From NCBI GenBank assembly GCA_003388505.1, contig QQVO01000036.1, positions 1 through 64,000 on the forward strand: a stretch of 64,000 nt of DNA. Direction: 5' to 3'. Positions 1 through 64,000 of the stretch are shown here, piece after piece; positions within the stretch are counted from its first letter, which is position 1, and each line of letters starts with the position of its first letter. The notes under the pieces were generated by a model. That model saw nothing but the letters and a program-made list of their open reading frames with translations, searched no databases and was not told the DNA's origin. Source of the DNA: Planctomycetota bacterium. GTDB taxonomy: Bacteria; Planctomycetota; Planctomycetia; Planctomycetales; Planctomycetaceae. Both the position numbers and the translations under genes were made by a program.

Positions 1-1
1 C

Positions 2-115
2 AACGCCGGACTCAATTGGCTCCGCACGCAGAAAACCGACAACATCACCGCCAGCTTACGCAGCTTCGCGCGGAATTCCTTTCGCCTCTTATCCAAACTC
101 GGCTACCCGAACTAA
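2..115 (+). mobile_element. C-terminal end of a transposase (cut by window start)
   Basis: An open frame enters from the left edge and ends at TAA 113-115, giving about 37 residues. They include NITASLRSFARNSFRLLSKL, which resembles the conserved C-terminus of DDE transposases in which a short '(D)NIA-AALR-...-LxLLG' stretch closes the protein. No terminal inverted repeat can be recognised downstream, so the insertion sequence boundary is not defined. Family assignment (ISAs1/IS4-like) is a guess. Confidence 0.45.
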
Positions 116-658
116 ACGGTTGCCCTGATTGCGACGGCAATGCTTGGGGGTGAGGGGCCCGCGGGCGGCGGGCTTTGAAACCACCCTGCGGGACGGAGTG
201 ATGATGGTGAGCACGCTGGCAGCGTGCTCCACAGGGGGGGGGCGATGGGTGAGGGCGGAGATGCTGCGCGGCTTCAGGGAAATCGGGGAGATTCGTGTTG
301 CGCTAATCGTTTCGGAGAGTGCCGTCGTGCCGGACAGGGGATGGGCGAAAGCAATTTGAAAAAGTCAAACTGCGGAAGGCCGATAAGGAATGCTGGTCCG
401 AGCGCCCTTCGGCGAGTTTCTGAGTTGACGCAGGGACGCTCCCCTGCGGGTCGCGGGGAAACGGGTCGAGAGACGAGGGTCGAGCGTCGAGGGGGCGAAC
501 TGGTTGACGCGTTGTGGTTTAGGTCTCTGGACTGTTGACTCTCAGTCGCTCATGGTCCGCGGAGCGGACCCTATTTCGGTAAACGCAACGCGTCACAATT
601 TTTGAAGCGCCGCATTTTCTGATCTTTCCCTCAAAGCCAGATAAGGGTGAATCCCATC
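116..658. other. Intergenic stretch without a gene
   Basis: No convincing coding frame. Two overlapping forward frames here have low-complexity composition and no recognisable motif. The stretch holds a partial copy of the palindromic core of family A at about 205-232 (GCACGCTGGCAGCGTGC) and a copy of repeat D at 437-489. Confidence 0.6.
437..489 (+). repeat. Repeat D, copy 1
   Basis: Contains the core GCTCCCCTGCGGGTCGCGG followed by an ACGGGTCGAGAGACGAGG-like tail. The same core recurs at 2319-2370, 12290-12316 and 17596-17626, always in this orientation. Confidence 0.7.
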
Positions 659-955
659 ATGACTGAACGCACCGACGCCATCCGCTCGCTGAGTGATCTT
701 CGAGGTTTCGTTCATGGTTTGTTGTGCGAGAAGGAGAACCTGGTTCCGGAACAGTTTCAAATGAAGGAAATGTCGCTGGTTGTGCGCGGTCGCCAATGTG
801 GCATGCAGTTCTGCCTCAAAGGGCCGCGGAGCGTGAGGCTCGGCGCCATCTGGGCGGCGGACAAGAACATGCTGTACTTCTACGACACGCGCGGTGAGCG
901 CTACATGAAGCTCAGGCTGCGGCAGCGAGTGTTCGTCGACGCTCCGGCGGCGTGA
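659..955 (+). CDS. Conserved hypothetical protein, 98 aa
   Basis: Short soluble protein of unknown function with no signal peptide or membrane segment. The N-terminal half looks helical (SLSDLRGFVHGLLCEKENLV). The C-terminal half is basic and strand-like, including a YFYDTRGERY-type segment. I chose ATG 659 because AAGGGTGA at 643-650 is well spaced as a ribosome binding site; a GTG at 647 would add four residues but overlaps that site. It is isolated, convergent with the minus-strand gene at 1509-2132 and separated from it by a hairpin-rich spacer. Function not recognised. Confidence 0.7.
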   Translation: MTERTDAIRSLSDLRGFVHGLLCEKENLVPEQFQMKEMSLVVRGRQCGMQFCLKGPRSVRLGAIWAADKNMLYFYDTRGERYMKLRLRQRVFVDAPAA

Positions 956-962
956 GGCCACT

Positions 963-1032
963 GATTCAGTGACGCTTCGAGAGGTTCGAATGGAACGCGG
1001 ATGGCCACGGATGGGACGGATTTTCGCTGATT
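963..1032 (+). repeat. Family B fragment (B4)
   Basis: About 70 bp matching the left-interior part of family B (GAATGGAACGCGGATG, CACGGATGGGAC, GATTTTCGCTGATT), without either terminal inverted repeat. It looks like a decayed remnant of the elements at 12338, 37219 and 39016. Confidence 0.65.
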
Positions 1033-1087
1033 CGGCGAATAAGGTTGTGGAACTCTTTCAGAGTTCATGCGACAACGTCGTCGACGG

Positions 1088-1462
1088 CAACCCAGGGTGG
1101 CGCGGCTGCGCCGCTTACCCTGGGCTAGAGCAAATTGCTCTACCGAGTGTCCGCGTCGAGCGGTGTTTGGACTGTCGAGGACGAGAATCCGCGAGACAGA
1201 TCGCCAACACTGATTTGCAAAGCCCTATAAGTTGTCGTACGCCTTCAGCGTACGAACCGCGGCGGTGTGAGTGCCGACGGTGTGCGATCGAGTTGTATGT
1301 GGCTGACAGGGTTGGAATGCTGTCGGTTACACACAAGTCGGCTGAAATCAGCCCCATTGAGGGGACCGAAACGGGAGCACGTCTCGGCAAGCTCTGTCCG
1401 GAAGCCGTGAGACTTCGGAGGCTTGCTGCTCCTGTGCGTCCGAAGTCTGACGACTTCGGCTA
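1088..1462. other. Cluster of four hairpins between convergent genes
   Basis: Successive inverted repeats are visible: 1091-1124 (arms CCCAGGGT / ACCCTGGG with an inner GCGGC/GCCGC stem), 1127-1141 (AGAGCAA-A-TTGCTCT), about 1234-1253 (GTACGC / GCGTAC), and 1440-1459 (CCGAAGTC-TGAC-GACTTCGG). The last also occurs near 24107-24130. They lie between the 3' ends of two convergent genes and could act in bidirectional termination or be REP-like elements. No T-runs follow them. Confidence 0.55.
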
Positions 1463-1464
1463 CG

Positions 1465-1500
1465 TGACGGTGACGCACGCTGGCAGCGTGCGCTACGAGT
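1465..1500 (+). repeat. Family A right-end fragment
   Basis: Palindromic right part of family A (GACGCACGCTGGCAGCGTGC then GCTACGA) without the left two thirds. The terminal repeat is decayed to GAGTCAATCGG. Confidence 0.7.
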
Positions 1501-1508
1501 CAATCGGC

Positions 1509-2132
1509 CTAGGGAGCGTGGGGCAGCTTGAGTTGGGCGGCCTGGCTGCCGTAGCGGGCGGCCATGCGGTAGCAGAGCCGGGCGACCGCGTCTTTTCCCT
1601 GAGACTCGGCGACTCGTGCCTTGCCGATGTAGAACGCGGCGAGTTCCCCGTTGTCGTCGGTCTGGGGCGGTCCGGCGGCACGGAAAGAGGACGAGGGAAC
1701 CGCTGTCCGCGAACGTTCGTTGCGGCTGCTCGATGCGGCAGTCGCTGACGACTGGAGCGACGACCAGGCGCGGGAGGCGGGGGTGGAGGGTTCCGTCGGC
1801 CTCGTATTGAAGCGTGTCGGCCGGGAGAGCAGGTATTCGTCCATGGCGTCGAGGTCGTGGATGTAGACGCCGACGTCCATCCCGGAGTGGCTGGAGAACC
1901 CGCCCACTGAGGATCCGCCGGGGGCGAGCCCGTAGTTCGACGTGGAAGTTGCGGATTGTCCGACGCCGCCGAAGAACATGCGTCCGCGGTCGGGAACCGA
2001 CACGACCGTGTCGACGGAGAATGTCTCCACAACCGGCTGTTGCACCGTGATCCGCTGGGCGAGCGCGGGAGTCGCCATGAGGGCGGAAAGGCCACCGGCG
2101 GCGAGTCGAAGTACGAATTTCGTGTTAGTCAC
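1509..2132 (-). CDS. Secreted conserved hypothetical protein, 207 aa
   Basis: The protein begins VTNTKFVLRLAAGGLSALMA and has a clear Sec signal peptide ending ATPALAQ (cleavage after about residue 25). The mature part is low-complexity, rich in Ser/Thr/Pro in the middle, and ends with a helical ALCYRMAARYG-like segment (GELAAFYIGKARVAESQGKD precedes it) that resembles a short TPR/Sel1-like repeat. I chose GTG 2132 because AGGA lies 8 bases upstream and the signal peptide then starts properly; a longer in-frame ATG at 2183 would put 17 extra residues before the signal. Repeat E copy 3 lies directly upstream. Function unknown; probably periplasmic. Confidence 0.65.
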   Translation of the reverse strand: MTNTKFVLRLAAGGLSALMATPALAQRITVQQPVVETFSVDTVVSVPDRGRMFFGGVGQSATSTSNYGLAPGGSSVGGFSSHSGMDVGVYIHDLDAMDEYLLSRPTRFNTRPTEPSTPASRAWSSLQSSATAASSSRNERSRTAVPSSSFRAAGPPQTDDNGELAAFYIGKARVAESQGKDAVARLCYRMAARYGSQAAQLKLPHAP

Positions 2133-2146
2133 GGCTGGAATCCTGG

Positions 2147-2248
2147 CGCCGCGCGCAAATTTCGCGTGCAAGAAAGGCTCCACGTCCTAGACATCCGACT
2201 CGGCGGAGCGAGTCGGCTACATTGTTGCGGCCGGAGGCCGCGCTGGGG
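2147..2248 (+). repeat. Repeat E, copy 3
   Basis: Shares CGCAAATTTCGCGTGCA, GACATCCGACTCGGCGGAGC and the GCGGCCGGAGGCCGCGCTG end with the copies at 27780-27900 and 28380-28495. It occupies the leader and promoter region of the minus-strand gene ending at 1509. Confidence 0.75.
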
Positions 2249-2318
2249 AGAACGCGGGTCGGGACGCATGTGCTGATTATAGCGTGCGGAGGCGCTCGGG
2301 GTAGCCGGTGAGAGGGGA

Positions 2319-2370
2319 GCGCTCCCCTGCGGGTCGCGGCTGAATGGGTCGAGAGACGAGGGGTCGAATT
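2319..2370 (+). repeat. Repeat D, copy 2
   Basis: GAGCGCTCCCCTGCGGGTCG followed by GGGTCGAGAGACGAGG, matching copy 1 over its whole length. It lies upstream of ftsH. Confidence 0.7.
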
Positions 2371-2577
2371 GCGGACGGATCGGCGGGCTTACGCCTCGCC
2401 GCTCGCCTCGAGCTTGATTCGACCAAGACGACATCCGGGGAAACGGTAGGCGGATGGATCGGCTCGCCTGGCGCTGCGGCTTGCGAATTTGACGGTGTTC
2501 GGTTTCGCGCCTAGAGTTGCAGCGGTGTCGCCCTGAGTGGGCGAACTGTATTTGCAGATGCGAACGGCAAGATTGCG

Positions 2578-4668
2578 ATGGCCAAATCGAAACCGAAGCC
2601 TCCCTCCGATTCCGAAAAGCGGGCGAAATCGGGCAAAGAGAACGGGCCGTCGACGACGCTGTTCTGGTATCTGATGGCGTTCGGTGTGCTGGTGGTGGTA
2701 GCGGCCTCGTTTTACCGCGGTTCGCTGCGGGGGGAGGAGTTGACGTTCGGCGCGTTCGTTTCCGGGGTGGAAAAGGGGCGATGGAACGCGGAGAACGTCT
2801 ACGAGCTGAAAATCGACCCGCACTACATCACGTTTCAGGATCAGCCGAAGGATGAGCCCTCTACGGACGACGTCGCGGCATCGGCGGATGAGACGGCGGG
2901 CGACGAGGAGCCGGCAGCGGAGGATGAAGCCGGTGCGGAGCCGGCGGTCGCCGCGGTACGGTATCACATTCCGCGCGAAGGCATCCCGGACGAGAGCCTG
3001 AACCGGCTGACGGCGCTGCTGGAGGCAAAGGGGATCGATTACAAGGGTTCGACGCCGTCCACGCCGTGGGAGTCGCTGGTCTACCTGGGGATGACGGTGC
3101 TGCTGGTGGTGGTGTTCATCATCTTCTTCCGGCGGATGGGGGGGGCGGGATCGGCGATGTCGTTCGCCCGCAGCCGGGGGCGGTTGCATGCGGAAGAGGA
3201 CCTGAAGGTCACGTTCGACAATGCGGCCGGGATTGACGAGGCGGTCGAGGAGTTGAGAGAAATCGTGGAATTCCTGCGGACGCCGGGCAAGTATCAGGCG
3301 CTGGGGGGGCGGATTCCGCGGGGCGTGCTGCTGGTCGGTCCTCCGGGGACGGGGAAGACGCTGCTGGCGAAAGCAGTGGCGGGCGAAGCTGGAGTGCCGT
3401 TCTTCAGCCTGTCGGGCTCGGACTTCGTGGAAATGTTCGTCGGCGTCGGTGCGGCGCGGGTGCGCGACATGTTCGCCCAGGCGGTGCAGAAGTCGCCGAG
3501 CATCATTTTCATCGACGAACTCGATGCGCTGGGGAAGACCCGCGGCAGCGGACAGATGGGAGGACACGACGAACGGGACCAGACGCTGAACGCGCTGCTG
3601 GTGGAGATGGACGGTTTTTCGTCCGATCAGAGCGTGATCGTGATGGGGGCGACGAACCGGCCGGAGACGCTCGACCCTGCCCTGCTCCGCCCGGGCCGAT
3701 TTGATCGGCATGTGCTGGTGGACCGGCCCGATTACAAGGGGCGGGAGGCGATCCTGAAGGTGCACACCGTCAAGATCCGGATGGGGGACGACGTCGATCT
3801 GCGGCGGCTGGCGAAGATCACGCCGGGGTTTGTGGGAGCGGACCTGGCGAACCTAGTGAATGAGGCGGCATTGCTGGCGGCGCGGAAGGGGGACGACTCG
3901 GTGTCGATGTCGGCCTTCGAGGAGGCGGTCGAGCGAGTTGTGGCGGGACTGGAGAAGACCTCGCGGATCATCCACGAGGAGGAGAAGCAGCGGGTGGCGT
4001 ACCACGAATGCGGGCACGCGCTGGTGGCTTCTTCCCTGCCGAACACCGATCCGGTGCACAAGATTTCGATCATCCCGCGGGGTTACGGCGCGCTGGGATA
4101 CATTTTGCAGCGGCCGGAGGACGACCGGCTGCTGGTGACGCAGAGCGAACTGGAGAACCGGATCTGCGTGGCGCTGGGAGGCATCGCCGCGGAGGAACTG
4201 ATTTACGACGAGACGTCGACCGGTGCGCAGAACGACCTGGAGCGGGCGACCGAAGTGGCGCGGCGGATGGTGACGGAGTTCGGGATGAGCCCGCGGATGG
4301 GGCGGATGAACTACCAGGAGAGCCGCCGGTCGCCGTTTCTCGGCGCCGGTCAGGGCAGTCCTCCGGTCAGTTATGCCCACAGCGAAGAGACGGTGCGGGA
4401 GATCGACCAGGAGATCAAGCGGATCATCGATGAGGGAATGGAGACGGCGCGGGAGATTCTGCGCACGCGGCGGGACATTCTGGAAACGCTGACGGGCGAA
4501 CTGATCGAACGGGAAGTGATGGACGGGGACGAATTGCAGAGGATCCTCGATGCGCACCGGCGGGGCCCGCAGATCAAGCCGGGGACGTTTGTGGAGAAGA
4601 GCGGCGCGCGGGAGACGGTGAAGGAGGGGGAGCCGCCGGAAGCGAGAGAGGCGGCGGACGGTGCGTGA
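2578..4668 (+). CDS. ftsH: ATP-dependent zinc metalloprotease FtsH
   Basis: Membrane-anchored AAA+ protease that degrades misassembled membrane and regulatory proteins. It has 696 residues with TM1 at about 28-45, a periplasmic segment to about 165, and TM2 at about 166-185. The AAA domain shows Walker A GPPGTGKT (254-261), Walker B IIFIDE (309-314) and the second region of homology [20 protein letters not shown] (358-377). The peptidase zinc site is HECGH (476-480) with a likely third ligand D553 in NDLERAT. The periplasmic loop carries an unusually long acidic insert (about residues 91-125). Start ATG 2578 has a poor ribosome binding site, but the N-terminus fits the family. Monocistronic. 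Confidence 0.97.
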
Positions 4669-4881
4669 GGTGTTGGCGGTGTGCTGAGCCCTTGCCGTTA
4701 CCCACAATTTGCCTGGCACTTGAGAGCAGCGAACCACCGGATCATTCGGAAATCCCGGCGGGTTATCGCCGCAATGAAGTGAACCTGTCACCCGTGGTCT
4801 TGGAACCATGCGACAGGATTGCCACGAGAAACACAAAAAGCCACAAAAAGTAAAACCGCGAGATCGTCACTTTTTCGTGCT

Positions 4882-5310
4882 ACGAACGGTGACAATCTTC
4901 GCGTGGTGCGGACATTCTGCGAGCCCGTTTAGCATTCGAGTGCTCAATTGGACGACCACAAAGGCACAAAGAACACCAAGAAGTGCCATGAACGGGGAAT
5001 CTCAAGGTCCGACAAGTTGCAGGACTGACTTACCTGGATGGTTGGCTTCGTATCCTTTGTGTCGTGATGGTTCACCAACGATGTGCGGTGTGTCGCGTCC
5101 AGAGAGGACTCCGCGAGTCGTCGTTCGAGAGGACTGGTCCGGTCGAGAGGTTGCTGCCGCCGCGTTCGCGGCTCACTTCATTTGTGAGCGGGATGTTTTC
5201 CATGAGCTTGCGCTCACGGCTCCATGCTTTCGCGGCTTCGCCGCTCGCTGTCGATTCGTCTCCAGTTGGGTTGCGGGCGGAGGCCGCGCTGGGTCTCTTT
5301 GTGTTTTTCG
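4882..5310 (+). repeat. Repeat C, copy 1 (long)
   Basis: A long intergenic repeat sharing with 41640-41960 the blocks CTTCGCGTGGTGCGGA, GACGACCACAAAGGCACAAA, GAACACCAAGA, GTTGCAGGACTGACT and a closing block ending GGCGGAGGCCGCGCTG. This copy has about 110 extra bases in the middle (about 5040-5150). With 5379-5538 it accounts for most of the 960-base gap between the convergent ftsH and purF genes, which has no gene. Confidence 0.75.
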
Positions 5311-5378
5311 TGGCCATTTTCCGTGGCTTCCGTGCATTCCGTGGTTGTTCACTGATCTGAAATTGTGGGTCACGCTAA

Positions 5379-5538
5379 CCCGGATTATTCATGACGAGGG
5401 CCCGGTTCACTATAAGCGTTTGCCAAACAGCAGGTTATCGAGAAGTTGCCCAAAGCGCCGCGCTTTTCGAACGCATTACACGCCGACGCCAATTTAACGG
5501 TGACGCACGCTGGCAGCGTGCGCTACGAATAATCCGGG
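5379..5538 (+). mobile_element. Family A miniature element, copy 1
   Basis: Exactly 160 bp bounded by perfect 12-bp inverted repeats (CCCGGATTATTC / GAATAATCCGGG) and flanked by the 4-bp direct repeat CTAA at 5375-5378 and 5539-5542, the expected signature of a transposition event. The interior has a strong hairpin (GCACGCTGGCAGCGTGC). It has no coding capacity, so any transposase must be supplied in trans. It sits between the 3' ends of ftsH and purF. Confidence 0.85.
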
Positions 5539-5630
5539 CTAAGGTGCTGAGGCGGGGTTATCCGCGGGCTGACGCCGCGCGGCTCGCCTTGTGGTGCGGG
5601 TCGCCTTGTGTTTCTTGGGGACTCTTTGAG

Positions 5631-7238
5631 CTACGTGCGGACGGCGGTGACGAGGGATTCTTCGACGATGCGGCGGTGGTCGCCCGGTTCACAGTCGTGG
5701 TCTTTCCGCTCGGCGTCGTCCCGGGCCAGTCGGTAGAGCTTTCGGCCGCAGGGGGTGGGGTAATCGCCGCTGATGCAGGCCTGGCAGAGCGAGTCGGGGT
5801 TTTTCTCGATGCTGCGGGAGATGGCGGAGAGGGGGAGATAGCGGAGTGAATCGGCGCCGAGGTCGGCGGCCATTGCGGCTTCGATCTCGGGGGTCAACTC
5901 GGTGCCCTGCATGTAGCGGGGTGCGAAGAGTTCGGTGACCGACGACATGTCGATCCCGTAGAAGCAGGGCGCGATAATCGGCGGGCAGGCGACCCGCACA
6001 TGGACTTCGCGGGCGCCGCCGCGGTTGCGGAGTTGGGTGACGAGCGCTTTCATCGTGGTGGAGCGGACGATCGTGTCTTCGACGACGTAGACCCTGCGCC
6101 CGCGGAGGACTTCCGGGAGCGGAGTGTATTTCATTTTGGCTTTATTGAGGCGGTCGGTGCTTTCGATGAAGGTGCGGCCGATGTAGCGATTGCGGATGAG
6201 GCCTTCGACGCAGGGGATGCCCATCTGGTAGGCCATGGCGTCGGCGGCGGCTTTGGCGGTGTCGGGGACGGGAATGACGATCGAGGAGTCGTCGGGGGTG
6301 ACGGTTTCCTGGCGTGCCAGTTCCTCGCCGAGGGCTTTGCGGGTGAGGTAGACGCTGCGTTCGTCGAGCGTGCTGCAGACGTTGGCGAAGTAGATCCACT
6401 CGAAAAAACAGTGCGCGGGGCCGGACGGATCGGCGAAGCGGTGCACCGAGAGTCGGCCGTCGCGAATGATGACGGCCGTGCCCGGTTCGAGGCTGACGAT
6501 GCTGCCTTCGCGAAAGCCGAGGTTGGCGAGGGCGACGCTTTCGCTGGCGGCGGCAAAGAGGCCGTTTTCCACGGCGTAGCAGAGGGGGCGGATGCCGAGC
6601 GGGTCGCGGGCGACGAACATGTCGCCGAGGGCGTTGAGAAAGACGATGTTGTAGGCCCCGTCGAGGCGGGCGGAGAGCCTCCGCAGGAGGGTGAGCAGGT
6701 CGAGACCCTGGGACTGCTCGGCGATCTCCTGCGAGATGAGATGCATGAGGATCTCGGTGTCGGTCTCGCGGGCGAGGTGAAATCCGCCCTTGGAGATGAT
6801 TTCGTCCCTGAGATCGCCGTAGTTGGCGAGCTGGCCGTTGAAGGCGAAGCTGAACCACTTGCGTTTCTCGATGTGGTGTCGCTCGAATGGCTGGGCGTAG
6901 CTGCGGTCGTCCTTGCCGCAGGTGGCGTAGCGGACGTGGCCGATGGCGGCTGAGCCCTCGTACTCGTCCATCAGATCCTGGGCGGCCTGGGGGTGGTTGA
7001 GTTGAAAGACTTCGGTGACGGTGCCGACGTCGCGGTGGGTGTCGATCAACTGCTTGCGGTCGGGATCGTAGGAGGTCATCCCGGCGGCGAGTTGGCCGCG
7101 ATTCTGGATGTCGAGCAGGAGCCGCGGCATGAGGCGGGAGACGGCCCGCTGCACGGTGACCGAGGAATCGGGGTTTGCCGCGGCGTCGCGGAGGCGGTAG
7201 ACGGCCGCAATTCCGCACTCGTGAAACAGATCGGCCAT
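5631..7238 (-). CDS. purF: Amidophosphoribosyltransferase
   Basis: First committed step of purine synthesis: PRPP plus glutamine give phosphoribosylamine. It has 535 residues. The class II glutamine amidotransferase domain starts at the expected nucleophile C8 (HECGIAAV), implying removal of a 7-residue propeptide. The PRPP loop is [13 protein letters not shown] (383-395). Four cysteines at positions matching the 4Fe-4S ligands of the Bacillus-type enzyme are present: C277, C425, C485 and C488 (the last two in LCQACIS). It is monocistronic. A vestige of a second purF 3' end lies just upstream of its start (7521-7590). Confidence 0.96.
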
Positions 7239-7520
7239 GGGAGAGCGATGCAGGTGGCAAGAGGGAGTAAGCCGGAGCTTCCACCGGCATCATAACGTCC
7301 GAAGACGCGAATGCCAGTGGCGCGATTGCCGAAGGGAATCGGTTGTGTATCGCGCGACGGGTGGACGAATACGGATCTGGTGCGCATGCCCCGCTCTGCA
7401 ATGTCTCACGCAGAGCCGCAGAGACGCAAAGACGAGGAGACGGGTTGTATGGTGCGTGACGTGGGGGTTTGGTGATTCGGGAGGATCCGCGGGCTGACGC
7501 CGCGCGGCTCGCCGTGAGAG

Positions 7521-7590
7521 TTAGGTAGGGGCGGTGGTGAGGAGGGGCTCTTCGAGGATGCGACGGTGTTCGCCCTGCAGGTGGGAGCCC
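7521..7590 (-). pseudogene. Remnant of a second purF 3' end
   Basis: Read on the minus strand this encodes GEHRRILEEPLLTTAPT then TAA, matching the intact purF C-terminus [17 protein letters not shown] and stop. The sequence beyond the stop also matches (CGCGGGCTGACGCCGCGCGG at both about 5560 and 7480). Only about 20 codons survive. It is best read as what remains of a tandem purF duplicate. The rest of the spacer 7239-7691 shows no gene. Confidence 0.6.
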
Positions 7591-7691
7591 GACAAACCGC
7601 TCTTTCCCGAATTACGCGCTCGGGCTAAACTCCCCGGCCATCAGGGGATGGCTGATCTGCACGGCGGGCAGAAGGGGAAAGGATTCCGACG

Positions 7692-8912
7692 ATGTCGCTC
7701 GGAGCATTGCGATTCTTGCATGCGGCGAACGCGCGGCTGGACGCGCCGCCGCGGGGAACGGGGCCACTGACCGGCGACGCGCGGCGCGTGGCGGAAGACG
7801 CGACGCTGATTGCGTTTGAGCGTCTGGCGGACGCCTGCGTCGAGCATGACGCGGATTTTTTGCTGCTGACGGGCGAGACGTTTGACGCCGCGCCGACGCT
7901 TCGCGCGCGGCGGACGCTCTTGTCTGCGCTGGATGCGCTGTCGGAGTTCGGCATCATGGTGTACTGGGAGCAGTCGCCGGGAAGCGGGTGGCGGGGGGAG
8001 CAGCGAGCGTTGCCGCTGCCGGCGAATGTGGTGCTGCTGCGCGACGACGACTCGGAGCCGGTGGCGTTCGTGAAAGAGGGGCGGGTGGCGGCGATCATCG
8101 GGCCGGTCTCAGCCGTAGGCGACGGTGATGATGGAGAGGGAGTCGGCGCGTCGAACCGGGAGGGACCGATCCGGATCGGATGGGTTCCGCATGGCGCGAA
8201 CGAATGGGGCGCGGGGGAGACGTCGACTCTTTCGTTCGACGTTCGCCGGGAGGAGTTCGACTACCTTGGTTTTTCGAGCGAAATCCGGAGGACGGCCCGG
8301 CCGGGCGGGTCTGCGATGGTGCACTCGCCGGGCGGATTGCAGGGACTGTCTCGCGAGGAACGAGGGCCGCGCGGGGCGAGTCTGATTGCCGTTGGCGAGG
8401 AGCGGGACGCTGTGATCTCGTCGGTTCCGCTGGCGCCGTTGCGGTGGGAGGAGTGCCGGATCGGTGTCGACTCGCATCTGAGCGAAAACGAACTGATCGA
8501 GCGGATGCAGTTCGCGATGCTCGAACTGGAACGAGCGCCGACGGACGAGTTGCGGATCGTGCGGTGGGTGATGGTCGGTTCGGGACCGCTGTTTGAAACG
8601 CTGGCCGAACCGGGCGCCGCAGCGGCTCTGCTGGAGACGATCGATCTGGAACCGGGTTCCGGCGCCGGGGTTGAACAGCGGCATCAGTTCGAGTTTCGGC
8701 CGCGACGGGTGGCGAGCGACGACCCGCTGGTGGAAGAACTGATTTCGGGTTGGGACGGTCCTGAGAGTGAGGAATTCAACGCGGTTGTGGACGAGTTGGA
8801 GGAGCGCGCGGCGGCGTCGGACCTGTCGCCGATGGCGGCGAGTCTGGAGCGGGTGTCGCGCAGCCGCGCTCAGGAGACTGCCGGCCGACTGGGGCGCGAG
8901 TGGTTGGCCTGA
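7692..8912 (+). CDS. YhaO/SbcD-like calcineurin-fold protein lacking catalytic residues
   Basis: 406 residues aligning along their length with YhaO/SbcD/Mre11-type DNA exonuclease subunits and immediately followed by the YhaN/SbcC-like ATPase. The fold-defining strands are recognisable but the metal ligands are not. The first motif (normally D-x-H) reads HAANARLD (10-17), the GDxxD motif reads GETFD (61-65), the GNHD motif reads YWEQSP (91-96) and the GHxH motif reads GFSS (193-196). The PGGLQGLSREERGPRGASL segment after it still matches the family. Probably a structural, non-nucleolytic partner; I rate loss of nuclease activity as likely. ATG 7692 follows GGGGAAAGG. Confidence 0.75.
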   Translation: MSLGALRFLHAANARLDAPPRGTGPLTGDARRVAEDATLIAFERLADACVEHDADFLLLTGETFDAAPTLRARRTLLSALDALSEFGIMVYWEQSPGSGWRGEQRALPLPANVVLLRDDDSEPVAFVKEGRVAAIIGPVSAVGDGDDGEGVGASNREGPIRIGWVPHGANEWGAGETSTLSFDVRREEFDYLGFSSEIRRTARPGGSAMVHSPGGLQGLSREERGPRGASLIAVGEERDAVISSVPLAPLRWEECRIGVDSHLSENELIERMQFAMLELERAPTDELRIVRWVMVGSGPLFETLAEPGAAAALLETIDLEPGSGAGVEQRHQFEFRPRRVASDDPLVEELISGWDGPESEEFNAVVDELEERAAASDLSPMAASLERVSRSRAQETAGRLGREWLA

Positions 8913-9012
8913 GTTTCGGCTCGTGTTCTCTGTTGAGGAACGATGCGAGTGAATGGCCATGGGATAGCGGGAGCGGGTTCGGCGCTCCCGAACGGACGTT
9001 TGGGAACGAGGG

Positions 9013-9067
9013 GAATGTCACGTCAACGGTGGCGCACGCTGGCAGCGTGCGCTACGAATGATCCGGG
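9013..9067 (+). repeat. Family A right-end fragment
   Basis: The last 55 bp of family A, ending GAATGATCCGGG. It lies 28 bases before the start codon of the SbcC/YhaN-like gene. Confidence 0.75.
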
Positions 9068-9095
9068 TTAGACGACCACGGAAGGTGAGAGCGAA

Positions 9096-12000
9096 ATGAG
9101 GATCAGCGAGATCAGCATCGACCGGTTCGCTGCGTGGCGGAACCTGCAACTGCCGCTGCCGGGGGACGGACTGAACGTGTTGTATGGTCCGAATGAGACC
9201 GGGAAGTCGACACTGATGCGGTTTGTGCGGGCGATTCTGTACGGCTACTCGCCGGACGACGAGACGGGAACGGGGGCGCGGCCGAAGCGGGCGGCGTGCA
9301 GCGGGTCGCTCGAGGTGTGGGAGGGAACCGATCGTTACGTGTTGCGCCGCGAATCGAAACTTGGTTCCCGGGGCCGGCTTTCCGTCACCTGCAACGAGGG
9401 CGTCGTGAATCCTGACGAGGCCGTGGGCAGACTGCTGGGGGGGGTGTCGGCGGATGTGTATGAGCACATTTTCGCCGTGGGACTGACGGAGATGCAGGAA
9501 CTGGCGACGCTGGAAGGGGACGAAGTCGCGGAGCGGATTTACGAGATGTCGCTGGGGCGCGACGGGGAGCGGATCGTCGCCGCCTGGGAGAAGGCCGAGA
9601 ACGCGCGGCGGGACCTGCTCGATCCGGATCAGGAGACGGGACGGGTGGTCGAGTTGTCGCGGCAAATCGAGGAACTCGATCGGAAGATTCAGGCGGCGGG
9701 CGCTTCCCAGACGGATCATGCGGAGTTGCAGGCGCAGACGCAGCAACTGGACGCGGCGATTGCGGACCAGAAGAAGCGGCAGGCGGGATTGCAGGAGCAA
9801 CTGCGAGGACACCTGTTCATGGAGCAGGTGTTCGGCCCGTGGGAGCGACAGCGCAAGTTGCGGCGGGAACGGGACGGGCTGGCCTCGATTCCGGCGTTTC
9901 CCGAGGACGGTGTTGAACGGCTGGAACAGATTGAGCGGGACATCGCGGAGGCTTCTCGCGAGAAAGCACGGCTCAAGCAGGAGGCGGCGAGGTTTGCGGA
10001 GGGCGGCGAACGGACGGCGGCGCGGGACGCCGTTCGGCAGCATGCGCCGCGCGTCCGGCTGCTGATTGAACAGGCGCACTCTGTGCAGTCCGCCGCCGGG
10101 TCGCTCGGGCAGGAGCGGGAGCGAATCAAGTCGCTGCGGGGGGAGGTCGACGCGAGGATCCGTCAGTTGGGCGAGGGATGGTCGCTGGAGCGGTTACAGA
10201 GCTTCGACGACTCCTCCCAGGCGACGTCGCGATTGTTTCTGCAGGCGGACCGTTACCTGACGGCGCTGCGGCGACGATCCCGGTATGTGAAACGGTACCA
10301 GCGGAAGGCGGCCCACGCACAGAAGGTTCAAGCCGACTTCGCGGCAGAGACCGAGTGGCTGGACGGCGAAGACGCGGCGGTTGTCCGGAACCTGTTGGCC
10401 GCGACGGTTGACGACCTCCGCACCGCGCGGGAACTGAAGAGTCGCATGGAACTGGAGGAAATGAGAGCGGAGGCGGTGCGAGAGCAGATTGCGGCCGCGC
10501 GGGAACCGCATGAACTTCCGCGTCATTTCTACACGGTGTTGTGGGTGTTCGGACTTTCGGGATTGGGTCTGCTCACGCTGGGGCTGGTGCGGGCGTTTCA
10601 GAGTGAAGCGGGCTCGGCGCCGTGGATCATCGGAGTGATTTTCGGGTTGCTCGGACTGTGCTGCGCGGGCGTCACCTGGACGATCAAGGAGCACTTCGAT
10701 CCTCAACGTCGCCGGGAGTCGGGGCTGAAAGAGCGGCTGAAGGCAGCGACACGGGCGCGGGACGAGGCTCATTCCGAACTGGCCGCAGTTTGCGCCGGAG
10801 TGGCTGCGGACTGTCCCGAGTCGATTCGGGAACTCTCGCCGCATCGCGACGATTCGCTGGAAGACCTCGACCGCTCGCTCGACACGGCGCGGCAGCGGCT
10901 GGCCGAACTGACCCAGCTTGCACGGCGTGAGCGGATGTTGCTGTCTCGGCGTGAGCGGCTGAGCGTGATGCGCGGCCGGGTGCGGGATCTGCAGCGGAGC
11001 GTGAGCGAAGGGCGGCGCGACTGGTGCCTGCTGCTGAAGCAGATCGGTCTGGATGAATCGGTGGGCGTGCGAACGGCTCTGGAGACGTGGCAAACGGTGC
11101 ATCAGGCGCGCGAGGTTTTTTCTCGCTGGCAGGCGGCTCAGCAGGAACTCGCGCGAAAAGAGGCGGAGGTTCGAGAGTTTCAGGAGAAGGTGTCGCGGCT
11201 GGGCGCCGAGATTGACGGCCGGGAGGTCGCTCAGGGAGATGCGCTGAAGAAGCTGGATGAATGGAAGCGGCGACTGGACGCGGCTGATGCGGCGCGGGAG
11301 GAGCGACGAGAACTCGCTCGCCGGAGTCGTGCGATTCGGGCCGAACGGAGGAAGATTGCGGCGAGCCTGTCGCGACTGCGGGTCGACCGGTTGGCGCTGT
11401 TGGCGCAGGTCGGGGCGTCGGACCGGGACGAGTTTCTGAGCCGGCACAAGGCCCATCAGCGGCGGCTCGAACTGGACGATTTGCTGATCGCGGCCGGGGA
11501 AGAGGTGGAAGCGGCGGCCGCCGCGGAACCGGAACTGGCGGTCGTCGAAGAGGACTTGTTGAGGTTTGACCAGGCCGAGAACCGCGAAGCGATCGAGACG
11601 ATCCGGAATGAGTTGGGCGATCTGGAAGCGGAACTGCAACTGGGCCACGAGGAACTGGGGCGTTTGCGAGGCGAACTCCGGGCGCTGGAGAACAGCCGCG
11701 AAGAGGCCACGTTGCGATTCGATCGGGCGCAGCTAGCGGCCGAACTCGACGAGGCGACGCAGCGGCTGTGCGCGGTGGAGTTGACGCTGGACGGTCTGGA
11801 TGCGATCCGGGCGCGACTCGAACAGGGTTTGCAGCCGGAGACGTTGACCAGAGCCGCGCATTACCTGAAGCGGCTGACGCTCGGGAAGTACCAGCGGGTA
11901 TGGACTCCGGTGGGAGAGCGGCGATTGGTGGTCGACGATGAGCAGCGGGAGTCGCTACGGGTGGAGCAGTTGAGCAACGGAGCGCGGGAACAACTCTTCC

Positions 12001-12263
12001 TTGCGATCCGGCTGGCGCTGATCGAACAGTTCGAGGAACAGGGCGCGGTGCTGCCGGTGGTGCTGGACGACGTGGTGGTCAACTTCGATCAGCAGCGGAC
12101 GGAAGCGGCGGTGGAGACGCTGATGGACTTCGCGGCGCGCGGGCGGCAGGTGCTGATGTTTACCTGTCACCGGCATCTGGCGCAGCTATTCGAATCGGCG
12201 GGGGCTGCGCCGATCCGGTTGCCTGAGCCGGCGCTGGCGGTTGAGCGGCGGCAGGTGGGGTGA
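9096..12263 (+). CDS. YhaN/SbcC-like SMC-type AAA ATPase
   Basis: 1055 residues of the RecN/SMC/SbcC superfamily. Walker A is GPNETGKST (31-39). The ABC signature LSNGAREQ is near residue 957 and Walker B LPVVLDDVVVNFD near 985. Between them are long coiled-coil arms rich in Glu, Arg and Leu. Near residues 475-530 two hydrophobic segments (WVFGLSGLGLLTLGL and IIGVIFGLLGLCCAGV) form a membrane hairpin, as in YhaN rather than SbcC. Its partner is the degenerate YhaO-like protein just upstream, 183 bases apart with a family A fragment between. Likely role: membrane-associated DNA end or structure processing; substrate unknown. Confidence 0.85.
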   Translation: MRISEISIDRFAAWRNLQLPLPGDGLNVLYGPNETGKSTLMRFVRAILYGYSPDDETGTGARPKRAACSGSLEVWEGTDRYVLRRESKLGSRGRLSVTCNEGVVNPDEAVGRLLGGVSADVYEHIFAVGLTEMQELATLEGDEVAERIYEMSLGRDGERIVAAWEKAENARRDLLDPDQETGRVVELSRQIEELDRKIQAAGASQTDHAELQAQTQQLDAAIADQKKRQAGLQEQLRGHLFMEQVFGPWERQRKLRRERDGLASIPAFPEDGVERLEQIERDIAEASREKARLKQEAARFAEGGERTAARDAVRQHAPRVRLLIEQAHSVQSAAGSLGQERERIKSLRGEVDARIRQLGEGWSLERLQSFDDSSQATSRLFLQADRYLTALRRRSRYVKRYQRKAAHAQKVQADFAAETEWLDGEDAAVVRNLLAATVDDLRTARELKSRMELEEMRAEAVREQIAAAREPHELPRHFYTVLWVFGLSGLGLLTLGLVRAFQSEAGSAPWIIGVIFGLLGLCCAGVTWTIKEHFDPQRRRESGLKERLKAATRARDEAHSELAAVCAGVAADCPESIRELSPHRDDSLEDLDRSLDTARQRLAELTQLARRERMLLSRRERLSVMRGRVRDLQRSVSEGRRDWCLLLKQIGLDESVGVRTALETWQTVHQAREVFSRWQAAQQELARKEAEVREFQEKVSRLGAEIDGREVAQGDALKKLDEWKRRLDAADAAREERRELARRSRAIRAERRKIAASLSRLRVDRLALLAQVGASDRDEFLSRHKAHQRRLELDDLLIAAGEEVEAAAAAEPELAVVEEDLLRFDQAENREAIETIRNELGDLEAELQLGHEELGRLRGELRALENSREEATLRFDRAQLAAELDEATQRLCAVELTLDGLDAIRARLEQGLQPETLTRAAHYLKRLTLGKYQRVWTPVGERRLVVDDEQRESLRVEQLSNGAREQLFLAIRLALIEQFEEQGAVLPVVLDDVVVNFDQQRTEAAVETLMDFAARGRQVLMFTCHRHLAQLFESAGAAPIRLPEPALAVERRQVG

Positions 12264-12289
12264 GGTTGTGGAGGCTCTTCGCTGAAAAT

Positions 12290-12316
12290 CGCTCCCCTGC
12301 GGGTCGCGGCTAAACG
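12290..12316 (+). repeat. Repeat D, copy 3
   Basis: GCTCCCCTGCGGGTCGCGG plus CTAAACGG. A short copy between the YhaN-like gene and family B copy 1. Confidence 0.65.
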
Positions 12317-12337
12317 GCTGTGCACCGGCCTTGGAAG

Positions 12338-12624
12338 GCTGTCGTTTACACACATCTTTCGATCCCCGATTGAGTGACTCGCCGAGAGATTCGAATGGAA
12401 CGCGGATGACCACGGATGGGACCGATTTTCGCTGATTGCTTTCTGTGGAGTGCAGAGTATTCACAACTGGATCGATGCGGTCTCGTCGCTGCAGCCTTTT
12501 TCAGAATTCCCCGTAAAATCCGTGCTGATCCGCCGAACCCGCGAAAATCTGTGTCCTGTTCGAGAATCCTTTGGGCCCGGTTCCTCGGCGCCGGGCCCCA
12601 GTCGACTTGTGTGTAATTGACAGC
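12338..12624 (+). mobile_element. Family B miniature element, copy 1
   Basis: 287 bp starting GCTGTCGTTTACACACA and ending TGTGTGTAATTGACAGC, an imperfect terminal inverted repeat with 2 mismatches. It is flanked by near-identical 8-mers CTTGGAAG (12330-12337) and CGTGGAAG (12625-12632). The interior is itself a long imperfect hairpin built from GATTTTCGC-type blocks. Non-coding. Confidence 0.8.
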
Positions 12625-12817
12625 CGTGGAAGGTCGGTGTACGGAATCCTCGGCCGGTGCGAACGGCGTCGGCACACTTTAACCGACTCGCGGAGCAGGT
12701 CGGCCACTTTGGCGGCGGCCGGTCGCGCTGGGCGTGAGCGGTGGGGGTGGCTGCTGTACAATGCCGTATTCTGCTGGGGGAAAGGTTTCAGGAGTCATCA
12801 CGCGCGAGGCGAATATC

Positions 12818-13579
12818 GTGTCGGATCGAGCATTTGAGGGCAGGACGGCGCTGGTGACGGGGGGGACGCGGGGGATTGGTCGGGCGGCGGCGGTGCGGCT
12901 GGCGTTGGAAGGGGCGCGGGTGGCAGTGAATTACGTCTCGAATGCCGAGCGCGCGGCGGAGACGGTGGCGGAGATCGAAAAAGCGGGCGGGACGGCGGCG
13001 GCTGTGAAGGGGGATGTCGCGAGACCTGAGGACGCCGAGCGGATTGTCTCGGAGACGCGGGAGGCGCTTGGTCCGGTTGATATTCTGGTGCATTCGGCCG
13101 GGATCAGCATTGTTGAGCCGGCGAGCGAGGTGACCTGGGAGACGTGGCGGCGGACGATGGACGTGAACCTCGACGGGACGTTCAACATGGTGTACGCCGT
13201 GAAGGACGGGATGATCGAACGCGAATACGGGCGGATCGTGCTGATGTCGTCGGTGGCGGCGCTGCGGGAGCGCGAGAACCAGGTGCATTACTCGGCGTCG
13301 AAGGCGGCGGTGATCGCGATGACGCGGTGTCTGGCGCAAGGCTGGGCGCGGCACAATATTCGGGTGAATTGCATCTGTCCGGGGCTGATCGACACGGACA
13401 TGGCGTATACGCTGTCGTCGGAAACGCGGGCGAACATTGTGGCGAACACGCCGATGGGTCGACTGGGGAAGCCGGAGGAGATCGCAAACGTGATCCGGTT
13501 TCTGCTGAGTGACGAATCGAGCTTCATGACGGGGCAGACGGTGGTGTCGAGCGGGGGGCGGGTGATGTTGCCGGGGTGA
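12818..13579 (+). CDS. SDR-family oxidoreductase, 3-oxoacyl-ACP reductase-like
   Basis: Classical short-chain dehydrogenase of about 253 residues. It has the nucleotide-binding motif TGGTRGIG (14-21), HSAG at 92-95, and catalytic Ser (MSS, 144-145), Y158 and K162 (YSASK), with the C-terminal PGLIDTDM and S-G-G-R end. FabG-like by pattern, but the substrate of a stand-alone SDR cannot be told. I chose GTG 12818 because GAGG sits 9 bases upstream and the protein then begins at the usual distance from the Rossmann motif; ATG 12761 is an alternative giving 19 more residues. Not in an operon. Confidence 0.8.
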   Translation: MSDRAFEGRTALVTGGTRGIGRAAAVRLALEGARVAVNYVSNAERAAETVAEIEKAGGTAAAVKGDVARPEDAERIVSETREALGPVDILVHSAGISIVEPASEVTWETWRRTMDVNLDGTFNMVYAVKDGMIEREYGRIVLMSSVAALRERENQVHYSASKAAVIAMTRCLAQGWARHNIRVNCICPGLIDTDMAYTLSSETRANIVANTPMGRLGKPEEIANVIRFLLSDESSFMTGQTVVSSGGRVMLPG

Positions 13580-13762
13580 TCGGCGGTGTGACGACCAATG
13601 CTGGCGAGTCGCTCGCGGTTCTCTACGATGTGTGCCGGATGTGCTGCGGCCCACTCGGCGGAGCGAGTGGGCTCCATTGACGTGACCCAGCGATTGCCAT
13701 CGCCGGGCTTTGGGGAGTGGGAGCGGCGGTTGGCGCTGACTGAGCGAGACTGACGACGATTG

Positions 13763-13922
13763 CGGGGATTATTCATGACGAGGGCCCGGTTCACTATAAG
13801 TGTTTCTGAAACAACAGGTTATCGAGAAGTTGCCCAGCGCGCCGCGATTTTCGAACGGATCGCACCGCGATGTCACGTCAACGGTGACGCACGCTGGCAG
13901 CGTGCGCTACGAATAATCCGGG
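13763..13922 (+). mobile_element. Family A miniature element, copy 2
   Basis: 160 bp, left end CGGGGATTATTC (2 mismatches to the family), right end GAATAATCCGGG. The flanks ATTG and ATAG are a decayed 4-bp duplication. The right end is only 9 bases from the next start codon (13932). Confidence 0.8.
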
Positions 13923-13931
13923 ATAGACTTC

Positions 13932-14663
13932 ATGTTTGACCGGGTGCGATATCTTCTGCTGCAGGTGCGTAATGCGGATGATCCGATGCGCGAGAATGAG
14001 CTGCAGTGTTTTGTGCGGGCGCTGCGGGCCTCGCCGGGGCAGATCCGTGTGTTCGATCTGCTGACGGGTTGTCCGACGCCGTCGGAACTGGAAACGATCG
14101 ACGTGGTGCTACTGGGGGGGAGCGGTCATTACTCGGCGACGAGCACCGGACCCTGGATCGAGAACGCACTGGATGCGATGCGTGAGTTGCACCGGCTGAG
14201 GCAGCCGACGTTTGCTTCGTGCTGGGGTTTTCAGGCGATGGCGCGGGCTCTGGGGGGCCGGGTGGTGAACGATCTGTCGCGGGCTGAAGTGGGAACGCAT
14301 CAATTGAAGCTGACGGCGGCCGGTCTCGACGATCCGATCTTCGGCCCGCTGGGCGAGACGTTTGACGGACAGATGGGACACGAAGACGTGGTGGACGAGT
14401 TGCCGCCGGGCGCGGTGCTGCTGGCGTCTTCGGAGAAGACGGCTCATCAGGCGTACCGGTTGCCGGACGCGCCGATTTACTGCACGCAGTTTCATCCGGA
14501 ATTGTCGTGCGCGGACCTCCGCAAGCGGTTGGAGACGTATCCTGAGTATATTGAACGCATCTCCGGGTTGCCGCCGGAGCAGTTCCCCGAGATGATCCGG
14601 GAGACGCCGGAGACGGAGAAGCTGCTGCCCCGGTTTGTGGAGTGGGCGCTCTCCTGCGCTTGA
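13932..14663 (+). CDS. Class I glutamine amidotransferase-like protein (GMP synthase GATase type)
   Basis: 243 residues with the class I triad: nucleophile C97 in FASCWGFQAMA, H188 and E190 in CTQFHPELS, and an oxyanion-type LLGGSGHYS segment at 60-68. It resembles free-standing GuaA-like amidotransferases, which may hydrolyse glutamine or act as gamma-glutamyl peptidases; no synthetase domain is attached. Its leader consists almost wholly of family A copy 2, which ends 9 bases before the ATG, so transcription or translation signals may come from the element. Confidence 0.8.
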   Translation: MFDRVRYLLLQVRNADDPMRENELQCFVRALRASPGQIRVFDLLTGCPTPSELETIDVVLLGGSGHYSATSTGPWIENALDAMRELHRLRQPTFASCWGFQAMARALGGRVVNDLSRAEVGTHQLKLTAAGLDDPIFGPLGETFDGQMGHEDVVDELPPGAVLLASSEKTAHQAYRLPDAPIYCTQFHPELSCADLRKRLETYPEYIERISGLPPEQFPEMIRETPETEKLLPRFVEWALSCA

Positions 14664-14786
14664 GAGGTCGTTGGCTGGAGGCGCGTTTCGCAGCGCCGTC
14701 ATTGTCAACGCAAAGGCGCTAAGAGGCGAAGGATCGCAAAGAGATGTTGAAAGCGAACGCACCATCTGAGCAAGGGAGTTGGCTAG

Positions 14787-14946
14787 CCCGGATTATTCAT
14801 GACGAGGGCCCGGTTCACGATTTGTGTTTGTGAGACAAAAGGTTATTGACACGCTGCCCAGAGCGATACGCTTTTCGAACGGATTGGACGCCGATGTCAC
14901 TTCAACGGCGACGCACGCTGGCAGCGTGCGCTACGAATAATCCGGG
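14787..14946 (+). mobile_element. Family A miniature element, copy 3
   Basis: 160 bp with perfect ends CCCGGATTATTC / GAATAATCCGGG. The flanking 4-mers are CTAG and CCAG (3 of 4 match). It ends 51 bases before the glycosyltransferase start at 14998. A short GCAAAGGCGCTAAG-type repeat fragment lies at about 14705-14745. Confidence 0.85.
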
Positions 14947-14997
14947 CCAGGCCGGCAGTTCTGACTTGTGACCACTGACTTCTGATCTCTGCCACGC

Positions 14998-16290
14998 ATG
15001 CACATTGCGATCATTACCGCCGGCGGGGCCGGGATGTTTTGCGGATCGTGCATGCACGACAATACGTGGGCGCGGGCGCTGACGGAGGCGGGCTGCGAGG
15101 TCTCGCTGTTGCCGACGTACACACCGATTCGCGTGGACGAGGAGGACCAGAGCGAGCGGCCGATCTTTCTGGGGGGCATTAACGTCTACCTCGATTACCG
15201 GGTTCCCTTGTGGCAGAAGATTCCGCGGGGGCTGGTGCGGTGGCTGGACGCCGCCTGGGTGCTGCGGGTTGCGTCATCGCTCTCGTCACGGAATGACGCC
15301 CATACGCTGGGCGATCTGGCGCTGGCGATGCTGGCGGGTGAAGAGGGACCGCAGCGGCGGGAAGTGGACGAACTGGCACAGTACGTCGGGCGGGAACTGA
15401 AGCCGGACGTGGTGATCTTCAGCAATGCGTTGATCGTGGGGGCGCTGCGGCGGTTGCGGCAGGAGTTTGACGGACGCGTTTACTGCACGCTGCAGGGGGA
15501 CGACGTCTTCCTCGACATGCTGCCGGAGCCGACGAAACAGAAGGCGATTGACGCGATTTCGGAGCGGGCGCAGGAATTCGACGGCTACTTCGTGCATAGC
15601 CGGTTTTATCGGGAGTACATCTCGCAATACCTGTCGCTGCCTGAGGAGCGGTTTCACCAGTTGCCGCTGGGGATCGACTTGACGGGGCATGTCGGTCAGC
15701 CGGAAGAGCGAAGCGGGGCGCCGTTCACGATCGGGTACTTTGCGCGGATCGCGCCGGAGAAGGGGCTGCATCTGCTGGCGGAGGCGTTTGCGAAGTTCCA
15801 TGAGAAGCATCCCGATGCGCGGTTGCGGGTGGGGGGGCATCTGTCGAGACAGGACCGACCGTACCTCAATCATGCGGTGAAAATGCTGAAGAGTGCCGGG
15901 GCGGCCGGGGCGTTCGAGTACATCGGGAGTCCGCCTTCACGGGCCGAGAAGGTGGCCTTCTATCGCAGTATCGACGTGTTGAGCGTGCCGACGCAGTTCC
16001 TGGAACCGAAGGGGCTGTACGTGCTGGAGGCGCTGGCGAACGGCCGGCCGTTCGTGCAGCCGCGGCATGGAGCGTTTGTGGAACTGCTGGAAGCGACCGG
16101 GGGGGGGCGGCTGGTGGAACCGAATGACGCCGACGCTCTGGTGAATGCGTGGGTCGATCTGTATCACGACGCGGAGACGCGACAGAGCCTGGGACGGACT
16201 GGGCAGATCAATGTTCGCGAGCAGTACAACCCGCAGGTGATGGTGGAGGCGACGCTGAAGCTGCTGGGGGGTGATTCGTGGGACGGGTGA
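14998..16290 (+). CDS. GT4-family glycosyltransferase
   Basis: 430 residues with a GT-B fold pattern. The N-terminal domain has a glycine-rich acceptor loop (TAGGAGMFCGSCMHD). The C-terminal donor domain has GYFARIAPEKGLHLLAEAF near 255-273 and the family-typical EPKGLYVLEALANGRPFV, whose first Glu matches the EX7E nucleotide-sugar motif. Cytoplasmic, sugar donor and acceptor unknown. The nearby second GT4 gene (18355) and asnB (19617) suggest exopolysaccharide or glycolipid synthesis, but the genes are not one operon. ATG 14998 is the only plausible start. Confidence 0.85.
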   Translation: MHIAIITAGGAGMFCGSCMHDNTWARALTEAGCEVSLLPTYTPIRVDEEDQSERPIFLGGINVYLDYRVPLWQKIPRGLVRWLDAAWVLRVASSLSSRNDAHTLGDLALAMLAGEEGPQRREVDELAQYVGRELKPDVVIFSNALIVGALRRLRQEFDGRVYCTLQGDDVFLDMLPEPTKQKAIDAISERAQEFDGYFVHSRFYREYISQYLSLPEERFHQLPLGIDLTGHVGQPEERSGAPFTIGYFARIAPEKGLHLLAEAFAKFHEKHPDARLRVGGHLSRQDRPYLNHAVKMLKSAGAAGAFEYIGSPPSRAEKVAFYRSIDVLSVPTQFLEPKGLYVLEALANGRPFVQPRHGAFVELLEATGGGRLVEPNDADALVNAWVDLYHDAETRQSLGRTGQINVREQYNPQVMVEATLKLLGGDSWDG

Positions 16291-16462
16291 CCACGGAAGG
16301 CACGGAATTCACGGAAAGGGACGGGAGGTGTTTTGTAGACCACCAAGGCACGAAGGGCACAAAGAGGTGTCATACGACGAGCGATTGGGACGGACAGAGT
16401 GTGGATGAGAGGCTCAATTGCTTTTCAGTTTGCTTAGTGTTCTTTGTGTCGTTGTGGTGAAT
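16290..16462 (+). repeat. Repeat C-like fragment
   Basis: Contains CCACGGAAGGCACGGAATTC, ACCACCAAGGCACGAAGGGC and GTGTTCTTTGTGTCGTTGTG, the same vocabulary as repeat C. Related shorter pieces are at about 4809-4855 and 7400-7440. No gene in the 251 bases up to 16541. Confidence 0.5.
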
Positions 16463-16541
16463 CACGTGCGCGAGAAAAGGACGGTTTGTTCTTTCCGTCT
16501 CCTCCGAAGTTCTGATTTCGGACCAGTGTTGAGGGAATGAA

Positions 16542-17621
16542 GTGAAGAGATATCGGATTGCTGTGTTGCCCGGGGACGGGATTGGGGTGGAGGTGACGCC
16601 GGAGGCGCTGCGGGTGCTGGAGGGGGTGGCGGAGTCTCACGGGTTTGGCGTGGAGACGGAGAGTTTTCCGTGGGGGGCTGCTTACTGGGAAAAGAACGGG
16701 CGGTATGTTCCGGATGATTTTCTGGAGGTGCTGCGGCCGTTCGATGCGATTTTTCTGGGGGCGTTCGGGTGGCCGGAACGGGTTCCGGATCACGTTTCGC
16801 TCGCGCCGCTGGTGCGGATCCGGCAGGCGTTTGACCAGTACGCCTGCGTGAGGCCGTCGCGGTTGTATTCGGGAGTGACCGGCGTCCTGGAGGGGAAAGG
16901 GCCGGACGAGATCGACTTCGTGGTGATCCGCGAGAATTCGGAAGGGGAGTACGTCGACTCGGGGGGGCGGTTCAAGGTGGGCAAACCGGATGAATTCGCG
17001 CTGCAGACGGCCATTCACACGCGGAAAGGGATCGAGCGGATCCTGCGGTTCGGCTTTGAGTACGCCCGGCGGCGGCGCGGACGGCTGACGATGATTACCA
17101 AGAGCAACGCGCAGAAGTACGGTTACGTGCTGTGGGACGAGATTCTCGACGAGTTGCGGCCTGAGTACGCGGACGTGGAAGCGGAGCGGCAGCACGCGGA
17201 TGCGGCGGCGATGAATCTCGTACGGCGGCCGGAGGCGTTTGACGTGATTGTGGCAGCGAACCTGTTCGGCGACCTGCTGACCGATCTGGGGGGGGTGATC
17301 GGCGGCGGGCTGGGTCTTGCGCCGAGCACCAATACAAATCCGGAACGGGAGTTTCCGTCGATGTTCGAGCCGGTTCACGGCTCGGCGCCGGACATCGCCG
17401 GTGAGGGGATTGCGAACCCGGTGGCGGCGATTTTGAGTGCGGCGCTGATGCTGGACTGGCTGGGTGAAGAGGGCGCGGCTGCGATGATTCGTGGTGCGGT
17501 CGAGTCGGCGCTGGGGAATGGGGCGGCGACGGTGGACCTGGGGGGGAGGTTGTCGACGGTGGAGATGGGGGATGCGGTGATTCGTGCGATGGCGGAGCGC
17601 TCCCCTGCGGGTCGCGGCTAA
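16542..17621 (+). CDS. Isocitrate/isopropylmalate dehydrogenase family protein, tartrate/D-malate dehydrogenase-like
   Basis: 359 residues of the beta-decarboxylating dehydrogenase family: LPGDGIGVEV near the N-terminus, VIRENSEGEY in place of the phosphate-loop segment, the metal/substrate residues around NLFGDLLTDLGG, and the cofactor segment EPVHGSAPDIAGEGIANP. VIRENSEGEY and the QYACVRPSRL segment fit the tartrate/D-malate subgroup better than LeuB; no leuCD genes are near. The start is GTG 16542 with GAGGG upstream; an ATG at 16538 opens only a 2-codon frame. The last residues (SPAGRG) are encoded by a copy of repeat D, so the original C-terminus has probably been replaced. Confidence 0.85.
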   Translation: MKRYRIAVLPGDGIGVEVTPEALRVLEGVAESHGFGVETESFPWGAAYWEKNGRYVPDDFLEVLRPFDAIFLGAFGWPERVPDHVSLAPLVRIRQAFDQYACVRPSRLYSGVTGVLEGKGPDEIDFVVIRENSEGEYVDSGGRFKVGKPDEFALQTAIHTRKGIERILRFGFEYARRRRGRLTMITKSNAQKYGYVLWDEILDELRPEYADVEAERQHADAAAMNLVRRPEAFDVIVAANLFGDLLTDLGGVIGGGLGLAPSTNTNPEREFPSMFEPVHGSAPDIAGEGIANPVAAILSAALMLDWLGEEGAAAMIRGAVESALGNGAATVDLGGRLSTVEMGDAVIRAMAERSPAGRG

Positions 17622-17626
17622 ACGGG
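17596..17626 (+). repeat. Repeat D, copy 4, overlapping a coding 3' end
   Basis: GAGCGCTCCCCTGCGGGTCG then CGGCTAAACGGG. Its TAA is the stop codon of the dehydrogenase gene, so the repeat supplies the end of that protein. Confidence 0.7.
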
Positions 17627-17661
17627 TGAGCCGCGAATGTTGTCGGCAATCGTGACGAGCG

Positions 17662-18201
17662 TTACTCGGCCATGTCTTCGAGGACGCGGGCGAAGGCGCC
17701 GTAGGCGCCGGGGTCGAAGAGGACGAGGCGGACGAGCTGGGGGCGGTCGTACTCGGCGAGGAAATCGCGGATGGCTGTGAGGGAATGCTCGGCGGCGAGA
17801 TCGCGGGGATAGCCGTAGACGCCGGTGCTGATGGCGGGGAAGGCGATCGATGAGCAGTCGTGCTCGATCGCGAGTTGCAGACAACTGGTGTAGGCCGAGG
17901 CGAGCAGTTCGGGTTCGCCGCTGAGGCCCCCTTTCCAGACCGGTCCGACGGCGTGGAAGACGTACTTCGCCTTGAGATCTCCGGCTGCCGAGGCGACGGC
18001 GGCGCCGGTGGGGCAGCCTGCGGGGTATTTGCGGTCGGTCTCTTCCATAATCGAGGGCCCGCCTGCGCGATGGATGGCGCCGTCGACTCCGCCCCCGCCG
18101 GCGAGCCTTGAATTGGCGGCGTTGACGATGGCGTCGGTATCCTGATGGGTGATGTCTCCTTGGGCGAGTTCGATGAGGCAGTTGTTGACGCGGACCTGCA
18201 T
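17662..18201 (-). CDS. Macro-domain protein, ADP-ribosyl/O-acetyl-ADP-ribose hydrolase type
   Basis: 179 residues, a single macro domain: GDIT (15-18), NAAN (27-30), GGGGVDGAIH (35-44), the GCPTG loop and the phosphate loop STGVYGYP. These are the MacroD/YmdB-type ADP-ribose-binding motifs, and the catalytic Asn/Asp/Gly set is intact. It probably removes ADP-ribose from proteins or deacetylates O-acetyl-ADP-ribose. Divergent from the glycosyltransferase gene at 18355. Confidence 0.9.
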   Translation of the reverse strand: MQVRVNNCLIELAQGDITHQDTDAIVNAANSRLAGGGGVDGAIHRAGGPSIMEETDRKYPAGCPTGAAVASAAGDLKAKYVFHAVGPVWKGGLSGEPELLASAYTSCLQLAIEHDCSSIAFPAISTGVYGYPRDLAAEHSLTAIRDFLAEYDRPQLVRLVLFDPGAYGAFARVLEDMAE

Positions 18202-18226
18202 GGGGATTACCCCGATTGTGTGGGAG

Positions 18227-18250
18227 GCCCACGGGTCGCAGCCCGTGGGC
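18227..18250. repeat. REP-like hairpin
   Basis: Perfect 9-bp stem GCCCACGGG / CCCGTGGGC with a 6-base loop, in the divergent spacer between the macro-domain gene and the glycosyltransferase gene. Confidence 0.6.
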
Positions 18251-18354
18251 TTTGGTTGGGCGTTGGTTGGGGATTATGGGGCTGATTATAATCGACGTAT
18301 GGAGAAGTTGTCGTTGTTCAGTATTGCGAATGGTCGGGCGCAGGATGACGCGCG

Positions 18355-19509
18355 ATGAGCGCTAACGGCGCGACGCGCGATCGCATCCGGCTGACGATGC
18401 TGATCCCGACGCTGGATCGGTCGGGGGCCGAGAAGCAACTCGCGCTGCTGGCGACGCAGCTCCCGCGCGAGGAGTTCGATCTCGACGTGGTGGCGCTCGA
18501 TCGGGGCGGACCGTACGAGCGGTTGCTGGAAGAGCACGGTATTCCGGTGCGGGTGCTGGGCAAGCGGCTGAAGCTGGACCCGGTTGCGCTGTATCGGCTG
18601 CGGCGCCATCTGCGTGAACGGGATCCCGACATTCTGCACACGTGGCTGTTCGCGGCGAATGCGTACGGCCGGCTGGTATGCGGGAAACGATCGCGTACGC
18701 AGGTCGTGGTTTCCGAACGGTGCGTCGACTCGTGGAAAGCGGGCTGGCAGCTCGCGCTCGATCGGCGTCTCGTTTCCCGCACCGATGCGCTGCTGGCGAA
18801 CTCGAAGAGTGTGGCGGAGTTCTATCAGGGCCTGGGTTACCCCGCGGGGCGGACGGTGGTGATTCCTAATGCGGTCGACCCCCCTGCCCCGCCGGAACAG
18901 ACGCGCGAGGAACTACTGGTCGAGTATGATCTTCCGCAGGACGCGAAACTCGTCTGCTACGTGGGGCGACTGGCGAAACAGAAGCGGGTCGACGATCTGT
19001 TGTGGGCCGCTCAGGTGCTGCGGCAGGCGGACGACACGGCGCGTTTCCTGATCATCGGCGACGGACCGGAGCGGGCCCGGCTGGAGCAGCATGCGCGGGA
19101 CGTGGAATGCGCGGCGTACGTGCGGTTTCTCGGTCATCGCGAGGACGCGGCGCGGCTGATGCATCTGTGTGACGTCTTCTGGCTGGGAAGCGACTTTGAG
19201 GGGATGTCGAACAGCCTGCTGGAGGCGATGGCGTGCGGGCTACCGGTGGTGGTGAGCAGTATCCCGCCGAACCGAGAGGTGGTGCAGCATGGAGTGCACG
19301 GTTATCTGATCGATCCCGGCGACGGCGCGGGGTTCGCACAGTACACTCTGCGGCTTCTGCGGCAGCCGGAGTTTGCCAGGCAACTCGGTGACGCGGGGCG
19401 GGCGCGGATTGAGCGGGAGTATACGATCGAGAAGATGGTCAGCACGCACATCCGGTTGTACCGGGCGGTGATGGACGAGGCGGAACAGGCCGCGGATGGG
19501 GCGGGTTGA
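18355..19509 (+). CDS. GT4-family glycosyltransferase
   Basis: 384 residues, GT-B fold: the N-terminus has DRSGAEKQLALLATQLP, the middle a VCYVGRLAKQKRVDDLLWA segment, then IIGDGPER and GSDFEGMSNSLLEAMACGLP with the EX7E pair. Typical of exopolysaccharide glycosyltransferases of the GT4 type. ATG 18355 was chosen. The asnB-type gene follows after 107 bases, a pairing common in polysaccharide loci. Confidence 0.88.
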   Translation: MSANGATRDRIRLTMLIPTLDRSGAEKQLALLATQLPREEFDLDVVALDRGGPYERLLEEHGIPVRVLGKRLKLDPVALYRLRRHLRERDPDILHTWLFAANAYGRLVCGKRSRTQVVVSERCVDSWKAGWQLALDRRLVSRTDALLANSKSVAEFYQGLGYPAGRTVVIPNAVDPPAPPEQTREELLVEYDLPQDAKLVCYVGRLAKQKRVDDLLWAAQVLRQADDTARFLIIGDGPERARLEQHARDVECAAYVRFLGHREDAARLMHLCDVFWLGSDFEGMSNSLLEAMACGLPVVVSSIPPNREVVQHGVHGYLIDPGDGAGFAQYTLRLLRQPEFARQLGDAGRARIEREYTIEKMVSTHIRLYRAVMDEAEQAADGAG

Positions 19510-19542
19510 GCGGATCGGGAACACAGAAGGGAACGAAGGAAG

Positions 19543-19566
19543 GACGCACGCTGGCAACGTGCGCTA
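19543..19566 (+). repeat. Family A core fragment
   Basis: GACGCACGCTGGCAACGTGC plus GCTA: the palindromic core of family A with one change. It is located 50 bases upstream of asnB. Confidence 0.6.
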
Positions 19567-19616
19567 TGGGGCGACGGCCGGCACAGCCGGCCCTACTGAA
19601 AAGTGACAACTCTTGA

Positions 19617-21554
19617 ATGTGCGGGATTGCAGGCGGGGCCTGGACCAGTGACGGGGAACCGCTCAGCCGGGATGGGCTGCAGCGGATGGCGGAGGTGTTG
19701 CGCCATCGGGGTCCGGACGATGAGGGGGTTTTTCTGTCCGGCGGGGGGAACGGGGGGGCGGGGCTGGCGTTCCGGCGGTTGTCGATCATCGATCTGACGA
19801 GCGGTCACCAGCCGCTGGCCAATGAGGACGAATCGGTCTGGGTGGTCCTGAACGGTGAGATCTACAACTACCGGGAACTGCGGAGCGAACTGGAATCGCG
19901 CGGGCATCAGTTCCGGACGCAGTCGGATACGGAGACGATCGTCCATCTGTATGAGGAACATGGCGACGAATTCGTGACCCGGCTGCGGGGGATGTTTGCC
20001 ATTGCGCTGTGGGACGAGACACGGCGGCGGCTGTTGCTGGCGCGGGACCGGATCGGGCAGAAGCCTCTGTTTTATCGACATGATGCGCAGCGGCTGGTGT
20101 TTGCGAGCGAGCTAAAGTCGCTGCTGGAAGTTCCGGGCGCACCGCGAGAGCTTGACCCGGAGTCTCTGGACCTGTTTCTGACGTATCAGTACGTGCCTCA
20201 TCCGCGGTGCATCCTGAAGGGTTATGCAAAGCTCCCGCCGGGGCATCTCGCGGTCTACGAGCAGGGCCGGCTCGACGTGAGACGGTACTGGCAGGCGCCT
20301 TACTGCGACGACTCATTGCCGGAATGCTTGAGTGACACGGCTCTGGCAGACTCGGATCAATGGAGTGATGACGAGTGGCGAAGGCAACTGCGGGAGACAT
20401 TGACGGAAGCAGTGCGGCTGCGGATGCGGTCGGACGTTCCGCTGGGGGCGTTTCTCTCGGGGGGGATTGATTCGACGATCATCACCGGGCTGATGCAGTC
20501 GCTCTCGGAGCGGCCGGTGCATTCGTTTTCGATCGGGTTTCCCGTCGAGCAGTTTGACGAGCGGAGTTACGCGCGGGAGGCGGCGGAGCATCTGGGGACG
20601 GAACATCATGAGTACGTGGTCGAGCCGTCGGCGCTGGAGATCCTGCAGAAGCTGGTGTGGCATTACGACGAGCCGTTCGGCGACAGTTCGGCGATTCCGA
20701 CGATGGCGCTGTGCGAGGTGACGCGGCGGGAAGTGACGGTGGCGCTCTCGGGCGACGGGGGGGATGAACTGTTCTGCGGGTATCCGCGTTACAACGCGGT
20801 GCGGCTGGCGGCGCGGATTGATCGGCTGCCCGTTTGGATGCGACGTGCGGCGGGGTGGGATCTGTGGCAGAAGATTCCGTCTTCTGTGGAGCAGAAGTCG
20901 CTGCGGCGGCGGGGCAAGAAGTTCCTGGCGGCGATCGCGCAGCCGGCGGAAGAGCGGTATCTGCGGTGGATCGGCATCTTCGACGAGGGCTGGAGACGCC
21001 GGCTCTATACGGATGCGTTCCGCGAGGAGTTGGGGGGGTTCGATTCGGCGGAGTTCATCCGCAGCGCTTATGCGATGTGTGGTGAACGAGACATCGTCAC
21101 CCGAACCACGTGCGCCGACGTGCACAGTTACCTGCCGTGCGACATTCTCACGAAGGTCGACATCGCCAGCATGGCGTACAGCCTGGAGGCGCGGAGTCCG
21201 TTTCTGGATCACCACGTGGCGGAACTGGCGGCGCGGATGCCGCTAAGGCTGAAACAGCGGGGGTCACGCGGCAAGGTGATCCTGACGGAGACGTTTCGCG
21301 ACCTGTTGCCGAAATCGATCCAGAACCGCGGCAAGATGGGTTTCGGCGTCCCAATCGACCACTGGTTCCGCAATGAACTCAGGCCGCTGGTGCGGGACAC
21401 GCTGCTCGACTCAACAGCGAGAAGCCGGGGGTACTTTGAGCCGGCGACCGTCGAGCGGTTGATCGAGGAGCATGAGACGGCTCAGTTCGATCACGCGTAC
21501 CGGTTGTGGCATCTGCTGGTGTTTGAGCAGTGGCAGAGGGCATTTCTGGGGTGA
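19617..21554 (+). CDS. asnB: Asparagine synthase (glutamine-hydrolysing)
   Basis: 645 residues. The N-terminal class II amidotransferase begins at C2 (MCGIAGG), followed by RRLSIIDLTSGHQPL and NGEIYNY, the typical glutamine-binding segments. The synthetase half has the ATP pyrophosphatase loop LSGGIDSTI near 280-288 and the DHHVAELAARMP segment. It makes asparagine, or amidates a sugar or other acid as homologues in polysaccharide loci do; the preceding glycosyltransferase favours the second option, but sequence cannot decide. The start is fixed by the catalytic cysteine. Confidence 0.92.
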   Translation: MCGIAGGAWTSDGEPLSRDGLQRMAEVLRHRGPDDEGVFLSGGGNGGAGLAFRRLSIIDLTSGHQPLANEDESVWVVLNGEIYNYRELRSELESRGHQFRTQSDTETIVHLYEEHGDEFVTRLRGMFAIALWDETRRRLLLARDRIGQKPLFYRHDAQRLVFASELKSLLEVPGAPRELDPESLDLFLTYQYVPHPRCILKGYAKLPPGHLAVYEQGRLDVRRYWQAPYCDDSLPECLSDTALADSDQWSDDEWRRQLRETLTEAVRLRMRSDVPLGAFLSGGIDSTIITGLMQSLSERPVHSFSIGFPVEQFDERSYAREAAEHLGTEHHEYVVEPSALEILQKLVWHYDEPFGDSSAIPTMALCEVTRREVTVALSGDGGDELFCGYPRYNAVRLAARIDRLPVWMRRAAGWDLWQKIPSSVEQKSLRRRGKKFLAAIAQPAEERYLRWIGIFDEGWRRRLYTDAFREELGGFDSAEFIRSAYAMCGERDIVTRTTCADVHSYLPCDILTKVDIASMAYSLEARSPFLDHHVAELAARMPLRLKQRGSRGKVILTETFRDLLPKSIQNRGKMGFGVPIDHWFRNELRPLVRDTLLDSTARSRGYFEPATVERLIEEHETAQFDHAYRLWHLLVFEQWQRAFLG

Positions 21555-21597
21555 GAGTGCGAAACCGCAAGCGGTGGGGTGCGAATCCACGAGCGGG

Positions 21598-22602
21598 TTA
21601 GACCTCTTTGGCGTCGATCCAGGTCATCATGCTGCGGAGTTCGCGGCCGACTTTTTCGAGGAGGTGGTCGCGGTTGCGGCGGCGGATGGCTTTGAAGGTC
21701 GGCTGGTTGGCCTTGTTTTCGAGAATCCACTCGCGGGCGAACTGGCCGGTCTGGATCTCGTGGAGGATCTTCTTCATCTCCTGTTTCGTCTGTTCGTTGA
21801 CGATCCTCGGGCCGCGGGTGTAGTCGCCGAACTCGGCGGTGTTGGAGACGCTGTACCGCATGTAGTTGAGGCCGCCCTGGTAGAAGAGGTCGACGATGAG
21901 CTTGAGTTCGTGCATGCACTCGAAGTAGGCCATCTCGGGCTGGTAGCCGGCTTCGACGAGTGTTTCGAAGGCGACTTTCACCAGTTCGCTCACGCCGCCG
22001 CAGAGGACGACCTGTTCACCGAACAAGTCGGTTTCGGTCTCTTCTTCGAAGGTCGTCTCGATGACGCCGCCGCGCGTGCCGCCGATGCCTTTGGCATAGG
22101 CGAGGCCGAGTTGTTTGGACTCGTCGGAGGAGCCGGGGTACATCGCGATGAGGGAGGGGACGCCGCCCCCCTTGACGTATTCGCTGCGGACGAGATGTCC
22201 CGGTCCCTTGGGGGCGACGAGCGCGGCGTCGACGCCTTCGGGGGGCACAACCTGGCCGAAGTGGATGTTGAACCCGTGCGAGCAGAGCAGGACGTTGCCC
22301 GGCTTGAGGTGGTCGCGGATCTGACTGACGTAGACGTCTCCCTGGACTTCGTCGGGGAGGAGGATGTTGACGAGATCGCCGGCTTTGGCGGCTTCGTCGG
22401 CCGGCATGGGATCGAAGCCGTGTTCAACGGCGAGGTCGTAGTTCGCACTCCCTTTGCGCTGTCCGACGATGACGTTGCAGCCGCTGTCGCGGAGGTTCTG
22501 GGCCTGTGCGTGCCCCTGGCTGCCGTAGCCGATGACGGCGATGGTCTTGTCTTTGAGGAGGGAGAGGTCTGCGTCGTCGTCGTAGTAGATCGTGACAGGC
22601 AT
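21598..22602 (-). CDS. ilvC: Ketol-acid reductoisomerase
   Basis: 334 residues. It converts acetolactate or acetohydroxybutyrate to dihydroxy acids using NADPH and Mg2+ in valine/isoleucine synthesis. The Rossmann motif [17 protein letters not shown] starts at residue 25. The C-terminal knotted domain has [14 protein letters not shown], the metal-binding [17 protein letters not shown] and [12 protein letters not shown]. Class I length. Last gene of the minus-strand set ilvN - Uma2 - ilvC. Confidence 0.97.
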
Positions 22603-22680
22603 GGATGGCTCTTGGCTGATGGTCTATGGCTGGTGGCTGGTGGCGAGCCGGGAGGCGTCAGCCCCCGGATGGTGAAATCG

Positions 22681-23295
22681 TCAGGATGGACGCCCTTTGC
22701 AGCGGTCGGCGATTTCGAGCAATCGCGACACGGACAGTTCGAATCCGGGCAGCAGATCCGTGGCGTAAACATCGCCTTCGCGAAGAACCGTGCGGCCCTG
22801 CGGGCCCCGAAATACGGTGAGCGATCTGGCGAAGCGGTCGATCACCCAATATTCGCGGACGCCGGCGTCGGCGTATTCCTGGGGCTTCTCTTCGTAGTCC
22901 CGCTTTCTGTCGCGGCTTCTCTCAGACACGAATTCGATCGCGATGGAAGGCACGTCGTTTTCGTAATCTGGAGTGCGGCCGAGTCCGGTCCAGATCACGC
23001 GGTCCGCGCGGCGGCGGCCGGTGGAGGTCTTCAGCGTGTGCTCGGGCGCGGTGTCGTCGAGGGCTGAGCCTTGTGCATGAGTGTCGCGATACGACATGAG
23101 CCAGTAGCCGAGTTCGTCGTTCGGCTTGCGTTCTCCGATTCCGGCGGGGGGGCTCACGATCAAGACTCCATGAACCAGTTCGTAGCGGTAGCCCGGCTCC
23201 CAGTCGTCTGCCGCGTCGAATTCGTCTGTCGTCATCAACATGCCGTTGCATCGCGGACCGATGCCGCCGGGAATTTTGAGTTCTGCGGTACTCAT
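22681..23295 (-). CDS. Uma2-family (DUF820) putative endonuclease
   Basis: 204 residues of the PD-(D/E)XK-like Uma2 family common in cyanobacteria and planctomycetes: YRYELVHGVLIVSPP at the start of the core, SIAIEFVSERSRDRKRDYEE carrying the catalytic-type E-x-[VS] and Arg/Lys cluster, then EYADAGVREYWVIDRFARSL. Biological role unknown in this family. It sits between ilvN and ilvC on the same strand with 145 and 78 bases either side, an unexpected guest in a biosynthetic operon. Confidence 0.85.
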   Translation of the reverse strand: MSTAELKIPGGIGPRCNGMLMTTDEFDAADDWEPGYRYELVHGVLIVSPPAGIGERKPNDELGYWLMSYRDTHAQGSALDDTAPEHTLKTSTGRRRADRVIWTGLGRTPDYENDVPSIAIEFVSERSRDRKRDYEEKPQEYADAGVREYWVIDRFARSLTVFRGPQGRTVLREGDVYATDLLPGFELSVSRLLEIADRCKGRPS

Positions 23296-23440
23296 AAGGA
23301 CACCCTCTCTCGCCCCGTTAAAAATGCCGTTGTTCTATTCTGGGTGAGGTCGTGCGTGGGGTCAAAACAGGACTCAGGGCCGCGAAGATGCGGGGGTTCA
23401 CGGGGGTCATCAGACGTTCGATCTGCGGCGCGCGGGAGCT

Positions 23441-23959
23441 TCACGCCGATGCAACGTCTCCGGCGGGTGTTTCGGCGGACATGGAACTGCCTCGGAGGAG
23501 GGCGATGCGGCCGGTGCGGACCATTTCGAGGATTTTGAAGGGGCGCATGGCGTCGATGAAGGCTTCGATCTTCCGCTCCTGGCCGGACATTTCGATCATC
23601 ACGTGTTGCGAGGAGACGTCGACGATCCGGCCGCGAAAGATTTCGACGAGTTCCTTGATTTCGCTCCGCGAGCCGGACTCTGCGGCGACCTTGATGAGCA
23701 TCAGGTCGCGTTCGACGAACTCCTCGCCGGAGTAATCGAGGACGCGAACGACGGTGACGATTTTCTCGAGTTGCTTGCGGACCTGGTCGAGTTGGCGGCC
23801 GTCGCCGTGGACGACGAACGTCATTCTCGAGAGTTCGGGATTCTCAGTTTCCCCGACGGCGAGGCTGTCGATGTTGAAGGCGCGCGAGGCGAGCATTCCC
23901 GAAATCTGGGCCAGGACGCCGGGCTGGTTCATTACCAGTGCCGAGAGCACGTGTCGCAT
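23441..23959 (-). CDS. ilvN: Acetolactate synthase small (regulatory) subunit
   Basis: 172 residues. The N-terminal ACT domain (LSALVMNQPGVLAQISGML, SLAVGETENPELSRMT) binds valine for feedback control. The C-terminal domain carries RDLMLIKVAAESGSRSEI and VIEMSGQERKIEAFI. I chose ATG 23959 because the ACT domain normally starts within a few residues of the N-terminus; the frame stays open 45 codons further upstream, but that part looks non-coding. The large subunit gene is not in this window. Confidence 0.93.
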   Translation of the reverse strand: MRHVLSALVMNQPGVLAQISGMLASRAFNIDSLAVGETENPELSRMTFVVHGDGRQLDQVRKQLEKIVTVVRVLDYSGEEFVERDLMLIKVAAESGSRSEIKELVEIFRGRIVDVSSQHVMIEMSGQERKIEAFIDAMRPFKILEMVRTGRIALLRGSSMSAETPAGDVASA

Positions 23960-24530
23960 CGTGTTTTTGAACGATTCTTTTTCGCAGAAACTGCCCGTGT
24001 CGCTCCGCCGAATCGGCCATGCTACCGGCCTGGAAGACCCATCACAACCGAGTCGGTTCGCATCGAGAATCGGAGAACCGACGCGTGCAGCCAATGAATG
24101 GGTTCGTCCGAAGTCTCACGACTTCGGCTACTTTTTGAGGATCGTTCCTCTCCTCACCGATGCGGCGCGGTTCGCATTGATCGTCTGAAAGCGGCGACAG
24201 GTCGCCGCACTCCGAAGGGCTGTCGCGACGATTGCTCGGCATGACATCGTGGAAAAGCCCCGATATACTGCACGTCCGTCCAACAGTCGGTGACTGCTGG
24301 TCGGTGTGGGGGTTCGCTGCGCTCGATCCCCACCACCCGGTTGGTGCTTCAGTTCTGAATTGATGGGTCGGGTGGCCTTGGCTTGGCCGGCCCATGGCAT
24401 GGTCAATGTCGTCGCTGTTTCGCACTGGCGGGACGCCAGTGGCACCCGTCAGTTGGACATTGACGAAGCCCTTCCGCAGAGCACTGATTGAAACGACGGC
24501 AGACAACCTGAGACAGGAGAAGAGCACGTA
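23960..24530. other. Divergent spacer between ilvN and the HIBADH-like gene
   Basis: No gene seen. It must hold promoters for both sides. It contains a shared hairpin CGAAGTC-TCAC-GACTTCG near 24107-24124 (also at 1440) and TGGCGGGACGCCAGTGGCAC-type palindromic pieces near 24425. Confidence 0.5.
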
Positions 24531-25448
24531 ATGGCTGACATGATAATCGCTCCGGGAGAGACGAAAATCGGCTGGATTGGGACCGGCGTGATGGGTCAGA
24601 GCATGTGCGGGCACCTGATCGACAAGGGGTTCTCCGCCACGATCTACAGCCGTACGAAGGAGAAGGCGAAGGGACTGCTCGAAAAGGGGGCTGCCTGGGC
24701 TGATTCTCCCAAGGCCGTGGCGGAGCAGTCGGACGTCATCTTTGCGATCGTCGGGTTTCCGTCGGACGTGCGGGAGGTGTTTCTGGGCGACGACGGAGCG
24801 CTGGCCGGGTCGAAGTCGGGCAACATCCTGGTGGACATGACGACGAGTGAACCGTCGCTGGCGATCGAGATCGCCGAGGCGGCGAAAAAGAAAGGGGTGC
24901 ACAGCGTGGACGCGCCGGTCTCGGGCGGCGACGTCGGCGCCAAGGAGGCGCGGCTGTCGATCATGATCGGCGGGGAGAAGGAGGTCGTCGATGCGCTTCA
25001 GCCTTGCTGGGAAGCGATGGGCAAAACGATCGTGCATCAGGGGCCGGCCGGCGCCGGGCAGCACACGAAGATGGTGAATCAGACGCTGATCGCCACGATG
25101 ATGATCGGCGTGTGTGAGGCTCTGCTGTACGGGTACAAGGCGGGGCTCGACCTGGAGACGGTGATGAAGTCGGTTTCGACGGGAGCCGCGGGAAGCTGGT
25201 CGCTGTCGAATCTGGGGCCGCGGATCATGGCGAACAATTTCGACCCCGGTTTCTTTGTGGAGCATTTCATCAAAGACATGGGCATCGCGCTGGCGGAAAG
25301 CCGCAAGCTGGGGCTCTCGATGCCGGGTCTGGCGCTGGCCGAGCAGCTTTACCAGTCGGTGAAGGCGAAGGGCTGGGGCAAGAACGGGACGCACGCGCTG
25401 ATGCTGACATTGGCAGAGATGTCGGGCGTGGAGTGGACCAGTCGGTAG
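24531..25448 (+). CDS. 3-hydroxyisobutyrate dehydrogenase-family NAD(P) oxidoreductase
   Basis: 305 residues of the beta-hydroxyacid dehydrogenase family. The dinucleotide motif GTGVMG is at 17-22, the substrate loop [11 protein letters not shown] at 127-137, and the catalytic Lys K180 in [11 protein letters not shown]. The C-terminal helical domain is complete. The substrate could be 3-hydroxyisobutyrate, tartronate semialdehyde or another small hydroxyacid; context does not decide. ATG 24531 follows GACAGGAGA. A decayed copy of its 3' end lies about 400 bases downstream (25850-25905). Confidence 0.88.
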
Positions 25449-25578
25449 TCGCGCGTTCGTTGTCGTTCAATGGTATTCACAGAAAATGCGACGATGACAC
25501 GATGCCGTCTTCAATATCGAGCGAATTGGAAGCTTTTCATCGGTTACTCTGACAGGCGATTTGCAACGGGGGCGGGAG

Positions 25579-25758
25579 ATGACGATTGACGAGAACGTCG
25601 CTGAGTGTCGTGCCTATCGAGAAGAACGTGCTAGGTTCAATGAAAGGTTACAAGCTTCCCTGGAGCAAGCCCGGCGAGGTGAAATCGAACCGATGGACGC
25701 CGAATCGCTCAAAGACGAGATCCGAAAGGAGCTCACCGAGGAGGGCCTCACCGACTGA
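25579..25758 (+). CDS. Small charged hypothetical protein, 59 aa
   Basis: 59 residues, almost entirely helical and highly charged, with AYREERARFNERLQASLEQA in the middle and a C-terminal acidic helix ending TEEGLTD. ATG 25579 preceded by GGGGGCGGGAG is the likely start; TTG 25561 is an alternative. The size and charge resemble type II antitoxins, but no toxin gene is recognisable beside it. It lies between an intact gene 3' end and a decayed duplicate of that end, so it may have come in with a rearrangement. Confidence 0.5.
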   Translation: MTIDENVAECRAYREERARFNERLQASLEQARRGEIEPMDAESLKDEIRKELTEEGLTD

Positions 25759-25849
25759 TGCCGCGCGTACGGTAGACTCCCTACGCAGGTGCGAACTGAC
25801 GAAACATGTCGTGACAAAGCAGCGACATCTGTCGTTATGGGCAATGAGC

Positions 25850-25905
25850 CAGAGCGGGAACGGCATGCACGCCCTGATGCTGGCTCCGGTGGAAATGACG
25901 TGCGT
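25850..25905 (+). pseudogene. Remnant of the HIBADH-like gene 3' end
   Basis: Encodes GNGMHALMLAPVEMTCVN, matching the intact gene's C-terminal [18 protein letters not shown] at about 25380-25435, at roughly 70 percent nucleotide identity by eye. The rest of a second copy is missing. Confidence 0.45.
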
Positions 25906-25960
25906 GAATCGGAGAAACCGCGAGGCGACTCTTAGCTCTTCTGACGAGAAAGGCTCCTCA

Positions 25961-26401
25961 ATGACGCGCATTTGTGACTTTGAAGGGCTGTTCCAGTCAC
26001 TATTCGAGTCCGAGCCGAGCGGAGTCTTCGAGTACGTCGATGCGGGGGCATCTTTTCAAAGGATTGCGAGAAACCATTTTCGATCCCAATCCCAATTGCG
26101 TGGTGTGTACATCCTGCGACAACGGTCAAGCCGTGACGTGCTGTATATCGGGAAAGGCGGAACCGTCGACAATGGCGGCAAGTGGAAGAAGCAGGATCTC
26201 GTTGGACGGCTCACTAACGTTCGAAGTGGTGATCAATCTGCGAATTCGTGGTTTGCCGGAGTTGTAGCCGTTGTTGGTCCAATTTTGATTGAATACGTCC
26301 TTCTGACGTTGGATTGCACACCGGCGTACGTCGAGGCAATGCTCCTGCAGGCCTACTTGAACGACAATGGTGAACTGCCACAGCTGAACCGTGGTCTGTG
26401 A
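25961..26401 (+). CDS. GIY-YIG-like domain protein
   Basis: 146 residues. A GIY-YIG nuclease-like pattern is visible: GVYIL (48-52), LYIGKGG (61-67), an Arg at 83 in LVGRL, a Glu at 125 in [11 protein letters not shown], and an Asn near the C-terminus (QLNRGL). The spacing fits small orphan GIY-YIG proteins, some of which accompany mobile DNA. Start ATG 25961 was chosen; the frame is open further upstream through the gene remnant but without similarity. Codon use is less G-rich than the neighbours, consistent with acquisition. Function unproven. Confidence 0.55.
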
Positions 26402-26465
26402 ATCGACGAGAACCACTCCAATCGAAATTATTGAAGTTACTACAGTCGAATCAGAGAACTCGCCA

Positions 26466-27353
26466 ATGAAACGCAAAGGGGAACAATTCGCCGGTTTGAC
26501 TGTGGCTCTGGTGACGCCGTTTGAGGACGGGGCGGTCGACGAGGGCGAATTGCGCAAGCTGGTCGACTTTCACGTGGAGTCGGGAACGGACTGCGTGAGC
26601 CCGGTCGGGACGACGGGGGAGAGTCCCACGCTGAGTCACGACGAGCACGAACGGGTGATCTCGCTGGTTTGCGAGCAAGCGGCCGGACGCATCAAGGTGA
26701 TGGCGGGGACCGGATCGAACAGCACGGCCGAGGCGATCCGGCTGACGAGGTTCGCAAAGTCGGCCGGGGCGGACGGCGTGTTGATGGTCGCGCCGTATTA
26801 CAACAAGCCGATGCAGGAGGGGTTCTACCGTCATTACGCCGCCGTGGCGGACGCGGTCGACATTCCGATTGTGGTGTACAACATCCCGGGCCGGACGGCG
26901 AAGAATATCGAGCCGGAGACGATTTGCCGTCTGGGTGAGATATCGAACATCGTGGCGGTGAAGGAGTCGACGGGGTCGATGGACCAGGCGTCGCAGATTC
27001 TCAGTGAGAGCGAACTGACGGTTCTCTCCGGCGACGACAGCCTGACGTTGCCGTTGCTCTCATTGGGCGGCAGCGGCGTTGTTTCGGTCGTGGGGAATAT
27101 CATCCCGGGCGATGTCAAGTCGCTGATTGCCGCCTGGCGTGAGGGCCGGGTTGCCGATGCGCAGTCGCTGCACCGCAAACTCTTCCCACTTTGCCGGGAC
27201 ATGCTCGGCCTGGCGACGAACCCGATCCCGATCAAGGCGGCGATGCAACTTCTGGGGCGGGATCCCGGTGAAGTCCGGTTGCCGCTGACGCCGCTGGACG
27301 CCGACTCGCTGGCGGCGCTGCGGTCGACGCTGGCGGGGTACGGCCTGTTGTAA
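26466..27353 (+). CDS. dapA: 4-hydroxy-tetrahydrodipicolinate synthase
   Basis: 295 residues, a (beta/alpha)8 aldolase that condenses pyruvate with aspartate semialdehyde on the route to lysine and diaminopimelate. Key parts: the GTTGESPTL loop (T49, T50), Tyr138 in VVYNIPGRT, and Schiff-base Lys166 in VAVKEST. The DapA reading rests on the conserved T-T-Y set and the GRT motif. ATG 26466 was chosen; the frame is open upstream without similarity. Stand-alone gene. Confidence 0.94.
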
Positions 27354-27514
27354 AGTGTGCGTTCGTGTGCGAGTCCGTCACAGGCCGGCGTGTCAATTTT
27401 GCAAGCGTTGAGTGGTCGCGTGGTGCGGGAAGACCGGCCGGCGGCGGATTGTCGAAGTTGCAATCTCAGCGGAATCGCCGGTTCTTGAGGTCTCCTGCGG
27501 AACGCGCGGGCGAT

Positions 27515-27674
27515 CCCGGATTATTCATGACAGGGGCGCGGCTCACCGTAAGCGGTTGCCAAACATCCGGTTATCGAAAGGCGACCCAAAGCGCCGGGAT
27601 TTTCGAACGGACTGCGCGCCGATGTCACGTCAACGGTGACGCACGCTGGCAGCGTGCGCTACGAATAATCTGGG
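27515..27674 (+). mobile_element. Family A miniature element, copy 4
   Basis: 160 bp, ends CCCGGATTATTC / GAATAATCTGGG (one mismatch), flanked by a perfect 4-bp duplication CGAT (27511-27514 and 27675-27678). The rest of the gap to 28025 holds repeat E copy 1. Confidence 0.88.
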
Positions 27675-27779
27675 CGATGACGTGCTGCGGACGCTGCGGG
27701 GCCGCACTGCGGCATGCGGGTTGCTTCCGATCAGGGCGTCGAGGTCATTCGCCACACATCGCATCGAGTGCTTCTGTTC

Positions 27780-27900
27780 TACTAACGGTGGAGAGTTTCG
27801 CGTGGTGCGCAAATTTCGCGTGCAGCAGATTCCACGTCGTGGACATCCGACTCGGCGGAGCGAGTCGGCCACTTTGGTTGCGGACGGAGGGCGCGCTGTG
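27780..27900 (+). repeat. Repeat E, copy 1
   Basis: Starts CTAACGGTGGAGAGTTTCGC-like, contains GACATCCGACTCGGCGGAGC and ends GGCGCGCTGTG. Copies 2 and 3 are at 28380-28495 and 2147-2248; its opening also matches the opening of repeat C. Confidence 0.75.
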
Positions 27901-28025
27901 ATTTCAGTCAGCCACACTGCGCGACGCCGGTTTTCTCTGGCTATTCCAGTGCCGGTCGTTACACTGAAGCTGAATGGCTTCTCCCGCAGAAGCGCGGGAG
28001 CAGTCGCGAACTCAAGGAGGACACG

Positions 28026-28379
28026 ATGAGCGTTTCGCAAGACCGATCGATGGTTCCGGGCTCATCACCATTCGCCGGCTCAACATCGGTCGCACTGGAT
28101 GATCCCGTGCCGGCCGACAGTGGAATCGCGATGGTGGAGCCACAGTACTGCCGGAACCCTCCGCACCACATCGAGCAGCAGGTCCGCCGCGCTTTGCTGG
28201 CGGAGGAGGATCTGCACTTCAGCCGGCTGGTGGTCCGGCGGGTGGCCGACGGCGTCTGCCTCGAGGGGACTCTCTACTTGGACCCCGGCCGGGACTCAGT
28301 GGACGTGGACCGGTTGGCGCGTCAGGTGGCGGGAGTGGACCTGGTGATCAACCATCTGCTCGTTCATTCATGCCACTGA
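28026..28379 (+). CDS. BON-domain-like small protein, 117 aa
   Basis: The C-terminal 70 residues read like a BON domain: HIEQQVRRALLAEEDLHFSR, a VADGVCLEGTLYL beta-hairpin segment, and RQVAGVDLVINHLLV, matching the helix-strand-strand-helix-strand plan with the conserved central glycine. The N-terminal 45 residues are unstructured; no signal peptide is visible. ATG 28026 has a near-perfect AGGAGG eight bases upstream, unusual in this window, so translation should be efficient. Repeat E copy 2 begins directly after its stop. Confidence 0.7.
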   Translation: MSVSQDRSMVPGSSPFAGSTSVALDDPVPADSGIAMVEPQYCRNPPHHIEQQVRRALLAEEDLHFSRLVVRRVADGVCLEGTLYLDPGRDSVDVDRLARQVAGVDLVINHLLVHSCH

Positions 28380-28495
28380 CGGTGAGAAACTTCGCATGGT
28401 GCGCGAATATCGCGTGCAGTAAGTTCCGCGTCATCGACATCCGACTCGGCGGAGCGAGTCGGCCACATTGGTTGCGGCCGGTGGCCGCGGTGGGC
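28380..28495 (+). repeat. Repeat E, copy 2
   Basis: Begins at the base after the stop codon of the BON-like gene: CGGTGAGAAACTTCGC, TGGTGCGCGAATATCGCG, GACTCGGCGGAGCGAGTCGG, ending GGTGGCCGCGGTGG. It forms part of the spacer between two convergent genes. Confidence 0.75.
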
Positions 28496-28537
28496 CACTG
28501 AGTGATCGTCGATGGTTCAAAGACGCGGGAGGGGGGT

Positions 28538-29284
28538 TCAATTGCGGTCGATGTGGTAGAGGGTTTCGCTCTCGAACGCGCCGTCTCCGTCCGCGTCCTC
28601 CCGGAGGATGACGGTTCCTTCGTCGCGGTGGATGTCGAGTTCGCGGACTCCTTGACCGTCTGAAGCGGACTGCGTCCAGAAGGAACCGTCGCGGGTGAGG
28701 GCGTCCCACACGTCGATGCGCTGGTCTTTACCGGGTGCGGGTCCGGGACGGCGTTGCACGTGGAGCTTTTTTCCGCCCCACAAGACGAGCGATCCGGCGG
28801 CCAAGGTCAGCATGATGGGCACCCAGTTGACACCGGATACCGGTTGTCTTCCCGGCGTCTCGGACGGGTCGCGGGCGAATTCGACCAGGACTTCGTCACG
28901 CGGGCTGGTCAAGGGCCGGGCTAACGCACTTCCGGCCGGTTCAACGGACTCGCCGCGCAAGATCAGCTCGAACTGCCTGCGGCCCTGCTCGGCGAGTTGC
29001 TCGGGAACGGAGAGGACGTAAGTCGACCGCCAGAGGTTGCCGAGCGTGTCGAAATCCTCCCGGCATTCGAGCCGGGGTTCGAAGTTGAGCGCATAGTGCA
29101 GTTCGTTGGCGAAGTATCCTGCCTCGGCCGCGTTTGCGAAACGGGCGATCGTTTCCCAGTCGTCGGTCCGCCCGGCTGAACGGGACAGGGGCTCTGTTTC
29201 AGCGGGCGCGGACGTCACCGCACTGCAATGCGTGCAGACGTTCTCGGAATAGCCCGGCGATCCGCATTCTGGACAGAAGAGCAT
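28538..29284 (-). CDS. Zinc-ribbon plus membrane-anchor hypothetical protein, 248 aa
   Basis: The N-terminus is a short zinc ribbon, FCPECGSPGYSENVCTHCS (two CxxC pairs). A soluble segment follows with ANELHYALNFEPRLEC, similar to DUF2007-like signal-transduction domains that read changes in an amino-acid pair. Then there is one membrane helix (VPIMLTLAAGSLVLWGG, about residues 151-167) and a C-terminal EF-hand-like DADGDGAFES stretch. I chose ATG 29284 because GGAGG lies 5 bases upstream. Function unknown. Confidence 0.65.
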   Translation of the reverse strand: MLFCPECGSPGYSENVCTHCSAVTSAPAETEPLSRSAGRTDDWETIARFANAAEAGYFANELHYALNFEPRLECREDFDTLGNLWRSTYVLSVPEQLAEQGRRQFELILRGESVEPAGSALARPLTSPRDEVLVEFARDPSETPGRQPVSGVNWVPIMLTLAAGSLVLWGGKKLHVQRRPGPAPGKDQRIDVWDALTRDGSFWTQSASDGQGVRELDIHRDEGTVILREDADGDGAFESETLYHIDRN

Positions 29285-29569
29285 CACGACCTCCGAAACA
29301 AAACCATCACCTGCACGTCGGCAACGACGTCCAATCGATAATACGCCAGGCGCGGAGACGAATCCAGTTGGACCATTGATCCGGCCGTCGAGGGGGTCGG
29401 CGGCTGGAGGGGAGCGGGGCAACGCGGCCTGCGGGCGCCACTTGCGCAGTTGCGACACGAACGGGAAGCGGCCGAGACTCCACGGATTCGAGCCGTCGGT
29501 GAGGCGCTGCTGCGGGTTCGCTGCGGTGCGTAGAGCGGATCGCGGGAACGGAAGCCGTTTGGGGATTCA

Positions 29570-31372
29570 TCACTCCTCGGCGGCGGGAACCGGCCGCGGC
29601 ATGACGGGATGGAGCGTCAGGGGGGCGGCGAGTCCGTCCAGCGAGTAGAAATCATCCGCCTGCAGGAGTTCCGCGAGATCGACCAGCGACTCCCATTGCT
29701 GTGAGAGCACATCGAGGTAGTCTTCGACGGTGTTTCCGAGTGTCTGCTGCGCGACGACGATCTGGGCGAAATCGACCAGTCCGCCGGCCTGACGGAAGCG
29801 CTCGTAGACGCCGCGATAGGTCTGCACCTGATTGGGCAGCATCTGCTCGCGGTAGGTCGCCGCCAGTTCGCGGCTGGACTGGTAGTCGGCGAAAACCGCG
29901 GCGAGTTCTGCAGTCAGCCGATTCCTGGTCGCCACGCGGTTGTTTTGGGCCTGCATCAACTGGGCCTCAGCCGCCGTGATGTTGCCCTGGTTGCGATTGA
30001 AGATCGGCAGTGGAACGCCGATCTGGAGGCTGTAGGCCGTGTCGTTAAGCGACGAGGTGTCGTCGTGAAAGAAGGATGACTGGACGTTGATGTTGGGAAT
30101 CGGTGTGACGCACTGCAATTCGCGATTGTATGCGGCGGCTGAAATTTCGGCGGCGGCGGCGACCAGATCACTGTGACGGGACAGCATTGAGGATCGTGCG
30201 GAATCAAAGGAGACGACGGGCGCAACTGCTTCCACCGATCCGTCGAGGTCGCTGACGGGGAGGTTCGGGAGGTTCAACACGGCCGCCAGTTGACGCCATG
30301 CGGCTTCATAGGCGTTCTGCGCGACGATGACGTCGTTTCGAGCCTGTAGCGCCAGCACGCGTAATTGCAGCGGCTCGTACGGTGCGGATTCTCCGCCGGC
30401 CACCAGTTCGATCTGCGCCTGGTAGACTTCCTCGAACAGCGTCGCCATGGCGCGGGCGAGCCGCACACGCTCGCGCGCCATGAGCACTTTGAAATAGTTG
30501 CGGCGGACGTCGCTGGCGACTTCGATGCGGACGCCCTGGTAATCGGCCTGGGCGGCCCGCAGCTTCATCAGCCTGGACTGTTGAGCCAGATCGAGTTTCC
30601 CTGCGGTGACGATTGTTTGTGAGAAGAAGACGCCGTTGTAGCCGGCTGTATCGGCGGTGTTGATCGTGTCCCCCTGATAGCCGAACTCCGGATTCGGATA
30701 GAGGCCCGCCTGCACGGCCGCTCCCTGCGCTGCGACGACCTCGGACCAGGCGGCTTGAATCACGGGGCTGTTCTCATACGCCGTCTGCTGCAGTCCGGCC
30801 AGGTTCCACGGCCGTTCGGAGGCGGCTGCCGGGATCACCGGATCGTCGGGAATCGCGGGGAGCACGTCGTACAGCCGGCTGATGATCTCGCGCCGCTCGT
30901 CGAGCGGCTGGTTCGGATCGTAGGGTGGGACACGGAGCGGCGGGGCGTCGCTGCCGGGCAGTTCCGGCGGAAGCACGAACCGCGCCGAATCGGCGTCGTC
31001 CTGCGGTTCGGCGTCCTCCTCGACATGATCGACGGGGCGGACGACAGCCTGCCTGTCTGCGGATCGGGATGGCACGATGGCCCGGCCCATCCGGGCCAGC
31101 GATCCGTCGATCTGTGGGACTTGCCGCGCGGCGGAGACCTGTCGACGGGCCGGGCGACGCGACTGCGAGTCTTCCGTTTCCCCGGGAACGGCCATCGCCT
31201 GCGCCGAATCGTCCGCATCCCTGGGCAGGCGGCCTGGAACCATTGCATCCATCGTCCCTGCGGGCGGTTGCGGAGGAAGCGTGGTCGCGCGGTTGGATGT
31301 CTGCCGACAGCCGCTTGCAGCGAGCGCGGCTCCCATCAGCAAGAGTTTCGTGCTGTGCCTGAAGAATCTCAC
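29570..31372 (-). CDS. Outer-membrane efflux lipoprotein, TolC/CzcC family
   Basis: About 600 residues. The N-terminus has a lipoprotein signal (LLLMGAALAASGC, lipid Cys at 22), followed by a low-complexity linker of about 130 residues. Then come two OEP repeats: one begins LQQTAYENSPVIQAAWSEVV, the other VSFDSARSSMLSRHSDL, each with the TolC-type helix-strand-helix order and GVPLPIFNRNQGNI. It should form a trimeric outer-membrane channel for RND or ABC efflux, but no inner-membrane partner lies next to it. Start GTG 31372 is inferred from the signal peptide; the frame is open further upstream. Confidence 0.82.
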   Translation of the reverse strand: MRFFRHSTKLLLMGAALAASGCRQTSNRATTLPPQPPAGTMDAMVPGRLPRDADDSAQAMAVPGETEDSQSRRPARRQVSAARQVPQIDGSLARMGRAIVPSRSADRQAVVRPVDHVEEDAEPQDDADSARFVLPPELPGSDAPPLRVPPYDPNQPLDERREIISRLYDVLPAIPDDPVIPAAASERPWNLAGLQQTAYENSPVIQAAWSEVVAAQGAAVQAGLYPNPEFGYQGDTINTADTAGYNGVFFSQTIVTAGKLDLAQQSRLMKLRAAQADYQGVRIEVASDVRRNYFKVLMARERVRLARAMATLFEEVYQAQIELVAGGESAPYEPLQLRVLALQARNDVIVAQNAYEAAWRQLAAVLNLPNLPVSDLDGSVEAVAPVVSFDSARSSMLSRHSDLVAAAAEISAAAYNRELQCVTPIPNINVQSSFFHDDTSSLNDTAYSLQIGVPLPIFNRNQGNITAAEAQLMQAQNNRVATRNRLTAELAAVFADYQSSRELAATYREQMLPNQVQTYRGVYERFRQAGGLVDFAQIVVAQQTLGNTVEDYLDVLSQQWESLVDLAELLQADDFYSLDGLAAPLTLHPVMPRPVPAAEE

Positions 31373-31799
31373 GCGGCTCACTCTTCGAGGATGCGTACAG
31401 AGGCCGTTCCCGGAGGCGCGGTCGTACCGATTACATCGGCAAGTCCGGTTGCCCGAATCGCACCGGTCGCAGCGGCGAACCGGCGTTCGCTCGTCCGCAG
31501 CGGCACGAATCAACACACGCATCAGATTCGTCAAAGTCGAGGGAAACTGCCAACTTTGCGCCGTTTGCCCGGATTGTTCAGGGATTTCACCAGAGCGACA
31601 CAGCGCGGGCGCCGCTCGCAACCCAACCACGCAGCGCAGGCAGCCTTGCGTGCGTCCCGCTGATCGCGAAAACCGGTGACGCACGCTGGGAGCGTGCGCT
31701 ACGAGTACTCCGGGTTCGCCTGCAAGCTCGCCGCTGATCGTTCTCGCCAACTGTCAAAAGCAACGAGTTGCGGGTAGCAGGAAGGATCGCGCCGCGAGA
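31373..31799. other. Spacer upstream of the TolC-like gene
   Basis: No convincing gene, though the frame of the TolC-like gene stays open through it without similarity. It holds a family A right-end fragment at 31674-31714. Confidence 0.45.
31674..31714 (+). repeat. Family A right-end fragment
   Basis: GGTGACGCACGCTGGGAGCG and GAGTACTCCGGG: the last about 41 bp of family A with a decayed terminus. Confidence 0.65.
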
Positions 31800-32540
31800 T
31801 TACGACGACCTCTTTTTGGCCATCACGGTGCTGAGCCCACCGTCGACTGCGATGACTTGCCCCGTTACCCAGGAGTTCTTGCTGTCGAGCAACCACTCGG
31901 CGCAGGAGGCGATGTCCTCGGGAGTACCCAGGCGACCGAGGCTGTGCATGGCGCGGGATGCAGCGGCGGCCGGCTCACTGCTCCAGATGGAACGGGTCAT
32001 TTCCGTCTGGACGAGTCCCGGAGCGATGACATTGAACCTGATCCCCTTCGCAGCGTAGGTTGCCGCCGCCGATCGGGCGAGTCCCTCGATGCCGGCTTTC
32101 GCTGCCGCGATGGATTCGTGATTCGGCATGCCGATCCGGGCGGCGGAGGAGGAAACGAGGACGACTGACCCGCCGCGCTTGCGCATTCGTCGCGCCGCCT
32201 CTCGAACGACCGCGAATGATGAACCGAGATTGACCTGCATCACTTCGAGGAATTCATCGTGCGATGTCAGGTGGGCCGGCTTGAGGAGGACGCTGCCAAC
32301 GGCATTCACGGCTCCATCGAGTGTGCCGAGGGTCTCTTCGGCACTGGAGAACGCCTCTTGAATCGTGTCCGGCTTTTCTGCGTCGAACGGAACAGACGGG
32401 ATCGCGAGTTCCGCGGCCAGTTGCTGCAGTTTTTCGACGGATCGACCGGCGAGACAGACCTGGTGGCCGCGATCGACAAGCCGCCGGGAGAGTTCTGCCC
32501 CCAGGCCGCCGGTCGCGCCGAAAATGATGAAATTGCTCAT
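31800..32540 (-). CDS. SDR-family protein with substituted catalytic tyrosine
   Basis: 246 residues. The Rossmann motif is FGATGGLGAELSRRL at the N-terminus and the C-terminal ends are typical (PGLVQTEM, TGQVIAVDGG). The usual Tyr-x-x-x-Lys is NHESIAAAKAG: Lys is kept but Ile occupies the Tyr position; Ser-Ser is present (LVSSSAARIG). I recall a subfamily with a similar NHExIAAAK motif, so this may be a lineage feature rather than decay. ATG 32540 (MSNFIIF) was chosen over 32558 for Rossmann spacing. It probably belongs with the DUF1990 gene upstream. Confidence 0.8.
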   Translation of the reverse strand: MSNFIIFGATGGLGAELSRRLVDRGHQVCLAGRSVEKLQQLAAELAIPSVPFDAEKPDTIQEAFSSAEETLGTLDGAVNAVGSVLLKPAHLTSHDEFLEVMQVNLGSSFAVVREAARRMRKRGGSVVLVSSSAARIGMPNHESIAAAKAGIEGLARSAAATYAAKGIRFNVIAPGLVQTEMTRSIWSSEPAAAASRAMHSLGRLGTPEDIASCAEWLLDSKNSWVTGQVIAVDGGLSTVMAKKRSS

Positions 32541-32635
32541 GGGATCCCGAACTGTCATCGCGTGGACTGGACCTCAGAGGATTCTCTGAACTCGTGCTGC
32601 TGATTTGCTGGTCGTGTGTTTTGTGCAACGGCGAC

Positions 32636-33217
32636 CTACGCGACCGCAGCGTTCATCGCGCGTCGGAGTGCCGCCGTTGATTCCCGACCGAAGCGTTTTT
32701 GCACGATCCGGACATACGGGTAACCGACCTTCGCCAGGATGTGCCTCGGTCGCGAAAACGAGAAAACATCGAACCAGACGTCTCCCTCGTCGTCCATTTC
32801 AACAACGAATCGTTCTTCGCCGGTGGCAAGATGCGCCGGCAGCGTGCCGAACGCGTATCCGTATCGTTGCGCGGGGTGAGTTTCGTCGATGACATAGACA
32901 ATACGGCAGGCGTTCAGCCACCAGACCCCCGCCGTGCGGGCCAGCACCGCGATCGTATCACCCTCGCGGATGCGTCGAGTCGTCGGCCACGAATGCAGCC
33001 ACCGAAGTTGCATCTGCCTCCACTCCGTGAGGGCCAACCTGGCCAACCCGAAGAGGTGTTGCCCGGAACCAATTTTCCTTCGGCTGTGGTTCACGGCGTA
33101 TCCCGGCGGCGGCTGTCGCGCAGTCGCGCCAACGGCGGAGTAGGTGAAATCGAAACCGCGCTGTCTGTCGAGGAATCGCTGCACATCGCTGATGTCGGGT
33201 TGCTTCAGGGATAGCAT
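32636..33217 (-). CDS. DUF1990 family protein
   Basis: 193 residues. The pattern DFTYSAVGATARQPPPGYAV near the N-terminus, the RIREGDTIAVLARTAGVWWL core and YAFGTLPAHLATGEERF followed by FSFSRPRHILAKVGYPYVR match DUF1990, a START/SRPBCC-like fold family of unknown function. It is cytoplasmic. It precedes the SDR gene on the same strand (95 bases apart) and is divergent from the NmrA-like gene, a neighbourhood seen around light- or oxidative-stress genes in other bacteria. Confidence 0.82.
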   Translation of the reverse strand: MLSLKQPDISDVQRFLDRQRGFDFTYSAVGATARQPPPGYAVNHSRRKIGSGQHLFGLARLALTEWRQMQLRWLHSWPTTRRIREGDTIAVLARTAGVWWLNACRIVYVIDETHPAQRYGYAFGTLPAHLATGEERFVVEMDDEGDVWFDVFSFSRPRHILAKVGYPYVRIVQKRFGRESTAALRRAMNAAVA

Positions 33218-33457
33218 TCTGACCTCGCGGACCTACACTCCTGGAGTGGGTTGTAGTCGCGTTGCGGGCGGCGGACAGACTGGTCTGACGACAAAGTGGA
33301 CGACTGCCCGCGACGACCGGCGCCCTCTCAAGGCTCTGTTTTCGGATCGCCCGGATTGCTCATCCGCACGAAACCCTGCGGGATTCGTGCTTCCGTGAGA
33401 ACCGAGCGATCCGAGAAGCAGGGCTTGTCGAACCACCCGGGATGATTGCATTTTCTG

Positions 33458-34423
33458 ATGTCGGCAGAACGGGACGACGCTGCAGCGCGAATCGATACCA
33501 GGCGATCCGTGCTCCTGACGGGAGCGACCGGTTACGTTGGAAACCGGCTGTTGCCGCTGCTGGAAGAGCGTGGGGTTGGAGTCCGGTGCCTCGCTCGCAG
33601 TCCGGAAAAGCTGGCGGGAGAGGTGACGAGTTCGACGGACGTGGTTGGCGGCGACGTGCTGGATCGCGACTCGCTGGCGGCGGCGTTGTCAGGCGTCGAG
33701 ACGGCCTATTATCTCGTGCATCTGATGGGGTCAGCCGGGGATTTCGAGGAGTCGGACCGCCATGCGGCGGAGAACTTCGGGTCCGCTGCCCGTGACGCGG
33801 GAGTGCGGCGAATCATCTTTCTGGGAGGCTTGGGGGACGACGCCGATCCGGACCTCTCGCCTCATCTTCGCAGCCGCCACGAGGTAGGCCGGATCCTGCG
33901 GGATTCTGGAGTTCAAACGATTGAATACCGGGCCTCGGTGGTTATCGGAAGCGGCAGCCTGTCGTTCGAGTTGATCCGGACTTTGACGAATCGTCTGCCG
34001 GTGATGATCTGTCCGCGCTGGCTTTCGACGCCGACGCAACCGATTGCGATTGATGACGTACTGTCCTATCTGCTGGCCGCTTTGGATCTGCCGGACGCCG
34101 AGAGCCGCGTGTATGAGATCGGCGGCGCGGATGTGGTGACCTACGGCGACCTGATTCGTGAATACGGGCGCCAACGGGGACTGCGGCGGTGGTTGATCTC
34201 GGTTCCGGTTCTCACACCGTACCTGTCGAGCCTCTGGTTGGGGCTGGTGACTCCCGCGACGGCGAATATCGGTCGACATCTGATCGAAGGACTGAAGAAT
34301 CCGACGATCGTCAGGGACGCGTCGGCCGCCGAGGCTTTCGAGATTCAGCCTGTCGGAATTCGAGACGCGATCCGCAAGGCGATCGAGAACGAATCGTCGC
34401 TGATTCAGGCCGCGGACGACTGA
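33458..34423 (+). CDS. NAD(P)-binding NmrA/atypical SDR protein
   Basis: 321 residues. Atypical SDR with VLLTGATGYVGNRLLPLLEE, an AYYLVHLMGS segment replacing the classical active site, and RIIFLGGLGDD. It resembles the N-terminal part of DUF2867-type proteins but lacks the C-terminal DUF2867 domain. ATG 33458 is used; TTG 33446 would add four residues. Followed 51 bases later by tspO in the same direction, probably one transcript. Substrate unknown. Confidence 0.82.
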   Translation: MSAERDDAAARIDTRRSVLLTGATGYVGNRLLPLLEERGVGVRCLARSPEKLAGEVTSSTDVVGGDVLDRDSLAAALSGVETAYYLVHLMGSAGDFEESDRHAAENFGSAARDAGVRRIIFLGGLGDDADPDLSPHLRSRHEVGRILRDSGVQTIEYRASVVIGSGSLSFELIRTLTNRLPVMICPRWLSTPTQPIAIDDVLSYLLAALDLPDAESRVYEIGGADVVTYGDLIREYGRQRGLRRWLISVPVLTPYLSSLWLGLVTPATANIGRHLIEGLKNPTIVRDASAAEAFEIQPVGIRDAIRKAIENESSLIQAADD

Positions 34424-34474
34424 GAACGGCTGACGTACGACCTGTCTTCGACCGCGGGAATCAGAAGGATTACG

Positions 34475-34954
34475 ATGGCAAACGAATCGACCCGGCGCGA
34501 GTGGCCGGCCCTGATTGTGTTTCTGGTCGCAGCCTTCGCTGCTGCGGGTTTCGGCAGCCAGTTCGCGCCCGACCAGTGGTATCGCAACCTCGAGAAGCCG
34601 TCGTTCAATCCGCCCGACGCCGTCTTCGGACCGGTTTGGAGCGTCCTGTACGTGATGATGGGCGTCGCGGCGTGGCTGGTCTGGCGACAGAGGGAGCACA
34701 CCGCGACCCGAGCGGCGCTCGCCTGTTGGGGGATCCAACTCGTTCTGAACGGCGTCTGGTCGTGGTTGTTCTTCGGACGCCATGAGATCGGGATAGCGCT
34801 GGCTGAAATGGCGCTGTTGTGGATTGCGATCCTGGCCACGACCGTCCTTTTCCGGCGAATCTCGCGACCGGCCGCAGCGCTGTTGTTGCCCTATCTGGGT
34901 TGGGTCAGCTTCGCGATCGTGCTCAACGCGGCTCTCTGGCGGCTGAACAGGTAG
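34475..34954 (+). CDS. tspO: TspO/MBR family tryptophan-rich sensory protein
   Basis: 159 residues with five predicted membrane helices and the family signatures WYRNLEKPSFNPPDAVFGPV and ACWGIQLVLNGVWSWLFFG. TspO proteins bind porphyrins and take part in tetrapyrrole, light and stress responses. The preceding DUF1990, SDR and NmrA-like genes fit a stress or photoprotective group, though no photolyase or carotenoid gene is present here. ATG 34475 follows AGAAGGATTACG. Confidence 0.93.
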   Translation: MANESTRREWPALIVFLVAAFAAAGFGSQFAPDQWYRNLEKPSFNPPDAVFGPVWSVLYVMMGVAAWLVWRQREHTATRAALACWGIQLVLNGVWSWLFFGRHEIGIALAEMALLWIAILATTVLFRRISRPAAALLLPYLGWVSFAIVLNAALWRLNR

Positions 34955-35150
34955 AGCGCTTTGCAGACCTGTGTTTGTGCTGAGGGAGTAGGTTGGCTGG
35001 AGTTCGTCATCTCCGGTGAAGTGGCGGGTCGAGAGCCGAGAGTCAAGGGTTAAGGGATCCGAATCGTTGACGCTTCGATGTAAGAGCGGGCATCCGTCTG
35101 CCAGCGCTCATTTCAACCGGAACGTTCTGATGCAGCGGCGCACAATCGCG

Positions 35151-36725
35151 CTACCCGAATACTTCGGCGACGTGGCGCCAGAGGCACAGGTGGATCAACA
35201 GGGCAGCGGGCAATGCCATGCTTCGCAATTCGGTCACGATCGGCGGCGGATGATTCACGGGGGCGTTGCTCTGTGGACCTTCTTGCACTGTGCGGCCGGG
35301 TGAGTCGACCAGAGCGCATGCGAAGATCCAGATGGCCAGCAGTGCGAGAACGCCAACGACCGCCTGCCAGCCGAGGCCGGCGCCGATGACGAGCCAGGAC
35401 GGTCGATCGAAGAGCGGAGACGGCGGTCGGGAGTCCTGGCGGAACCAACCGAGAATCTCAGGGAGAGTCGACACAGCCGCTCCCGCCAAAACGCCCAGAG
35501 CGGAACTGATTGCCGCGTTTCGAACTGTGTACTCGACGGGAAACTCTGCGCCGGTGTTGAACGGCCACGGCAGGAGATCAGGCAATAAGAGAGGCGCGCC
35601 CATCGAGATGGCGAACACGACGGCGAATGTCTTGAGAGGAACCCGGTGGCCGTCGCGACGGATCATGGCCCATGCGAAGAGGGTGCAGAACAGAAAGCAG
35701 TGATAGACGTAGTAACCGACGAGATCCCATTTCGTGTAAAACAGGATCCACTGGACTCCTGTGTATGAGTTGGGCCTTCTCACCGGCAGATTGGCGCCGC
35801 CGGAGATGAGTTCGACAAAGAACAGCAGGAGAAAAGCGAGGCCGATCACGCCTTCCACGATGGGATAACGCACGGGGATGTTCGTGTCGCAATTGCGGCA
35901 GCGTCCATTGAGCCGTAACCAGCCGACAAGTGGGAGATTGTCGCGCGCCACAATGTCTGCGCCGCAGCCGGGGCAGTGGGAACTCTTCACAAGAGTCGAG
36001 ATGCCGCGCGGGACGCGATAGATGACGACATTCAGGTAGCTCCCAACGACCATTCCGACGACCAGGAACATCAGCCCTGTGAACGATTCGACAAACTTGA
36101 ACAGCATACTCTGCGGCAGTGTCAATCGATCCAGTGCGAAATGGGGATGATCGGGAGGATTCAGAGTGAAGATCAGCTCCTGGACGAGAGGCACGGCGAA
36201 TGTGTAGATCGCGATAGTCGCGACGATTCCGTATGTCAGGATCCTGACGCCATGCCGTCTCACAAAGCTCGCGAATTGCCGGCTTCTTGACTCGGTCAAC
36301 CCGATGACTTCGAGCGTGAACACCGCTCCCAGGATGCAGGCGAGCGCGAATGCCGAGAACGGACCTGAGACGAGCCATTCTGGAGAATCGGACGCTTCGA
36401 CACCGTCCACCACGAGCGTCGCGCCCATCACTGACAGTGTGATGAGCGGAGTCACGAGCCATCCGGAAAGGAATCCGACGAGTCTTGCGATCGCCCAGGC
36501 GGCGCCCGCGATGAGCGGCAGACTCATCCAGACGTCAGGCGAGTACCATCCCCAGGCAAGGGCCACGAACCCTGCGTGAACGGCCAACAGCATTGCCAGG
36601 TACTCACCCGGCAAGGTTCGGGATAGCAGGCCGGTGGCGCACGGCGGGGCATGGGGATGCACCGGTCCCATCTGAGGCCAGCCTGGGTCAAAGCCGGCCG
36701 AATTCCGGCCTGACTGCGCACTCAT
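35151..36725 (-). CDS. Prepilin-peptidase-like polytopic membrane protein with degenerate catalytic site
   Basis: 524 residues with about ten hydrophobic segments. Residues 222-300 are a clear N-terminal prepilin peptidase domain (DiS_P_DiS): VGSYLNVVIYRVPRG, CPGC at 251-254, RCRNCD with C276/C279, and RYPIVEGVIGLAF. The A24 half still shows GLGWQA (450-455), but the GxGD motif that should precede it is LFDRPSW. Only one candidate catalytic Asp (D358, RRDGHR) remains. A unique 220-residue membrane extension precedes the conserved domain. Probably not an active A24 peptidase. It may act on or bind the prepilin-like DUF1559 proteins; that is inference. Confidence 0.72.
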   Translation of the reverse strand: MSAQSGRNSAGFDPGWPQMGPVHPHAPPCATGLLSRTLPGEYLAMLLAVHAGFVALAWGWYSPDVWMSLPLIAGAAWAIARLVGFLSGWLVTPLITLSVMGATLVVDGVEASDSPEWLVSGPFSAFALACILGAVFTLEVIGLTESRSRQFASFVRRHGVRILTYGIVATIAIYTFAVPLVQELIFTLNPPDHPHFALDRLTLPQSMLFKFVESFTGLMFLVVGMVVGSYLNVVIYRVPRGISTLVKSSHCPGCGADIVARDNLPLVGWLRLNGRCRNCDTNIPVRYPIVEGVIGLAFLLLFFVELISGGANLPVRRPNSYTGVQWILFYTKWDLVGYYVYHCFLFCTLFAWAMIRRDGHRVPLKTFAVVFAISMGAPLLLPDLLPWPFNTGAEFPVEYTVRNAAISSALGVLAGAAVSTLPEILGWFRQDSRPPSPLFDRPSWLVIGAGLGWQAVVGVLALLAIWIFACALVDSPGRTVQEGPQSNAPVNHPPPIVTELRSMALPAALLIHLCLWRHVAEVFG

Positions 36726-36871
36726 GTCTGCCTGTCATGCCTACGGCCGTCGTCCCAGAGAATGCTGTGGGCGACCGCGCGCAGGTCCGAGGAACTCATC
36801 GTGTCTGCGGTACGCATTGAGCGACGTGCAGCTTTTCGTCGGTGGATCAAATCTAGTGCACTTGAGTAGCA

Positions 36872-36885
36872 TATGCAATTGCATA
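36872..36885. promoter_or_regulatory. Perfect palindrome TATGCAATTGCATA
   Basis: A 14-bp perfect palindrome in the divergent region upstream of the minus-strand gene starting at 36725. It shares the TGCAA core with the elements at 40246, 42021 and 58367. Operator function is inferred. Confidence 0.35.
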
Positions 36886-36909
36886 CCAAGCTCTCGTTCA
36901 GTTCACTGG

Positions 36910-37069
36910 CGCGGATTATTCATGACGAGGGCCCGGCTCTGCATAAGTCTTTGCCAAATATCGGGTTAGCGAAAAGTTGCCGAAAACCTCGCAATTTTCG
37001 AACCGATTGCACGCCGACGCCACGTCAACGGTGGCGCACGCTGGCAGCGTGCGCTACGAATCATCCGGG
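36910..37069 (+). mobile_element. Family A miniature element, copy 5
   Basis: 160 bp with ends CGCGGATTATTC / GAATCATCCGGG (one change in each) and a perfect 4-bp duplication CTGG (36906-36909 and 37070-37073). This and the next two elements fill the 1.1-kb gap 36726-37860, which has no gene. Confidence 0.87.
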
Positions 37070-37218
37070 CTGGCGCGCGCGGGAAGGGGGGGATCGAGGT
37101 TGAAGCGTGAGGTTCACTTCGGAACCGCGGGCTCGAACATGTCGGTCCGGCGACCCGAGTCAGCAGTCCAGGACCAATCCGGCCCCAGAGCACGAGACCG
37201 GTCGCACGAGGTGCGAAC

Positions 37219-37506
37219 GCTGTCGCTTACACACATCTCTCGATCCCGGTTCGAGTGACTCTCCGAGAGATTCGAATGGAACGCGGATGACCACGGATTG
37301 GACCGATTTTCACCGATTGCTTTCTGTGGAGTGCAGAGTATGCACGCCTGGATCGATGTGGTCTCATCGATGCCGCCTTTTGAAGGAACTCCCCGAAACA
37401 TCAGTGCTGATCCGCCGAATCCGCGAAAATCTGCGTCCCATTCGAGAATTCTCTGGGCCCGGTTTCTCGCGGCGGGCTCCAAACGAGTTTGGGTGTAACT
37501 GACGGG
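37219..37506 (+). mobile_element. Family B miniature element, copy 2
   Basis: 288 bp starting GCTGTCGCTTACACACA and ending GGGTGTAACTGACGGG. The flanking 8-mers GTGCGAAC (37211-37218) and GTGCGATC (37507-37514) match at 7 of 8. The interior hairpin is as in copy 1. Confidence 0.8.
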
Positions 37507-37654
37507 GTGCGATCGGCGTCTGTGGAGTCGAGGCGCCGGGCGCCACGACCTGCACACGAATTGTCAATGCCAGCTCAGCGCACGTGTTACTGCGCTGTAA
37601 TCGCGCGCTCCACTGAGTAGAATCCCGTGCCCACAGACACTTTGACCCCGATCA

Positions 37655-37813
37655 CCCGGATTATTCATGACGAGGGCCCGGTTCAACATAAGTGGTTGGC
37701 GATCAGCAGGTTATCGAAAACTTGCCCAGATCGCCGCGCTCTTCGCACGGATTACACCCGATGTCAGGACAACGGTGACGCACGCTGGCAGCGTGCGCTA
37801 CGAATAATCCGGG
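37655..37813 (+). mobile_element. Family A miniature element, copy 6
   Basis: 159 bp with perfect ends CCCGGATTATTC / GAATAATCCGGG and a perfect 4-bp duplication ATCA (37651-37654 and 37814-37817). It ends 47 bases upstream of the ZIP transporter start. Confidence 0.88.
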
Positions 37814-37860
37814 ATCAGCACCCGGGCCCACTCGACAATTGAGCCCGCGTAAAGGCATTG

Positions 37861-38913
37861 ATGAACGCAATCGGCCTTGCCGTCTTGACTGTCTGGCTGC
37901 CCGCCGTGGCGGCGATCGGTTTGCCCCTTGCGTCTGTAGAGGAGGCAACGCATCGACACGACCACGATCACCGGCACGGTCATGACCACGACCATGACCA
38001 CGATCACGAGGCCGGGTCAGACCACTCGCACAGCGAGTCGGCCTTCGATCGCTGGGGCCTGCTCGGAGTGTACTCGTTGGTCATTATGGGGGCTTCCCTG
38101 TTTGGAGGGTGGCTGCCCGGTCGTGTGAAACTCACGCACCTGCAATTCCAACTGGTGATGAGCGTCGTGGGAGGGTTGATCCTGGGGATCGGGGTTCTGC
38201 ACCTGCTGCCGCACGCGGTGCATGAGATCGGAAGCGGAGGAATCGATGCGATCGCCCGGTGGATGATGGCGGGCATGCTGCTGATGTTCTTCCTGCTCCG
38301 TGCGTTTCACGTCCACCACCACCAGGCGGAGCCGGATGTGACACACGCACAGGAGTCACCGGAAACGGTTGCGGACCACGGCCACGCCCACGGGCCGCAT
38401 TGCGACCATTCACACGCTCCACAAAGCCGATTGAGCTGGGTGGGGATCTTCTTCGGTCTGGCCGTACACACGCTCCTGGATGGCCTGGCGCTCGGGGCGA
38501 CGATGCAGGCGGAAGCGTCTCACAACACCGGGATGTTCATCGGCGTCGGCATCATGCTGGCCATCGCACTGCACAAGCCGCTGGACTCGTTGTCGATCAC
38601 GACCTTGATGGTCGGCGCCGAAACGACTGCAGGAGCGCGGTGGCTGGTGAACCTGGTGTACGCCACGCTCTGCCCGATCGGCGCCACGGCGTTCTTGCTG
38701 GGCGTCGGGCAGTTGGACCAGGGCGGACACTTCGTCGTGGGGTGCAGCCTGGCCTTCTCGGCCGGCGTGTTCGTCTGCATTTCGCTGGCCGACCTGCTGC
38801 CTGAGATGGAGTTCCACTCCCATCATCGCGTCCGGCTCACCGTGGCGCTGCTGCTGGGAATCGGCCTGGCCTGGGGCATTCAATTCCTGGAGCCGGCCCA
38901 CCTGCACCAGTAG
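37861..38913 (+). CDS. ZIP-family metal transporter
   Basis: 350 residues, eight membrane helices of the ZIP plan, probably moving zinc or a related divalent ion across the inner membrane. Two His/Asp-rich loops are present: 31-57 (many HDHDH repeats) between TM1 and TM2, and 150-186 between TM3 and TM4. The TM4 metal site is HTLLDG (H203, D207). TM5 has HKPLD (238-242), where Lys replaces the usual Glu of HExxD, as in some bacterial and eukaryotic subgroups. Start ATG 37861 (an overlapping TTG 37858 is less likely). Opposite in orientation to the ArsR/His-rich pair. Confidence 0.9.
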   Translation: MNAIGLAVLTVWLPAVAAIGLPLASVEEATHRHDHDHRHGHDHDHDHDHEAGSDHSHSESAFDRWGLLGVYSLVIMGASLFGGWLPGRVKLTHLQFQLVMSVVGGLILGIGVLHLLPHAVHEIGSGGIDAIARWMMAGMLLMFFLLRAFHVHHHQAEPDVTHAQESPETVADHGHAHGPHCDHSHAPQSRLSWVGIFFGLAVHTLLDGLALGATMQAEASHNTGMFIGVGIMLAIALHKPLDSLSITTLMVGAETTAGARWLVNLVYATLCPIGATAFLLGVGQLDQGGHFVVGCSLAFSAGVFVCISLADLLPEMEFHSHHRVRLTVALLLGIGLAWGIQFLEPAHLHQ

Positions 38914-39015
38914 GACGCCGCGATGGCGGGACGGCCGGCCGTGTGAGATTGCGCAGCACAGTCTCCACTGCCAGTGTGTCGTTCGATCTGTCCGGCAGTC
39001 GACGCCCGCTCAAGA

Positions 39016-39302
39016 GCTGTCGTTTATACACATCTCTCGATCCCCCAATGAGTTGCTCTCCGAGCGATTCGAATGGAACGCGGATGACCACGGATGGGAC
39101 CGATTTTCACTGATTGCTTTCTGCGGAGTGCGGAGTATTCACGCCTGGATCGATGCATTCACGACGCTGCCGCGTTCTGATGCCATTCCCCACGAAATCC
39201 GTGCTGATCCGCCGAATCCGCGAAAATCTGCGACCCATTCGAGAATCTCCTGAGCCCGGTTTCTCGGGCCGGGCCCCAGCCGAGTTGTGTGTCACTGACA
39301 GC
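39016..39302 (+). mobile_element. Family B miniature element, copy 3
   Basis: 287 bp starting GCTGTCGTTTATACACA and ending TGTGTGTCACTGACAGC, with a perfect 8-bp target duplication GCTCAAGA (39008-39015 and 39303-39310). The right-hand duplicate overlaps the stop codon of the His-rich gene, so the element inserted exactly at that gene's 3' end. Confidence 0.9.
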
Positions 39303-39304
39303 GC

Positions 39305-39652
39305 TCAAGAGGCGATCGTCACGGGGCCGTGATCGTCGCAGTGTCCGTCGTGCGGGTGATGGAGGTGCCCATCGACCAGGTAGTCGACATGGTCACCGTG
39401 CGGGACGGCCGGATGACCGCAGTCGGGCCCGTGAACGTGTCCCGCGTCGTGCCCGCCGCACTGGTGGTCGGGCGTGCAGTCGGACGGGTTGGTGTCGTTG
39501 ACTTCCAACTGGTGCTCAACAACCTGCCCGTCCGCCTGCTGGTGATGGAGGTGGCCGTCGTGGAGGTAGTCGACGTGACCGTCGTGCTCGATTGCCGTGT
39601 GGCCGCAGCCGGCGCCGTGCTTGTGTGGGTGGTGTTCGTGAGTCGTGGACAT
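39305..39652 (-). CDS. Histidine-rich metal-binding protein, 115 aa
   Basis: About a quarter of the residues are His. Two tandem units share the pattern G-x-x-C-G-H-x-A-x-x-H-x-x-HVDYL-x-DGHLHH: the first ends HVDYLHDGHLHHQQ, the second HVDYLVDGHLHHPHDG. No signal peptide, so a cytoplasmic metal store or chaperone is likely. ATG 39652 (MSTTHEHHPHKHG) is preferred over 39685, with GGAAGAA upstream. It follows the ArsR gene on the same strand (65 bases) and is presumably regulated by it. A family B element abuts its stop. Confidence 0.8.
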   Translation of the reverse strand: MSTTHEHHPHKHGAGCGHTAIEHDGHVDYLHDGHLHHQQADGQVVEHQLEVNDTNPSDCTPDHQCGGHDAGHVHGPDCGHPAVPHGDHVDYLVDGHLHHPHDGHCDDHGPVTIAS

Positions 39653-39717
39653 GATTTCTTCCTTCGGATTCCGGTGAGATGGCACGGCGGCCGGCGGAGG
39701 CTGCCGGTTGCCGTCTG

Positions 39718-40059
39718 TCAGTGATCAGTCTCCTGCGCGTGGTCGATTGCGTTGGCCACCAGGTGCGCCACGTGGGTGTCTGCGAGTGAATAGAACAGGT
39801 GCTTCCCTTCACGGCGGCTTCGGACAAGCCGTTCGCTCTTCAGCAACCGCAGCCGTTGCGAGATGGTCGTCATCTGCTCATCGAGGGCGAGCGCGATTTC
39901 GGTCACGCATTTCTCCTGCTGCGCCAACAACACCAGAACACTGAGGCGGCCGGGGTCTCCGAGGGCGCGAAAGATCGATGCCGCCCGCAAACAGACGGCC
40001 TCGTCGATTGGTGACTCGACGGGCGTGGAGTGGTCTTCGCCGTTGCAGTCAGATTTCAC
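39718..40059 (-). CDS. ArsR/SmtB-family metal-sensing repressor
   Basis: 113 residues, winged helix: ALGDPGRLSVLVLLAQQEKC, the recognition helix EQMTTISQRLRLLKSERLV and the wing SRREGKHLFYSL. The alpha-5 site matches SmtB/ZiaR exactly in spacing: D94, H96, then H107 and E110. That is the zinc (or cobalt) sensing set at a dimer interface. C51 in KCVTEIA may add an alpha-3 ligand. It probably represses itself and the His-rich gene through the palindrome at 40067-40088. Start GTG 40059 is the only candidate and has a weak ribosome binding site. Confidence 0.9.
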   Translation of the reverse strand: MKSDCNGEDHSTPVESPIDEAVCLRAASIFRALGDPGRLSVLVLLAQQEKCVTEIALALDEQMTTISQRLRLLKSERLVRSRREGKHLFYSLADTHVAHLVANAIDHAQETDH

Positions 40060-40066
40060 GGTTATT

Positions 40067-40088
40067 CATTTCATCATTTGATGAAATG
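40067..40088. promoter_or_regulatory. ArsR operator candidate (10-2-10 palindrome)
   Basis: CATTTCATCA-TT-TGATGAAATG, a perfect 10-bp inverted repeat starting 8 bases upstream of the arsR-type start codon. Its size, AT-rich sequence and position match SmtB/ArsR operators (typically 12-2-12). Binding would block transcription of arsR and the His-rich gene. Confidence 0.75.
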
Positions 40089-40245
40089 TACAATAGCTCG
40101 CGAACTCGCGTTCGTCAAGGGGGTTATTGGCGGATTCCCACAGTACACGCTCGTCCGGCGAAGCGGATGGTCCCCAAGGCGGACCCGATTCGATCGGACG
40201 TTCACCATGATCCTTAATGTTTTCGAATGTGGACACTTCGGAATC

Positions 40246-40270
40246 ACATGCAATTGATTTGCAATTGTAT
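40246..40270 (+). promoter_or_regulatory. Shared element ACATGCA...TTTGCAA (copy 1)
   Basis: ACATGCAATTGATTTGCAAT continuing TGTAT: two GCAATTG words 11 bases apart. It aligns with 58367-58391 at about 18 of 25 positions. It lies about 240 bases upstream of the DUF1559 gene at 40512. Likely a metalloregulator site; which regulator is inference. Confidence 0.45.
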
Positions 40271-40511
40271 ATCAATATCGATAGTTTTGCCGGTCGGACT
40301 GAGAGAAGTGGAACACCTGCCGAGCGGCCATGCGACGTTCGACGACCATCCCGTTGTGAGTCAGTTCTGCCATTCCTGCTCATATCGGCTGGGTTCGCAG
40401 GAGTCTCGCCCGTCGTGGGCTGCTTCTTTCCCGGATGATGCACGGCGATGCACCGTGACTGCGGCGCGTAAGAAATCTGATTCTGCCCACTTTCCCAAAG
40501 GACATCCGACC

Positions 40512-41444
40512 ATGAAGACCTCAAGGCGCGGCTTCACGCTGATCGAACTGCTGGTGGTCATCGCCATCATCGCCATTCTGATTGCTCTCCTGCTGCCGGC
40601 TGTTCAGCAGGCGCGCGAAGCGGCAAGGAGGACACGGTGCAAGAACAACCTCAAACAGATCGGGCTCGCTCTCCACAACTATCACGATGTCCATCTCACC
40701 TTCCCTCCCGGCTGGGTCGGCGGAACGCTCTCACCGTGGCAGCATCACACCGGCATGTCAGACCCTGCACCAGCCGACTTTCACAACGGCTTCTCCTGGG
40801 CGACGTTCATTCTCCCTATGCTGGATCAGGGTTCGCTGGACAATCAGTTTGACGCCGGCAATCAAGTCAAATTCGGTCCCGGCAACCTGGCGGCGATCAG
40901 AACCGTTCTGGCGGTTTACCAATGCCCTTCCGATCCCAAGCCTGACACCTTCTTGCTGAATGACGGGACGAACGACATCCGATTGGCGGCGTGCAACTAC
41001 GCCGCTGTCTTCGGACTTCGTGAGTTGCACGAATGCGAAATCAACGGTGACCCCGGTCATGTCATCGCGGGTCAGCAGTGCGCCGCCGAGGGCATGTTTT
41101 TCCACAACAGTCGCATCAAGATGCGGGATGTGACCGACGGCACGAGCAATACCATCATGGTCGGTGAACGCACGACGTTCGTGGAACCAGGTGGTGATCG
41201 ATTTTATGGGGCATGGGCCGGGCTCATCACCGATACCGAAGAGGCGGCCGCTCGATTCATCGGCCACGCGGAGCACGTCCCCAACGACCTCGTGCACCCG
41301 GAGGATTTCGGCAGCCAGCACGAAGGGGGTGCGCAGTTCATTCTCGCGGACGGTTCCGTTCACTTCGTCAGTGAGAACATCGATCTCGGTTTGTACCAGT
41401 CGCTGGCTACTCGCGATGGCGGTGAAGTCATTGGCGAGTTCTGA
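40512..41444 (+). CDS. DUF1559 protein with prepilin-like N-terminus
   Basis: 310 residues. The N-terminus [20 protein letters not shown] is a type IV prepilin/pseudopilin signal (cleavage after Gly7, Glu at +5), followed by the invariant [11 protein letters not shown] and [17 protein letters not shown]. The rest is the DUF1559 (SBP_bac_10) domain ending in [20 protein letters not shown]. Planctomycetes encode dozens of these; the role is unknown. This copy has numerous Cys and His (for example [12 protein letters not shown]), which fits its metal context. ATG 40512 with AAAGGA upstream. A second DUF1559 gene is at 59218. Confidence 0.93.
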
Positions 41445-41639
41445 CGGCGGATGAAGGGCGCCGGCGAGGCGTGCAGGCCGATGATGTCCCGGTCTGCGAC
41501 CTGCTGTGCCCGGATTCCCATCTGACGCCGCTCGTCCCATCGGAACGGCAATGACTGACGGAGTGACCGTGCTCCCCGCATCTTCCACCATCGGGGGCTG
41601 CCGGGTTTCTGACAGGGCAGAATCGAATCGCCGCATTGT

Positions 41640-41960
41640 GTTACTGGCGGCAGGAATCTCCGCGTGGTGCGGAGATTTCGCCGGCCCGTCTTGGATTCGA
41701 GTCCTCGATTGGACGACCACAAAGGCACAAAGAACACCAAGAGGTGCCCGGGACGGGGAACTTGAAGGTCCGATAGGTTGCAGGACTGACTCACCTGGAT
41801 GGGTTGCTGTCGCCGCGTTCGCGGCTCACTTCATTTGTGGGCGGCATGTTTTCCATGAGCTTGCGCTCACGGCTCCATGCTTCCGCGGCTTCGCCGCTCC
41901 CTGTCGATTCGTCTCCGGTTGGGTTGCAGGCGGAGGCCGCGCTGTGTTTCTCCGTGTGAG
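41640..41960 (+). repeat. Repeat C, copy 2 (short)
   Basis: Matches 4882-5310 (GACGACCACAAAGGCACAAA, GAACACCAAGAGGTGCC, GTTGCAGGACTGACTCACCT, GGCGGAGGCCGCGCTG) but lacks about 110 central bases. Same orientation. Confidence 0.75.
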
Positions 41961-42020
41961 CAAGCTCGGGGAGTGACGGCACGGGTGGCCCATCGGCACC
42001 AGCCTCTATTATGCATCTGA

Positions 42021-42042
42021 ATACGTTATGCAAAAGCATTAT
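42021..42042. promoter_or_regulatory. TGCA-type palindrome ATACGTTATGCAAAAGCATT
   Basis: Inverted repeat ATGC-AAAA-GCAT with flanks similar to the 58375-58391 part of the shared element (ACGTT, TGCAAA, CATT). It lies downstream of the fur gene; what it controls is unclear. Confidence 0.35.
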
Positions 42043-42153
42043 GGTTGCAAGCACATTTCGTGTCGATTACTGTGCAGCCTCAATGGGTCGCGCACGCCGC
42101 TGATCGTCTTCTCAAGGAGTGTTTGATGCCGTTGCTCCCCGAGTCGCACGAGG

Positions 42154-42615
42154 CTATTGAGCGACAGTCGCCTCGCAGGTGGTGCAATGCCCTTTGATGA
42201 GAATCTCGGTGATCCGGCCGATCGTCTTGGCCCGCCGTTTGGAGGAACTGGTGAAGTCCATGTTCCCGAGGCAGGTGACGCTTCCACACTCAACGCAGAC
42301 GAAGTGCGGATGCTTCTCTCCCGGCGGACGGTCGGGGTCCAGGGCCTCAAACCGCCAGACGTGATCGCCCAACTCCGTGCGTGATATCAATTCTGCATCG
42401 GCGAGATCATTCAGATTGCGGAACACCGTCGCTTTGTCGAAGCCCAGCGGCACGAGCACTTCGGTCACATCAGCATGCGTCAGAGGAGAGTCCGAAGCAC
42501 GGAGTTCCTGCAGCACGGCGATCCTCGCGGGCGTCGCACGAACTCCCCTGGCGTGAAGCAGTTGGCGAATTCGGTCGACCTCTTCGGGATCGATACGGCG
42601 AGTCGTTTCGGGCAT
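42154..42615 (-). CDS. Fur-family transcriptional regulator (Fur/Zur/PerR)
   Basis: 153 residues. The N-terminal winged helix shows RATPARIAVLQELRASDSPL and the recognition helix FDKATVFRNLNDLADAELIS. The C-terminal dimerisation domain has the structural zinc cysteines C107/C110 (HFVCVECG) and C144/C147 (GHCTTC), plus the sensory-site residues H85, E90, H102 and H104. The zinc-rich neighbourhood suggests a Zur role, but residues alone do not separate Zur from Fur. ATG 42615 chosen (MPETTRR). It is divergent from the DUF2946-like gene at 42917, with a Fur-box-like palindrome between. Confidence 0.9.
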   Translation of the reverse strand: MPETTRRIDPEEVDRIRQLLHARGVRATPARIAVLQELRASDSPLTHADVTEVLVPLGFDKATVFRNLNDLADAELISRTELGDHVWRFEALDPDRPPGEKHPHFVCVECGSVTCLGNMDFTSSSKRRAKTIGRITEILIKGHCTTCEATVAQ

Positions 42616-42700
42616 CTTGACCAGTCCTTCGAATCTGCGTGTTCGCCAATCCAGCGGCACCGTATCACGTTTCCGCGTTTCGTCCAAATTCGCACTCCGG

Positions 42701-42723
42701 TTGCACTTTGCTTGTCATTGCAA
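42701..42723. promoter_or_regulatory. Inverted TTGCA/TGCAA pair upstream of fur
   Basis: TTGCA at 42701-42705 and TGCAA at 42719-42723 with a 13-base spacer, 86-108 bases upstream of the fur start. Possible autoregulatory site; weak evidence. Confidence 0.25.
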
Positions 42724-42848
42724 TTCCCTTGACGAAAGTCAGATCGTTGTTCTCAGAGCGTCGTTTCTGCCGCATCCCGGATTCGCTCGCGTATCGACAA
42801 TTCGGATCGCAACCTGCGGCAGGGTATTGACACCGCAGATTGCGTTGG

Positions 42849-42863
42849 TGAGAATCATTCTTA
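42849..42863 (+). promoter_or_regulatory. Fur-box-like 7-1-7 palindrome
   Basis: TGAGAATCATTCTTA matches the 7-1-7 Fur consensus TGATAATNATTATCA at 11 of 14 defined positions. It lies 54 bases upstream of the DUF2946-like start at 42917 and in the divergent spacer with the Fur-family gene, so it is the best candidate operator for the plus-strand locus. Confidence 0.55.
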
Positions 42864-42916
42864 CGGGGCTGGTCGAATCCCACCATGGGCGTCAATGTGC
42901 GCCCACAGAAGGTCGT

Positions 42917-43324
42917 ATGGTGACCGGACTGATTCGACATCTCCCCGTTCTGCTGGGCGCTCTTGCCTATCTGATCGCATCGCTGGGCGGTCAGGGACTG
43001 CATTTGCTGGAGCATGCGGTCGCCGATGATGGGTGTTGCGGAGCGTCTCATGTCGTCGATGATGATCGCGCGGCTTGTCATGTGGATGGCTGTGGCCGTC
43101 ATCACGAGCCGGCCCGGGGCGATGATCGAAAGAGCGGCGACCGGCGACCGCACGACCATGAAAACTGCCCGATCTGCCTGTATCAGAGCCAGGCCCAGAA
43201 TGTCGCCCTGCCTGTCGCCCTGCCCGTTCAGACCGGGACTGCCGAACAGGCGAGGATTGATCCGGTTTCACTGGACGTCGCCTCTCCCCTCCGGGCATTC
43301 AACTCCCGCGCTCCCCCGGTTTAG
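42917..43324 (+). CDS. DUF2946-like exported Cys/His protein (copy 1), 135 aa
   Basis: The N-terminal hydrophobic segment VLLGALAYLIASLGGQGLHL is a signal or anchor. A Cys/His-rich stretch follows (GCCGASH, CHVDGCGRHHE), then the motif HDHENCPICLYQSQAQNVA, which is a CPxC metal-binding type as in DUF2946 proteins. A close paralogue is at 58473 with the same motif and the same flanks. ATG 42917 is preceded by GAAGGTCGT. Predicted periplasmic metal binder; function not established. Confidence 0.7.
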   Translation: MVTGLIRHLPVLLGALAYLIASLGGQGLHLLEHAVADDGCCGASHVVDDDRAACHVDGCGRHHEPARGDDRKSGDRRPHDHENCPICLYQSQAQNVALPVALPVQTGTAEQARIDPVSLDVASPLRAFNSRAPPV

Positions 43325-43690
43325 CTGCTGCGAACCGGACAGGTTGAATTCGCAGGTTTTTCGCGGTGTTTGACGACCGCGAGGCGCGTGACTGCGAAGT
43401 CTTGCCGGGTTTTCTCGTGGACGCCGTGACTGTTCGTGGAGCAGCGTGCGCAGCAATGTCCGCGATATGCACCGACCGATGCGGTCCGCGCCGTCGGTTG
43501 TCCGGTTCTGTTTCGCACCAACGCAGTGTTTGAACACGAAGCCTCCGCTGCGCGCAGCGTCCGGCGACAAACAGGTCCGACCAGCCCTGGCCGGTGCTGT
43601 GCGCAGCGGTTCTTCGACTCAATCGAACCATCAGGCAGACGCAGTGGACGAGTTCTCAGACCGGGCGCCCCACTGGACCCGGAGGCAGTC
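43325..43690. other. Gap between the DUF2946-like and DUF58 genes
   Basis: 366 bases. The DUF58 frame is open through most of it but without similarity, and the strong GGAGG before ATG 43691 argues against a longer protein. No repeat of families A-E seen; a promoter for the ten-gene run could lie here. Confidence 0.45.
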
Positions 43691-44926
43691 ATGATTGCGG
43701 TCGACCAGGAACGTGGGGAATCGGTCCTGCGGCGGGCGGAGTCGGTCCTCAACTACGACTTCTGTCCGTGGGCGAACCGGTGGGTCTACTGGCTCAAGAA
43801 CCCGCTGTGGTGCCTGCTCCTGACGACTGCGGCGTCTGTGATCTGCGGTCTGTTCGTCAACCCGCAGGTGTTTCTCCTCACGGGGGCCATGGTCCTCGTG
43901 CTGGTGTTGGGCTCTCTCTGGCCGCGGCTCTGCATGCGAGGGATTGGTTGCCGGATCGAATTCGACAAGCGACGAGTTCGTGAGGGGGAGTCTGCGCCGG
44001 TGCAGCTCACGGTCGCGAATCGATGGCCGTGGCCGGTCTGGGGGTTGAGTCTTGTCGACGGGTTCACTGACGTCACGGAAGGAGACCTCGCCGGCCCCGC
44101 TGTCGCGCTGGCGCGAGTCTCGGGTTGGTCGCAGATGTCGTTCCGGTGGGATTTCCGACCCGATCGTCGGGGGGTCTTTCCGATGCGGGCGCCCACGATC
44201 GAGACGGGATTTCCGTTCGGAATCGCCCGCGCGAAGCGTGACGTGGAATGCGTCGGCTCCTTGATCGTCTGGCCTCGGACCGTTTCGCTCGGCGCGATGC
44301 CGGATGCGGCCGACGGCCGGCACGGCGAGGAGCGGTTGGCCAATCGACGCGCCGGCGACTTCGGCGACATGCTCGGCACGCGGATGTTTCGCGAAGGGGA
44401 TTCTCTTCGCCGCGTTCACTGGGCTCAGACGGCGCGGCGACGCGAGTTGATCGTCGTCGAACGACAGGCGACCGCAACGACGGCGGTGCGCGTGGTGCTG
44501 AGCATCGATCCGCAGTCCGATGCCGCCACCATCGAGCGGTCGATCCGCGTCGCAGCCAGCATCTGCGAGTCGCTCTATCGCCAGCATGCGTATGTCGAAT
44601 GCCTCATCGGTGGATCGCTCTATGTCTGCAGCGGAGGCTCGGCGGACTTTCGGAGTCTGATGGACGCCTTTGCGAGGCTGCGGATTGACGGCGCGCAAGA
44701 TGATCCACCGACGGCCTGTCCAAGGGCGCCTCGGTCGGAGGGGCTCTTCGAGATCGTCGTCGCGACCGACGGTCGCCTGGAAACGGTACCGCCGTCGTTG
44801 ACCCGGCGAATCGTGGCCGTCGGGTCGGCCGACCGCCCCGCACCCGCGCACGTTTGTCCCTGGCTGACGCTCTCCGGGGAAGCCGACTGGTCACGGCAAT
44901 GGCGGAGGGCCTGCCATGCGACTTGA
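43691..44926 (+). CDS. DUF58 membrane protein
   Basis: 411 residues. Two membrane helices at about 33-75 (LLLTTAASVICGLFVNPQVF region) are followed by a soluble part with the DUF58 signature GTRMFREGDSLRRVHWAQTA. DUF58 proteins form the von Willebrand-like partner of MoxR ATPases and transglutaminase proteins, a module linked to protein maturation. Here the order is DUF58 - transglutaminase - MoxR. ATG 43691 has GGAGG six bases upstream. Its 3' end overlaps the next gene by 11 bases. Confidence 0.88.
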   Translation: MIAVDQERGESVLRRAESVLNYDFCPWANRWVYWLKNPLWCLLLTTAASVICGLFVNPQVFLLTGAMVLVLVLGSLWPRLCMRGIGCRIEFDKRRVREGESAPVQLTVANRWPWPVWGLSLVDGFTDVTEGDLAGPAVALARVSGWSQMSFRWDFRPDRRGVFPMRAPTIETGFPFGIARAKRDVECVGSLIVWPRTVSLGAMPDAADGRHGEERLANRRAGDFGDMLGTRMFREGDSLRRVHWAQTARRRELIVVERQATATTAVRVVLSIDPQSDAATIERSIRVAASICESLYRQHAYVECLIGGSLYVCSGGSADFRSLMDAFARLRIDGAQDDPPTACPRAPRSEGLFEIVVATDGRLETVPPSLTRRIVAVGSADRPAPAHVCPWLTLSGEADWSRQWRRACHAT

Positions 44927-47312
44927 GATCTCGGCAACTCGGAGTCGACTCCTGCAAGATGGCGTTGTCGCGCTGGCGCTGCTGGCCGGGGCAGGATTCT
45001 GCGTCGCTGATGCGGACGGCAATCGGTCGACGCTGGTTGTCTCTCTGGTGATTGCATTGCAGTCGGCTGTCACGATCGCAGGGAACCTTTATTTCCGGAG
45101 GATCAAGAAACACTTCAAGGAAGTCCCAGCGCTCTCGCCGCTGCTGCTGGCGGTGATGGTCGGCAGCTACCTCTGGGAACCGTTCGCGCGGTGGGCGCTG
45201 GGCAGCGGGCGACCGTTTGAAACGCTGGTCATCTTCAGTCTGAAGAACGTGATGCTTGCCATGGCGGCGGCCGCCTGCTGGGGTCGGTACGGCGTGTGGG
45301 CACTCTTCTCGAGCCTGTTTGTGGCGTTGTTCAGCGCAGCGGCGACATCGTCCCCGACCGTCCAGACGCTGACCGCGCTCTACGCCGCCGGGGGAGTTGT
45401 CTGGCTGACGATCGCCTACTGGGAGATGCTGCGGGGGCGATTGATCGCTTCAGACCGGCATCGGACCTTCTCCCGACACTGGATCGCGGGCGGCGTCCTG
45501 GCCGCAATCCTGCTGCTTGCGGCCGGCGGTTTGGGCGAAAACAGCGTCGCCTCGTCCATTCAGGGCTGGCTGCCGAGTTCCGGAGGAACGGGCGAGCATG
45601 ACCCGTTTTCGCGAAACGGCGTGGGTGATGGGGAAGCGGTCGTGGCCGGGACGGAGAACATCACGAGTTTCGCCCCGATCGACGACGCACCGTTTCTGCA
45701 GGACGACAAGCCGAGCCTGTATGACGTCTTTGATGAGATGTACGAGGAGGCCGTGCCTCCCACGAACCAGGACCGGGCGGTCGCGCTCCCACCGGAAATG
45801 GCCAGCCGGATCAAGGAGCATCTGCACACGCGGACCGAAAAGGCGTCCCGCGAGTTTTCCACGCTGCGGCAATCGACGGAGCGCGGACGGAAAGTCGACG
45901 ATATCCACAGTGACGCGTTGTTCTACGTGGCCGGCCGAACCCCGCTGCACCTGAGACTGGAAGTGTACGATGTGTTCGACGGAGTCACCTGGTATCCCAC
46001 GCCCGATGAGGAATACCAGCCGATGATCGCGATGACGTCGCGCGGCGGTCGCAACTGGGCCGATGTCCGCAAGTTCTCAGAGGCTTTGGAGTGCTTCCAG
46101 GGCCCCGAGAGTCATGCGATCAAGGTCGTCAATCTCGACACCAACCGGATTCCGGCGCCGCTGCATCTCACAGGCGTGCACATCGGCGACGTCAATCGGG
46201 CCGACATGTTCGGCTGGGCGCAGGACGGCGTCGTTCGAATGCAGCGGGACCGGTTGCCCACCCTGGCGCCGATTCACCTGTCGTCGTCGGTCCTCGACCG
46301 GACGTTGCTCGAAGAATCGTCCCTCTCGAACGGGCTGAGCCGCGACACGTATCGCAGTCTGATCACATCGGACGACATGACGCGCATCGAGCGGCTGGCC
46401 GAAGCGTGGGTCGAGGGCGTTCCGTCCGGCTGGCCTCAGGTCGCCGAGATCGAGCGGCGTCTGCGAGAGACATATCAACTCGACCCGCATGCGGTTGCCT
46501 CAGACGAAGAGACGCTGCCCGTTGCGCAATTCCTGTTCGAGGATCGTCGCGGACCCGATTATCAGTTTGCGACGGCGGCGGCGGTGATGCTGAGGTCGCT
46601 CGGCTATCCGACACGGGTGGTGAGCGGCTTCTACGCCGATCCTCAGAAGTACGACCGCCGCTCGCGACATACCGCGGTCCAGAAAGACGACGTCCACTTC
46701 TGGGTCGAAGTCTACCTGGGAGTGACGACTTGGGCGACGATCGAACCGACGCCCGGTTATGAAGTCCTCGCGCCGCCGCCCGGCGTTCTGGGGCGAGTGC
46801 TCAACGCGATCGTCGCGCTCGGGGGATGGATCGCAGCCAACGCCGTCTGGGTGATTGTGGGAACGCTCCTTGCCGTCGGACTCTATGTGCGTCGCTTCGA
46901 CCTGTTGGAGTTCGCACTCACCCTTCGCTGGCGGCTGGCGAGTTCGGCCGATCCACGGCGACTCGCGCTGGCCACCTGGGGACTGGTTGAGTGGCGGCTG
47001 AACACGTGCGGCTGGCGACGTCCGGACGGGTGGACGGCGCGGAAATGGCTCCTCGCCGAGGAATCAGCCGATCTGCCCGCCACAACCGGTATGCGTGAAC
47101 TGGCCGGTCTGGTTGATTGGGCCGCCTTCGCTCCGGTGGATTCGCCGTCTCTCTCTGAGCGTGACGTTGTCCCACTCTGTCGGCGGGTTGTTCGCGAATC
47201 AAGCCGGAAGAATCTGCGCCGCGCGGAGGGCCGCCCCGGCGCATGGACCCGTCTTGTTTCGCTCCGTCGCCGATTGCCGGGGAGCGCGATCCCGAATCCT
47301 GCCCATTCCTGA
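44916..47312 (+). CDS. Transglutaminase-like membrane protein lacking the catalytic Cys
   Basis: 798 residues. Five or more N-terminal membrane helices, a long extracytoplasmic region, and a transglutaminase-core segment near residues 535-615: LFEDRRGPDYQFATAAAVML, TRVVSGFYADP, VHFWVEVYLG, ATIEPTPGYEV. In active relatives the first reads G-[YF]-C-E-H-F-A. Here Asp stands at the Cys position; the His of H-x-W-V-E-V is kept and the usual D-P-T-P is E-P-T-P. One more helix and a short cytoplasmic tail follow. Likely a non-catalytic scaffold of the MoxR/DUF58 module. Overlaps the DUF58 stop. Confidence 0.82.
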   Translation: MRLEISATRSRLLQDGVVALALLAGAGFCVADADGNRSTLVVSLVIALQSAVTIAGNLYFRRIKKHFKEVPALSPLLLAVMVGSYLWEPFARWALGSGRPFETLVIFSLKNVMLAMAAAACWGRYGVWALFSSLFVALFSAAATSSPTVQTLTALYAAGGVVWLTIAYWEMLRGRLIASDRHRTFSRHWIAGGVLAAILLLAAGGLGENSVASSIQGWLPSSGGTGEHDPFSRNGVGDGEAVVAGTENITSFAPIDDAPFLQDDKPSLYDVFDEMYEEAVPPTNQDRAVALPPEMASRIKEHLHTRTEKASREFSTLRQSTERGRKVDDIHSDALFYVAGRTPLHLRLEVYDVFDGVTWYPTPDEEYQPMIAMTSRGGRNWADVRKFSEALECFQGPESHAIKVVNLDTNRIPAPLHLTGVHIGDVNRADMFGWAQDGVVRMQRDRLPTLAPIHLSSSVLDRTLLEESSLSNGLSRDTYRSLITSDDMTRIERLAEAWVEGVPSGWPQVAEIERRLRETYQLDPHAVASDEETLPVAQFLFEDRRGPDYQFATAAAVMLRSLGYPTRVVSGFYADPQKYDRRSRHTAVQKDDVHFWVEVYLGVTTWATIEPTPGYEVLAPPPGVLGRVLNAIVALGGWIAANAVWVIVGTLLAVGLYVRRFDLLEFALTLRWRLASSADPRRLALATWGLVEWRLNTCGWRRPDGWTARKWLLAEESADLPATTGMRELAGLVDWAAFAPVDSPSLSERDVVPLCRRVVRESSRKNLRRAEGRPGAWTRLVSLRRRLPGSAIPNPAHS

Positions 47313-47325
47313 GACCAGACACCGA

Positions 47326-48318
47326 ATGTCCATGCTCATCGACGCCCCGGCGACGGACTTCACCTGCGACCTCGCAGCGGTCGACCGGCTGCGCAGTCAC
47401 TTGAATGCCGCGTTGTGCGGGAAGTCCGACGTGGTCGACCAGGTGCTGACCTGTTTGCTGTCGCGCGGTCACCTGTTGATCGAAGACAAGCCGGGGCTGG
47501 GCAAGACCACACTCGCGAAGGCGGTCGCGACTGGCATCGGGGGGCGGTTCGCCCGTGTGCAGTGCACGCCGGACCTGCTGCCCAGCGACATCACGGGCTT
47601 CAACATCTTCAACCAGAAGACGCAGGAATTCGAATTCCGGCCCGGCCCGGTGTTTTCGGACGTGCTGCTCGCCGACGAAATCAACCGCGCCACGCCTCGC
47701 ACACAAAGCGCTCTGCTCGAAGCGATGGCCGAACGGCAGGTCACCGTGGACGCGGTCGGTCATCGCCTGGCGGACGAATTCTTCGTGATCGCCACGCAGA
47801 ACCCGACCGAACAGCACGGGACGTACCCGTTGCCGGAAGCGCAACTCGATCGCTTCTCGATGAAAGTGAGCATCGGATATCCCGGGCACTCCGCCGAGAT
47901 GGACATGCTGCGGGCGGCGGTTCAGCCGGACTCGGACAACGGACACGACTCCGAGCGGCTGCTGGAAGAGGGGCAGCTCAAGCGCATCCAGACCGAGGTT
48001 TCGCAACTCTATGTTGCGGAACCGATCCACGATTACCTCGTGCGGCTGGCCGCCGCCACACGCTCGCATCCGCATATCGTCCTCGGACTGAGCCCGCGGG
48101 GCATTCTCATGTGGCAACGGGCGGCCCAGGCGCGGGCCTTTCTGGACCACCGCGGCTACGTCACCCCGGACGACGTTCACGACGTGGCCGTGCCAGTGCT
48201 GAGCGTCCGGCTCGGCATTGACCATGACGACTACTCGACCACCATCGGAGAGTTGCTGCAGTCAGTCTCCGTCCCGGAGTACAGGCTGCCGCAGAGCGCC
48301 GAACTCGATGAGAAGTAA
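47326..48318 (+). CDS. MoxR-family AAA ATPase
   Basis: 330 residues. Walker A EDKPGLGKT (53-61), Walker B VLLADEINRA, sensor IATQNPTEQHGTYPLPEAQL and the C-terminal lid GLSPRGILMWQRAAQARAFL are all intact, so this member should hydrolyse ATP. MoxR proteins act as chaperones, often inserting metal cofactors. It follows the transglutaminase-like gene by 13 bases. ATG 47326 was selected; the upstream extension of the frame overlaps the preceding coding region. Confidence 0.93.
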   Translation: MSMLIDAPATDFTCDLAAVDRLRSHLNAALCGKSDVVDQVLTCLLSRGHLLIEDKPGLGKTTLAKAVATGIGGRFARVQCTPDLLPSDITGFNIFNQKTQEFEFRPGPVFSDVLLADEINRATPRTQSALLEAMAERQVTVDAVGHRLADEFFVIATQNPTEQHGTYPLPEAQLDRFSMKVSIGYPGHSAEMDMLRAAVQPDSDNGHDSERLLEEGQLKRIQTEVSQLYVAEPIHDYLVRLAAATRSHPHIVLGLSPRGILMWQRAAQARAFLDHRGYVTPDDVHDVAVPVLSVRLGIDHDDYSTTIGELLQSVSVPEYRLPQSAELDEK

Positions 48319-48387
48319 CCATTCGAACCAGCCGATGAGCGGGCGCTCCACCCGGATTCGGGCGATTCACGAACAAAGAGACGAACG

Positions 48388-48993
48388 ATGAGACTTTCTC
48401 AACGTGAAGTCCGTCTGCTGCGGCTGGCGGCCGTTTTGCTCGTCGCCGTCGGCTGTGAGCGGCAGAACTCGTCGCGAATCACGACCGACACGCACGAGGA
48501 TGTCGAACACGAACACCGTCACGCAGACCGCACGGAGGAGATGCACACTCATCCGCACGCGAATCCCCAGCGACACCGCGAACCACTGCATGGAGGCCGC
48601 ATCGTGCCGATCGGCCACACCCATCACGATGAAGACGTCACGCATTACTACGCGGAGGTGCTGCCGGTCCACGAGGGCGCAATCACTCTCTATCTGTTGA
48701 CGGAATCTCCAGATGGAGAACTGGTCGAGTTTCCCGTTCCGACTGCCGAGTTCACGGCCTTGGTCGCCGGAGATGACGTCGCCCTGGCGAGAGAAGTGAT
48801 TTTCGCTCCCGTCGGTGACGACCGGACGTCTGCCCGCTTCGTCGCTGCAGTCGATTCCGACTTGATCGGCCGCGGCACGGCGACCTTCGTGGTTCCGAAG
48901 ATCACGCTCGACGGCAACCGACTCAGTTTCAGTTTTCCGGTCGACCTTGGCGCCGGCCAGCAGGACACCCGAGCGGCGGAGGCTGCGCCATGA
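48388..48993 (+). CDS. Histidine-rich lipoprotein, 201 aa
   Basis: Lipoprotein signal ending LVAVGC (lipid Cys at 23), a His/Glu/Asp-rich linker (DTHEDVEHEHRHADRTEEMH), then a compact domain starting EPLHGGRIVPIGHTHHDED and continuing YYAEVLPVHEGAITLYLLTE. The HGG...H motif with a following beta-rich domain resembles periplasmic metal-binding modules seen near efflux systems in planctomycetes. Probably attached to a membrane facing the periplasm, presenting metal to the permeases. Its stop overlaps the next ATG (ATGA), so translation should be coupled. Confidence 0.78.
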   Translation: MRLSQREVRLLRLAAVLLVAVGCERQNSSRITTDTHEDVEHEHRHADRTEEMHTHPHANPQRHREPLHGGRIVPIGHTHHDEDVTHYYAEVLPVHEGAITLYLLTESPDGELVEFPVPTAEFTALVAGDDVALAREVIFAPVGDDRTSARFVAAVDSDLIGRGTATFVVPKITLDGNRLSFSFPVDLGAGQQDTRAAEAAP

Positions 48994-50630
48994 TGAGTCG
49001 GTTCATCGTCGCGGACGGCCCCGGTTTTCAGGGCTTCTTCGCGGACTTCAACACCACGTTCTGGAGCGGCGTTCTGCGGATGACGGAAGCGATGGTGGCG
49101 GCTGCGCCGTTTCTGCTCGCCGGGCTGTTCGTCGCCGGCGCGCTGCGCGGCATGGTCGGTCCGGAACGGATTCGGCGGCTGCTGGGCGTCGGGGAGTGGA
49201 GCGGTCCGCTGCGGGCGTGGGGGCTCGGCGTGCTGTTGCCGATCTGCTCCCTGGGGGCGCTGCCGGTCGCGCGGGAACTGCGGCGCGCCGGTGTTCCCAG
49301 TGGAACTGTGTTGAGCTTTGTGCTGGTGGCTCCCGTGTTGAACCCGGTTTCAGTGATCTATGGACTGAGCCACATTGTCCCCGCGACGCTGCTCTACTTT
49401 GCGGCCGGTACGTTCGCCGTTTCGGTCGGCATCGGTGTGATCTGGAATCGCCTGGTTTCGAGCAAGCGAGACACTGACGGGGGTGTGCAGGAAGCGCCGC
49501 CGCACAGTGGAGTCGGGCGCCTTGCCGTCGCCGGACATACGGCGGCGCGCAGTCTCGTGGGACCGGTGTTCGTCGACTACGCCCTGGCGCTGCTGACGGT
49601 CGGTCTGCTGGGAGCGCTGCTGCCGCACGGCGTTTTGCAGACGGGAATGACGCGCGACAACTTCCTTGCGCCGGTCATCATGGGACTCGTGGCCATTCCG
49701 GCCTATGTGACGCCGACCAACGTGATGATGCACTTCGGCCACATCGTGCAGGACGGGTACTCGCTGGGAGCGGCGTTTTCGCTGATTGTCCTCGGCGCCG
49801 GCGCCAACGTCGGTGTGGCGAACTGGCTCCGGCGGGACTACGGCGGCAAGCCGCTGATGCTGTTCGTGGGATTGCTGCTCGCCTCGACGATCGTCATCGG
49901 CGTGACGGCCGACCGTACGATCGTGCACGGCAACTCCGACATGAAGGACCACACGCATGCCTTCGATCCGTTCACGCGGGTTGCGGGGGTCGCCACATCG
50001 GATGCGAATCTCGCCTGGGTGTGGACGCAGATCGAGCGACAGATGCACATGCACGAAGCCGTCGGCGCCGTCCTGCTCGCGCTGATGGCCGTCGCGGGAA
50101 TCGTGCTCTGGCTTCTGCGGGATCGCGTGGGCGTCGAGCATCTCATGAGAGACCCGAACGACGTCCCCGAGCCGGCTCCAAGTTCCGTCTGGAATCCTGT
50201 GCTCTCGTTCCGCCAGCTTGTGGCGGCGGGAGTGTTTTCGGTCGCCGGCCTGGCAATGTGCGGACTCTACGTCTTCTATCCGTCTGCGGAGAATCTGATC
50301 AGCGACATGAACGACATCCGCGTCGACGCGTACGACGCCGTGAAGGCGGAGGACGCCCAGGAGTCGCAGCGTCGACTCGCCCAGTGGCGCAACCTGGCGC
50401 AGAAGCTGCCCACCAGCGTGTTGATCCGCAGGGGATCGGTGACCAAGGAAGAGCGGGAACAGGTGGACGAGCTGCTCTACGGGATCGACGTACTCGAGGA
50501 TTACGCCGCCACCGACCGGTTCACCGAAGCCCGCGCGATGATTTCCTTCGTCGAAAGGGTCTACTCCGACTGTCGTCGAGAAATCAATACGCAGCGTGCG
50601 TCGAAACCGTTCGCGGCGGCGGCCGAGTGA
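48990..50630 (+). CDS. DUF318/ArsP-type permease with C-terminal extension (copy 1)
   Basis: 546 residues. The first 370 are a DUF318-type permease in two halves: LLPICSLGALPVARELRRAG (82-101) with VAPVLNPVSVIYG, and a second half around PVIMGLVAIPAYVTPTNVM. The family motif is usually C-S-C-G; here only one Cys remains. A further membrane helix (YVFYPSAENL) leads into a C-terminal helical domain of about 100 residues shared with the next gene but unknown to me elsewhere. Probably transports or gates a metal species. ATGA overlap with the lipoprotein gene. Confidence 0.82.
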   Translation: MMSRFIVADGPGFQGFFADFNTTFWSGVLRMTEAMVAAAPFLLAGLFVAGALRGMVGPERIRRLLGVGEWSGPLRAWGLGVLLPICSLGALPVARELRRAGVPSGTVLSFVLVAPVLNPVSVIYGLSHIVPATLLYFAAGTFAVSVGIGVIWNRLVSSKRDTDGGVQEAPPHSGVGRLAVAGHTAARSLVGPVFVDYALALLTVGLLGALLPHGVLQTGMTRDNFLAPVIMGLVAIPAYVTPTNVMMHFGHIVQDGYSLGAAFSLIVLGAGANVGVANWLRRDYGGKPLMLFVGLLLASTIVIGVTADRTIVHGNSDMKDHTHAFDPFTRVAGVATSDANLAWVWTQIERQMHMHEAVGAVLLALMAVAGIVLWLLRDRVGVEHLMRDPNDVPEPAPSSVWNPVLSFRQLVAAGVFSVAGLAMCGLYVFYPSAENLISDMNDIRVDAYDAVKAEDAQESQRRLAQWRNLAQKLPTSVLIRRGSVTKEEREQVDELLYGIDVLEDYAATDRFTEARAMISFVERVYSDCRREINTQRASKPFAAAAE

Positions 50631-50784
50631 CGTTCCGGATCGCAACGAATGAACACTTTGCTTCGTTCGAATCATCGTTCAGCACCGACACCAATCGCTA
50701 TGCGACCCCGAACAGGATGTGAGCTGCGAGCGGCGCTGCCGGCGGAAACACCGCGATGGAAAGCCGATCTGGAAGCCTGACGCG

Positions 50785-52326
50785 ATGGGAACTCTCGAAT
50801 CAACCCTGGTCACGCTGATCCTGGCCGCGATGCGCGTTTCGCTGGAGTGTTCGGCGACTCTGCTGGCCGGGATCGCGGTCGCTGCGTGGTTGAGGACGCG
50901 GGGGCGGCCGGAGACCGTCGACGTTCTGTTCCGCGGCAGCGGGTTCGCGGGGTTCGCCCGAACGTTGCTGGTGGCGATGGCGGCTCCGCTGTGCTCCCTG
51001 GGAGTTTTGCCGGTGTTGCGGGAACTCAGGCGGCTGGGACTCACGACACCCAAGCTGGTGGTGTACGCCCTGGCGGCGCCGCTGCTGAATCCGCTGACGC
51101 TGGTCTACGGTCTGAGCACACTCGCCTTCACGCACTTCCTGCTGATTGTGCTCGGAACGTTGACGCTGACCCTGGCGGCCTGGGACGTCAGTTCCCGCTG
51201 GGCGGTCTCATTTTCGCCACCGCCGGACGAACGGCCGGTCGGCCTGACCGGTGGAACGCGGGTGTACAACGCGGCACTGGCGGCGGGCCGGATCGCCACG
51301 GGCTGGGTGGTCGTCGATCTGTTGCTGGCGATCATCGGAAGCGGACTGACCGCCGCGCTGTTGCGGCCGGGACTTCTGCAGGAGTTTTGTCGCCCCGACG
51401 CGACCGCCGGCGCGGCTTGCGCCGCCCCGCTGGTCATCCCGCAATACGTCAGCCCGGCTTTGGGCGTGATGCATCTCTCGGCGCTGGCCAAGGCCAGTCT
51501 TTCGCTCAATACGGGCTTCGTCATCTACCTGTTCGGCGTCGGAATGAGCGCCGCCTCGCTGGTCTGGCTGGGGTGGCAGTTCGGCGTGCGGCGGATCGTT
51601 GCGCTGGGCCTGCCGGTCGTCGGGTTATTGATCGGACTCGCCGCGGTGACCAACGTCGTCCTGCCCGAGCCGTTCGCACCGCCGGAGGAGACGCACGGGC
51701 TGGACGCCCTGTCGCGTCCGTACCACCAGAAGATCGCCGACCTGTCCAAAGCGACGATGTTCGGCCTGGCGCACACCGACGGGACAATGCGGCTGGGGGC
51801 CGTCGCCGCCGCGCTGCTGATTGCGGCCGGGCTGCTGGTCCGACTGCTCAAGGTTCCCTATCGCGACGATGACCCGGACGAGGTCGCCGCTCGCACAACC
51901 GACAGCCGCTGGAACATCGCATTGAGCATGACGCAGATCGCAGCGTCCGGAGCGGCCGCGGTCGGATTGCTCATGATTCTCTCGGTGTACGTCTTCTATC
52001 CCAACCCCGACGACCTGTTCGCTGAGATGCGCAATGTCCAGGCGGACGCCGTCATCGCCATCCGCTCGGACCAGGACCGCCTGGCCGATTCGCACCTGGC
52101 GACGTGGGACTCGCTGGCCGCGCGATTGCCCCTCGCGGCGGCAATCCGGCTGCGATTGCCGTCCCATGAAGAGCGGACCGCGACGCGCAAGCTGCGGGAT
52201 GCCATCCAACTGGCTCGGGCGGACGTTCAGGCCGGCCGGATGCAGAAAGCGGCGACCGTCTCCACTCTGCTTCTGCGGCTGTTGCGCGAGTGCGAGCAAC
52301 AATACACTGCGGAGGGGGAGTCATGA
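50785..52326 (+). CDS. DUF318/ArsP-type permease with C-terminal extension (copy 2)
   Basis: 513 residues, a diverged paralogue of the preceding permease: APLCSLGVLPVLRELRRLG and AAPLLNPLTLVYG align one-to-one, and the C-terminal YVFYPNPDDLFAEMRNVQAD segment plus helical tail is shared. The two may form a heterodimer. ATG 50785 (MGTLES) is taken as the start; a GTG at 50719 would add 22 residues of basic composition. The 154-base space before it is the longest inside the run. The stop overlaps the next ATG (ATGA). Confidence 0.8.
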   Translation: MGTLESTLVTLILAAMRVSLECSATLLAGIAVAAWLRTRGRPETVDVLFRGSGFAGFARTLLVAMAAPLCSLGVLPVLRELRRLGLTTPKLVVYALAAPLLNPLTLVYGLSTLAFTHFLLIVLGTLTLTLAAWDVSSRWAVSFSPPPDERPVGLTGGTRVYNAALAAGRIATGWVVVDLLLAIIGSGLTAALLRPGLLQEFCRPDATAGAACAAPLVIPQYVSPALGVMHLSALAKASLSLNTGFVIYLFGVGMSAASLVWLGWQFGVRRIVALGLPVVGLLIGLAAVTNVVLPEPFAPPEETHGLDALSRPYHQKIADLSKATMFGLAHTDGTMRLGAVAAALLIAAGLLVRLLKVPYRDDDPDEVAARTTDSRWNIALSMTQIAASGAAAVGLLMILSVYVFYPNPDDLFAEMRNVQADAVIAIRSDQDRLADSHLATWDSLAARLPLAAAIRLRLPSHEERTATRKLRDAIQLARADVQAGRMQKAATVSTLLLRLLRECEQQYTAEGES

Positions 52327-54128
52327 GTCACTCTTCCCACACCGTTGATCGAGAGGGTGATTCGCATCGCGGCGCGCTCCGGACCGGACTGGCGTTGCTG
52401 CTGGTCACAGCGGCCGCCGCGCTGGTTATCGCCTTTCAAAGCGAGTCTCCGCTACTTCGGGCCGCAGGACTGGAACTGCTGTTCTGCGCAACTGCGATCT
52501 GGGGGGCGCTGGATGCCGTGCGGCTCCGCCGCAAGGCGGGCGGCGATTCGCCACCGGACGCTGCGGAGCATCGTGAAGACCGTTCGCTGCATCACTTGTT
52601 CCTCGCCGCGCCGACGGCGGCGATTCTGGTGCTCACGACGCTGGCGATCGTAGCCCAACTGGCCGAGGTGCCGACTCCCCCGTCGTCAGAACAGTTGGTC
52701 GTGATCGCGATAGCAGCCGCGCTCGCCGCGTGTCTCTGGACGGTGTTTGTACGCGTGTTCGCGTCGATCGACGCGGATGACCTGCCCGAGTCCGTCGGCG
52801 TGTCGCGCGCCTTCGCGGAGGCCCGGGCGGCAGCCGTGATCGTGGGATTGGCACAACTCCTGGGAACGGTCGCGCCCGTTTTGACCGCCGCAGCCGCCTG
52901 GCTCATCCTCATCTGGATTCTGGTCGCCGCCGCGGAACAATTGCTGCGCAGCCTGGCGGGCTGGTTCACCGACGAGACGGCGGTCGAGCAGGCGCCGGCC
53001 CGGTTTGTCTCCCCGGTCAGCCTGGTTCTACGGGAAGTCTGTCTCTCCTCCACCAATCCCGTCGGCGCGCTGTTTGATCTGACCGAGCGGCGGTTCGGTC
53101 TGAGTTTTCGCTCGTCGTGGACGCTCAAGTTCCTGCGGCGGTCGGTGCTGCCGGTCGGATTGGGAAGCGTGCTGGTCGTGTGGCTCTCGACGGTCTGTGT
53201 GGTGATCGAGCCGCATCAACTCGGCGTCCGCGAGGCGTTCGGCCGATGCGATCGCGAGCTGCTTGAGCCCGGTCTGCACGCCAAGCTGCCCTGGCCGCTG
53301 GGCGTCGTCCACCGGGCGCCGGTGCGGACCATCCGCACGATGCAGATTGGATTCTCCGACCCGAACGATGCGGCCACAGTCGCGAAAGACGAGCGACGGT
53401 CGCTGCTCTGGACGCAACCGCACGCCGAGGAGTTTGCGCTCGTGCTCGGGACGCAGACGGAAGTCGTCGCGATCAACGCCGTCGTCTATTACAGGGTGCA
53501 GAACAATCCCGAGGCGGTGTTTGACTACGTGTATCACACTGCCAATCCCGAGGCGGCGCTGGAGAACTATGCGTACCGGGCGCTCATGGAGGAGACGCAG
53601 ACCGCGTCGCTGACGGACCTCCTCTCACGCGACCGTGAGCAGTTCGCCGCCCGCGTCGAAGAGCGGCTCAACGACTACAGCCGGCAGTCGCGTCTCGCGC
53701 TCGACGTGGTGGACGTGGCGCTGATCAACCTCCATCCCCCGGTCGAAGCGGCGTCGCACTACCTCGACGTCGTGAACGCGCAGGTTGACGCCGAGCGCGT
53801 CGTCGTCGAGGCGCAGGGAGCGGCCGACGCGATGGTGTTCGACGCCTCCAGTTCGAGCGACGCGCTCGTCTCCCGCTCCAAAGTGGAGGCCGCCCGCCGC
53901 GTGTCGGAAGCCGGTCGCGAGTCGTCAGAATTCGACGCGATTCGCAGAGCGTACGAAGCCGATCCAGAGACCTTTCAACTGCGGCTGTGGTACGAGACGC
54001 TCGAATCTTCACTGGCTTCGCGGCGCGTGTTTGTCATCGATGCGAACTTGCCCAACGTCGTGTTCGATGACCGCGCCGCCGGTTCCTCCATCGGTCCTGA
54101 AATTACTGCGCCTCAGTCAGAAGATTGA
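52323..54128 (+). CDS. SPFH/HflK-like protein with multi-helix N-terminus
   Basis: 601 residues. About six hydrophobic helices occupy the first 290 residues (for example LLLVTAAAALVIAF, AAILVLTTLAIVAQL, AAAWLILIWILVAAAE), followed by an SPFH/band-7 domain from about 300: VIEPHQLGVREAFG, EPGLHAKLPWPLG and RVQNNPEAVFDYVYHTANPE. HflK normally has a single helix, so this is an unusual fusion of a polytopic anchor with a scaffolding domain. A coiled coil follows. ATGA overlap with permease 2. Probably forms membrane microdomains with the next two proteins. Confidence 0.8.
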   Translation: MSHSSHTVDREGDSHRGALRTGLALLLVTAAAALVIAFQSESPLLRAAGLELLFCATAIWGALDAVRLRRKAGGDSPPDAAEHREDRSLHHLFLAAPTAAILVLTTLAIVAQLAEVPTPPSSEQLVVIAIAAALAACLWTVFVRVFASIDADDLPESVGVSRAFAEARAAAVIVGLAQLLGTVAPVLTAAAAWLILIWILVAAAEQLLRSLAGWFTDETAVEQAPARFVSPVSLVLREVCLSSTNPVGALFDLTERRFGLSFRSSWTLKFLRRSVLPVGLGSVLVVWLSTVCVVIEPHQLGVREAFGRCDRELLEPGLHAKLPWPLGVVHRAPVRTIRTMQIGFSDPNDAATVAKDERRSLLWTQPHAEEFALVLGTQTEVVAINAVVYYRVQNNPEAVFDYVYHTANPEAALENYAYRALMEETQTASLTDLLSRDREQFAARVEERLNDYSRQSRLALDVVDVALINLHPPVEAASHYLDVVNAQVDAERVVVEAQGAADAMVFDASSSSDALVSRSKVEAARRVSEAGRESSEFDAIRRAYEADPETFQLRLWYETLESSLASRRVFVIDANLPNVVFDDRAAGSSIGPEITAPQSED

Positions 54129-54153
54129 CGGCCCTCCTGATCAGGTCACTCCC

Positions 54154-55146
54154 ATGAATCAAACAGAAACTTCATCGCCGGCGACCTCCCGCTGGTCCGC
54201 CCTGATGCGGCTCATCGTCGCCGGCGGCCTGCTGGCGATCCTCGGCGGATACGCCGCCTACGTGCAGGTTCCCGAGGGACACGCAGCCGTTGTCACGCGA
54301 TTCGGCCGGCCGATCCGCGAACTCCAGGAGCCCGGACCCTACTGGAAGTGGCCCTGGCCGATCGAACAGGCGCGGCTGATCGACACCCGCACCCGTGTGT
54401 TCAACACTCCCTACACCGCCACGCTGACGCGCGATCGTCGCAATGTGGTTCTGCTCTCCTACGTCGCCTGGAAGGTGGAGTCGCCGTTGCTCTTTCTGCA
54501 GTCGGTGGGCGACGCGGACGCCGCCGCGGCCAAGCTCGACGGCATGATTACCGCCGCCAAGAACACGCGGCTGGGTGGGTACGACCTCTCCGCGCTGGTC
54601 TCCACGGTTCCCCAGGAGATCAAGGTTGCGGAAATCGAGGCGGGCATCACCCAGGACGTCCGCGCCGATGCGCTGGAGAAGTTCGGCATCTCCGTTGAAC
54701 AGGTCGGCATCAAGCGGATTGCGTACGAATCGGACAACGTGACGGCGGTTCTTGCTCAAATGCGAGCCGAACGCGAAGCGGAGGCGAAACGCCTCCGCGC
54801 GATGGGGGACAGGGAGGCCAAGGCGATCCGCGACGAGGCGCTCGTCCAGAGCGAAGAGATCCTGCGGGAGGGACGTCTCGAAGCGGGCCGCATCCGGGGC
54901 CACGCCGAAAGCGAGGCGGCCGAGATCTATGCCCAGGCCCAGCGGACCGATCCCGAATTCTACCGCTTCTGGCGTTCGCTCGAAGCCCTGAAACGCACCC
55001 TCGGTCAGAACGCCACCGTCATCCTGCGCACCGATCAAGGCATCTTCGACCTCCTGACGACCCCGCCGGAACCGGCCGCAAGTCGGCCGGCGACCTCGCC
55101 CGAATCGGTCCCGGCGGCTGCGCGGACTGGAGCAGAGACGCCATGA
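54154..55146 (+). CDS. SPFH/HflC-like protein
   Basis: 330 residues. One N-terminal helix (LIVAGGLLAILGGYAAYV), then the SPFH domain: VPEGHAAVVTRFGRPI, EPGPYWKWPWPIEQARLIDT, LSYVAWKVESPLLFLQSVGD. It continues into the HflC-type region EKFGISVEQVGIKRIAY and a long coiled coil of Ala/Arg/Glu repeats (MRAEREAEAKRLRAMGDREA). In known systems HflC pairs with HflK and controls FtsH; ftsH itself is at 2578 in this window. ATG 54154 chosen. ATGA overlap with the next gene. Confidence 0.88.
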   Translation: MNQTETSSPATSRWSALMRLIVAGGLLAILGGYAAYVQVPEGHAAVVTRFGRPIRELQEPGPYWKWPWPIEQARLIDTRTRVFNTPYTATLTRDRRNVVLLSYVAWKVESPLLFLQSVGDADAAAAKLDGMITAAKNTRLGGYDLSALVSTVPQEIKVAEIEAGITQDVRADALEKFGISVEQVGIKRIAYESDNVTAVLAQMRAEREAEAKRLRAMGDREAKAIRDEALVQSEEILREGRLEAGRIRGHAESEAAEIYAQAQRTDPEFYRFWRSLEALKRTLGQNATVILRTDQGIFDLLTTPPEPAASRPATSPESVPAAARTGAETP

Positions 55147-56219
55147 ACGAGCGATCGGATTCACAACCCGCCGCAGAGACCTCCGCTGCTTCGTCCCCGG
55201 CGAAGCGCCGCCAGGGCCTTGCGATCGCACACGGCGTGGCTTCGGGATTGAAGCTCGTCGGCTGGTTCGCCGCGCTGCTGTTCGTTTTGTTCTGGTGCTC
55301 GGGGATCACCGTCATCCAGCCGGGCGAGGTCGGACTGGTGCTGCGACTGGGACGCCTGCAGGGGCAGTCCCCCGCCGACCAGGTCAAACAGCCCGGATTG
55401 CTGCTGGCGTGGCCTTATCCCATCGACGAAGTCCTGCGGGTGCCGGTCAAACAGGAACGGGAGATTCGCATCGAAGACCTGGCGCCGGCGGGGATCGAGA
55501 CTCAGAAGTCCTCCCACAGCAACGGCTATGCCCTGTCGGGCGATCAGAATCTCGTGCAGGCGCAGCTGACCGCCAAGTACCGCATCACCGATCCGGTTGC
55601 GTACCAGTTGCACCAGAGCGATCCGGAGCGGACCATCCGCGACGTGGTGACGTCCGCGGCCGCTCAAACGATCTGCCGCTGGGACATCGACAGCGTCCTG
55701 CGCCTGCAGCGAGCGGAGGGAGACGTGACAGAGGATCTGGCGTCCACCGTCCGGCGCCTCGCGCAGGAGCGACTGGACGAACTCCGCTGCGGCGCGCAGT
55801 TGACGACGCTGGAATTCCGCGAGATTCAACCGCCGGACGACGTGGCCGACGCCTTCCGCGCCGTGCAGAGCGAACGCATCGCCATCGAGACGAAAAAACG
55901 CGAGGCGGAGGGAGTCGCCGCCCGTATGGTGCCCGAAGCGGAGGCCGAGCGAAACACTCTGGTGCAGGACGCCACCCGCCATGCGACCGACCTGCGGACC
56001 CGGGCCGAGGAGGAGGTCGCGCTGCTTTCGCGTCTGCACAGCGAGTACTCGCGCAATCCGCACCTCGTCTGGAACCGTCTGCACCTGGAGACTGTCGAGC
56101 AGACGATGCGGCAGGCGGGCAGCTTTCGCTTCGTCGATCCCGGAACCCGCCTGATCCTGACTCCTGCGGGACTCGCCGCGCCCGATTCCGACGCGACTTC
56201 CGAGGATTCTGCACCGTGA
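55143..56219 (+). CDS. SPFH/HflK-like protein
   Basis: 358 residues. A disordered N-terminus, one membrane helix (LVGWFAALLFVLFWCSGI, about 38-55), then the SPFH domain with VIQPGEVGLVLRLGRLQGQS, PGLLLAWPYPIDEVLRVPV and YALSGDQNLVQAQLTAKYRI. The coiled coil is FRAVQSERIAIETKKREAEG. Typical HflK architecture, third SPFH protein in a row. It overlaps its upstream neighbour by ATGA and its downstream neighbour by GTGA, so the trio and the ATPase look translationally coupled. Confidence 0.88.
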   Translation: MNERSDSQPAAETSAASSPAKRRQGLAIAHGVASGLKLVGWFAALLFVLFWCSGITVIQPGEVGLVLRLGRLQGQSPADQVKQPGLLLAWPYPIDEVLRVPVKQEREIRIEDLAPAGIETQKSSHSNGYALSGDQNLVQAQLTAKYRITDPVAYQLHQSDPERTIRDVVTSAAAQTICRWDIDSVLRLQRAEGDVTEDLASTVRRLAQERLDELRCGAQLTTLEFREIQPPDDVADAFRAVQSERIAIETKKREAEGVAARMVPEAEAERNTLVQDATRHATDLRTRAEEEVALLSRLHSEYSRNPHLVWNRLHLETVEQTMRQAGSFRFVDPGTRLILTPAGLAAPDSDATSEDSAP

Positions 56220-58162
56220 GCGCCGCATCACCAGTTCTGTCGCGCCGCATCGAGCGTGAACTCGATTCCGATCTGACGCGCGGCGAACGCTGGAACCTGG
56301 GGCTCCGCATCGGCACGGCGCTGGCTGCGGCCGTTCTGCTGCTGGCCGCGCACGCGATTGCCTGGAGAGCGCCCGCGGAGCAGCGTCCGGTGGTCGAACT
56401 GCTCAAGGTGATCGCGGCCGTTCTGGTCGTGGCGCCCATTCTTCGCACGGCGGCGGCCGGCGTGTGGAACTGGCGCAGCGACACCTACTCCGCACAACTG
56501 GTCTCCCTGGCGGCGCTGGCCGCCCTAGCCGTCGGCGACTTCACCACCGCCGCCCTGATTCCCATCATCCTCAGTTTGGCGAGCTTCTTCGAGGAGCGGA
56601 GCGTGCTGGGAGCGCGGGCCGCGATCGATGGACTCCGCTCGCTGCAGGCGCGGACCGCCAATGTGCAGCAACCCGGCGGCGGCGAACAATCGGTGCCGGT
56701 CGAACAACTCCGCGCCGGCGACGTCGTCGTCGTTCGCGCGGGAGAACTGGTGCCCACCGACGGCGTCGTCCGCCGCGGTCACTCGACGATCGATCAGTCG
56801 CTGATTACCGGCGAATCGGTCCCGGAAGACGTCGCGCCGGGCTCCCAAGTGTTCGAGGGAACGGCCAACTGCAACGGAGTGCTCTCCATCGAAGTCCAGT
56901 CCGCCGGAGAGGGAACGACGTTGGGCCGCGTCCTGGAACTGCTCCGCGACGCCGAGCAGTCCCGCACCTCCGTGCTCAGGCTGGTCGACGCCTACGCCAA
57001 GTACTTTGTGTTCGGCGTGCTGCTCGTCGCCGGCGTGACGCTGTTCCTCACCCGCGACGTCTCGCGGGCGATCGCCGTGCTTGTCGTGGGTTGTCCCGGA
57101 CCGTTCATTCTGGCTGGCCCAACGGCCATTGTGGCCGCGCTGGCAGCGGCCTCACGGCAGGGAATCCTCATCAAGAACGCCCGGTTTCTCGAGGCGTTGA
57201 CCGATGTGAATTCCGTGATCCTCGACAAGACCGGCACCGTAACGCTGGGGGTTCTCGACGTCGAACGCGTCATCCGCAGCGACCCGGAACTGGCAGATGA
57301 GCAGGTGCTCCGCGCAGCGGCAATCTGCTCTGAAGGTTCGCAGCATCCGATCTCACGCGCCATCGTGCGCTTCGTCACCGCGAAAGAACTCCGGCCGGAC
57401 GCCGCCGCGGCGAATGTCGAAGAACTTCCGGGCCGGGGCGTCATCGCCGATGTGCCGAGCGGCCGGCTGTTCCTGGGCCGCCGGAGCTGGATCGAGTCGA
57501 TGAACGTCGAGATGCCGCCCCAACCCGATCATGCCGGACCGATCGTCTGGGTCGCCGCCGAATCCGACGGAGTCATTCGCTGCCTCGGGGCCGTCCTGCT
57601 GGCCGACCATCCGCGACCCGAGGCCCGGGAAGCCGTCCGCGAGTTGCACGAGTTGGGCGTCGAGTACGCGACACTGCTGACCGGAGATCGACGGGCCGTT
57701 GCGGAGCGCGTCGCCGAAGAACTGGATATCGAGCACGTCGTCCCGGAAGTCCTTCCCGAACAGAAGCTCGAAGTGGTCCGGGCCGAACGGGACGCCGGGC
57801 GTCGCGTGCTGGTCGTCGGAGACGGCGTCAACGACGGACCGGCCCTCGCCGGCGGAGACGTCGGGGTGGCGATGGGCGCCGCCGGCGCACAAATCGCGCT
57901 CCGCAGCGCGGACGTCGTCCTCATGAGCGACAGCCTCCGCCGCCTCCCGCTGGCGATCCGGCTCGCCCGGACAACGTGCGCCACGATCCACGTCAACGTG
58001 CTGGCCGGCGCCGGCCTCACACTCGGCATGCTGGGACTCGCGTCCGGCGGAATGATCTCCCCCATCGCCGGCGCGGTCCTGCAGAACATCGGCGAACTCT
58101 TCGTCATCGTCAACAGCGCCCGGCTCCTGCGTTTCGCGGGAACGCAGCGGCCGACAAACTAG
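56216..58162 (+). CDS. P1B-type metal-transporting ATPase with CPG motif
   Basis: 648 residues. Actuator TGES near 198, phosphorylation site DKTGT with D337, SQHPIS, and hinge GDGVNDGPAL near 536. The ion-binding motif in TM6 is GCPGPFILAGPT with C293: CPG instead of CPC, SPC or CPH. There is no N-terminal HMA or His-rich metal-binding domain. Substrate is unresolved; zinc or a related ion is inferred from the neighbours. GTG 56216 is the start because it overlaps the upstream TGA (GTGA); the long upstream open frame lies antisense-like within the HflK gene. A family A element begins right after its stop. Confidence 0.9.
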   Translation: MSAASPVLSRRIERELDSDLTRGERWNLGLRIGTALAAAVLLLAAHAIAWRAPAEQRPVVELLKVIAAVLVVAPILRTAAAGVWNWRSDTYSAQLVSLAALAALAVGDFTTAALIPIILSLASFFEERSVLGARAAIDGLRSLQARTANVQQPGGGEQSVPVEQLRAGDVVVVRAGELVPTDGVVRRGHSTIDQSLITGESVPEDVAPGSQVFEGTANCNGVLSIEVQSAGEGTTLGRVLELLRDAEQSRTSVLRLVDAYAKYFVFGVLLVAGVTLFLTRDVSRAIAVLVVGCPGPFILAGPTAIVAALAAASRQGILIKNARFLEALTDVNSVILDKTGTVTLGVLDVERVIRSDPELADEQVLRAAAICSEGSQHPISRAIVRFVTAKELRPDAAAANVEELPGRGVIADVPSGRLFLGRRSWIESMNVEMPPQPDHAGPIVWVAAESDGVIRCLGAVLLADHPRPEAREAVRELHELGVEYATLLTGDRRAVAERVAEELDIEHVVPEVLPEQKLEVVRAERDAGRRVLVVGDGVNDGPALAGGDVGVAMGAAGAQIALRSADVVLMSDSLRRLPLAIRLARTTCATIHVNVLAGAGLTLGMLGLASGGMISPIAGAVLQNIGELFVIVNSARLLRFAGTQRPTN

Positions 58163-58310
58163 CCGGGATCATTCATGACGAGGGCCCGGTTCACGATAAG
58201 TGTTCCTGAACCAACAGGTTATCGAGAAGTTGCCCAGCGCGCCGCGCTTTTGGAACGGATTGCACCCCGATGTCACGTCATCGGTGACGCACGCTGGCAG
58301 CGTGCGCTAC
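58163..58310 (+). mobile_element. Family A miniature element, copy 7 (right end decayed)
   Basis: About 148 bp. The left end is CCGGGATCATTC (2 changes), the interior is well conserved, and the right terminal repeat is lost (GCTACGGGCAAGGG). It starts at the base after the ATPase stop codon. Confidence 0.75.
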
Positions 58311-58366
58311 GGGCAAGGGTTGTCAGACGAAGCCTGGCGTTCTTGGCACTCGTCAGCCGGAGTCCT

Positions 58367-58391
58367 ACATGCACTACGTTTGCAAATACAT
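58367..58391 (+). promoter_or_regulatory. Shared element ACATGCA...TTTGCAA (copy 2)
   Basis: ACATGCACTACGTTTGCAAA continuing TACAT. It aligns with 40246-40270, keeping ACATGCA and TTTGCAA at identical spacing. It lies about 80 bases upstream of the second DUF2946-like gene. Proposed metalloregulator site. Confidence 0.45.
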
Positions 58392-58472
58392 TCCAAAGTC
58401 ACTAATCTCACCGGTCGGGCTGAGTTGAGCGTCGCCGCTGCCGAAGATCCATGCGCCAGTGAAATTCGCGCC

Positions 58473-58904
58473 ATGCGCAATGTCATTCGACAAATCGCCA
58501 TACTGTTCGGCGCTTTCGCCTATCTGATCAACTCTCTGGGTGGTCAGGGATTGCATGGAATTGAACATGCGGTCGTCGACGGCGCATGCTGTGGGGTGTC
58601 TCATTTTGGGGAGACCGGCAGCGCGCACGGTCGCTCCCATCGCTGTGTTCACCACAACCACCACGAACCGGCCCGTGGCGACGAACCTCAGGGCGAGGCC
58701 CCACCTCCTCACGACCACGAGAACTGCCCGATCTGCCTGTATCAGAGCCAGGCCCAGAAGGTCGCGCTTCCCGTCGCCCTGTCCGTTCAGACCGGGACCG
58801 TCGAAGAGGTACGGATCGCCCCGGTTTGGCTGAGAATCGCCTCTCCCGTTCGGGCTTTCGACTGCCGCGCTCCCCCGGCAGAGCTGCACCAGCCAGCGGT
58901 GTGA
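58473..58904 (+). CDS. DUF2946-like exported Cys/His protein (copy 2), 143 aa
   Basis: Paralogue of 42917-43324: same hydrophobic N-terminus (FGAFAYLINSLGGQGLHGIE), a CCGVSH plus HRCVHHNHHEPARGDE stretch and the identical HDHENCPICLYQSQAQ motif, ending in a similar Pro/Ala-rich tail. The His content is higher than in copy 1. ATG 58473 chosen; the frame extends upstream through family A copy 7 without meaning. Probable periplasmic metal-binding protein preceding the second half of the locus. Confidence 0.7.
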   Translation: MRNVIRQIAILFGAFAYLINSLGGQGLHGIEHAVVDGACCGVSHFGETGSAHGRSHRCVHHNHHEPARGDEPQGEAPPPHDHENCPICLYQSQAQKVALPVALSVQTGTVEEVRIAPVWLRIASPVRAFDCRAPPAELHQPAV

Positions 58905-59217
58905 CCCAACTGCGCGCCGTCCGCGTCCGTCCAGTACCAGCAGGCGGACTCCGACGGGACGCTGCTCTGAAACGTCACCGGGACCTGCCTGAGTGTCGCA
59001 GAGCGAGCGTCGCGCCGCTGACCTACGGATTCCCGGCGTCTTTTCGGCGGCGAACGCATGACTGCGCTCAAGGTGCGGCATCGCATTCCTCCGACGCGCT
59101 GATTTCTGCGTTCTGCCGAGACTTAGAGATCGGTTGCGCTCTCGTGGCGCGGACCGTCCGACTGCGTTCCATCAATCTCATGCATCGTACGCATTCCCGA
59201 CTTGGAGGAGAGAGGCC
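58905..59217. other. Spacer before the second DUF1559 gene
   Basis: 313 bases with no gene seen. It ends in a strong purine-rich ribosome binding site (GGAGGAGAGAGG) just before ATG 59218. Confidence 0.5.
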
Positions 59218-60198
59218 ATGACCACTCAAGGACTTAAATCAAGGCGCGCGTTTACGCTCATCGAACTGCTGGTCGTCATCGCCATCATTGCGATCCTGAT
59301 TGCGTTGCTGCTGCCGGCCGTGCAGCAGGCGCGTGAAGCGGCCCGGCGCACTCAGTGCAAGAACAACCTCAAGCAACTGGCCCTGGCGCTGCACAACTAT
59401 TACGACGCTCACACGACGTTTCCCAACCAGGCGGGCGATTCGCTCTACGGCTACTCGGCGCTGGCGCAGATTCTGCCCTACCTGGATCAGGCGAACCTCC
59501 ACAACATGATGGACTTCTCCCAGCCGCTCCAGGTCGGGCTCCCCTGGGCCCCGGCCGTCAACCCGTCGGCGGCTGACATCGTCAAGCGTCCCTTGACCGT
59601 CCTGCTCTGCCCGAGCGAACCCGGCAACCCGATTTACACTGACGACAACGGCGCCGAGTGGGCCGGCAGCAACTATCTCGTCAACGGCGGGTCGGGACTG
59701 CAGACGAATTACTGCTCCAGTGTCAACGACGGGCTGTTCTGGCGGGGGTCGAAGACCCGGTTCCGAGATATTACCGACGGGACCACCAACACCGTCTGCA
59801 TGGCCGAGACGCTCTTCGGGAATCGCGGACCCGACACCACCACGCTGGTCGATCCGCAACGGCAATTGAAGAGAGTCTCCGGCGGCCCTCCCTGCGGCGT
59901 GACGAGCGACGCCATGCTGACGATGCCGGCCACTCGATACGAAGGCCGAAGGTCCGGGGCGTGGGCGCTCTCCACCGGGTACCACAGTCTGGTTCACGGC
60001 TATCTGCCGCCGAACTCGGAGACTCCCGACCACACGCATCACGGCGAAGTGGTCTCCGGCCCGCGGAGCATGCACGCCGGCGGCGCTCAGCTTTCGTTGT
60101 GCGACGGCAGCGTCCGCTTTGTGAGCGAGAACATCGACATCAACACGCTGCGGAATCTGTTCGCCCGCAATGACGGCCAGGTGCTGGGAGAATTCTGA
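59218..60198 (+). CDS. DUF1559 protein with prepilin-like N-terminus (second copy)
   Basis: 326 residues. Prepilin-like signal ([20 protein letters not shown]; here Ala replaces the usual Gly before Phe), then [11 protein letters not shown] and [17 protein letters not shown]. The C-terminal half contains [20 protein letters not shown] and the standard [20 protein letters not shown] end. It is diverged from the copy at 40512 but shares the plan. The start has an excellent GGAGGAG site. Its stop (TGA) overlaps a short frame leading to the small membrane protein. Confidence 0.93.
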
Positions 60199-60242
60199 TG
60201 ACCGTTCCTCGACACACACACCTGATGAACAGGAATCGAACG

Positions 60243-60371
60243 ATGCAACCGAACAAGATTTTCTGGCTGATGCTGCTGGGGATCATCGTGCGGACGGGAA
60301 CCCGTCTGTACGCCATCTCGGGCAATGCAGGCCGCGTCGAGAACGCGGCGTCCGGGGAGGCGACACCATGA
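60243..60371 (+). CDS. Small membrane protein, 42 aa
   Basis: A short gene between the DUF1559 gene and the lipoprotein gene. ATG 60243 has AGGA nine bases upstream (the frame is open from an ATG at 60198). The product has one hydrophobic helix ([11 protein letters not shown]) and a short polar tail. Its TGA at 60369-60371 overlaps the next ATG (ATGA), an arrangement that recurs in this locus and supports real translation. Function unknown. Confidence 0.5.
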
Positions 60372-60760
60372 AGTCTCCCACGCACCGACCATCCCTCGCG
60401 GCAACGTTTGCCGTTGTGATCGCTTCAGGCTGCGCGGCGGAGAACGAACTGACTCCGAAATCGACGCAGCCGGTTGCGATCCCGGCATCGTTCGAGGAGG
60501 AGGGGACTGCCTGGAGCAGAGCCGGCAGCATGACGCAGCCCGATATCGACCGACTGACAGCCTACTTCCGGTCCAATCCGTCCGTGGCGGAACACCCCAT
60601 CATCAACGGAAACCCGGAGATCTACACGGCCGACGGCGAACGCCGCCGTTACTACTGGGTGCGTGCCGGTCAGGAAGGAACCGAATGGCTGTACGTCGAG
60701 TTCAGCGACCGGAACGTCGTTCTGCAGGAGGGCCACGGCTCTCCGTTAGACGCCGACTGA
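60368..60760 (+). CDS. Lipoprotein, 130 aa, unknown function
   Basis: Lipoprotein signal with SGC lipobox near residue 21 (VVIASGC). The mature domain has TQPDIDRLTAYFRSNPSVAE and VRAGQEGTEWLYVEFSDRNV, a small alpha/beta pattern I do not recognise. It follows the 42-aa membrane protein with an ATGA overlap and precedes the secreted propeller-like protein by 72 bases, so it is likely co-transcribed with both. Confidence 0.65.
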   Translation: MKSPTHRPSLAATFAVVIASGCAAENELTPKSTQPVAIPASFEEEGTAWSRAGSMTQPDIDRLTAYFRSNPSVAEHPIINGNPEIYTADGERRRYYWVRAGQEGTEWLYVEFSDRNVVLQEGHGSPLDAD

Positions 60761-60832
60761 CTCCAGGAACGCAGCCCCTTACGAAACAACGAACAACACG
60801 ATTCACACTCGAAATCCAGGAAGACCAATTCC

Positions 60833-62257
60833 ATGACTCGTAAGACGAACAACCTGTCTGGGCCGCTCGCCATTGCTCGCAACTCTTCCGCGCATTGGTT
60901 GCTCCTCGCCTGCTGTCTGGTCCTCACCGCAGGCAGCGGTTTCGCGCAGGGCGCGAGCCCTTCGGAAGAGACGCCGCAGCAGGACCGCGTGACGCGGCTC
61001 TTCTGGCAGGATCGCAGCGACGATTCACTGAAGTGGGCCGATCTCATCCGGACGCCCGACTGGCAGGTGCAGCCGGCGGAGGTCAATCAATTCCCCGAGC
61101 TTGACGTCAAGAAACAGGATCTGGTCCAGATGGACATCCTGGACGGCGTCTTGCTGGTCGGCGTTCGTGACCAGGAAGACGGCGCTTACCAGAGCGGCTG
61201 GATCGCCGTCGACACCGGCGTCAAAGAAGTTCCCCACGGCGACCACTCAGACTGGAATTTCGTGTCGGCGCCGGCGGTTCGCACCAGCCTCCTCGACAAA
61301 CAACAAGGCAATCCGGCCCACCTGTACCTGTATGACAACGCCCTCTATCTGGCCAACGACCGGAAGAACGGCTTCACGCGATTCACGACGGAGTCTCTGA
61401 AAAAATCTGATTCATGCGGCCAATTCTATCCGGGCGGCGGCAACCACATCACGATGGCGGTGGCCGACGATGCGGTCGCCTACTCCGCCTGGATCGACGG
61501 CGGCGGACCTAACAAGGGTCGCGTCGACGTGGTCAACCTGCGAAAGCCGCCCGCCGACAGCCTCGCTTACACGTTCCATTTGCCGACCGGCGTGATCCAC
61601 GGCGCCACGGTCAACTCCGGCCGCGTCTTCTTCGCTCCCGCGGACGGCGTTTGCTGGACCGAAGTCGACGTTGAGGCCGATCAATCGGCCGAGTCGGTCA
61701 AGATTCATCACATCCCGCTCGGGAAAGACAAGGAGAGCGGGAAGCCTCTGCGGACGGGAGCGTTCGTCAATCATCGGAACTGGGTGTTGTTCACAACCGG
61801 GTCGGCCGACTCGTCGGCGCTCTGCCTGCTCGACGCGGAAGCTGCGGAGCCGGAAGTGGTGAAGCTGCCAATCGACGTCGCCGACGGCCTTTCGCTGGTC
61901 ACGCCGAGCGTCGTCAGGACGCGGTCTGCCAAGCGCTACGCCTTCCTGTTTCAGGACCGGACAGAGGGCGATTTGACCGAGAAGTTGACAATTGTCGACC
62001 TCGACCCGAACCGGGATCGCGATTTCACTGATGCGCGTGTGGCCACGACACTGGACGTCGGCGCGAGCCAGGTGGAAGGCCATTTCGGGCATCATTCCGT
62101 CTGCTTCGATCCGGATGGACGATTCGCCTGTCTGACGAACCCCGGAGACGGTACGATCTGGGTGGTCTCGCTCAAGGATCTCGAAGTGAAAGCGAAGTTG
62201 AAAGTCGGCGGAACTCCAACCGCAGTCAGTTGCATCGGCGGAAGGGCTCATCACTGA
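60833..62257 (+). CDS. Secreted beta-propeller-like protein with C-terminal His pair
   Basis: 474 residues. Sec signal near 17-40 (LLLACCLVLTAGSGFAQ). The mature protein is built of repeated beta-rich units ending in blocks such as CFDPDGRFACLTNPGDGTIW and VSLKDLEVKAKLKVGG, typical of YVTN/WD-like propellers, and finishes SCIGGRAHH. His and Asp clusters (GNHITMAVADD, GHFGHHSVCFD) could bind metal. ATG 60833 follows AGGAAGACC. Predicted periplasmic; a role in metal handling comes from context only. Confidence 0.68.
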   Translation: MTRKTNNLSGPLAIARNSSAHWLLLACCLVLTAGSGFAQGASPSEETPQQDRVTRLFWQDRSDDSLKWADLIRTPDWQVQPAEVNQFPELDVKKQDLVQMDILDGVLLVGVRDQEDGAYQSGWIAVDTGVKEVPHGDHSDWNFVSAPAVRTSLLDKQQGNPAHLYLYDNALYLANDRKNGFTRFTTESLKKSDSCGQFYPGGGNHITMAVADDAVAYSAWIDGGGPNKGRVDVVNLRKPPADSLAYTFHLPTGVIHGATVNSGRVFFAPADGVCWTEVDVEADQSAESVKIHHIPLGKDKESGKPLRTGAFVNHRNWVLFTTGSADSSALCLLDAEAAEPEVVKLPIDVADGLSLVTPSVVRTRSAKRYAFLFQDRTEGDLTEKLTIVDLDPNRDRDFTDARVATTLDVGASQVEGHFGHHSVCFDPDGRFACLTNPGDGTIWVVSLKDLEVKAKLKVGGTPTAVSCIGGRAHH

Positions 62258-62347
62258 AGTTTGGAAGTGATGACCGCCGAACTCCGAGATTCGCGTGCAA
62301 CCTGAAAATTCATACAAGTTCACCCACAGACTCGAAAGAACACCGTC

Positions 62348-62875
62348 TTGAATCTCACAACCCGACTCTTGAAGACGTTCCTGGTACTGGGGGGAGTCCT
62401 CATCTTCGCCGGATGCCCCGGTTCGGACACCTCCCCGGATGACGCCGTCGAATCGGCCGACGGCGATCACAGTCACGACCACGACCACGATCACGGCGAT
62501 GATGAGCCGCATCCGGAGACCTATGCCGAGGCAGTCGAACAGCTTGTGAGCATCGACAAGACGATTCGGGACGCCTTCGCCGCCGACGATGCAGACACCG
62601 CCCACGGTCCGTTGCATGACATCGGTCATCTTCTCGAGGAGGTCGCCGCCCTGGCTGCCAAAGAGCCGATGAGCGAAGAACAGCGGGCGGACGTTCAGCA
62701 GGCGGTCGATTCGCTGTTCGATCTGTATGGAGCGGTCGACGACACGATGCACGGCCGCGAAGGAAAATCGTACGACGAGGTCTCGACAGAAATCGACGCC
62801 GCACTCAAGACGTTACAAAGTGCAACGACGGCATCCACCGCTGACGAAGGCGCAATCGATGAATCGTCTGAATAA
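62348..62875 (+). CDS. Histidine-rich lipoprotein, 175 aa
   Basis: TTG start at 62348 (no ATG in a sensible place). The signal runs LVLGGVLIFAGC with the lipid Cys near 23. A HSHDHDHDHGDDEPH stretch at about 41-55 is the metal-binding part. The remainder is a helical domain (EAVEQLVSIDKTIRDAFAAD, ADVQQAVDSLFDLYGAVDDT) resembling small four-helix periplasmic metal chaperones. Its end overlaps the next gene by 17 bases. The unusual start codon is the main uncertainty. Confidence 0.65.
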   Translation: MNLTTRLLKTFLVLGGVLIFAGCPGSDTSPDDAVESADGDHSHDHDHDHGDDEPHPETYAEAVEQLVSIDKTIRDAFAADDADTAHGPLHDIGHLLEEVAALAAKEPMSEEQRADVQQAVDSLFDLYGAVDDTMHGREGKSYDEVSTEIDAALKTLQSATTASTADEGAIDESSE

Positions 62876-63374
62876 TTGGCGCTGCGTCGTGGCCATCGCC
62901 GCGATCGGGGCGCTTGGCTGCGGCAAGGCGGAAGACCCGCGAGCCGCGCGGTACCGGGATTCGATTTTGCTCAGTACGGCGCCCACCGGCGCCGTGACGA
63001 TCGAAGACGCCAGAGCTGAGATCGATTCAACCGACAGAGTGGTTCTGAAGGGACGCATCGGCGCCCGTGACATGCCGCAGTGGTGGTTTGAAGGGTCTGC
63101 GTCGTTCGTCGTTTCAGAAGCCATGCCCGGCTCACACTACAACGCCGGCCCGGACCACGACCCGAGCACGTGCCCCTTCTGCCGCAGAAAGTGGAAGCTC
63201 GAAGATTCCATGGCGATCGTGCGTCTTGTCGATGCCTCCGGCCAGGACATTCCCGTCACGATCACGGATCTGCTCGACCTGGATGAGGGCGACATCGTCG
63301 TCGTCCAGGGAGACGCCTCGCTGGATGAGTCCGGATTGCTCGTCGTCGACTCGGACGGCGTGTACATGGAGTGA
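62859..63374 (+). CDS. Lipoprotein with CPxC motif, 171 aa
   Basis: Lipoprotein signal CVVAIAAIGALGC (lipid Cys near 20), then a beta-rich domain with TIEDARAEIDSTDRVVLKGR and a later LVDASGQDIPVTITDLLDLD region, an OB-fold-like rhythm. In between is HYNAGPDHDPSTCPFCRRKW, a His/Cys motif likely to bind a metal ion. ATG 62859 lies inside the 3' end of the previous gene. Last gene of the metal locus. Function not recognised. Confidence 0.68.
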   Translation: MNRLNNWRCVVAIAAIGALGCGKAEDPRAARYRDSILLSTAPTGAVTIEDARAEIDSTDRVVLKGRIGARDMPQWWFEGSASFVVSEAMPGSHYNAGPDHDPSTCPFCRRKWKLEDSMAIVRLVDASGQDIPVTITDLLDLDEGDIVVVQGDASLDESGLLVVDSDGVYME

Positions 63375-63457
63375 CGACCTTCCGTTGGCGACCGAATGCA
63401 GACGGGACGAGATTTCCGCTGATCGACCGGCGACGATTGCGAGTCGCTGAAAATGAT

Positions 63458-63499
63458 TGGGGCCGGAGAGACTCGAACTCTCAACCAACGGATTATGAG
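63458..63499 (-). other. 3' half of a CAT-anticodon tRNA, candidate attachment site
   Basis: Read on the minus strand, this gives the anticodon loop CTCATAA, the 3' anticodon stem TCCGT, variable loop TGGTT, the T-arm GAGAG-TTCGAGT-CTCTC, the acceptor 3' strand CGGCCCC and discriminator A. The 5' half (acceptor GGGGCCG, D-arm) is absent; one stem base mismatches beyond the anticodon loop. It is not a functional tRNA. This is the usual leftover of integration of an element into the 3' end of a tRNA gene. Confidence 0.75.
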
Positions 63500-63770
63500 T
63501 CTGTCGCCGGCTGATTGTAATCATCGCGACGGCAATGACTTACGCGATGCGCCCGAGGATGGTTGCCGGAATGGTTGCCGGTCGATTGCCGAAACCGGCT
63601 CGGCGGATGCCGCTGAGGGGCCGGCCAAACGGGCGACGGTGGAGTCGTCTGCGGCCCTCCCCGACGATCCCGAACTGCGGTCGGTGATCGCAAGCTGGGC
63701 CGATCTGTCCCGGCCCATAAAGGACGCTATCGTGGCGCTCTGCCGGCCGGCTGGGAAATCGACGAAGTAA
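63495..63770 (+). CDS. Possible remnant frame of an integrated element, 91 aa
   Basis: An open frame starting at ATG 63495, just inside the tRNA fragment. The N-terminal part is low-complexity (MSLSPADCNHRDGNDLRDAP). The C-terminal ELRSVIASWADLSRPIKDAI pattern looks like the tails of some planctomycete site-specific integrases, where a short 'asw..l...ik..iv' helix closes the protein. Too short for an integrase; it may be a fragment left by deletion. Low confidence. Confidence 0.3.
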   Translation: MSLSPADCNHRDGNDLRDAPEDGCRNGCRSIAETGSADAAEGPAKRATVESSAALPDDPELRSVIASWADLSRPIKDAIVALCRPAGKSTK

Positions 63771-63788
63771 ACCACGGGAGGGGAACCA

Positions 63789-64000
63789 ATGGCCGCTACA
63801 GAATGCGACAGATTCCTACAACTCTCTCCCACGCAACAGGCGGCGATTGAGCATCTGCTGGCCGGGAAGAGCGACCGGGAGACGGGGGAGGCGGTCGGCG
63901 TCCATCGAACGACCGTCACCGACTGGCGGCGGCATCACCCGGCGTTCCGGGCGGAACTCAACGCCCGGCGGGCGGAGATTCGGGACGTCGCGACAGAACG
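63789..64000 (+). CDS. HTH protein, start of gene (cut by window end)
   Basis: Begins MAATECDRFLQLSPTQQAAI with GGGAGGGGAACC upstream. The visible 70 residues contain a helix-turn-helix (LLAGKSDRETGEAVGVHRTT) and a following basic helix, HHPAFRAELNARRAEIRD. This resembles small DNA-binding or terminase-small-subunit-like proteins of integrated elements. Its place beside the tRNA fragment supports an element beginning here. Confidence 0.6.
   Translation, partial: MAATECDRFLQLSPTQQAAIEHLLAGKSDRETGEAVGVHRTTVTDWRRHHPAFRAELNARRAEIRDVATE

Follow-up and report, generated by a model that had tools for sequence, protein, structure and literature searches.

A conserved gene pair of Planctomycetaceae combines an Mre11-like pseudo-nuclease with a Rad50-like ATPase carrying a predicted membrane hairpin

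Two adjacent genes in the window (the whole 64,000-nucleotide stretch of DNA analysed) raise the question of what a DNA-cutting machine may do once its nuclease subunit has no active site left. The first gene (7692..8912, + strand) encodes a 406-aa protein with a predicted Mre11/SbcD/YhaO-like fold, comprising nuclease and capping domains and C-terminal helices, in which all catalytic residues are lost, while the second (9096..12263, + strand) encodes a YhaN/Rad50-like ABC ATPase of 1055 aa with a long coiled coil and intact motifs. Both reading frames were found where the preliminary description had placed them, head to tail on the + strand with a gap of 183 bp and in the gene order of YhaO-YhaN pairs. 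The ATPase was recognised by the Pfam models AAA_27 (E 1.2e-15) and AAA_23 (1.6e-11), and the 406-aa protein returned zero Pfam or NCBIfam matches at E values up to 1. None of the scanned pseudo-nucleases (the 406-aa protein, the paralogue in its own genome and L010) matched a Pfam model, so that such proteins escape automatic annotation. Adjacency of pseudo-nuclease and ATPase holds in every homologous locus long enough to judge, and this gene pairing, together with co-retention, suggests that the two proteins may form a complex. Among the 66 loci examined no third conserved neighbour gene was observed; larger shared neighbour sets were rejected as antisense artefacts or common planctomycete genes.

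The active site was scored over eight positions, consisting of seven metal ligands (D, H, D, N, H, H, H) and the catalytic His. Compared with the intact clade, the 406-aa protein retains 0 of these 8 positions; of the 54 further positions at which intact homologues never vary, it keeps 23. In the alignment, the former motif I (D-x-H) now reads N13-A14-R15 (7728..7736), the former motif II (G-D) reads G61-E62 (7872..7877), and the former motif III (GNHD) is absent, its region being occupied by VYWEQSPGS (7959..7985), or VYWEQSPGSG with the next residue. The former motif IV (LHTS) region is now GWVPHG (8178..8195), and that of motif V (W-A-L-G-H-x-H) is DYLGFSSEI (8259..8285) with both His lost, all on the + strand. 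These replacements agree with what had been described for D-x-H, GD and GNHD. The change of GHxH to GFSS was also described correctly in that no His is left (LGFSSEI), but the ungapped alignment assigns the two His positions to S196 and I198, not to F194 and S196.

The remainder of the protein retains its architecture, as the preliminary description had supposed. In a profile-profile comparison (hhalign), the alignment of the family profile of the 406-aa protein to intact YhaO extends across 354 columns and has a probability of 99.9%. The AF2 model, built from an alignment of 27 family sequences, has a mean pLDDT of 82 and a pTM of 0.79; among solved structures, Mre11 and SbcD match it best (Foldseek E 3e-11). 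The structural match spans residues 2-339; that with Mre11 reaches Z 21.7 over 300 residues and covers both the nuclease and capping domains. The assignment as an Mre11/SbcD-fold subunit without an active site is thus well supported by sequence comparison and by the predicted model. The length of the pseudo-nuclease varies, with one subclade (L051, L052, L055, L058, L155-L157, L161-L169) encoding forms of 530-600 aa, approximately 100-150 aa longer than the others.

Homologues of the 406-aa protein were present in 81 of the 99 relatives searched, and 104 non-redundant homologous proteins formed the comparison set. Catalytic residues showed a bimodal distribution in this set, with 33 proteins keeping 8/8, one keeping 7/8 and 70 keeping 4/8 or fewer; none of the 104 keeps 5 or 6. 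The pseudo-nuclease clade that contains the 406-aa protein, hereafter the window type, accounts for 55 of the 70 degenerate homologues. Its members retain 0-2 of the 8 catalytic residues and come from 55 different genomes among the 61 Planctomycetaceae genomes sampled, with a partial copy (L037) in a 56th. The family was named from the named matches, which include Planctomicrobium, Fuerstiella and related MAGs. Across the family as a whole, a match at E 1e-80 or better was obtained in at least 134 of 170 genomes, a cut-off that exceeds the best score of any intact homologue examined (250 bits). A loss that is recent or restricted to the source genome was rejected on the basis of this lineage-wide occurrence. 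Close orthologues with intact motifs, regarded by the preliminary description as a sign of simple decay, were absent: the close relatives are all degenerate, and the intact proteins fall into separate clades.

Across the 55 window-type homologues, catalytic positions are retained at 8%, compared with 41% for the other intact-invariant positions (permutation P = 0.0026), which indicates that the catalytic loss is not due to chance. The dN/dS ratio (NG86) of the pseudo-nuclease lies mostly at about 0.05-0.15 in close pairs, beside 0.06 in an intact pair; two divergent pairs (L112/L116 and L113/L118) reach values of up to approximately 0.36. Identity between genera is approximately 30%, and the pseudo-nuclease evolves faster than the intact clade. 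Taken together, it is strongly supported that the degenerate subunit is a pseudoenzyme retained lineage-wide under purifying selection; the maintained pseudo-nuclease complex initially proposed is therefore upheld by its lineage-wide occurrence, its single clade, its selection regime and its pairing with an intact ATPase. Furthermore, a viral origin was set aside, since a single-protein query found no relatives in viral contigs.

The motifs of the partner ATPase are intact, as had been noted. Motif alignment located Walker A (GPNETGKST, aa 31-39, 9186..9212), the ABC signature (LSNGAREQ, aa 959-966, 11970..11993) and Walker B (VVLDDVVVNFD, aa 988-998, 12057..12089) on the + strand, and the H-loop is also kept. 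Every window-type ATPase sequence long enough to cover them has Walker A and Walker B, and nearly every one has the signature and H-loop. At the apex of the coiled coil, hydropathy and AF2 predict a first transmembrane helix at aa 476-502 (10521..10601, + strand) and, after a turn of 5 residues, a second at aa 508-534 (10617..10697, + strand), with charge-free hydrophobic stretches at aa 477-498 and 505-530. AF2 places both helices between coil arms 183-468 and 536-911 in a monomer model with a low pTM (0.36), of which the secondary structure alone was used. No CxxC zinc hook was found in the middle of the 1055-aa protein, and the ATPase is predicted to carry a two-helix membrane hairpin where Rad50 has its zinc hook.

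A hydrophobic hairpin was found in every window-type ATPase examined, although in one subclade (L052 and kin) its hydrophobicity is weak, with a best 19-residue mean of 1.58. All 9 ATPases encoded beside a member of the main intact YhaO clade (L043, L045, L047, L048, L204, L206, L210, L211, L214) lack it, and six further intact pairs, which lie outside this clade (L042, L200-L203, L208), have it. The occurrence in these six pairs makes it likely, as judged from sequence, that the complex descends from a membrane-type form whose nuclease still worked.

The history of the loss was traced in two trees. With the catalytic columns removed, the nuclease tree recovers two degenerate clades, that of the window-type proteins (support 100/99) and another of 13 rows from families f1, f5, f7 and f9 (98/87), and joint monophyly of the two groups is not rejected (p-AU 0.364). 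The ATPase tree, built without nuclease sequences, unites all 34 ATPases from degenerate pairs in a single clade (support 100/99.7). Its neighbours are the ATPases of intact membrane-type pairs, the nearest of which belong to other planctomycete families. This single clade suggests that the nuclease was probably lost once, long ago. Two independent losses were considered and set aside because the ATPase tree favours one loss; the nuclease tree alone cannot decide. Outside the class of the source genome, 19 of 19 homologues examined are intact (18 with 8/8 and one with 7/8). A partly degenerate form was also observed in related planctomycete families (L049, L050, L119-L124, L130), keeping 2-4 of 8 residues with D-x-H mostly kept, GNHD and most later ligands missing, and membrane-type ATPases where examined. 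These proteins possibly represent an intermediate state.

Comparison with known systems places the pair between several of them. With SbcCD/Mre11-Rad50 it shares adjacent genes, an SbcD/Mre11 fold with capping domain and a Rad50-like coiled-coil ABC ATPase, whereas it lacks metal ligands and CxxC zinc hook and has a predicted apex membrane hairpin instead; the pseudo-nuclease is also unrecognised by the SbcD model TIGR00619 or any Pfam or NCBIfam model. YhaO-YhaN resembles it in gene order, in an AAA_27 ATPase with Walker A, signature and Walker B, and in an adjacent homologous calcineurin-fold subunit, but the nuclease motifs are lost in the present pair. YhaN of B. subtilis is a membrane protein; a plasmid search returned no classical YhaN for comparison of membrane helices. 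A metallophosphoesterase fold that no longer catalyses serves as a structural subunit in the B-subunits of eukaryotic DNA polymerases and in Vps29 of retromer, which differ from the present case in their partners, in having no Rad50-like ATPase and in their independent loss. One relative (L105) gave a weak, sub-threshold match to DNA_pol_E_B.

We propose, with middling confidence, that the pair forms a membrane-anchored Mre11-Rad50-like complex that has no nuclease active site and acts on DNA at the membrane. The apex hairpin would insert in the membrane and leave the two halves of the ATPase head on the cytoplasmic side, the even number of crossings allowing them to assemble. A pseudo-nuclease dimer may bridge two ATPase heads as in Mre11, and ATP binding would close the heads on DNA. 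Cutting being impossible, the machine would hold, sense or tether DNA at the membrane. A DNA-bridging or signalling role, as first put forward, would be plausible, and the hairpin, which the preliminary description had not remarked on, makes membrane-tethered action a likelier mechanism than free bridging. In human MRN, a 'sensing' state that clamps DNA while the nuclease is autoinhibited lends itself to tethering and signalling (PMC12446458), and ATM activation by MRN is reported to be independent of Mre11 nuclease function (PMC3642328). Two observations weigh on the other side. The identity of about 30% between genera reflects faster divergence than would be expected if every Mre11 interface were kept, which counts against an Mre11-like complex. 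The pseudo-nuclease core is also more acidic than that of intact homologues (-5.9 versus -3.8 net charges per 100 aa), which counts against a DNA clamp and does not favour DNA contact mainly through this subunit. Structure and ancestry of the pair are well supported, and its function would be that of a membrane-tethered, nuclease-free DNA clamp; the evidence fits tethering and break sensing alike.

A repair machine that recognises broken DNA ends and passes them to a separate nuclease, with membrane attachment being secondary, is a possible but rather doubtful alternative. The source genome, which is 98.8% complete, has no match to TIGR00619 (SbcD) or TIGR00634 (RecN) in the whole assembly, and no intact YhaO was found in it, the best score (77.6 bits) being that of the 406-aa protein itself against at least 318 for intact ones; such a genome would need an end-recognition factor. 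Its other large AAA_23 protein resembles SMC. The retained Mre11 fold and ATPase also suit end recognition, as do the nuclease-independent roles documented for MRN (PMC12446458, PMC3642328). However, 25 of the 61 family genomes also carry an intact, non-membrane YhaO pair, so that degenerate and intact forms coexist and are not simple substitutes, and no repair gene occurs among the conserved neighbours of the 66 loci. We regard it as improbable that the old active-site pocket was re-used for a ligand or partner, with the complex reporting the state of DNA or membrane. Residues unconserved in intact homologues and specific to the window type, namely W292 (100%), W100 (89%) and H211 (78%), would fit such re-use, but the residues of the pocket are not uniform across the family, and neither a signalling domain nor a conserved signalling neighbour was found for the pair.

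The remaining explanations are less probable still. An SMC-like defence against phages or plasmids is brought to mind by Lamassu (LmuAB) and archaeal SMC-related proteins, which likewise combine an SMC-like ATPase with few partners and to which the pair shows weak profile matches. PADLOC matched the ATPase weakly to LmuB (E 1.4e-16) and to other defence ATPases. The LmuB matches mostly reflect the common ABC head, and the pair, unlike Lamassu, has no LmuA effector; its partner is a pseudo-SbcD without a PADLOC match, and it is chromosomal and near-universal in the family as opposed to patchy defence islands, which makes a defence role very unlikely. We consider a still active nuclease or other hydrolase with non-canonical residues just as hard to credit: H10, D17 and H211 near the old site are conserved, but H10 and D17 are equally so in intact homologues, and neither the catalytic His nor any of the seven metal ligands remains, with replacements that vary from one relative to another. 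Neutral decay of a nuclease on its way to loss, for which the alteration of all motifs and the faster evolution of the subunit might speak, is the most improbable of all. The low dN/dS, the intact frames in 55 genomes, the deep single clade and the stable pairing with an intact ATPase argue against it, and the pseudogene reading was rejected given this selection and lineage-wide conservation.

Returning to the membrane-tethered clamp, the source genome encodes a second pair on contig C1 (L039:7541-8737 and 8822-11632), in which the pseudo-nuclease paralogue keeps 1 of 8 catalytic residues and the 937-aa YhaN-like ATPase has no membrane hairpin and carries DUF4332/helix-hairpin-helix domains at its C-terminus. 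L040 has the same architecture as this pair (L039:7541-11632), and L041 is a related pair. More tentatively, Planctomycetaceae may have converted a membrane-type Mre11-Rad50/YhaNO nuclease into an ATP-driven clamp that is near-universal, has no nuclease and fastens chromosomal DNA to a membrane, the second copy having lost the hairpin and gained helix-hairpin-helix (DUF4332) domains as a soluble counterpart.

No prior description of an inactive YhaO or SbcD family, including in planctomycetes, was found in the open literature; the parts are of known kinds, and the combination of lineage-wide inactivation with a membrane-type ATPase is new. Research on Mre11-Rad50 has centred on its nuclease activity, from which the roles in tethering and signalling are difficult to disentangle. 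The apparently single, ancient, family-wide removal of the nuclease with the ATPase kept provides a natural separation-of-function experiment, in which a DNA-cutting machine was seemingly turned into a non-cutting one. Planctomycetes have condensed nucleoids and elaborate membranes, and the pair suggests a membrane-attached SMC-like machine in these bacteria.

Additionally, a dispersed repeat of about 160 bp was observed in five copies in the window (5380-5538, 13766-13925, 14788-14947, 36912-37071 and 37656-37813). It is MITE-like, an inner GCACGCTGGCAGCGTGC hairpin being flanked by terminal inverted repeats (CCGGATTATTC ... GAATAATCCGG). The genome contains at least 40 copies with 84-99% identity, 40 having been scored out of 187 first-look candidates.
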